Virus record (IMG/VR): IMGVR_UViG_3300025671_000624
Coordinates: 1-21,876 of that record
Strand: one strand, 5' to 3'
Source of the DNA: a virus
DNA: 21,876 nt
The notes under the pieces were generated by a model. The model saw only the letters and a program-made list of their open reading frames with translations, was not told where the DNA came from and made no database searches. Position 1 is the stretch's first letter. Every line of letters begins with the position of its first letter. A program made the translations under genes and the position numbers. Positions 1 to 21,876 of the stretch are shown here, piece after piece.

Positions 1-190
1 TACCTTCAGTATGAACAATAGCCATATTAGGTATGTCCATCCATTCCAGTTCTTCTTTAGTGATGCCACGGTCTTCTAGGTTACGTCCGATACCAATAGT
101 ATCAATTCCAAGTGTATCCTGATATACCTGAAGGCGTAAACCTTCATGTGCAATTAGTTTCTGTATAAAGTCTTCTCTACGATATTTCAT
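1..190 (-). CDS. GH24 phage lysozyme (endolysin), C-terminus beyond window
   Basis: Peptidoglycan-degrading muramidase of the T4-lysozyme type, expected to act in the periplasm at the end of infection. The visible 63 residues start at the ATG at 190 and contain the N-terminal catalytic signature: E16 in AHEGL, D25 in YQDT and T31 in DTIGIG. The E-9-D-6-T spacing matches E11/D20/T26 of T4 lysozyme. The reading frame runs off the left edge, so only the first part of the protein is present. No signal peptide is visible, so export would depend on a holin. The start overlaps the stop of the upstream small membrane protein by 4 nt (ATGA), which places it last in the visible lysis cassette. Confidence 0.88.
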   Translation of the reverse strand, partial: MKYRREDFIQKLIAHEGLRLQVYQDTLGIDTIGIGRNLEDRGITKEELEWMDIPNMAIVHTEG

Positions 191-390
191 TTCTCATGTC
201 CTAGCCACACCGCAAATGCACCTGTCATTGCCCCCGTGACTACACTCACCAGTGCTGACTGTTGTGTTGTCGGGTCTGGAAGAAGCATGAACCATTCCAC
301 TACTCTCCACGCTGATATTGACATCATCAGCATCATAAAGCGGGGTAGTATCTTCCACTTTAGAAATCTTTCCATTGTTAGTTCTGCCAC
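187..390 (-). CDS. Small membrane protein, holin-like
   Basis: A protein of 67 residues with two hydrophobic stretches (about 17-36 and 46-62) separated by a short Pro/Asp/Thr turn, and a charged N-terminus (MERFLKWK). This topology fits a small class II holin or a holin partner. The GTG at 390 is chosen as start because GAGG lies 7 nt upstream; the in-frame ATG at 375 (62 residues) has no clear ribosome binding site. It sits between a 3TM holin-like gene and the lysozyme and overlaps the latter by 4 nt, so a lysis role is inferred from position and topology. The sequence resembles small membrane proteins I recall from marine podoviruses. The 57 nt upstream (391-447) hold no convincing gene. 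Confidence 0.7.
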   Translation of the reverse strand: MAELTMERFLKWKILPRFMMLMMSISAWRVVEWFMLLPDPTTQQSALVSVVTGAMTGAFAVWLGHEK

Positions 391-447
391 GATTAATCCT
401 CGCTTGTTCTTCCGTAGTCCTGTTGTGCATGTCCCACATATGGTACA

Positions 448-831
448 CTATTTCTTTCCAAAGAATTTAGTTGCGCTACGTACTCCAAAAGAAGCGGCAA
501 CGATAACTCCCAAGGAATATTGATACCATTCAGGCATTGAGTTGAGTTGCGCAAATCCGTTTGCAACTATTTCTTCCATACCCGGTATGAACGCAAGAAC
601 AAGAGGTAGACTGAACAGAATTGTAAGCCACTCGTCTTTCCACGATGACTGACTACCTTTAGCCATTTCCAAATCCCAGTCAATCTCGCCAGTAGCTTTT
701 CTTTCCATGACTGTAGCTTCTGCTTTAGCCCTTGCCACTTTTGTTGCAGCTTCTGCTTTAGTTTTTTCAACTTTTCCATCTAACCATGTCCCCGCTAAAT
801 TAGCAATTGGTCCAATCAATAAATTCAACAT
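448..831 (-). CDS. Holin of the 3TM (GTA-holin-like) type
   Basis: A protein of 127 residues. A hydrophobic N-terminus (about 3-14) is followed by an Ala/Lys/Glu-rich stretch (20-60) likely to be helical, then the WKDEWLTILFSLPLVLAFIPG-type segment (about 64-84) and a third hydrophobic helix (103-120) ending in a basic tail. The W-DEW-T-F-PL-FIPG pattern is typical of the holin family found in gene transfer agents and marine phages (GTA_holin_3TM), here recognised from memory. Its role would be to permeabilise the inner membrane so that the lysozyme reaches the wall. The start at 831 shares one base with the stop of the upstream basic protein (TAATG). Confidence 0.75.
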   Translation of the reverse strand: MLNLLIGPIANLAGTWLDGKVEKTKAEAATKVARAKAEATVMERKATGEIDWDLEMAKGSQSSWKDEWLTILFSLPLVLAFIPGMEEIVANGFAQLNSMPEWYQYSLGVIVAASFGVRSATKFFGKK

Positions 832-1070
832 TAGCCTCTCCGAAACCTTGCTGTCTTCTTTGCAATACCTTTAGGCTGTGCTACGTGCTGTTTACCTGCA
901 GCCTTACCTTTTCTCTTAGCCCTAGTTGTAGCAGAGTACTCCGCACTTGTCAAGGACTTTATTGCTTTTTCAGGTAAATATCTTTCTCCTGTCTTTGCAG
1001 AAGGCTTGCCTGATTTAGTACGCCACTTCTGTGCTGTCCAGTTTTTTAAACTCTGCTGTGGTTTTTTCAT
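831..1070 (-). CDS. Small basic protein (DUF5872-like)
   Basis: 79 residues, very rich in Lys, Arg, Ala and Ser, with no membrane segment. The pattern SLKNWTxQKWRTKSGKPS, then GERYLPEKAIKSL, then SATTRAKRKGKAAGKQ is one I associate with a conserved small protein of marine phages (DUF5872, name from memory). Its function is unknown; the high positive charge suggests nucleic-acid or virion contact, which is inference. It begins inside the 3' end of the upstream membrane-protein gene (ATGA overlap) and ends sharing one base with the holin start, so it belongs to the same transcript. Confidence 0.75.
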   Translation of the reverse strand: MKKPQQSLKNWTAQKWRTKSGKPSAKTGERYLPEKAIKSLTSAEYSATTRAKRKGKAAGKQHVAQPKGIAKKTARFRRG

Positions 1071-1774
1071 TGTAGTTTTTCCCTAATTGACTTCAGTGTT
1101 TCCTTCAGTGTGGGTTCGTCTTTTTCACGTGGATTATAAATGCACTGATACTGCCGTGGACAAAACTCGCTAATCGTTATAGTTTCGATTGTATTGTTTG
1201 CGCCTTTATACGTACAGATATATTCTGTGTATGGATTTTCTTTTACCTTAGTTCTTTCATAGGCAACCAGTCTACATGTAGTCCACTTTATCTCGTCTGC
1301 CCTAGCTTGCTTAGACATAAGGAACATAATAAAAGAGTAAAGAATTGCTGCAGCTAGTCCAAGCATAACAATCCATGCCACAATCTCTACAAACTTTTGT
1401 CTACGTTCACGCTGTCTATATAGAGTCTGCTGTCGCTGCTTACGTATCTGACCTTCCATACGAACTAGGTCATCCCATTTAGACCTACCCATAGTCAGGC
1501 TAATCCACTGTTGCAGTTCGTATCGCTGTGCTGCTGCCTTTTCTTTGTTAGCAAAAGCAGTAATAGCTTCTTCTTCAATGCTTGCGCCACTAAATAGCTT
1601 CTTGAAGATAGGTGGGTTCTTGGCTTCCTTCTGCGCTTGGTCAATATCACTTAGCGCACCCATCCAGCGAGACAAGTCACCAGCCATAGACTCAATGTCA
1701 CGACCTACTTGCATCCCCTTTTTGATAGCACCGAAAGCAGCCGATGCTGTAGCCATTGCGCTAATAGGGTCCAT
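1067..1774 (-). CDS. Single-pass membrane protein with four-Cys C-terminal domain
   Basis: 235 residues, not assigned to a named family. The N-terminal 128 residues are soluble and mostly helical; residues 98-127 are rich in Arg, Gln and Lys and could form a coiled coil. One strong membrane helix follows at about 129-152, then a C-terminal domain with four cysteines (C167, C187, C205, C211). Basic residues before the helix and the cysteines after it fit an N-in, C-periplasmic topology with two disulfides. Its place between the Rieske-like gene and the lysis genes would suit an envelope or spanin-like role, but no spanin signature is visible. It starts directly after the TAG of the upstream gene. 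Confidence 0.72.
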   Translation of the reverse strand: MDPISAMATASAAFGAIKKGMQVGRDIESMAGDLSRWMGALSDIDQAQKEAKNPPIFKKLFSGASIEEEAITAFANKEKAAAQRYELQQWISLTMGRSKWDDLVRMEGQIRKQRQQTLYRQRERRQKFVEIVAWIVMLGLAAAILYSFIMFLMSKQARADEIKWTTCRLVAYERTKVKENPYTEYICTYKGANNTIETITISEFCPRQYQCIYNPREKDEPTLKETLKSIREKLQ

Positions 1775-2866
1775 CTATGCAGCTTCTTCCGCTAGTTCTT
1801 CTACAGGATTCTGTGCTGATACGCCCATCCACTTAGACCACTCAGCGTAGTAGTGACGCATACCCACCTCATCGTGGATTGTGCCGCCTTCGTGTCGCCC
1901 ATGCAGGATGTTACGTGGCTCTGTGCCTGTACGCATTGTAGTCCCTTGACCAGCTACGCCAATCAAGTCTTCGTGTAGGTTACGACCAAACGGCCCCCAG
2001 ATAGAGTTGTGGTGTTCAATACGTGTGGCTCTATCTTCTGGGCTGTCACTCTTCAAGCCGTAGCCACGGAACTCAATCAGTACCTTGTTAGGTCCAAGTG
2101 GGGTTACGCTATCGCTACGGTACGCACTGCCACGTAAGTTGAAGTTAAAGCCGGGGAACAGGTCAACCATATACCACTGGTTTGGTGGCAGGTTAGGGAA
2201 AGATAACTCACCTCTGTCTTCAAAGCCTTCATACTCTTCGTAGTTCACTGTGAAGCTAGATACGTTTACGTGTCCGTTGTTGAATGGTATGTTCTTACGG
2301 GCAAAGTATGCATCGTTAAATCCTGTGACTCTATTGTGGTAGTGCATGAAGTCATGGTAGAACTCACTGTTAGTGTCATGCCACAGTTTGTAGTTCGTGT
2401 CAATAATAGCCTTGTGGTAGTGAAACACTTCTAGTGGTTCAGTATTGATAGCATCATCAATGCAGTCAAACGCACCATCTAGCCACTGCTCAAGTCCCTG
2501 TGTAGGATTACGGTCTAGTGTAGTCCACACCATCCCACCGTAGGCTACCTCTGTGTGTAGCTTATCCCATGCAGCATAATCTAGTTCAGACAGATTACCT
2601 GCCACTCGCATAATGCCGGGGTTGTGATACAGATAGGCTTGGATGCCATCAGCCTCATGTGCAATCAATACATTCTTGTGTGCAATCTGTGATGTACGAT
2701 AACGTCCTACTTCTGGTAGTTCACTCTCGTGGCACACTGGCACCCATACTTTAGCAAATATCTTTTCAATCTCTTGCTCATATAGGTCATAGTCAGAATA
2801 GATAAGCGAACTGATGTGTTCTATGCTGGGGGTCTTAGTCCATTGTTTATGATTACGTGGCGGCAT
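1775..2866 (-). CDS. Rieske-type oxygenase-like protein lacking the [2Fe-2S] ligands
   Basis: 363 residues, clearly related to the alpha subunits of Rieske non-heme iron oxygenases. The N-terminal block EKIFAKVWVPVCHESELPEVG (36-54) and the stretch LHTEVAYGGMVWTTLD (103-118) match the family before and after the Rieske site, but the CxH...CxxH ligands that should lie between them are absent. Only C45 and C135 remain, neither in such a motif. The catalytic half is recognisable: NYKLWHDTNSEFYH (158-171) and WGPFGRNLHED (290-300), with E168, H171 and D300 at the places of the bridging acid and mononuclear-iron ligands. The second His is shifted (H175 or H177, with Tyr at the usual position). HMO-2011 is remembered as carrying a methanesulfonate monooxygenase-like gene. 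Substrate and activity are unknown. Confidence 0.8.
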   Translation of the reverse strand: MPPRNHKQWTKTPSIEHISSLIYSDYDLYEQEIEKIFAKVWVPVCHESELPEVGRYRTSQIAHKNVLIAHEADGIQAYLYHNPGIMRVAGNLSELDYAAWDKLHTEVAYGGMVWTTLDRNPTQGLEQWLDGAFDCIDDAINTEPLEVFHYHKAIIDTNYKLWHDTNSEFYHDFMHYHNRVTGFNDAYFARKNIPFNNGHVNVSSFTVNYEEYEGFEDRGELSFPNLPPNQWYMVDLFPGFNFNLRGSAYRSDSVTPLGPNKVLIEFRGYGLKSDSPEDRATRIEHHNSIWGPFGRNLHEDLIGVAGQGTTMRTGTEPRNILHGRHEGGTIHDEVGMRHYYAEWSKWMGVSAQNPVEELAEEAA

Positions 2867-3096
2867 TAATAAAGTTTTACATCCTCTGGGTTTACATATC
2901 TGGGTACACAGTACGCAGTTACTCTATCTTTTGGGTCTATTAGATATTTGTATTGGTAGTTACCGTAGCGTTTAGTAACACGCGAGGCAAAGTAATTACA
3001 TTCGTTTATATCACGAAAGTACATATCACCACTTTCTAGTCTACGTGCATCCCCGGTTCCCAGATAAACGAGAAGCAGGAATACGTGTGCGGTCAC
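2866..3096 (-). CDS. Small protein, possibly exported, unknown function
   Basis: 76 residues beginning at a GTG at 3096 that overlaps the upstream stop (GTGA), with a GGTGG stretch just upstream. The N-terminus (AHVFLLLVYLG) is hydrophobic and may be a short signal peptide or anchor. The rest is polar and aromatic with two cysteines (C33, C63), compatible with one disulfide after export. No family is recognised. It lies immediately before the Rieske-like gene and shares one base with its start (TAATG), so translation is probably coupled. Confidence 0.65.
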   Translation of the reverse strand: MTAHVFLLLVYLGTGDARRLESGDMYFRDINECNYFASRVTKRYGNYQYKYLIDPKDRVTAYCVPRYVNPEDVKLY

Positions 3097-3374
3097 GACT
3101 TATACCCACCACCAGCTTTCTTGTAAGCAGACGCAAGCATCTGGGCTTTACGCGCTGACCACTGACCGGGTGCGCCGCCTTTACCGCCAGCTTTAATGCG
3201 ATTGAATTGTTGCTTCCTCATTCCGGGCTTAGTATAATTGCCAGCTTCGTTAACTCTCGATTTGCTCTGTGGCGCACCGCCTTTCGCAAGGCTAACCTTT
3301 CTAGTCGGTTTCTTTTTCGCTGCAACCGATGGGGCTTTCTTTTTAGCGGCTGGCTTTTTAGTGACACGTACCAT
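3093..3374 (-). CDS. Lys/Gly-rich small protein with conserved phage C-terminus
   Basis: 93 residues from the ATG at 3374, chosen because AGGAG lies 7 nt upstream; an ATG at 3428 would add 18 residues overlapping the previous gene. Residues 1-40 are a Lys/Ala/Pro-rich basic tail with an AKGGAP motif. The C-terminus has NEAGNYTKPGMRKQQFNRI followed by GGKGGAPGQWSARKAQ, a pattern I recognise from many uncharacterised marine phage proteins. A DNA-contacting or virion role is inferred from charge and from the neighbouring probable structural protein. The name of the family is not certain. Confidence 0.75.
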   Translation of the reverse strand: MVRVTKKPAAKKKAPSVAAKKKPTRKVSLAKGGAPQSKSRVNEAGNYTKPGMRKQQFNRIKAGGKGGAPGQWSARKAQMLASAYKKAGGGYKS

Positions 3375-3384
3375 CTCCTGTCTC

Positions 3385-3744
3385 CTATCTCGCTGGGTCA
3401 AAAAATTCTTCGCATGACGTAGTAACAACTAGCTTGCTTGCTGTACCTGCTGTGCATTTTATAATATCACCCGCATGTAAAAATAGCTGATTGTTTCTAG
3501 TAAATATAGACTCATACGAACCACCTGCAACATTATGGGCAGTCAGTAGGTCATACTCTGTGTTATCGTCTGCATGAAAAAGGTGTAGGCTCAAAGTCAC
3601 GTTACCTGTATGATTGTTACTCACAAAAAAGTTTCCTAAGTGAGAAGAAAAGTTTGCGGGTACAGTGTACACAGTTGTCTTGTTCGTTGTAGACAACGGC
3701 ACAACTTCAGTACGAAACTTTGAACCTGATTGTAATACTGGCAT
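3385..3744 (-). CDS. Probable virion protein (beta-rich)
   Basis: 119 residues, rich in Thr, Val, Ser and Asn, with no membrane segment. Alternating hydrophobic residues (TTVYTVPANF, GNVTLSLHLF, SKLVVTTSC) point to a beta-sandwich. Small proteins that start like this (MPVLQSG...TTVYTVPAN) and carry an SNNHTGNVTLSL-like segment are, from memory, typical of phage tail or capsid accessory proteins in marine phages. Enzyme motifs are absent. The start shares a base with the stop of the 50-residue protein upstream (TAATG). Exact position in the virion is unknown. Confidence 0.65.
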   Translation of the reverse strand: MPVLQSGSKFRTEVVPLSTTNKTTVYTVPANFSSHLGNFFVSNNHTGNVTLSLHLFHADDNTEYDLLTAHNVAGGSYESIFTRNNQLFLHAGDIIKCTAGTASKLVVTTSCEEFFDPAR

Positions 3745-3896
3745 TACTTCTTCTTCTTAGCCATGCCACCGCGCATCATCTTCTTCTTTGATGCTGCTTT
3801 CATCATACCACCGCCACGCATACGCTTCGGTGCTGTCTTAGTAGCTGCACCACCACGCATCATCTTCTTTGATGCCATTTTAGTTTTACCCTTCAT
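3744..3896 (-). CDS. 50-residue Met/Arg/Gly/Lys-rich protein with MRGG repeats
   Basis: A short gene with ATG at 3894-3896 and stop at 3744-3746. The product is extremely basic and methionine-rich and contains three imperfect repeats: KMMRGGA, KRMRGGGMM and KMMRGGM, ending in KKKK. The start lies 11 nt inside the upstream gene and the stop shares one base with the downstream start, as for all neighbours in this operon. Function is unknown; it belongs with the other GGM-motif proteins nearby (4413-4790, 4793-5686, 3093-3374). Low complexity makes homology searching difficult. Confidence 0.6.
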   Translation of the reverse strand: MKGKTKMASKKMMRGGAATKTAPKRMRGGGMMKAASKKKMMRGGMAKKKK

Positions 3897-4413
3897 TACG
3901 TAATCTCCGTCTTTCTAGCACAAGGCTTTCAAATGTATCTTCTGGAAAGTGTTTGTAGTATCCACTCTTTTCCAGACTCAGTGCTGCATCGTCAAGCAGC
4001 GATAGCTTCTGCACGAATACCATGCAGTATGTCAAAGATTCATCTACGATGTCATCTTCGATTAGAAAGTCCAGACCAGCTTGTTCAGCGTTATAGTCTG
4101 GATGGAACACCATAAGGTGCAAGTCAATGCCAGCGACTGACATCAATTCATTCATGCCATCACAAAAGCCATCTAGGTACTTTATGTCTGGCAGTACTTC
4201 ACTAGCCCACACCACAATGTCATAGTCATGTGTATCAAATACACGTACAGCTTCTAACAGCCCATCAATACCTGTGTTGATACTGAATGTGACTTTGTTA
4301 TCTGCCCATGCCTGTTTAGCGTATGGACAGGGTGGTAGGCCATTTAACTTTACATTCGGTATCTCAAGAAAGTTATGTGACCACTTACGTATGTCCTGTT
4401 CAACAGGGTGCAT
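3886..4413 (-). CDS. Conserved phage protein with PPCPYAKxAW motif, unknown function
   Basis: 175 residues, acidic and soluble. The N-terminal region has WSHNFLEIPNVKLNGLPPCPYAKQAW (residues 11-36), with a CPYA motif that I recall from uncharacterised marine phage proteins. The middle (50-105) has alternating hydrophobic stretches (YDIVVWASE, IDLHLMVFHPDY) that suggest an alpha/beta fold. The CPYA cysteine resembles redox or metal-site cysteines, but no second conserved cysteine pair supports that. It is flanked by the basic GGM proteins, to which it is opposite in charge. No function is assigned. Confidence 0.75.
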   Translation of the reverse strand: MHPVEQDIRKWSHNFLEIPNVKLNGLPPCPYAKQAWADNKVTFSINTGIDGLLEAVRVFDTHDYDIVVWASEVLPDIKYLDGFCDGMNELMSVAGIDLHLMVFHPDYNAEQAGLDFLIEDDIVDESLTYCMVFVQKLSLLDDAALSLEKSGYYKHFPEDTFESLVLERRRLRNEG

Positions 4414-4790
4414 TACTTACCAGTGATTTTCTTGTACGCTTCTGGGCTTTCAGCCTTCAATGCTATTAGGCCGGGGTTATCTTTAACCATACCACCTGCT
4501 GCATACATATGCTTCTTGCCACCTGACATACCACCATAGGCCATTTGTGTTTTCTTTTTGGGTTTTTTCATTTTACCCATTCCAATACTAATAGCTAGTA
4601 CAGGAACATCCTTTTTAACTGAACCACCTTTATTAAGTTTACGGCCACCTGTAACCATAGAAGGCGCAGGAGTATCCTCTCCACGCTTTTTAAGTTCTTT
4701 AATAGCAGCACGAACTTCTGTAGCAGTAGCACCACTGTTCTTCATTAGCATAGCTTTCAAAGCTGGCGTTGGTTTTTCTTTCATAGACAT
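4413..4790 (-). CDS. Lys/Gly-rich protein with GGM motifs
   Basis: 125 residues, basic. A helical N-terminus (1-38) is followed by a low-complexity region with repeated GG motifs: TGGRKLNKGGSVKK, MAYGGMSGGKK and MYAAGGMVKDNPG. The tail, DNPGLIALKAESPEAYKKITGK, resembles the C-termini of small proteins I have seen in marine podoviruses. Such proteins are uncharacterised; their clustering with probable virion genes suggests assembly or DNA-binding roles (inference). GGTGG about 6 nt before the ATG at 4790 supports this start; a second ATG lies two codons later. The stop shares one base with the next gene start. Confidence 0.7.
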   Translation of the reverse strand: MSMKEKPTPALKAMLMKNSGATATEVRAAIKELKKRGEDTPAPSMVTGGRKLNKGGSVKKDVPVLAISIGMGKMKKPKKKTQMAYGGMSGGKKHMYAAGGMVKDNPGLIALKAESPEAYKKITGK

Positions 4791-4792
4791 AT

Positions 4793-5686
4793 TTAGCCAC
4801 CTCTTTTATTGTTGTGTATTGCTTTTACCATACCACCTTTACGGTAGTCGATGCTTCCTTTACGCGGCATACCACCCTTATTAAAGGATTCTCCACCACG
4901 TCCAGTTACACCACTTTTACGGCGACTAGGACTAGGTTTTGGCGACCTCGCATTTGGTCCTTGCATTGAACGTGGTGCTGCTCCAATACGGTCACTAGCT
5001 CTACCACTACGTCTACGAACACCTGACTCACCTGCTTTTGTAGGTTCCATTTCATCAATACGAGCCATAATCTCACGCGCACGTGTCGTGCTAAATCTTG
5101 CACGAATGTCTCGCATAAGAGACTCTTGTTGATTTTTAGTTAGGCGATTAAACGCCGCCTCATTAATTTCACCCGTCTTGCGATTAATTGCAGTGGCAAA
5201 ATCATCAGGCTCTTTTCTTTTCTTTCCTCGCGCAGTAGCAGATGCTTTAGCCCTAGCACTCATAGTATCACGAACATCTTTTGCTTCCATTTCCTCTTCA
5301 CGTCTGGCTGCGCTTTCGCGTTCAGCTTTAGTTTTGCCTGTACGTTTCTTTTGAGATGCTTCTACTTTTCTTTCTGCCCTTGCTCGTGAGCCTTCACTAC
5401 GCTGCTGCTGTAAGAAACCCGGCTCCGGTGACTGTGTTACCTTACCAGCCTTGCCTTTTTGTACGTCTACCGCACCTTTTACTTTATCACCTGCAATTGG
5501 GTCTTGAGCCATACCTTCTGATTGTGTTTTACTACGAGATTTAGGACGCTCTTTAAATTTTGCTTTAGCAGCATCAATACGTTTCTTTTGTGCATCCGTA
5601 GCACCTTTATCTAATCTACCATACATTGCACGTGCGGTAGTAATACCGTTCTCTGCAATTTCTCCTATAAATTTAGCGAATGACAT
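4793..5686 (-). CDS. Large Lys/Arg-rich low-complexity protein, probable virion-associated
   Basis: 297 residues, very rich in Lys, Arg, Ala, Ser and Glu. Residues about 90-165 are an uninterrupted charged stretch (RAERKVEASQKKRTGKTKAE and onward) likely to be a long helix or coiled coil. Residues 165-215 are more ordered (TAINRKTGEINEAAFNRLTK, RAREIMARIDEME). The C-terminus (220-297) is Arg/Ser/Gly-rich and ends with FNKGGMPRKGS and YRKGGMVKA motifs shared with neighbouring proteins. AGGAG lies 9 nt before the ATG at 5686. The composition suggests a DNA-binding internal or scaffold protein, but this is inference and no family is recognised. Confidence 0.7.
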   Translation of the reverse strand: MSFAKFIGEIAENGITTARAMYGRLDKGATDAQKKRIDAAKAKFKERPKSRSKTQSEGMAQDPIAGDKVKGAVDVQKGKAGKVTQSPEPGFLQQQRSEGSRARAERKVEASQKKRTGKTKAERESAARREEEMEAKDVRDTMSARAKASATARGKKRKEPDDFATAINRKTGEINEAAFNRLTKNQQESLMRDIRARFSTTRAREIMARIDEMEPTKAGESGVRRRSGRASDRIGAAPRSMQGPNARSPKPSPSRRKSGVTGRGGESFNKGGMPRKGSIDYRKGGMVKAIHNNKRGG

Positions 5687-5701
5687 CTGTTGATTCTCCT
5701 A

Positions 5702-5995
5702 TTACCATTTCACTTTATGTGACCAGTACTTCGCTGACAGCTTGCTGGTCGGCTTGCCCTGTGCATTGTGACGTGCATAGTAGGACTTCTTACGTGCTTT
5801 GTCTTTAGCAGACTTAGGATTCTTCCCAGCACCAGATACGCCTTGCTGTCCAAAGCGAATAAACTTGTATGTGTCACCTTCCTTTGCCATCACACAATGT
5901 GACTTCTTAGGATGGTTAGGTGTCTTCTTAGGCTTGTTAACGCCAGACAACCCTTCTTCTTTCATTTTATTCTTTACTCTTTCAGGTATAGCCAT
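5702..5995 (-). CDS. Conserved small basic phage protein (possibly DUF6321)
   Basis: 97 residues, basic. The pattern GLSGVNKPKKTPNHPKKSHCV, then KFIRFGQQGVSGAGKNP, then KARKKSYYARHNAQG and the end AKYWSHKVKW is a widely conserved marine phage signature; I associate it with DUF6321, without being able to confirm the name. The protein is probably compact with a central beta-hairpin (DTYKFIRFGQQG). Function is unknown. Its ATG at 5995 overlaps the upstream stop (TAATG). It precedes the structural-type genes in the operon. Confidence 0.75.
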   Translation of the reverse strand: MAIPERVKNKMKEEGLSGVNKPKKTPNHPKKSHCVMAKEGDTYKFIRFGQQGVSGAGKNPKSAKDKARKKSYYARHNAQGKPTSKLSAKYWSHKVKW

Positions 5996-6195
5996 TACGT
6001 AGGTGTTCCTTTAGGTGCGCATTTAAACTTGAAGCTGTGAGGTATACGAGGTAACAGAGGTATTGTATCTGCTATCATCTCTTCAACACGTAGGACACAC
6101 TCTGCTCTGGTCTTATATGGACCACGAGTATCCTCTGCCTCAACACAAGCATCAGGGTTTATTATTGTACAGGCTAATATAGCTGCATAAAACAT
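5995..6195 (-). CDS. Small exported Cys-containing protein, unknown
   Basis: 66 residues from the ATG at 6195; a GTG codon immediately before would add one residue. The start overlaps the upstream stop (TGATG). The N-terminus (FYAAILACTII) is hydrophobic and could be a short signal peptide, followed by a polar domain with cysteines at about positions 9, 17, 33 and 59. A small periplasmic disulfide-bonded domain is plausible. The motif GPYKTRAECVLRVEEM resembles small phage proteins in which an N-terminal leader precedes a Cys-containing helical unit, but no named family is claimed. Confidence 0.65.
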   Translation of the reverse strand: MFYAAILACTIINPDACVEAEDTRGPYKTRAECVLRVEEMIADTIPLLPRIPHSFKFKCAPKGTPT

Positions 6196-6407
6196 CACTC
6201 ATTCCTCTCTGTCCACCCTTCTGCTCTCATAGCATCTTCTACGTGTTTCAGAGTAAAGGAACGACCATAGTGTGCTTCCACTGCCTGTCGCACGTAGAAA
6301 ACATCACTATGGGGTATGTGGAGTTTGTCTAATGTATTAGTACGGATAGCATGGTAGAATGCTTCAAGTACATTGTCTGTGTATAGTTTTACAGATTTCT
6401 TCGCCAT
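6195..6407 (-). CDS. Small protein, first gene of the leftward operon
   Basis: 70 residues from the ATG at 6407 (AKKSVKLYTDNVLEAFYHAI...). An in-frame ATG at 6443 would add 12 residues but has no better ribosome binding site. The protein is soluble, of mixed charge, with a C-terminal half (VFYVRQAVEAHYGRSFTLKHVEDAMRAEGW) that could form a small helix-turn-helix-like fold; that is a weak suggestion. It is the first gene after the minus-strand promoter at 6629-6601 and its palindromes, so it is a candidate for a regulator of this region. Overlap with the next gene is TGATG. Confidence 0.65.
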   Translation of the reverse strand: MAKKSVKLYTDNVLEAFYHAIRTNTLDKLHIPHSDVFYVRQAVEAHYGRSFTLKHVEDAMRAEGWTERNE

Positions 6408-6449
6408 TGTCAAGAACTTTCTTTGTACAGATAAGACAATCATAGCATT

Positions 6450-6597
6450 ACACTTAAGTGTTACAGTTAAACTGTATTAGCAAAGAAAATTTAGGGATAG
6501 CTAACAATGCTACATTTAAGTGACTTAGTTATAGTGTATTTTAATTAGAAGTAAATAACATTTAAGTAAGTCACTTAAGTGAGTCTTAGTTATAGTG
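6450..6597. repeat. TTAAGT palindromes and direct repeats downstream of the leftward promoter
   Basis: Two perfect 12-bp palindromes, ACACTTAAGTGT (6450-6461) and TCACTTAAGTGA (6571-6582), share the core CACTTAAGTG. Two degenerate copies with TTTAAGT lie at about 6514 and 6561. A 13-nt direct repeat, CTTAGTTATAGTG, occurs at 6524-6536 and 6585-6597, each time just after a TTAAGTGA site. A further dyad, TACAGTT-A-AACTGTA, lies at 6462-6476. All are in the initially transcribed region of the leftward promoter, the place expected for repressor operators. Confidence 0.6.
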
Positions 6598-6600
6598 CTA

Positions 6601-6629
6601 ATTATACCAGATTTCAGGGGGGTTGTCAA
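6601..6629 (-). promoter_or_regulatory. Perfect sigma70-type promoter for the leftward operon
   Basis: On the minus strand, TTGACA (6629-6624) is followed by a 17-nt spacer and TATAAT (6606-6601). The base triplet before the -10 box is TGG, so an extended -10 element is present as well. Transcription would start near 6594 and read into the gene at 6407 with a leader of about 190 nt. Both hexamers match the consensus exactly, which is the strongest promoter in the window. Confidence 0.85.
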
Positions 6630-6651
6630 GTCTTTTATTTTCATGCATCTA

Positions 6652-6943
6652 TAGTTGCCTATTTTTTAGGCAGTTGCACAATACTTGTGCATATATGTAA
6701 TGACAGTTGCCTCTGTGGTTAACACTGAATTTACCTAATCTGTGTAGATATACAAGTATATATACGCTATACCCCCGCATGGCTCCTGCCCGGCCACCTA
6801 ACTGCGCGGGTGATGCGCCGCATAATGCGTTGCGTAGCGCATGGTTAGAGCCAGATGTAGTGACCAAGCATCCGTCTACATCAAGATGTAGTAGATATGA
6901 TGTTCTCAGCCAGTTGTAAACAACTGTTATGGTATCAGTTGCC
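6652..6943 (+). repeat. Iteron-like direct repeats (C/T)AGTTGC
   Basis: Five copies in the same orientation: TAGTTGCC 6652-6659, CAGTTGCA 6671-6678, CAGTTGCC 6704-6711, CAGTTGTA 6911-6918 and CAGTTGCC 6936-6943. The first overlaps a TGCCTA/TAGGCA hairpin (6656-6672) and the second a TGCACAA/TTGTGCA dyad (6675-6691). Either a regulator-binding array or an origin-like iteron cluster would fit; spacing is irregular. Confidence 0.4.
6780..6853. other. GC-rich block able to fold into a three-way junction
   Basis: This stretch is much richer in G+C than its flanks. TGGCTC (6780-6785) pairs with GAGCCA (6848-6853), enclosing CCCG (6789-6792) with CGGG (6807-6810) and ATGCGC (6813-6818) with GCGCAT (6837-6842); inside the last arm CGCA pairs with TGCG around TAA. 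It is not a tRNA by any motif I can see. No convincing ORF covers it. It may be a structured RNA or part of an origin. Confidence 0.3.
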
Positions 6944-7069
6944 ATACGAAGTATGATTGTAAATGGCTGACTTCACAGATTTACAACAAGTTGTAATGCT
7001 CATGCTTCTACTACTCAGCTATGCTGTCCTTAGTCCGCTGTCGGACTTGCTGTCAACAGTTTACTGTTG
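6876..7069. repeat. Cluster of 16-bp palindromes in the divergent control region
   Basis: Four palindromes have 7-bp arms and a 2-bp centre: CTACATC-AA-GATGTAG (6876-6891), CAGTTGT-AA-ACAACTG (6911-6926), TTACAAC-AA-GTTGTAA (6981-6996) and CAACAGT-TT-ACTGTTG (7054-7069). A shorter dyad, CATAC-GAA-GTATG, is at 6943-6955, and a reverse-oriented copy of the AGTCCG palindrome is at 7032-7047. The common size suggests dimer-binding operator sites, or hairpins in a leader RNA; nothing shows which. Confidence 0.5.
7032..7047 (-). repeat. AGTCCG palindrome, copy 1 (inverted orientation)
   Basis: AGTCCG-CTGT-CGGACT, the reverse complement of the AGTCCG-ACAG-CGGACT element found four more times to the right. 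It differs from those copies only in the orientation of the 4-nt centre. Confidence 0.75.
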
Positions 7070-7074
7070 CATAT

Positions 7075-7206
7075 ATGTCACACTACACCGCCAAACCTCG
7101 CTACCCGTCACGAGTTTCGCGCACCAATTTCGGAAACGTAGTTTCCTGCAATCACAAGCGAAACGGCAAGCGCAGACGATGGCGCGAGGCAAACTCCAAA
7201 CTTTAA
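7075..7206 (+). CDS. Possible 43-residue basic peptide
   Basis: An ATG-initiated frame of 43 residues (SHYTAKPRYPSRVSRTNFG... ending KRRRWREANSKL). Composition is strongly basic and looks protein-like, and the G+C content is higher than in the surrounding control region. No ribosome binding site is visible (the bases before the ATG are GTTGCATAT), and a competing frame from 6963 overlaps it. It may be a tiny early gene, or the region may be purely regulatory. Low confidence. Confidence 0.3.
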   Translation: MSHYTAKPRYPSRVSRTNFGNVVSCNHKRNGKRRRWREANSKL

Positions 7207-7225
7207 CTATCTTCTTACGGTTTTA

Positions 7226-7268
7226 AGGAATATACCCCTTGAACTTTAGTGAAAGGGGATATATCCCT
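7226..7268 (+). promoter_or_regulatory. Conserved-loop stem-loop, copy 1
   Basis: CCCCTT (7235-7240) pairs with AAGGGG (7253-7258) around the loop GAACTTTAGTGA. After one bulged A (7259), ATATA (7230-7234) pairs with TATAT (7260-7264), and AGG (7226-7228) with CCT (7266-7268) beyond a mismatch. It lies 34 nt upstream of the first rightward gene, in its probable leader. The loop is nearly the same as in the copies at 8492 and 10051, while the stem sequence is different. Confidence 0.75.
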
Positions 7269-7301
7269 ATAAAACCTAAAGATAGATAAAAGGAAAATAT
7301 C

Positions 7302-7934
7302 ATGGCTAAATCAACTTCAAAATCGTTCTCTGTTCAATTAGCTGAAGCTAATAACACTCTCCAAGACAAAGGCTTAGTATTATCCCAATGGGATAAGTCA
7401 ATCACCAAAGGTGATGTCAGTCGCTTCAAGAAACTCTGTGAGTTTGGTGGCTTTTGGTTCTCCCTTGGAGAAATACTTGTAAAGCTACGGACAGAGTCCG
7501 GTGGTAATCGTACTGACTCAGCTTTGCTGAAAGATGCCAATCTTCATACCGTTGCAAAGCAACGCCGTAGTGAAGCCATGAAGTTCTTTGAGAACTTCTC
7601 TGTAATCGTTGAAAACGATTTGCTTGGTAAGAAATCTTCGATTTGTAGCATGAAAGATTTGCTGAAAGCAGTCGATAAGATTGTCAACCCAAAGGTTGAA
7701 GAGATTGTTGAACCAGAGGTTGAAACACCTGTTGAACCTCAAGATGAGGTTAAGCAGATTGAGGACAAGTCCTCTGTACAGTCTGAAAAGACTGCTGAAG
7801 ATTTGGCACTTGAAGTTCTACTGCAAGTAGAAATGAATAATATCAGCATAGCTGATTTTGAGATTGCAATAGCAAATGCTATTGGTATGATTAAACAAGA
7901 CAACGAAGTTGTACCTTTTGAGGCTGTAGGGTAA
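7302..7934 (+). CDS. First rightward (early) gene, unknown function
   Basis: 210 residues. The N-terminal 115 residues are mixed alpha with several aromatic and basic positions (FKKLCEFGGFWFSLGEILVKLR; VAKQRRSEAMKFFENFSVIVEN). Residues about 128-165 form an acidic Glu/Val/Pro-rich linker (VEEIVEPEVETPVEPQDEV), and the end (168-205) looks helical and acidic. No family is recognised. The start at 7302 is preceded by AAAGGAAAA at a suitable distance. Being first in the rightward block and behind a structured leader, it could be an early host-takeover or regulatory protein; that is inference from position only. The stop codon lies in the loop of a hairpin (7924-7943). Confidence 0.8.
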   Translation: MAKSTSKSFSVQLAEANNTLQDKGLVLSQWDKSITKGDVSRFKKLCEFGGFWFSLGEILVKLRTESGGNRTDSALLKDANLHTVAKQRRSEAMKFFENFSVIVENDLLGKKSSICSMKDLLKAVDKIVNPKVEEIVEPEVETPVEPQDEVKQIEDKSSVQSEKTAEDLALEVLLQVEMNNISIADFEIAIANAIGMIKQDNEVVPFEAVG

Positions 7935-7956
7935 TCCCTACAGTCTACCTTTTCTT
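7924..7956 (+). terminator. Probable intrinsic terminator overlapping the stop codon
   Basis: CTGTAGGG (7924-7931) pairs with CCCTACAG (7936-7943), an 8-bp perfect stem with a TAAT loop that contains the stop codon of the gene at 7302-7934. A pyrimidine-rich, T-rich tail (TCTACCTTTTCTT) follows, but the T run begins 7 nt after the stem, so termination may be weak or partial. Confidence 0.5.
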
Positions 7957-7972
7957 AGTCCGACAGCGGACT
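7957..7972 (+). repeat. AGTCCG palindrome, copy 2
   Basis: AGTCCG-ACAG-CGGACT, identical to the copies at 8546, 10109 and 10776. It lies between the 7934 stop and the next gene, directly after the terminator-like hairpin. Confidence 0.8.
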
Positions 7973-7976
7973 TAGC

Positions 7977-7993
7977 TTAATACGGAGTATTAA
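7977..7993 (+). promoter_or_regulatory. Ribosome binding site displayed in a hairpin loop
   Basis: TTAATAC (7977-7983) pairs with GTATTAA (7987-7993) around GGA; the Shine-Dalgarno GGAG spans the loop and the first base of the 3' arm, 9 nt before the ATG at 7997. The structure may present or mask the site and so tune translation of the small membrane protein. Confidence 0.45.
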
Positions 7994-7996
7994 ATT

Positions 7997-8233
7997 ATGA
8001 TTAGAGAATATTTCCATAGCATTTGTTGCCTGTTCTGGTGGTGTATAGCGTTCATGGCGTTTGCATCATCACCCATTATCCTTGTGCTACATGATGCCAT
8101 GTCTGCAGGAATAATGCTTTGCATTAGCTTTATGACTTGGGCAATGGGTTTGTGTTTTTATGAGAGTGCTTTGCGGATTAGACAGTTCCGCATCGAAGAT
8201 GAAATTATTGAGAGGTATAGAAACAATGGCTAA
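7997..8233 (+). CDS. Small two-helix membrane protein
   Basis: 78 residues. Two hydrophobic segments at about 8-31 (SICCLFWWCIAFMAFASSPIILVL) and 36-56 (SAGIMLCISFMTWAMGLCFYE) are followed by a charged C-terminal tail (IRQFRIEDEIIERYRNN). The predicted topology is a helical hairpin in the inner membrane with a cytoplasmic tail. No family is recognised; early phage genes of this kind often modify the host envelope or block superinfection, which is only a possibility here. The ribosome site sits in a hairpin loop (7977-7993). The 3' end overlaps the next gene by 8 nt. Confidence 0.7.
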   Translation: MIREYFHSICCLFWWCIAFMAFASSPIILVLHDAMSAGIMLCISFMTWAMGLCFYESALRIRQFRIEDEIIERYRNNG

Positions 8234-8483
8234 ACGTGGTGCAATCGTAGATATGGGTAAGCACAAGCCGTTAGGCTCAAGCTGGCGTAGCATGGATACT
8301 CAAGCCTATAGCCGTAGCTATGAGCCTGAGACACGGCCTGATTTCCATGTTTATGTGACGGGTCAAGCTGATGCTTGGCAAGCTGAGTATGATGCCAAGA
8401 TTGCGGCAGATGCAAAGCGGCAAGCACAAATGCAAGCATTGTTTGACTTGAAGCAAAGGATGATTGACAAGAATTTGGTATAG
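8226..8483 (+). CDS. Small soluble protein, unknown function
   Basis: 85 residues from the ATG at 8226, which lies inside the end of the previous gene (ATGGCTAA); GAGAGG about 10 nt upstream serves as ribosome site. The N-terminus (AKRGAIVDMGKHKPLGSSWRS) is basic and probably unstructured; the C-terminal half (DAWQAEYDAKIAADAKRQAQMQALFDLKQRM) should form one long amphipathic helix. No family is recognised. The -35 box of the next promoter (8464-8469) lies inside its last codons. Confidence 0.65.
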   Translation: MAKRGAIVDMGKHKPLGSSWRSMDTQAYSRSYEPETRPDFHVYVTGQADAWQAEYDAKIAADAKRQAQMQALFDLKQRMIDKNLV

Positions 8484-8491
8484 TGTATAAC
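8464..8491 (+). promoter_or_regulatory. Sigma70-type promoter upstream of stem-loop copy 2
   Basis: TTGACA (8464-8469), a 16-nt spacer and TATAAC (8486-8491). The -10 box directly abuts the 5' arm of the stem-loop at 8492, so transcripts starting about 7 nt downstream would begin within that stem. Confidence 0.65.
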
Positions 8492-8528
8492 GTAATACAT
8501 ACTGATACTTTAGTGAAGTATGTATTAC
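8492..8528 (+). promoter_or_regulatory. Conserved-loop stem-loop, copy 2
   Basis: GTAATACATACT (8492-8503) pairs perfectly over 12 bp with AGTATGTATTAC (8517-8528) around the 13-nt loop GATACTTTAGTGA. An alternative inner dyad, ATACTT-TAGTG-AAGTAT, is also possible. It lies in the leader of the 8580 gene block. Confidence 0.85.
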
Positions 8529-8544
8529 TTATATAACACTTAAC

Positions 8545-8562
8545 TAGTCCGACAGCGGACTA
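8545..8562 (+). repeat. AGTCCG palindrome, copy 3
   Basis: TAGTCCG-ACAG-CGGACTA, a 7-bp perfect stem in this copy. It lies 17 nt after the stem-loop (core to stem) and 18 nt before the ATG at 8580; the ribosome site GGAG is between them. Confidence 0.8.
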
Positions 8563-8579
8563 ACAACTTGGAGTTTTAG

Positions 8580-8849
8580 ATGACTTACAAAGATGAATTA
8601 CTACAGACCTTGTGGGATTTGTTCAAGGATGTACATGGTGTAAGGCCACGTGGCATGAACTATGACCTGTGTTCTATCACAGACCTACAGTCTGAGGTTG
8701 CTACGCTTCAACGTATGCTTGATGAGGAACTACGTCATCAGCGCAAGCTAGAAGATGATGCAATTAATTCTTGCATGGACAGTGGCTGTCCTGATATAGC
8801 TACAGCTATGCGTTGGCTTGAAGATGCTTATGAAATGGAGTGGGTGTAA
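8580..8849 (+). CDS. Small helical protein, unknown function
   Basis: 89 residues, acidic. Residues 33-60 (ITDLQSEVATLQRMLDEELRHQRKLEDD) form a likely coiled coil, and the C-terminus (IATAMRWLEDAYEMEW) is another helix. Cys residues at 31, 65 and 70 have no clear metal motif. GGAG 8 nt before the ATG supports the start. It is the first gene behind the stem-loop/palindrome module, and its last codons (MEWV-stop) lie in a 19-nt sequence repeated before the gene at 9099. Confidence 0.65.
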   Translation: MTYKDELLQTLWDLFKDVHGVRPRGMNYDLCSITDLQSEVATLQRMLDEELRHQRKLEDDAINSCMDSGCPDIATAMRWLEDAYEMEWV

Positions 8850-8852
8850 TGA
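8834..8852 (+). repeat. Gene-junction direct repeat, copy 1
   Basis: AATGGAGTGGGTGTAATGA, 19 nt, identical to 9084-9102. It contains a GGAG ribosome site, the end of the 8580 gene (MEWV-stop) and the ATG at 8849. Confidence 0.85.
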
Positions 8853-9085
8853 CTGCTAGATGTTTTGATACTTACTATGCCGCTGTGCATTTTGTTGGAT
8901 TCCGTACAGATGCGCAGTACAGCGCGGCGGTGAGAGTGTTTGGTAAACCTGACTTTATCCACTCTTACCATGACTATAGGTCATATGGCGATATTGACTT
9001 TGACAATGACCTTATTGTATATAGTGACAAGGGTAATACTTACCCTGACCCACTATATAGTGACCAAGATTCTACCAGATTTTAA
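8849..9085 (+). CDS. Small aromatic-rich protein, unknown function
   Basis: 78 residues from the ATG at 8849, which overlaps the upstream TAA by one base; GGAG lies 8 nt upstream. The protein is rich in Tyr, Asp and Phe (VHFVGFRTDAQYSAAVRVFGKPDFIHSYHD), suggesting a small alpha/beta fold with an RxFGxPDF-type segment. The C-terminus is acidic and polar. No family is recognised. It is followed by the second copy of the 19-nt junction repeat. Confidence 0.6.
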   Translation: MTARCFDTYYAAVHFVGFRTDAQYSAAVRVFGKPDFIHSYHDYRSYGDIDFDNDLIVYSDKGNTYPDPLYSDQDSTRF

Positions 9086-9102
9086 TGGAGTGGGTGTAAT
9101 GA
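9084..9102 (+). repeat. Gene-junction direct repeat, copy 2, with MEWV mini-ORF
   Basis: Identical 19 nt to 8834-8852. Here ATG-GAG-TGG-GTG-TAA (9085-9099) is a four-codon mini-ORF wedged between the stop of the 8849 gene and the ATG at 9099, each junction being TAATG. Confidence 0.8.
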
Positions 9103-9371
9103 AACAGTTTATTGTAATGGAATGGACTATGACGTGGGATTGGCAACCTATGCCAGTGGTATGTAATGATGTGTTTGAGGCACAGGAAATTGCATCTGAA
9201 TCTGCCGAAGAAAAATGTGCCGAAGCTATGGGCTGGAAATGGGAATCCAATGCAATCATAAATTGGCGTTGGCCTCATGGCACTTGTGCTGTAGTACATG
9301 CTGAGACAGGCGAAGTCTGGGCGGCATGGAAAGTAATTGAAATTGATGTTCCAAACATGGAGAATGTGTAA
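9099..9371 (+). CDS. Small Trp-rich protein, unknown function
   Basis: 90 residues from the ATG at 9099; the same frame is open further upstream, but the 9084-9102 repeat provides GGAG 8 nt before this ATG. The sequence has a beta-type N-terminus (KQFIVMEWTMTWDW), a helix (DVFEAQEIASESAEEKCAEAMGW) and a C-terminal beta stretch (GTCAVVHAETGEVWAAWKVIEIDV), with nine tryptophans. The layout looks like a compact alpha/beta domain. No family is named. The stop shares one base with the start of the next gene. Confidence 0.65.
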   Translation: MKQFIVMEWTMTWDWQPMPVVCNDVFEAQEIASESAEEKCAEAMGWKWESNAIINWRWPHGTCAVVHAETGEVWAAWKVIEIDVPNMENV

Positions 9372-10021
9372 TGAAAACCGAATTTAATATGGCACTTGCT
9401 GTCAAGAATATCATTGCTATGCGGCGCAAGGCAAAGCCAGCAGATGTAGCACATGGCATTGCATGGTACGCCGAAGCGTATGAAGAATGCCGCATCATGG
9501 CTGACAAGTACAACTTGCCAGAATACATTGTTGTTGGTGTCGTGGCGGCACTGTCACCAAACAATCGCTGGGCTATCAATGTCACCAATGCTGACAACTT
9601 GATTGCGGCATGGCGTAATGGCGGCAAGCCCGAAGATGTATCAGTATGTACATACAATGCCATGAAGCTGAAAGCATGGTCTATCCTTGAGCAGATGCCA
9701 ATGCGGTATTCCGAACATGACACCGTTATTGTTGATGAAGTCAAAACCATTCTCAATGGCAAGAAGATTGTATGTTTCTACGAAAACATCATGGGTGATG
9801 ATACCTGTACCATTGATGGTCATGCACGTAACATTGCTTACAATGAACGTGTCAATCTGACTGACAACAAAACCAATATCGGTGTTGTCGAGTATCGCAA
9901 TCTTCAAGATGCGTACCGCATTGCGGCATCACGTTGTCGTGTCAACGGCAAGCGATTGAAAGCGTATGAGTTGCAAGCTATCACTTGGGTGACTTGGAGA
10001 AAGTTACACGGTATCGCTTGA
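9371..10021 (+). CDS. Conserved phage protein (DUF7178-like), possible HhH glycosylase-like fold
   Basis: 216 residues. Conserved-looking blocks are VGVVAALSPNNRWAINVTNA (55-74), YNAMKLKAWSIL (95-106), NGKKIVCFYENIMG (128-141), CTIDGHARNIAY (145-156) and KAYELQAITWVTWRKLHG (197-214). I recognise this as a family widespread in phages of diverse hosts without assigned function (possibly DUF7178, from memory). The helical layout with an SPNNRW segment near the middle and a central TIDGHA motif recalls helix-hairpin-helix DNA glycosylases, but the catalytic Lys/Asp pair cannot be assigned by eye. Its Gly/Asp/His-containing TIDGHA motif suggests an enzyme. It starts at ATG overlapping the previous TAA. 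The -35 box of the next promoter overlaps its stop codon. Confidence 0.75.
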   Translation: MKTEFNMALAVKNIIAMRRKAKPADVAHGIAWYAEAYEECRIMADKYNLPEYIVVGVVAALSPNNRWAINVTNADNLIAAWRNGGKPEDVSVCTYNAMKLKAWSILEQMPMRYSEHDTVIVDEVKTILNGKKIVCFYENIMGDDTCTIDGHARNIAYNERVNLTDNKTNIGVVEYRNLQDAYRIAASRCRVNGKRLKAYELQAITWVTWRKLHGIA

Positions 10022-10046
10022 CAAGCTGAAAAACCTTATGTATATC
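10018..10046 (+). promoter_or_regulatory. Sigma70-type promoter upstream of stem-loop copy 3
   Basis: TTGACA (10018-10023), 17-nt spacer, TATATC (10041-10046). It is a perfect -35 with a weaker -10. It ends 4 nt before the stem-loop at 10051, the same arrangement as at 8464-8528. Confidence 0.55.
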
Positions 10047-10050
10047 TTAT

Positions 10051-10092
10051 GTAACATATATACTGATACTTTAGTGAAGTATATATTGTTAC
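10051..10092 (+). promoter_or_regulatory. Conserved-loop stem-loop, copy 3
   Basis: ATATATACT (10056-10064) pairs with AGTATATAT (10078-10086) around the loop GATACTTTAGTGA (10065-10077). After one bulged T, GTAACA pairs with TGTTAC, so the stem is 15 bp with one bulge. The loop is identical to copy 2, and the stem differs by compensated changes. Confidence 0.85.
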
Positions 10093-10107
10093 TTAGATAT
10101 ACTAGAC

Positions 10108-10125
10108 TAGTCCGACAGCGGACTA
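10108..10125 (+). repeat. AGTCCG palindrome, copy 4
   Basis: TAGTCCG-ACAG-CGGACTA with a 7-bp stem, 16 nt after the stem-loop and 14 nt before the ATG at 10140, with the ribosome site GGAGA in between. This is the same module order as at 8464-8562. Confidence 0.8.
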
Positions 10126-10139
10126 ATGGAGAATTGACA

Positions 10140-10295
10140 ATGCGTATTAAGACAATCAATCCTGTAGCAAAGGCACTCCTACAGAATAATCGCAGACGTT
10201 CACAAGTAGTGCCTGACAAAACCAAATACAATCGAAAGAAAGATAAGCACAATGCAAATCAAGCTAGACAACATGAAGAACCAAAAGACAACTAA
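10140..10295 (+). CDS. 51-residue basic protein
   Basis: Begins at the ATG at 10140 with GGAGA 7 nt upstream (the frame is open further upstream through the stem-loop, which is not taken as coding). The product (RIKTINPVAKALLQNNRRRSQVVPDKTKYNRKKDK...) is strongly basic and probably disordered or DNA/RNA-binding. The start RIKTINPVAK-LLQN-RRRSQVVP is one I recall from small proteins of marine alphaproteobacterial phages. Function is unknown. It overlaps the next small gene. Confidence 0.7.
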   Translation: MRIKTINPVAKALLQNNRRRSQVVPDKTKYNRKKDKHNANQARQHEEPKDN

Positions 10296-10404
10296 GCCAG
10301 AAGGCAAGCGTGACCATTGGCGTAGTTACAACAAGCGCAAGCAGAATGTAAGACGTACTGCAAGGCGTAACACTCAGATAGCACAGGAGCAAAGCTATGG
10401 GTAA
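10252..10404 (+). CDS. 50-residue basic protein
   Basis: An ATG at 10252 (50 residues) or an in-frame ATG at 10273 (43 residues) starts a short basic product with the core KPEGKRDHWRSYNKRKQNVR and ending AQEQSYG. The purine-rich stretch before 10252 slightly favours the longer form, at the price of a 44-nt overlap with the previous gene. The similarity in size and charge to its left neighbour suggests a pair of small nucleic-acid-binding proteins. The end overlaps the next gene by 8 nt (ATGGGTAA). Confidence 0.55.
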   Translation: MQIKLDNMKNQKTTKPEGKRDHWRSYNKRKQNVRRTARRNTQIAQEQSYG

Positions 10405-10801
10405 CCAAGTAAGAATATATTGGAATCTTCATAAGAAATGTTGGTCTGTACAAGACCGCAAGACAGGCAGAGTAATCAGACATGAGACTACTTGCGTCCT
10501 ATCTGCTGGCAAGTTTGTTGTTCGCAAAGCTGGGCAAGAAAAGGTGAGACGTGAAGGCAAGAAGAATGTTCACGCCTTTGCTGTAGGCACAGTATCAACC
10601 TTGGATGCTAGGGCTTTCATGCAAGATACTTGCAGACCTGTCACATACAATCCCTATGTCAATGACACCTTTGTGTTCAGAGATACAGGTGAATCTGTTA
10701 CCGACATTGACACCATCGTTGTCGGTAAATCCGAAGGTAGGCCATGTGTATGGGCTTACCAAAGCAACAACCCTAAGTCCGACAGCGGACTAACCAACTA
10801 A
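10397..10801 (+). CDS. Conserved phage protein, unknown function
   Basis: 134 residues, basic. The N-terminal 65 residues (VRIYWNLHKKCWSVQDRKTGRVIRH, then FVVRKAGQEKVRREGKKNVHAF) look like a beta-rich domain with conserved Trp and Arg positions; I recall this pattern from marine and enterobacterial phages as an uncharacterised family. The C-terminal part is Asp/Thr/Val-rich. AGGAG 8 nt before the ATG at 10397 is a good ribosome site. The last codons (KSDSGL) are encoded by a copy of the AGTCCG palindrome (10776-10791), so an intergenic element appears to have been absorbed into the reading frame. Confidence 0.75.
   Translation: MGNQVRIYWNLHKKCWSVQDRKTGRVIRHETTCVLSAGKFVVRKAGQEKVRREGKKNVHAFAVGTVSTLDARAFMQDTCRPVTYNPYVNDTFVFRDTGESVTDIDTIVVGKSEGRPCVWAYQSNNPKSDSGLTN
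10776..10791 (+). repeat. AGTCCG palindrome, copy 5 (inside a gene end)
   Basis: AGTCCG-ACAG-CGGACT, identical to the other forward copies, but inside the last 26 nt of the 10397-10801 gene. It is followed by a strong ribosome site (AAAGGAG, 10809-10815) and the next ATG. Confidence 0.8.
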
Positions 10802-10823
10802 CCAACACAAAGGAGATATTATT

Positions 10824-11231
10824 ATGACAACACTTAACATTGAGAACACCATCAAGTCTGGCACATATCACAAGCGTTCAACAGGTATGACAGGACAAGT
10901 ACTTGCAACACCTCAGATTGAGGCCAAGCTGGGTAAAGTAGAAAGACTGTATGAGCAGTATCATGGCGTGTCTCTAGGCCGTTACAACCTGTATCGTGCT
11001 ATCCTGCCGCTTGCTCGTGAGACTAAGGCTGACAGTGGTGGCTTCATTCATGGTGATGCTGGTGCTATTGTACTCAAGGCACTTGATGTAATGCACAAGG
11101 CACTTGGCAAGGCTGTACGCCGCAAGAACCGCAAGCCTATCTCTGTTGAGATTGGTACACTTCAAATCGACAACCTGCGTGACCTTGCTCGTGGCAAGCG
11201 TGGACGTAAGGCAATCAGGAAGGTAGCATAA
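10824..11231 (+). CDS. Small basic protein, unknown function
   Basis: 135 residues. A strong AAAGGAG ribosome site lies 8 nt before the ATG at 10824. The sequence contains a helical core (ATPQIEAKLGKVERLYEQYH, AGAIVLKALDVMHKALGKAVRRKN) and a basic end (LARGKRGRKAIRKVA). A DNA- or RNA-binding role is possible from charge, but no motif is recognised. It opens a run of about ten very small genes that reaches to 13137. Confidence 0.7.
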   Translation: MTTLNIENTIKSGTYHKRSTGMTGQVLATPQIEAKLGKVERLYEQYHGVSLGRYNLYRAILPLARETKADSGGFIHGDAGAIVLKALDVMHKALGKAVRRKNRKPISVEIGTLQIDNLRDLARGKRGRKAIRKVA

Positions 11232-11232
11232 T

Positions 11233-11415
11233 ATGTATTGGGAAATCGGTATCAAGATGGATGGCGTCAGTGGTGTGTACAATGTACACCCACAGCCATT
11301 GGCTGAGTCAGTATGGAATCATGCTGTTGAACATGCAATGGACATGGCGCAAGCCTTGTACCCTAATGCACACATTGAACTAGAGTTTGTTAAGGAGTTT
11401 GAAACAGATGGATAA
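11233..11415 (+). CDS. Small acidic protein, unknown function
   Basis: 60 residues starting at the ATG at 11233, one base after the previous stop. The N-terminus (YWEIGIKMDGVSGVYNVHPQ) is beta-like and the middle (AESVWNHAVEHAMDMAQALYP) helical, a beta-alpha-beta arrangement like the first half of the next protein. No family is recognised. The end overlaps the next gene by 8 nt. Confidence 0.6.
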   Translation: MYWEIGIKMDGVSGVYNVHPQPLAESVWNHAVEHAMDMAQALYPNAHIELEFVKEFETDG

Positions 11416-11632
11416 AAAACTATACAACGTAAAGATTGACTTTGAGATTTGGTATGACCGCAACTTTGAGATTGAGGCATACGATGTCTTAGAAGCAGAA
11501 GTAAAAGCGGGTGAGATGGCAAGGGAACAGACCATGCACCTGATTGGTGTTGACATAGATGTGGAAAACGATGGTGGCTGGGCGTATGGTGACCAAGACT
11601 ACAGCACTGCGTATGTAGAGCTAGAAGAATGA
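11408..11632 (+). CDS. Small acidic protein, unknown function
   Basis: 74 residues from the ATG at 11408, with AAGGAG 10 nt upstream. The sequence KLYNVKIDFEIWYDRNFEIEAYDVLEAEVKAGEMAREQ suggests a beta-alpha unit similar in layout to its left neighbour, rich in Asp, Glu and Tyr. No family is recognised; a DNA-mimic role is conceivable because of its charge but is not supported by any specific motif. The stop overlaps the next start (ATGA). Confidence 0.6.
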   Translation: MDKKLYNVKIDFEIWYDRNFEIEAYDVLEAEVKAGEMAREQTMHLIGVDIDVENDGGWAYGDQDYSTAYVELEE

Positions 11633-11787
11633 ACTGCTGGCACTGTAAGACAGAACTGATATGGGGTATTGACCATGACGTATCAGATGAAGAAGATTTC
11701 TACAGCATGAGGACTTGCTTGCACTGTCCTAAATGTGGATGTGATGTAGACGTATGGTATCCAAAGGAGAACACAGACGATGACTAA
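11629..11787 (+). CDS. 52-residue zinc-ribbon-like protein
   Basis: Short gene starting at ATG 11629 (ATGA overlap with the previous stop) and ending TAA 11785-11787, overlapping the next start. Cysteine pairs CWHC (C3, C6) and CPKC (C33, C36), plus C30 and C38, make a small zinc ribbon with an acidic insert (DHDVSDEED). The rest is acidic. Such mini zinc ribbons may bind nucleic acid or RNA polymerase; nothing here decides which. Confidence 0.65.
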   Translation: MNCWHCKTELIWGIDHDVSDEEDFYSMRTCLHCPKCGCDVDVWYPKENTDDD

Positions 11788-11965
11788 TCAACTTAATTTA
11801 CCACTAGACCATGAGCCTTGCATTAACCGTTGGGCAATCTTAATGGCTGACGAAGATGTATCCAGAGGATACCACATTAGTTGGGATGCCGCTTATGAAT
11901 CTGCATGGAATGAAATTGAACTCAACATAAAGTGGGAGAATAGTGATGAAACTACAGGACAATGA
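11780..11965 (+). CDS. Small acidic protein, unknown function
   Basis: 61 residues from ATG 11780 (overlaps the previous stop by 8 nt); AAAGGAG lies 10 nt upstream. The sequence is acidic with aromatic residues (INRWAILMADEDVSRGYHISWDAAYESAWNEIELNIKWEN), probably two helices and a strand. No family is recognised. The next gene starts within its last 20 nt. Confidence 0.55.
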   Translation: MTNQLNLPLDHEPCINRWAILMADEDVSRGYHISWDAAYESAWNEIELNIKWENSDETTGQ

Positions 11966-12152
11966 AATTGCAATCATCTGGTCAGCCGAAGATGTGAAAC
12001 AAGAATGTGAATGGCTGACTGATGAACAAGCCCTTGATGTACTACAGGCAATAGAACACAGACACGATGCTTGCATTGGTATTAATTGGGAAGTGATATA
12101 CTACACTGCCGAACAAATGTATCCAAAGAAGGAGAATGAAAATGATGACTGA
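11946..12152 (+). CDS. Small acidic protein, unknown function
   Basis: 68 residues from the ATG at 11946 (GGGAGA upstream), strongly acidic (KLQDNEIAIIWSAEDVKQECEWLTDEQALDVLQAIEHRHDA...). The DEQALDVLQAIEHRHDA stretch and the NWEVIYYTAEQ stretch suggest a helix-strand-helix fold. It has the typical look of phage-encoded acidic accessory proteins. No family is recognised. It overlaps the next gene by 11 nt. Confidence 0.6.
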   Translation: MKLQDNEIAIIWSAEDVKQECEWLTDEQALDVLQAIEHRHDACIGINWEVIYYTAEQMYPKKENENDD

Positions 12153-12300
12153 TGATTTTGAAGCCATCAAAGAATATGTGCTTGACCATTATGAACATTT
12201 TGGTGCATACCCAATGGAAGTTGAAACCGATACCCAAGTATATACATTTGACCAGTATTGGGCTATCTTAGATAAGGAGACAAACAATGATAACACTTAA
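12142..12300 (+). CDS. 52-residue acidic protein
   Basis: Starts at ATG 12142, 7 nt after AAGGAG; a second ATG follows immediately. The product (TDDFEAIKEYVLDHYEHFGAYPMEVETD, TFDQYWAILDKE) is acidic and aromatic, with a DHYEHFGAYPMEVE motif that resembles small conserved phage proteins. The ribosome site of the next gene lies in its last codons, and the two frames overlap by 14 nt. Confidence 0.65.
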   Translation: MMTDDFEAIKEYVLDHYEHFGAYPMEVETDTQVYTFDQYWAILDKETNNDNT

Positions 12301-12469
12301 CCTACCACCAAAACAAGTCAACGCCATGCTAGTCGCAATGGACACTGAGATTGATTATATGTTTGAGACAGGTGGAAAACCTGATTGGGAATCATTCCCA
12401 GAGATTGCCGCAATGCTAATGGCTTACTATACTGTACGTTGTAAATTTGAGGAGAACCAATATGCCTAA
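12287..12469 (+). CDS. Small protein, unknown function
   Basis: 60 residues from ATG 12287 with AAGGAG 9 nt upstream. The sequence is mostly helical (PKQVNAMLVAMDTEIDYMFE; FPEIAAMLMAYYTVRCKFEE). It ends EENQYA, encoded by the 17-nt repeat that also supplies the ribosome site of the next gene. No family is recognised. Confidence 0.6.
   Translation: MITLNLPPKQVNAMLVAMDTEIDYMFETGGKPDWESFPEIAAMLMAYYTVRCKFEENQYA
12449..12465 (+). repeat. Second gene-junction repeat, copy 1
   Basis: GAGGAGAACCAATATGC, 17 nt, identical to 12909-12925. It combines an AGGAG ribosome site, the last codons (EENQYA) of the upstream gene and the ATG of the downstream gene. Confidence 0.8.
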
Positions 12470-12929
12470 TCATACAGATAACAGAGTAATCCTGTCACAC
12501 GCTGACAGCCAGAAGATTGATGACATCTACAATGTGATGAACACAGACGATGCTTCACTACTGCAACACATCATCCCTATGAACGAGTCCCTGCTTGATG
12601 GTGGCGATTGGTATGAGTGGCGGCTGGATAATTGGGGTACGAAGTGGGACATCTATGAGACGCACTGCACTCGCATTGATGCTAACACATTGTCCATGAC
12701 CTTCTACACTGCATGGTCACCACCTATCCCTGTCTTTGACAAGCTGACAGACATGGGCTATGAGATAAATGCAAGATACCTTGATGAAGGGTGGGGGTAC
12801 GTTGGTGAGTATGTTGATGGTTTTGATTGGTCAACTGCTGACATTGAGAGTATCGGTGAGGTACGCCCAGAACTTGATGACGAGTTTGGTATAACTGAAA
12901 TGATGCAAGAGGAGAACCAATATGCTTGA
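12462..12929 (+). CDS. Api92/YubB-type ferredoxin-like fold protein
   Basis: 155 residues from ATG 12462 (8-nt overlap with the previous gene). The signature of the ferredoxin-like domain found in Api92-like phage and plasmid proteins is clear: NRVILSH near the N-terminus, IIPMNESLLDGGDWYEWRL, DNWGTKWD and MTFYTAWSPPIPVF, then a YLDEGWGYVGEY segment. The domain is common on mobile elements and is often called DUF1281/YubB-like; its biochemical function is not established, and despite the name it holds no Fe-S cluster. The last residues EENQYA repeat the end of the previous gene. Confidence 0.82.
   Translation: MPNHTDNRVILSHADSQKIDDIYNVMNTDDASLLQHIIPMNESLLDGGDWYEWRLDNWGTKWDIYETHCTRIDANTLSMTFYTAWSPPIPVFDKLTDMGYEINARYLDEGWGYVGEYVDGFDWSTADIESIGEVRPELDDEFGITEMMQEENQYA
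12909..12925 (+). repeat. Second gene-junction repeat, copy 2
   Basis: The same 17 nt as 12449-12465, in the same frame relation: EENQYA end of the upstream protein, AGGAG and ATG of the next gene (12922). Confidence 0.8.
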
Positions 12930-13137
12930 ACATGACCGCAAGAAACTACTGAAAGTAATCAATCTAATAAAAGATATTGGCATAACTACCGATGAAAAAC
13001 TGCCTATCACATACAACCAAGTGTGTGAATTGCAGTATGCTGAATATACATTGCGTGGGATTGGTGCATTCGCCAAGACTAAGTATTGGGCAGACTATGA
13101 GTACGCCGAAGATGTAAAAGACGATGACGATGATTGA
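12922..13137 (+). CDS. Small protein with acidic tail, unknown function
   Basis: 71 residues from ATG 12922. A basic, helical N-terminus (HDRKKLLKVINLIKDIG) is followed by a Tyr-rich middle and a run of Asp at the end (VKDDDDD). AGGAG from the junction repeat is 7 nt upstream. No family is recognised. Its last codons overlap the start of the cell wall hydrolase gene by 14 nt. Confidence 0.6.
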   Translation: MLEHDRKKLLKVINLIKDIGITTDEKLPITYNQVCELQYAEYTLRGIGAFAKTKYWADYEYAEDVKDDDDD

Positions 13138-13549
13138 GGCGGCACTTGTATGCCTAGCACTTAACACATACCATGAGGCACGTGACCAGCCCTTTGTGGG
13201 GCAGGTTGCGGTTGCTCAAGTGGTGATGAACAGGGTGCATGATGACAGGTATCCCAACACAGTATGTGAGGTGGTCAAGCAGTCACCTACCTACTCATGG
13301 AAGCCCGACTTCCCTGTTCGTAATCGGTGCCAGTTTAGCTGGTACTGTGATGGCAAGTCTGATAAGCCAAGGAATACAAAGGCTTATGCCAAGGCTCTGA
13401 TGATTGCACATGGTGTGTATCATGGTAACTTGGATGACTTTGTTGAAGGTGCGACACATTACCATGCCCACTATGTAACACCTGAGTGGGCTAAGACTAA
13501 GACTATGACGGTCAGGATTAATGACCACATCTTTTATAGGTGGGAGTAG
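13124..13549 (+). CDS. Cell wall hydrolase, SleB/CwlJ type
   Basis: 141 residues, matching the Hydrolase_2 (SleB) domain over almost its full length: ALNTYHEARDQP with E18 at the catalytic position, VAVAQVVMNRV, YPNTVCEVVKQ, CQFSWYCDGKSDKP and GATHYHAHYVTPEWA ending in HIFYRWE. The family cleaves peptidoglycan (lytic transglycosylase or amidase-like, depending on the member). No signal peptide is present. ATG 13124 and 13130 are both possible starts. It is encoded apart from the lysis cassette at the left end, in the early region, so it may act on the wall at another stage or be carried in the virion. This is inference. Confidence 0.88.
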   Translation: MTMIEAALVCLALNTYHEARDQPFVGQVAVAQVVMNRVHDDRYPNTVCEVVKQSPTYSWKPDFPVRNRCQFSWYCDGKSDKPRNTKAYAKALMIAHGVYHGNLDDFVEGATHYHAHYVTPEWAKTKTMTVRINDHIFYRWE

Positions 13550-13578
13550 TTGACATCATATATCTTATATGATATAAC
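13550..13578 (+). promoter_or_regulatory. Strong sigma70-type promoter with dyad in spacer
   Basis: TTGACA (13550-13555), 17-nt spacer, TGA then TATAAC (13573-13578), so an extended -10 is present. The spacer contains a dyad, ATCATATA-TCT-TATATGAT (13555-13573), that covers the gap between the boxes and could be an operator. It would serve the DUF932, recombinase and replication genes. Confidence 0.75.
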
Positions 13579-13609
13579 TGCCTCTTACACAATCGAAAGG
13601 AGAATGATA

Positions 13610-14443
13610 ATGCTAGAATATATTCCAGAACATCTCGACTTTGAGGTAGAGTTTGAACCTACTAAAGTTGAAGATAAGAAGTATGTTATCAATGGCGATA
13701 CAGGTGAGTACATTGGTGTCGTAGGCAATGGTTTTACCTGCGCCAATCATGGTGACTTCTTCCGCAAAGTTATGGACACGACAACTGAAACACTGTCAGA
13801 ACATGACATGGAAGACGCACACATTAGCTGGCGTAGCGCACACAAGGATGGCTGGGCTATGATGGACATGACCCTGCCCAACGTGACAGCTAAGATTGCT
13901 ACTGACAAGCATGAGACTACACTAATGAAGCGTATCATTGCCCTGCATGGTGTGAATGGTACTTGTTCTAACACCACCATCTTTGGTGCTATCGACTTCT
14001 TCTGTCTCAATGGGCAGATACGTGGCAAGCATGACAAGGTGATGCGTAAGAACACCAGTGGCTTCAACATAGACAAGTTCATCACTGAACTGCATAAGTC
14101 TCAGCAGGACTTCACTGCACAGGCAGAACAGATGCAACGCTGGGCAAACACTAGCCTAGTCAATGTGGATGTTAAGGACATGCTTGAAACATTACTCAAG
14201 TCTGACCGTAAGGCAGAGAAGATGCACATCTTATATAACCAAGAGGTAGCCACACGTGGACACAACCTGTGGTCACTGTATTCTGCCTTCACCAACTACG
14301 CTACCTATGCAGATGAACGCAATGGTTTTACTCAGCGTAACACTGGCGGTGATACACAAGCTAAGTCATTGTTCATGCGTGAAGTTGAAGTAGCTGGCTG
14401 GGTTGAAAGTCCTGTGTTCAAGTCACTTGCGGTAGCGGCATGA
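13610..14443 (+). CDS. DUF932 family protein
   Basis: 277 residues from ATG 13610 (AGGAG 7 nt upstream; an ATG two codons earlier is too close to it). Features of the DUF932 family, common on phages and plasmids, are visible: GDTGEYIGVVGNGFTCANHGDFF near the N-terminus, ALHGVNGTCSNTTIFGAIDFFCLNGQI in the middle and GHNLWSLYSAFTNYATY near the C-terminus. Function is unknown; members are often near replication or recombination genes. A strong promoter precedes it, and its stop overlaps the start of the recombinase (ATGA), so the two are translated together. Confidence 0.82.
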   Translation: MLEYIPEHLDFEVEFEPTKVEDKKYVINGDTGEYIGVVGNGFTCANHGDFFRKVMDTTTETLSEHDMEDAHISWRSAHKDGWAMMDMTLPNVTAKIATDKHETTLMKRIIALHGVNGTCSNTTIFGAIDFFCLNGQIRGKHDKVMRKNTSGFNIDKFITELHKSQQDFTAQAEQMQRWANTSLVNVDVKDMLETLLKSDRKAEKMHILYNQEVATRGHNLWSLYSAFTNYATYADERNGFTQRNTGGDTQAKSLFMREVEVAGWVESPVFKSLAVAA

Positions 14444-15318
14444 TTACGGTAGATGATTTAGTACAGAAGTATTATACTTCTAATGATTACAATATGTTAC
14501 GCGACAGGTCTAAGAAAGACTATGAATACTTTCTTGGTGTAATGCTTGACAACTTTGCCGATGTAAAGTTTGACGAACTCACTAGCAAGCAAGCTAAACA
14601 TGCGTATGAGGAGTGGGTTGCGCGGGGTATCAGCCTCGCCAACCATGTCTGTACTGTTTCATCTATCGTCTATCGCTACGCTATTGAGATGGAGTATGCA
14701 GAGGTGAACCCATTCGCTAACGTCAGACGTAAGACTGCACCACAACGAAAAGTTGTGTGGTCTGAGGATGATGTGCGTCAGTTCCTTGACACTGCATACA
14801 GTGAGTTTCAGTGGCGTAGCCTTGGACTTATCGTACACATGGCCTATGAGTGGTGTCAGCGACTAGGTGACATGCGCTTATTGACATGGGATAACCTTGA
14901 TTTACCTGAGAAGAAGCTGTATCTTGAGCAGTCTAAGCGTAGGGCAGAGGTAACTTTGCCTATCGAAGATGACTTGCTTGAGATGCTGACCCAGCAGGAG
15001 CAAGACTTTGGCTTTCAAAGCTACGTTGCTCCGCGTACAAGCCCCACACAGGGCGAGTACCACCCATACAGCATGGAGAGGCTATCGAAAGCTGGAAGGG
15101 CTGTCATGCGCGAAGCTGGACTGCCTGACGAGTTACGACTGATGGACTTGCGGCGCACTGGTACGACACAGATGGTCGAAGCTGGTGTGTCTATGGGACA
15201 AATCATGTCGGTAACAGGACATAGTAACCCACAGTCAGTTAAACCTTACATGAAAAATACGTATGCCTCTGCAAATAATGCATTGACAGCACGTAAATCT
15301 CATGGTAAAAGCACTTAA
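14440..15318 (+). CDS. int: Tyrosine recombinase (integrase family)
   Basis: 292 residues. An N-terminal SAM-like core-binding domain (about 1-100) precedes the catalytic domain. Catalytic residues: R141 (WCQRLGDM), K166 (QSKRRAE), R238 (MDLRRTGTT), H261 (VTGHSNP) and nucleophile Y270 (SVKPY), with H261 to Y270 at the usual 9-residue distance. The His of the HxxR motif is replaced by Met (M235), a position that varies in the family. The enzyme cuts and rejoins DNA at att sites or resolves genome multimers; no repressor, excisionase or tRNA att site is visible in the window. It lies between DUF932 and the primase. Confidence 0.88.
   Translation: MITVDDLVQKYYTSNDYNMLRDRSKKDYEYFLGVMLDNFADVKFDELTSKQAKHAYEEWVARGISLANHVCTVSSIVYRYAIEMEYAEVNPFANVRRKTAPQRKVVWSEDDVRQFLDTAYSEFQWRSLGLIVHMAYEWCQRLGDMRLLTWDNLDLPEKKLYLEQSKRRAEVTLPIEDDLLEMLTQQEQDFGFQSYVAPRTSPTQGEYHPYSMERLSKAGRAVMREAGLPDELRLMDLRRTGTTQMVEAGVSMGQIMSVTGHSNPQSVKPYMKNTYASANNALTARKSHGKST
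15283..15311 (+). promoter_or_regulatory. Possible promoter for primase operon
   Basis: TTGACA (15283-15288), 17-nt spacer, TGG then TAAAAG (15306-15311). The -35 is perfect and an extended -10 TG is present, but the -10 hexamer is weak. It lies in the last codons of the recombinase gene, 32 nt before the primase ATG. Confidence 0.4.
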
Positions 15319-15342
15319 CTGCCGCAGAGAAAGTGATATTAT

Positions 15343-16122
15343 ATGAGTAATATATATAACATAGTAAGTGAATTAGATATACGTAATGGAGAAACCAAAC
15401 GTATGAACTGTCCTTCATGTAATGGACACAAGACATTCACTGTGACTAACAACATGGGTAAACTTATCTGGAACTGCTACAAGGTATCTTGTGGTGTATC
15501 AGGTGGCACTCGTGTCCATCTCACAGTGGAAGACATCAAGCGCGGCTTCACAGGTGCTGAAGATTTCGCTGAAGAAAAGTTTGAACTTCCTACCTACATC
15601 GTACCCCATCGTGGCAAACGTGCCGTGGTTAAGTGGTGTGCTGAGTGGGGTATCAACGAAGATGAACATGCCCTGATGTATGATGTAAAGGAAGACCGTG
15701 TGGTGTTCCCTGTCGTACATGATGGCAAGCTGGTTGATGCAACAGGCAGAACATTGAGTAAACGTATTCCTAAATGGAAACGATATGGAAATAGTGGCTT
15801 GCCATATACATCAGGTTGTGGTAAAGTCGCTGTAGTTGTTGAGGACTGTGTGAGTGCGGCCATTGTTGGTTATGGTTCCTTTGTCGGGGTTGCGCTTCTT
15901 GGTACATCTCTCCAAGAGTCGCATAGAAGGTATCTTGCACAGTTCTCAACAGCAGTCATAGCATTAGACCCCGATGCCTTACCTAAGACACTTGCTATGG
16001 CGAAAGAATTACGTGGACACGTTTCGGATGTTCGTGTATTGAGGTTGGTGGATGATATAAAGTATAGAAACCCGACAGACATGGAGAAGCTAGATGCTCT
16101 CCGCAAACAGATAGGAGAATAA
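15343..16122 (+). CDS. DNA primase, T7 gp4A-like (zinc and TOPRIM domains)
   Basis: 259 residues. An N-terminal zinc-binding domain has C23-P-S-C26 and C45/C50; the TOPRIM core has an acidic pair in VVVEDCVS (E167, D168) and the IALDPDA motif (D209, D211). The enzyme makes RNA primers for lagging-strand synthesis at the fork. In T7 the primase is fused to the helicase; here the helicase is the next, separate gene, 4 nt away. The weak purine-rich site AGAAAG lies before the ATG at 15343. Confidence 0.9.
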   Translation: MSNIYNIVSELDIRNGETKRMNCPSCNGHKTFTVTNNMGKLIWNCYKVSCGVSGGTRVHLTVEDIKRGFTGAEDFAEEKFELPTYIVPHRGKRAVVKWCAEWGINEDEHALMYDVKEDRVVFPVVHDGKLVDATGRTLSKRIPKWKRYGNSGLPYTSGCGKVAVVVEDCVSAAIVGYGSFVGVALLGTSLQESHRRYLAQFSTAVIALDPDALPKTLAMAKELRGHVSDVRVLRLVDDIKYRNPTDMEKLDALRKQIGE

Positions 16123-16126
16123 CCAC

Positions 16127-17350
16127 ATGGAACTTACACTTATAAGAAGCCTAATGGATAAAGAGTTCTACGATGACCATCGTGGTTCGCGCTGTCCAAC
16201 ACGCTTGTTCAGCAAGGACGTGCGTAAGATTAAAGAAGCTATTGATACAGCTATGGATAGGTATGAACGTACTGTTACACCTGACGAGATTGAGGCATTG
16301 TTCATGTCGAACAACCCGACACTCACCACTGCACAGAAGCAAGCCTATACATCCCTGTTCAATACCATCAAGCGTGAGCAACCTATGGGTGGTGACGTAG
16401 CACAAGAGGTGCTATCTAAACTATTCCAGCAGGTTATTGGTGAGGACGTAGCCAATATCGGATTCGATATGGTCAACGGCTCTGCCGCTACGCTTGAGAA
16501 GCTACGCAATCTACTTGAGCAGTATGGTGATGACTTCACCCCTAATCTAAAGATTGAGTGGGATGACATCAGCATTGAGACATTGATGGCGAAGGCTGAA
16601 CTAGAAGCCAAGTGGTCATTCAATATACCTAGCGTAGCACGTAAGGTTGAAGGCGTTAGTGCTGGTCAACTGATTGAGGTAGGCGCACGGCCTAACACTG
16701 GCAAGACTTCCTTTCATGCCAGTCTTATAGCCGCGCCGGGTGGGTTCGCATCACAGGGTGCTAGATGTGTCATCCTGTGTAATGAGGAACCCACCCACCG
16801 TGTTGGTGCTAGGTATCTGACAGCCGCCGCTGGTATGTCAGCACGTGATGTCAAGTCTAACATGGCAATGGCTAAGTCATTGTATGAACCAGTGATGAAT
16901 AACATCAAGATTAAAGAAGCTGGTGGACGTGACATGGCGTGGGTTGAATCTGTATGTAAGTCGTACAAGCCTGACATTCTTGTGCTTGACATGGGTGATA
17001 AGTTCCAGACTGCTGGTGGCTTCTCTCGCCCTGACGAGGCACTCAAGGCTTGCGCTATTCATGCTAGGCAGATTGCCAAGACGTATGACTGTGCTGTATT
17101 CTATATGTCTCAGCTATCCGCAGAGGCAGAAGGACGGTCACAACTTAATCAGTCTATGATGGAAGGTTCACGTACTGGTAAGGCGGCAGAGGCTGACCTT
17201 ATGATACTGATTGGTAAGTCACCTACTGTTGAAGGACAGGAAGAGGATAGCCCACTACGTCACATGAACATCGTGAAGAACAAGCTGAATGGCTGGCACG
17301 GCATGGTGAACTGTGAGTTGGACTATCTGACAGCGAGGTATGAAGGATGA
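16127..17350 (+). CDS. Replicative DNA helicase (DnaB / T7 gp4B-like)
   Basis: 407 residues. Residues 1-165 hold a helical N-terminal region; the RecA-like ATPase core has the P-loop GARPNTGKTS (186-195) and Walker B DILVLDMGD (283-291), then YMSQLSAEAEGRSQ (327-340), with NQSMMEGSRTGKAAEADLMI in the DNA-loop/arginine-finger region. The hexamer unwinds the fork 5' to 3' together with the separate primase upstream. AGGAG is 9 nt before the ATG. The end overlaps the polymerase start by 4 nt (ATGA). Confidence 0.92.
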   Translation: MELTLIRSLMDKEFYDDHRGSRCPTRLFSKDVRKIKEAIDTAMDRYERTVTPDEIEALFMSNNPTLTTAQKQAYTSLFNTIKREQPMGGDVAQEVLSKLFQQVIGEDVANIGFDMVNGSAATLEKLRNLLEQYGDDFTPNLKIEWDDISIETLMAKAELEAKWSFNIPSVARKVEGVSAGQLIEVGARPNTGKTSFHASLIAAPGGFASQGARCVILCNEEPTHRVGARYLTAAAGMSARDVKSNMAMAKSLYEPVMNNIKIKEAGGRDMAWVESVCKSYKPDILVLDMGDKFQTAGGFSRPDEALKACAIHARQIAKTYDCAVFYMSQLSAEAEGRSQLNQSMMEGSRTGKAAEADLMILIGKSPTVEGQEEDSPLRHMNIVKNKLNGWHGMVNCELDYLTARYEG

Positions 17351-19389
17351 AGCTAACACTTGATGTAGAAAACACTACGGTAACTAGAGATGGTCGCCTT
17401 TACCTTGACCCCTTTGAGCCAGAGAACTCACTGACTATGGTTGGTATGCTTACAGACCAAGGCGTTGAACGTATTGTTACCTTTGACCACAGTGAGGTGG
17501 ATGCAGATGAAGGTGGACACGTACTGGTACAGGAGTTCCTTGATGCCGCTACTGTTCTTATCATGCACAATGCCGCACATGATTTGCTGTGGCTTTGGGA
17601 GTCTGGCTTCAAGTATGATGGTGCTGTCTTTGACACGATGCTTGCAGAGTATGTGCTACAGCGTGGTATCAAAGAGCCGCTATCACTTGAGGCTTGTGCT
17701 GAACGCTATGAGTTGGACACTAAGAAGCAAGATACACTCAAAGAGTACTTCAAGAAAGGCTACTCTACTCGTGACATTCCTCACGCTGAGTTGTCTGAGT
17801 ATTTATCTGCTGACTTACATGCTACACAGCAACTGTCTGACAGGTTGGTATACCGCCTCAACACACAAGCTGATGCACGGCTTATGCCTACAGTGACACT
17901 CACCAATGAGGTAGCTGTGTGCCTTTCACGTATCTATCAGCGTGGTTTCAGTGTTGACGTTACCAAGCTGGATGAAGTGCGTCAAGAATTTGAACAAGAG
18001 AAGCGTCAGCTTATTGACGATTTGCAGGTTCATGTACGTAAGCTGATGGGTGATACACCTATCAACCTCAACAGCCCAGAGCAATTGTCATGGGTTATCT
18101 ACAGCCGCAAGGTATTGGACAAGCCTTATTGGGGTAACGCTATTGACCCTTATATGCCAGATGCAGACTTTAATAGTTTAGTGGCTGGCGGTACAGAACG
18201 TGTGTACAAGACAACAGCAGAGCAGTGCAATGAATGTAATGGTACTGGAAAGATAAGAAAGGTAAAGGTCGATGGAACACTTTATACAAGACATCACACT
18301 TGTAAAACATGTGGTGGTGCTGGTTATAATCTGGTCAATCTATCTACTCTTGCGGGATTAAAGTTCAAACCACCTTCCGCGAAGTGGGCTAGTGCTAATG
18401 GATTCACTACCAGCAAAACTAACCTTGAGTTACTTGAGTCTGTCGCTAAATCTAAAGGTATGACAGACGCAGTTGACTTCCTATCTAAAGTTCGCAGGTT
18501 GTCAGCCGTATATCTTTATCTGTCATCATTTGTTGATGGCATTAGTAGGAATATTAAGAAAGACGGAAAGCTGCATGTCCGTCTACTACAGCACCGCACC
18601 TTTACTGGTAGGTTCTCTGGTGCTGACCCTAACATGCAGAACATGCCGCGCGGCGGCACCTTCCCTGTTAAGAAGGTATTCGTATCACGGTTTGCTGGTG
18701 GTAAGGTAATGGAAGCTGACTTTGCACAGCTTGAGTTTCGCGCCGCCGCATTCCTATCACAAGATGGAGTTGCAATTGAAGAAGTCTCTACTGGATTTGA
18801 TGTACATGCATATACCGCTAAAGTTATTACCGATGCTGGTCAACATACGTCTCGCCAAGATGCGAAGGCGCACACGTTTGCACCACTCTACGGTGCCAGC
18901 GGATACGGACGAACAAAAGCCGAAGCCGCATACTACGAACACTTCAACGAGAAGTACAAGGGGGTCTCAGCTTGGCATTCCCGACTGGCTAAAGAAGCTG
19001 TAAACACTAGGCACATTACTACACCATCAGGTAGGCAGTTCGCTTTCCCTGACGTTGTACGTAGGGCTAACGGTACAGTATCATTCTTTACTCAGATTAA
19101 GAACTACCCTGTGCAATCATTTGCTACTGCAGACATTGTACCTGTTGCACTGCTACACATTGATGCCTTACTCAAGGACATGCGTAGTTGTGTGGTCAAT
19201 TCAGTACACGACAGTATAGTTATTGACGTGCATCCTGATGAAGAACAGCAGGTAATCAAGGTCATACAGGACACGAATGATGCACTACCTTCACTCATCA
19301 CATCTCGTTGGGGTGTGGTGTTCAATGTTCCACTACTATTAGAAGCAAAAATAGGAAAGAATTGGCTTGACGTAGTGGATGTAACCTGA
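17347..19389 (+). CDS. polA: Family A DNA polymerase with DnaJ-like zinc insert
   Basis: 680 residues. A 3'-5' exonuclease domain has LDVEN (D6, E8), HNAAHD (N75, D79) and YLSAD (D156). The polymerase domain has motif A EADFAQLEFR (D458), motif B RQDAKAHTFAPLYG (R503, K507, F511, Y515) and motif C VHDS (H621, D622). Between the two domains lies an insertion with two CxxCxGxG units, CNECNGTG (294-301) and CKTCGGAG (319-326), like half of the DnaJ zinc region. This architecture was, as I recall, described for HMO-2011. F511 is at the site equivalent to E. coli Phe762. The gene starts within the helicase stop. Confidence 0.95.
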   Translation: MKLTLDVENTTVTRDGRLYLDPFEPENSLTMVGMLTDQGVERIVTFDHSEVDADEGGHVLVQEFLDAATVLIMHNAAHDLLWLWESGFKYDGAVFDTMLAEYVLQRGIKEPLSLEACAERYELDTKKQDTLKEYFKKGYSTRDIPHAELSEYLSADLHATQQLSDRLVYRLNTQADARLMPTVTLTNEVAVCLSRIYQRGFSVDVTKLDEVRQEFEQEKRQLIDDLQVHVRKLMGDTPINLNSPEQLSWVIYSRKVLDKPYWGNAIDPYMPDADFNSLVAGGTERVYKTTAEQCNECNGTGKIRKVKVDGTLYTRHHTCKTCGGAGYNLVNLSTLAGLKFKPPSAKWASANGFTTSKTNLELLESVAKSKGMTDAVDFLSKVRRLSAVYLYLSSFVDGISRNIKKDGKLHVRLLQHRTFTGRFSGADPNMQNMPRGGTFPVKKVFVSRFAGGKVMEADFAQLEFRAAAFLSQDGVAIEEVSTGFDVHAYTAKVITDAGQHTSRQDAKAHTFAPLYGASGYGRTKAEAAYYEHFNEKYKGVSAWHSRLAKEAVNTRHITTPSGRQFAFPDVVRRANGTVSFFTQIKNYPVQSFATADIVPVALLHIDALLKDMRSCVVNSVHDSIVIDVHPDEEQQVIKVIQDTNDALPSLITSRWGVVFNVPLLLEAKIGKNWLDVVDVT

Positions 19390-19395
19390 TATAAC
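19367..19395 (+). promoter_or_regulatory. Sigma70-type promoter for SSB/exonuclease/endonuclease genes
   Basis: TTGACG (19367-19372), 17-nt spacer, TGA then TATAAC (19390-19395). The TGATATAAC extended -10 is the same as at 13550-13578. It overlaps the end of the polymerase gene; the ATG of the next gene is 34 nt further on. Confidence 0.7.
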
Positions 19396-19428
19396 TATGG
19401 AACTTGACTCAGAAAAGGAGATAAACAT

Positions 19429-20331
19429 ATGACTGAACTTACAACTATTGATACTAACAACTACGCCGCTATGTCTAAAGCTATGGGCATTGCACATGAA
19501 GGCGGTTCAACTAAGCAACAGACTAGCACACTGGCTCGTCTGCGCATCCATCACACACCTATCATGGGTGAAGCAGAAGTAAATGGCAAGCGTGTTAATA
19601 TGGAAGTGATTGAAGGTGGACACTACAAGCTGGAAATCCCAGACGGTCCGACTTACTACGCTAAAGATATTAAGGTGCGTCCATTCATGCAACGCTTCAT
19701 GTATAAGAAGTTTGTGATGGCATCAGGTAACACACCTAATCGCTACGTCAAGACTGTTATGAGTGACAACATCAACATGGACTTGAAAGACAACGATGGT
19801 GGCTTCAACTGTGGTAAGCCTTCTGGTTGGATTGAAGACTACAAGTCACTGCCAGAAGCTACGAAGGAACTTATCAAGTCTGTCAAGCGAGTGCGTGTCA
19901 TTCTTGGTACGGTTGATTTGATTGACCCTGTGGATGCAAACGGTAACTCTGTAGAGGTACAGACTACACCATTCATCTGGGAGATTGACAATCGTGATGC
20001 CTTCAAGACTGTCGGCGCATGTTTCACCAAGCTGGCTAAGATGAAGCGTCTTCCTGTACAGCACATGATTTCAGCACAGACAGAAGAACGTAAGCTACCT
20101 AATGGTAGTAGCTTCTACCTGCCTGTTGTTAATCTGGATGTCACCAAGACAGTCGAACTGTCACAGGATGACCAGAACAGGTTCGCTGACTTCATGGCAT
20201 GGATTGAAAACTACAATACGTATATCATCAATACCTATGCAGAGAAGGCTATATCCAAGCAGGATGATGACTTGGATGATGTTGACCTTGATGGTATCGT
20301 TGATATTGAAGTAGAAGAAGAGGTAGCATAA
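19429..20331 (+). CDS. Probable single-stranded DNA-binding protein (gp2.5-like role)
   Basis: 300 residues. The end is strongly acidic (DDDLDDVDLDGIVDIEVEEEVA), as in T7 gp2.5 and bacterial SSB, where the tail recruits replication proteins. The body has basic/aromatic stretches (KVRPFMQRFMYKKFVM, SVKRVRVILGTVDLID) that fit an OB-fold. The assignment rests mostly on the tail, size and location between the polymerase and the exonuclease, and on what I recall of marine podoviruses. It has its own promoter and an AAGGAG 8 nt before the ATG. Its stop shares a base with the next start. Confidence 0.7.
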   Translation: MTELTTIDTNNYAAMSKAMGIAHEGGSTKQQTSTLARLRIHHTPIMGEAEVNGKRVNMEVIEGGHYKLEIPDGPTYYAKDIKVRPFMQRFMYKKFVMASGNTPNRYVKTVMSDNINMDLKDNDGGFNCGKPSGWIEDYKSLPEATKELIKSVKRVRVILGTVDLIDPVDANGNSVEVQTTPFIWEIDNRDAFKTVGACFTKLAKMKRLPVQHMISAQTEERKLPNGSSFYLPVVNLDVTKTVELSQDDQNRFADFMAWIENYNTYIINTYAEKAISKQDDDLDDVDLDGIVDIEVEEEVA

Positions 20332-21185
20332 TGAACCATCCTGCTGAACTGGCGTTACATCAGTATATGTCTGATGCTGTTAATGGTAACAGCACTATGT
20401 CAGAGACTACCATCAATCAGGTAGCGACTGACGTAGCAGACGCACTGAAGCGTCAGTTTGGTGGGGGTAAGTCGAGAGACGACTTCAAGCTACGTATGTC
20501 CAATGTTGGCAGACCTAACTGCCAGCTTTGGTATGCTAAGAACAAGCCTGAAGTTGCTCTCCCTTTCCCTACCACATTCATTATGAACATGATGCTAGGT
20601 GATATTGTAGAGGCTGTATTCAAGGGCTTGCTCAAAGAAGCAGGTGTGGATTACCAAGACAATACAAAGGTCACACTAGAACTAGACAACACAAGCATCA
20701 ACGGTGAGTACGACATTGTAATCAATGACGCTGTTGATGATATTAAATCTGCAAGCAACTGGTCGTATCAGAACAAGTTTGAATCATATGATACACTGGC
20801 GGCAGGTGATGGCTTTGGGTACATAGCACAGCTTGCTGGGTATGCTAAAGCCGCAGGTAAGAAGGCTGGTGGATGGTGGGTAGTGAACAAAGCCAATGGC
20901 GAGTTCAAGTACGTACCAGCTACAGGCTTAGACGTAGACACAGAGGTAGCCAAGATACAGGATACCGTAACAACAGTAGAGGAGAATAAGTTTGAAAGAT
21001 GTTTCGCACCAGTTGAAGAGAAGTTCAGAGGAAAAGAGACAGGCAATAAAGTACTTAATGATGGGTGTAAGTTTTGCTCTTATCGTTTCGATTGTTGGGA
21101 CACCCTAACTGAACGCCCAGCAGTAATGTCCAAGGCTAAAGTGCCACCGACTGTATCATACATAGGAGATGTAGTTGTACCATAA
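20331..21185 (+). CDS. PD-(D/E)XK exonuclease with Fe-S cysteines (RecB/Cas4-like)
   Basis: 284 residues. Nuclease motifs: GDIVEAVFKG (90-99), GEYDIVIN (D128), DDIKSAS with D137 and K139, and the QLAGY motif (Q167, Y171). Four cysteines, C64 near the N-terminus and CKFCSYRFDC (C246, C249, C255) near the C-terminus, match the Fe-S cluster that clamps the nuclease domain in AddB and Cas4 proteins. The role would be that of T7 gp6: degradation of host DNA, primer removal and recombination. There is no CRISPR context. Start ATG shares a base with the preceding TAA. Confidence 0.85.
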   Translation: MNHPAELALHQYMSDAVNGNSTMSETTINQVATDVADALKRQFGGGKSRDDFKLRMSNVGRPNCQLWYAKNKPEVALPFPTTFIMNMMLGDIVEAVFKGLLKEAGVDYQDNTKVTLELDNTSINGEYDIVINDAVDDIKSASNWSYQNKFESYDTLAAGDGFGYIAQLAGYAKAAGKKAGGWWVVNKANGEFKYVPATGLDVDTEVAKIQDTVTTVEENKFERCFAPVEEKFRGKETGNKVLNDGCKFCSYRFDCWDTLTERPAVMSKAKVPPTVSYIGDVVVP

Positions 21186-21636
21186 GGCATGGAGAGCCGC
21201 ACGGAAGTATGGGTATCGTAGTGGGCTAGAGTTGACCATAGCAGAGAAGTTGAAGGCAGACAAAGTATCGTTTAGATACGAGGCCATCAAGATTGAATGG
21301 GAAGACCTAGCCTACCGTACCTATACACCCGACTACATACTTGACAATGGTATCATCGTTGAGGTAAAAGGTAGGTTCGTTACGGCAGATAGACGTAAGC
21401 ACATTGAAATCAAGAAGCAACATCCTGAATTGGATATACGCTTTGTGTTTGAGAATAGTAAGAGCAAGATACGTAAAGGAGCAAAGACAACATACGGTGA
21501 TTGGTGTATCAAGAATGGTTTCAGATACTATGACCGTATCATTCCAGAAGATTGGCTGAAAGAGAAAGGCAAAGACAAACACCCTGACTTTATCAGCCAC
21601 CCAAACTCAACAGTGAAGAGGAGAAAAAAGAAATGA
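21175..21636 (+). CDS. Endonuclease I, T7 gp3-like Holliday junction resolvase
   Basis: 153 residues. Catalytic pattern SGLELTIAEKL (E19), YTPDYIL (D53) and IIVEVKGRF (E63, K65) parallels E20, D55, E65 and K67 of T7 endonuclease I; the GRF...RRKHIEIKKQHPELDIRFVF segment follows. The enzyme resolves four-way junctions and helps degrade host DNA. The start is TTG at 21175: no ATG or GTG is available, a stop codon directly precedes it, and GGAG lies 7 nt upstream. It overlaps the exonuclease gene by 11 nt. The C-terminal tail is basic. Confidence 0.9.
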   Translation: MYHKAWRAARKYGYRSGLELTIAEKLKADKVSFRYEAIKIEWEDLAYRTYTPDYILDNGIIVEVKGRFVTADRRKHIEIKKQHPELDIRFVFENSKSKIRKGAKTTYGDWCIKNGFRYYDRIIPEDWLKEKGKDKHPDFISHPNSTVKRRKKK

Positions 21637-21876
21637 ACAAAGATGAAATGATGGAAAGAATACAAGACGAGGATTTCATTATACGAGTAAGACCCTTCGC
21701 TGACGATGACGGTGAATGGAGTGGTGAGATAGACATCTCAATCATGGCATTCCCTGACAACCCTATGACGGATGATGACTATGGCAATGTCATGCATTTC
21801 TGTAAGATGATGTGTGCTACTGTGCCTATCATGGAGCAAGAAGAAAGTATTCGTAATATTGTGCATGAGTATGTCA
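21633..21876 (+). CDS. Acidic protein, unknown function, runs off the right edge
   Basis: At least 81 residues, starting with ATG 21633 that overlaps the endonuclease stop (ATGA), with GAGGAG about 10 nt upstream. The visible part is acidic (MNKDEMMERIQDEDFIIRVRPF, then DDDGEWSGEIDISIMAFPDNPMTDDDYGNVMHFCKMM), with a beta-type middle and helical ends. I recall similar small acidic proteins next to endonuclease I in T7-like marine phages; function is unknown. The 3' end is outside the window. Confidence 0.7.
   Translation, partial: MNKDEMMERIQDEDFIIRVRPFADDDGEWSGEIDISIMAFPDNPMTDDDYGNVMHFCKMMCATVPIMEQEESIRNIVHEYV

Follow-up and report, generated by a model that had tools for sequence, protein, structure and literature searches.

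The locus considered here raises the question of whether a phage-borne homologue of MsmA, the alpha subunit of methanesulfonate monooxygenase (MSAMO), can work as an enzyme without a Rieske cluster, and if so, from where its iron would receive electrons. Phages of the HMO-2011 type rank with the most abundant phages of the ocean (PMC9038755, PMC4928673), and the 'methanesulfonate monooxygenase' they encode has been invoked to connect them with the sulfur cycle (PMC4928673). In the portion of PMC4433239 drawn on here, which dates from 2015, CXH-X26-CXXH is given as the defining Rieske motif of MsmA, its absence from HMO-2011 and environmental sequences is already reported, one of two 'MsmA' proteins in IMCC1322, the SAR116 bacterium that is host to HMO-2011, is likewise described as lacking it, and the missing cluster is taken to put the sulfur-cycle link in doubt.

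Genomic Setting and Predicted Fold

The window, by which we mean the whole 21,876-base virus record analysed, is of the HMO-2011 type. Its DNA polymerase, encoded at 17347-19389, is 88.5% identical to that of HMO-2011 and carries the DnaJ-like CXXCXGXG zinc insert that is a hallmark of these phages. An integrase gene (14440-15318; PHROG 1) is also present, and the phage may therefore be temperate. The gene of interest lies on the minus strand at 1775..2866 and encodes a 363-residue MsmA-type alpha subunit, referred to below as iron-only since it is without a Rieske domain, which is 93% identical to gp61 of Puniceispirillum phage HMO-2011, annotated as methanesulfonate monooxygenase. The initial annotation had described the frame as open and not recently frameshifted, and it is indeed intact. 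Three neighbours on the same strand help to place it. A small upstream frame (2866..3096), the counterpart of HMO-2011 gp62, belongs to the same late operon in synteny with HMO-2011, and its stop overlaps the start of the iron-only gene at 2866; a 235-residue frame downstream (1067..1774), also of this operon, matches PHROG 32327, a family of unknown function (E 1.8e-10). Further along, a 127-residue frame (448..831) of the PHROG 2524 family was recognised, by its PHROG match and by comparison with HMO-2011, as the counterpart of gp58, which in HMO-2011 immediately precedes the lysozyme gene, and this lysozyme-adjacent counterpart places the iron-only gene in the late module. In HMO-2011 itself, gp61 is situated upstream of the lysozyme and terminase genes.

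The sole domain that Pfam finds in the 363-residue protein is the catalytic domain PF00848 (E 7e-7, residues 145-348); it finds no Rieske domain there. In an AlphaFold model built on a 35-sequence alignment (mean pLDDT 81, pTM 0.84; confidence is low near residues 177-183), residues 6-349 can be matched to alpha subunits of Rieske oxygenases, best of all to salicylate 5-hydroxylase NagG (Z 31.7). The protein is thus predicted to have the alpha-subunit fold of a Rieske non-heme iron oxygenase, including the PF00848 domain.

Loss of the Rieske Cluster

Relatives of this protein occur on at least 598 viral contigs, and 140 viral copies were examined. Not one of the four Rieske ligands is kept in these 140, nor in any of 19 relatives from bacterial assemblies, and the CXH-X26-CXXH motif expected of an MSAMO alpha subunit is accordingly found in 0/140 and 0/19. 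By comparison, the motif is present in all 63 intact MsmA sequences (one with a masked letter) and in all 15 of the host partners described below. The Rieske-intact MsmA proteins recovered in the genome scan are of ~412 residues, have 50-60% identity to the iron-only protein and retain CXH-X26-CXXH. Aligned with them, the window protein is missing ~50 residues between residues ~80 and 103, within what is now a hypervariable linker (residues 53-102; 2561..2710, minus strand) that the MsmA alignment and the dN/dS values mark as the place where the Rieske segment was lost. The loss of the cluster is a fixed trait of the family. A sequencing error or a local deletion was considered and is ruled out, none of the 140 viral and 19 bacterial-assembly relatives having the cluster.

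These observations bear out what had been noticed at the outset, a homologue of Rieske oxygenases that has no Rieske cluster, both by Pfam and by the lack of ligands in all 159 iron-only relatives. The missing stretch had been put at 25-30 residues, which is too small, though the loss itself is real. Two findings had been named that would speak against the description, ligands lying elsewhere in the chain and relatives commonly bearing an intact motif. No CXH...CXXH occurs anywhere in the chain of any iron-only copy, viral or bacterial-assembly, and no relative among the 140 and 19 has the motif intact. There being no Rieske [2Fe-2S] cluster within the same chain, the protein cannot use one of its own, and the suggestion that electrons do not arrive in the usual way holds.

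The Iron Site and Selection upon It

The iron half presents a very different picture. The iron-site helix NYKLWHDTNSEFYHDFMHYHN (residues 158-178; 2333..2395, minus strand) bears the bridging E168 and the proposed ligands H171 and H175, and the segment GRNLHEDLIGVAGQG (residues 294-308; 1943..1987, minus strand) bears the carboxylate ligand D300; both were delineated by invariance. E168, H171, H175, Y176 and D300 are identical across the 140 phage copies, the 19 bacterial-assembly iron-only proteins and the 63 intact MsmA, and the mononuclear iron residues expected of MsmA are therefore all in place. The motif E-[FY]-Y-H-D-x-x-H is kept in 140/140 viral copies, and the longer active-site string NYKLWHDTN(S/C)EFYHD(F/Y)(M/L/V)HYHN is common to iron-only proteins and intact MsmA. 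E299 and D300 are likewise invariant in the phage, iron-only and MsmA sets, and are absent in 15/15 Rieske-only partners.

The position of the canonical second histidine is occupied by Y176, flanked by H175 and H177. The initial annotation, which was right about the retention of E168, H171 and D300, also correctly saw a tyrosine between two histidines, but read it as the mark of an altered site, whereas it is the standard state of MsmA; an iron site altered by Tyr176 is ruled out, as tyrosine stands there in 63/63 Rieske-intact sequences. Given that Y176 is invariant in those 63, that H175 is invariant everywhere, and that H177 is often phenylalanine (101/140 phage copies), the normal ligands of an MsmA-type enzyme are probably H171, H175 and D300, an assignment we infer from conservation, and nothing would then have been lost from the iron site.

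Selection along the chain is strikingly uneven. Median dN/dS, at 0.44 in residues 53-102, falls to 0.024 in the iron domain (residues 145-350), and mean identity between phage copies is 39% in the former and 93% in the latter; phage and bacterial iron-only proteins are 90% identical in the iron domain. The iron half is under very strong purifying selection and has not decayed. Phage copies with near-identical iron domains bear very different linkers (residues 53-102, window 2561-2710), a variation suggestive of exchanged segments or of adjustment to particular partners.

It had been proposed that the protein is a repurposed one, structural or substrate-binding, and in favour of this is the position of its gene in HMO-2011-type phages, within the late module of structural and lysis genes. 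With the iron domain so strongly constrained (dN/dS 0.024), every catalytic residue invariant, and ~90% identity in this domain to bacterial iron-only proteins, the proposal finds no support; in other phages, moreover, the gene occupies other genomic places, e.g. between terminase-like and portal-like genes. We consider this reading hardly credible.

A Reciprocal Paralogue in SAR116 Bacteria

In SAR116 bacteria the iron-only gene shares an operon-like neighbourhood with a second MsmA paralogue of ~800 residues, which runs from a Rieske domain that is intact and has the MsmA-type spacer of 26 residues, through an MsmA catalytic domain without an iron site, to an NADH:ferredoxin reductase (PF07992 and PF14759). 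The ligand pattern of this partner is the mirror image of that of the iron-only protein: among 15 sequences the Rieske ligands are kept in 15/15, D300 in 0/15, E168 and H171 in 0/15, and H175 in at most one. In one genome (G093) the iron motif can still be recognised, with E168 replaced by K, H171 by Q and H175 by K. The fold matches of a modelled 798-residue partner were taken up by its reductase half, which resembles ferredoxin reductases, BphA4 and putidaredoxin reductase among them (Z ~40). The division of MsmA function between two paralogues with reciprocal ligand loss is thus shown for SAR116 hosts at the level of sequence.

The same neighbourhood encodes an ABC transporter, a substrate-binding protein, a LysR regulator and a TauE-type sulfite exporter, together with MsmB-like and MsmC-like genes, a PanB-like protein and a ~280-residue protein of unknown family; C1-folate genes (formate-THF ligase, FolD) are found in most cases. 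A minority of the genomes have a rearranged order, and dmsABC-like genes intervene in G093. The ~280-residue protein, which has no known Pfam family, is encoded upstream of the iron-only gene (L082:6953-7792, L187:16055-16885) and is conserved, with ~51% identity between SAR116 subclades; by analogy with NdmE for NdmC/NdmD, it might be an assembly factor.

Among 136 genomes of the SAR116 order, both halves are encoded in 12 and either half alone in none, although the 12 are related and so do not constitute independent trials. In 12/12 the Rieske-less oxygenase is encoded with the Rieske-reductase fusion, if one counts G006, where the reductase is separate, and G007, where the partner is seen as a contig-end fragment only. 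In G006 (L193:16189-18575) the Rieske/dead-catalytic part (330 residues) and the reductase (465 residues) are separate, overlapping frames. The G093 genome is a single contig of 2,753,527 bases, on which ~9 kb separate the two genes of the pair; an intact MsmA is absent from the rest of this genome. An intact MsmA occurs in one of the 136, G019, which has neither half. There (L191, SAR116 MED-G04), intact MsmA-MsmB-MsmC and a plant-type, MsmD-like ferredoxin reductase adjoin the same transporter genes, an arrangement that likely represents the unsplit state. A SAR116-type operon was also encountered on short contigs of assemblies labelled Planktomarina and Marinovum (L090, L093); these copies are likely binning contamination.

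That the protein might pair with a host subunit had been offered as an aside, and the presence of a reciprocal partner in every SAR116 genome with an iron-only protein lends it weight; on these sequence grounds, such pairing appears well supported.

Distribution among Phages

No match to the Rieske-only partner was obtained among the viral contigs, and the best matches to intact MsmA among them are all Rieske-less. Twelve long phage contigs contain no family member other than the iron-only gene, and the phage record collection holds no Rieske partner, only unrelated reductases and oxygenases; a phage with a Rieske partner of its own is thereby ruled out across these three sets. A search for MsmB in the 12 long contigs, run without a positive control, gave no match. 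Since the phages have one half only, their protein would have to act on or with host proteins, and one could imagine it as a blocker, competing for the partner and bringing the host's use of methanesulfonate to a halt. A blocker has no need of iron ligands, however, whereas the catalytic residues here are invariant and the dN/dS of 0.024 is that of a working enzyme, and we judge this explanation very improbable.

Among 11 HMO-2011-type isolates, found by way of their DNA polymerase, the iron-only gene is carried by the SAR116 phage only, and is lacking in nine Roseobacter phages and one SAR11 phage. The gene also occurs in other lineages, on contigs of 52-65 kb without an HMO-2011-type polymerase and with other neighbours, and in one such phage type it is located between terminase-like and portal-like genes. 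Confinement to HMO-2011-type phages is ruled out by these near-genome-size contigs. In two bacterial assemblies (L097, Hellea; L095, Rickettsiales) the gene has phage-like surroundings, and in L097 an SbmA/BacA-like transporter gene directly follows it.

This spread over several phage lineages, along with the absence of a Rieske cluster from all 159 copies, would suit an enzyme that has no Rieske partner whatsoever and catalyses a different reaction, either redox-neutral or with another reductant or substrate. Against it are the active-site strings, which are identical to those of intact MsmA, and the bacterial copies, which reside in a methanesulfonate gene neighbourhood beside the mirror-image partner; we give such an enzyme little chance.

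A Proposed Split Methanesulfonate Monooxygenase

The Rieske cluster of one alpha subunit in a Rieske oxygenase delivers its electrons to the iron of the adjacent subunit by way of an acidic residue. Because the transfer is between subunits, loss of the cluster in one chain and of the iron in another is tolerable if both assemble. We think it fairly probable that the window's gene encodes the iron-bearing catalytic half of a split methanesulfonate monooxygenase, with the phage supplying the catalytic subunit to the electron-delivering half of its host. The two host paralogues, probably with MsmB, would assemble such that the partner's Rieske cluster lies beside the iron of the iron-only subunit, which electrons would reach through E168. 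The phage, making the catalytic half only, would dock it onto the host's Rieske-reductase subunit, replacing or supplementing the iron-only subunit of the host. Oxidation of methanesulfonate to formaldehyde and sulfite might in this way be kept up or raised, and infection could be fed with formaldehyde-derived C1 units and sulfite-derived electrons. We favour this reading because of the reciprocal ligand loss, the co-occurrence, the gene neighbourhood and the purifying selection, and also because the SAR116 phage alone among HMO-2011-type isolates carries the gene and a precedent exists in NdmC/NdmD. Methanesulfonate as the substrate is suggested by homology and neighbourhood. Doubt had initially been cast on such a role, but the missing motif is by itself no counter-argument, and the neighbourhood in the host argues for it.

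Several considerations weigh against the split-enzyme reading. Two kinds of subunit cannot alternate one-to-one around a trimer, and some of the phages carrying the gene (L253, L095, L097) belong to other lineages. Furthermore, MsmC, a free Rieske ferredoxin, might reduce the iron-only protein directly. In the fuller form of this last alternative, MsmC or another host ferredoxin docks at the former Rieske site and the Rieske-reductase protein merely feeds MsmC; an MsmC-like Rieske ferredoxin gene is present in the same locus, and the region of the lost cluster (residues 53-102) is free to vary. A mere reductase, however, needs neither an MsmA-type CXH-X26-CXXH nor a dead catalytic scaffold, and the partner's possession of both (15/15) is left unexplained. 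We therefore regard the ferredoxin route as unlikely, though less so than the alternatives weighed above.

Origin of the Two Halves

The Rieske-only partners form one clade within Hyphomicrobiales-type MsmA (SH-aLRT 98), and the iron-only proteins a clade apart from the sampled intact MsmA. Within the latter clade the bacterial sequences group as one clade among those of phages, with phage monophyly not rejected (AU p 0.315). With bacterial iron-only proteins inside phage diversity and the partners inside Hyphomicrobiales-type MsmA, the halves would have different histories, and the tree would allow bacteria to have acquired their iron-only gene from phages. As regards the status of an auxiliary metabolic gene, purifying selection is seen in the phages, and the bearing of the tree on host origin is given by the same test of phage monophyly (AU p 0.315). 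One may tentatively envisage that a phage iron-only MsmA entered the SAR116 chromosome, that the iron site of the host MsmA thus became dispensable and decayed, and that its Rieske part was fused to a reductase, though we find this course of events rather doubtful. The outcome would be an enzyme of two genes, with its catalytic half moving back and forth between the host and abundant ocean phages.

Comparison with Known Systems

Given a reciprocal host subunit, the phage protein can plausibly function as one half of an enzyme, relying on the host for the half that delivers electrons, and annotation by name alone, or by the missing motif alone, misreads both proteins. Were this so, the gene would be a clear auxiliary metabolic gene, albeit one working solely in combination with a degenerate host paralogue, and the pair would provide a second and independent instance of a Rieske oxygenase divided between two polypeptides.

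In sequence, the kinship of the iron-only protein is with MsmA, to which it has 50-60% identity over the aligned length, an identical active-site motif and D300 motif, and, according to the model, the same Rieske oxygenase alpha-subunit fold. Unlike MsmA, it is without CXH-X26-CXXH (~50 residues) and cannot be a self-sufficient alpha subunit. The second 'MsmA' of Candidatus Puniceispirillum marinum IMCC1322 and HMO-2011 gp61 belong to the same family (PMC4433239); in the portion of that source drawn on, neither the loss of the iron site in the host's other 'MsmA' nor a pairing of the two as one enzyme is raised, and we found no published report of a reciprocal split of MsmA.

The likeness to NdmC/NdmD(/NdmE), the caffeine N7-demethylase of Pseudomonas putida CBB5 in which a Rieske-less oxygenase relies on a Rieske domain carried by the reductase (PMC4408171), is one of described architecture: the SAR116 partner, too, is a fusion of Rieske domain and reductase, encoded with a Rieske-less oxygenase that it would serve. 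The systems differ in that both SAR116 halves are MsmA paralogues and the partner retains a dead MsmA catalytic domain, in that the SAR116 reductase belongs with BphA4 and putidaredoxin reductase and not with the FMN-type reductases, and in that an MsmB-like subunit and an MsmC-like ferredoxin are present and one half is phage-borne. The best reading is that the SAR116 split is convergent with that of NdmC/NdmD.
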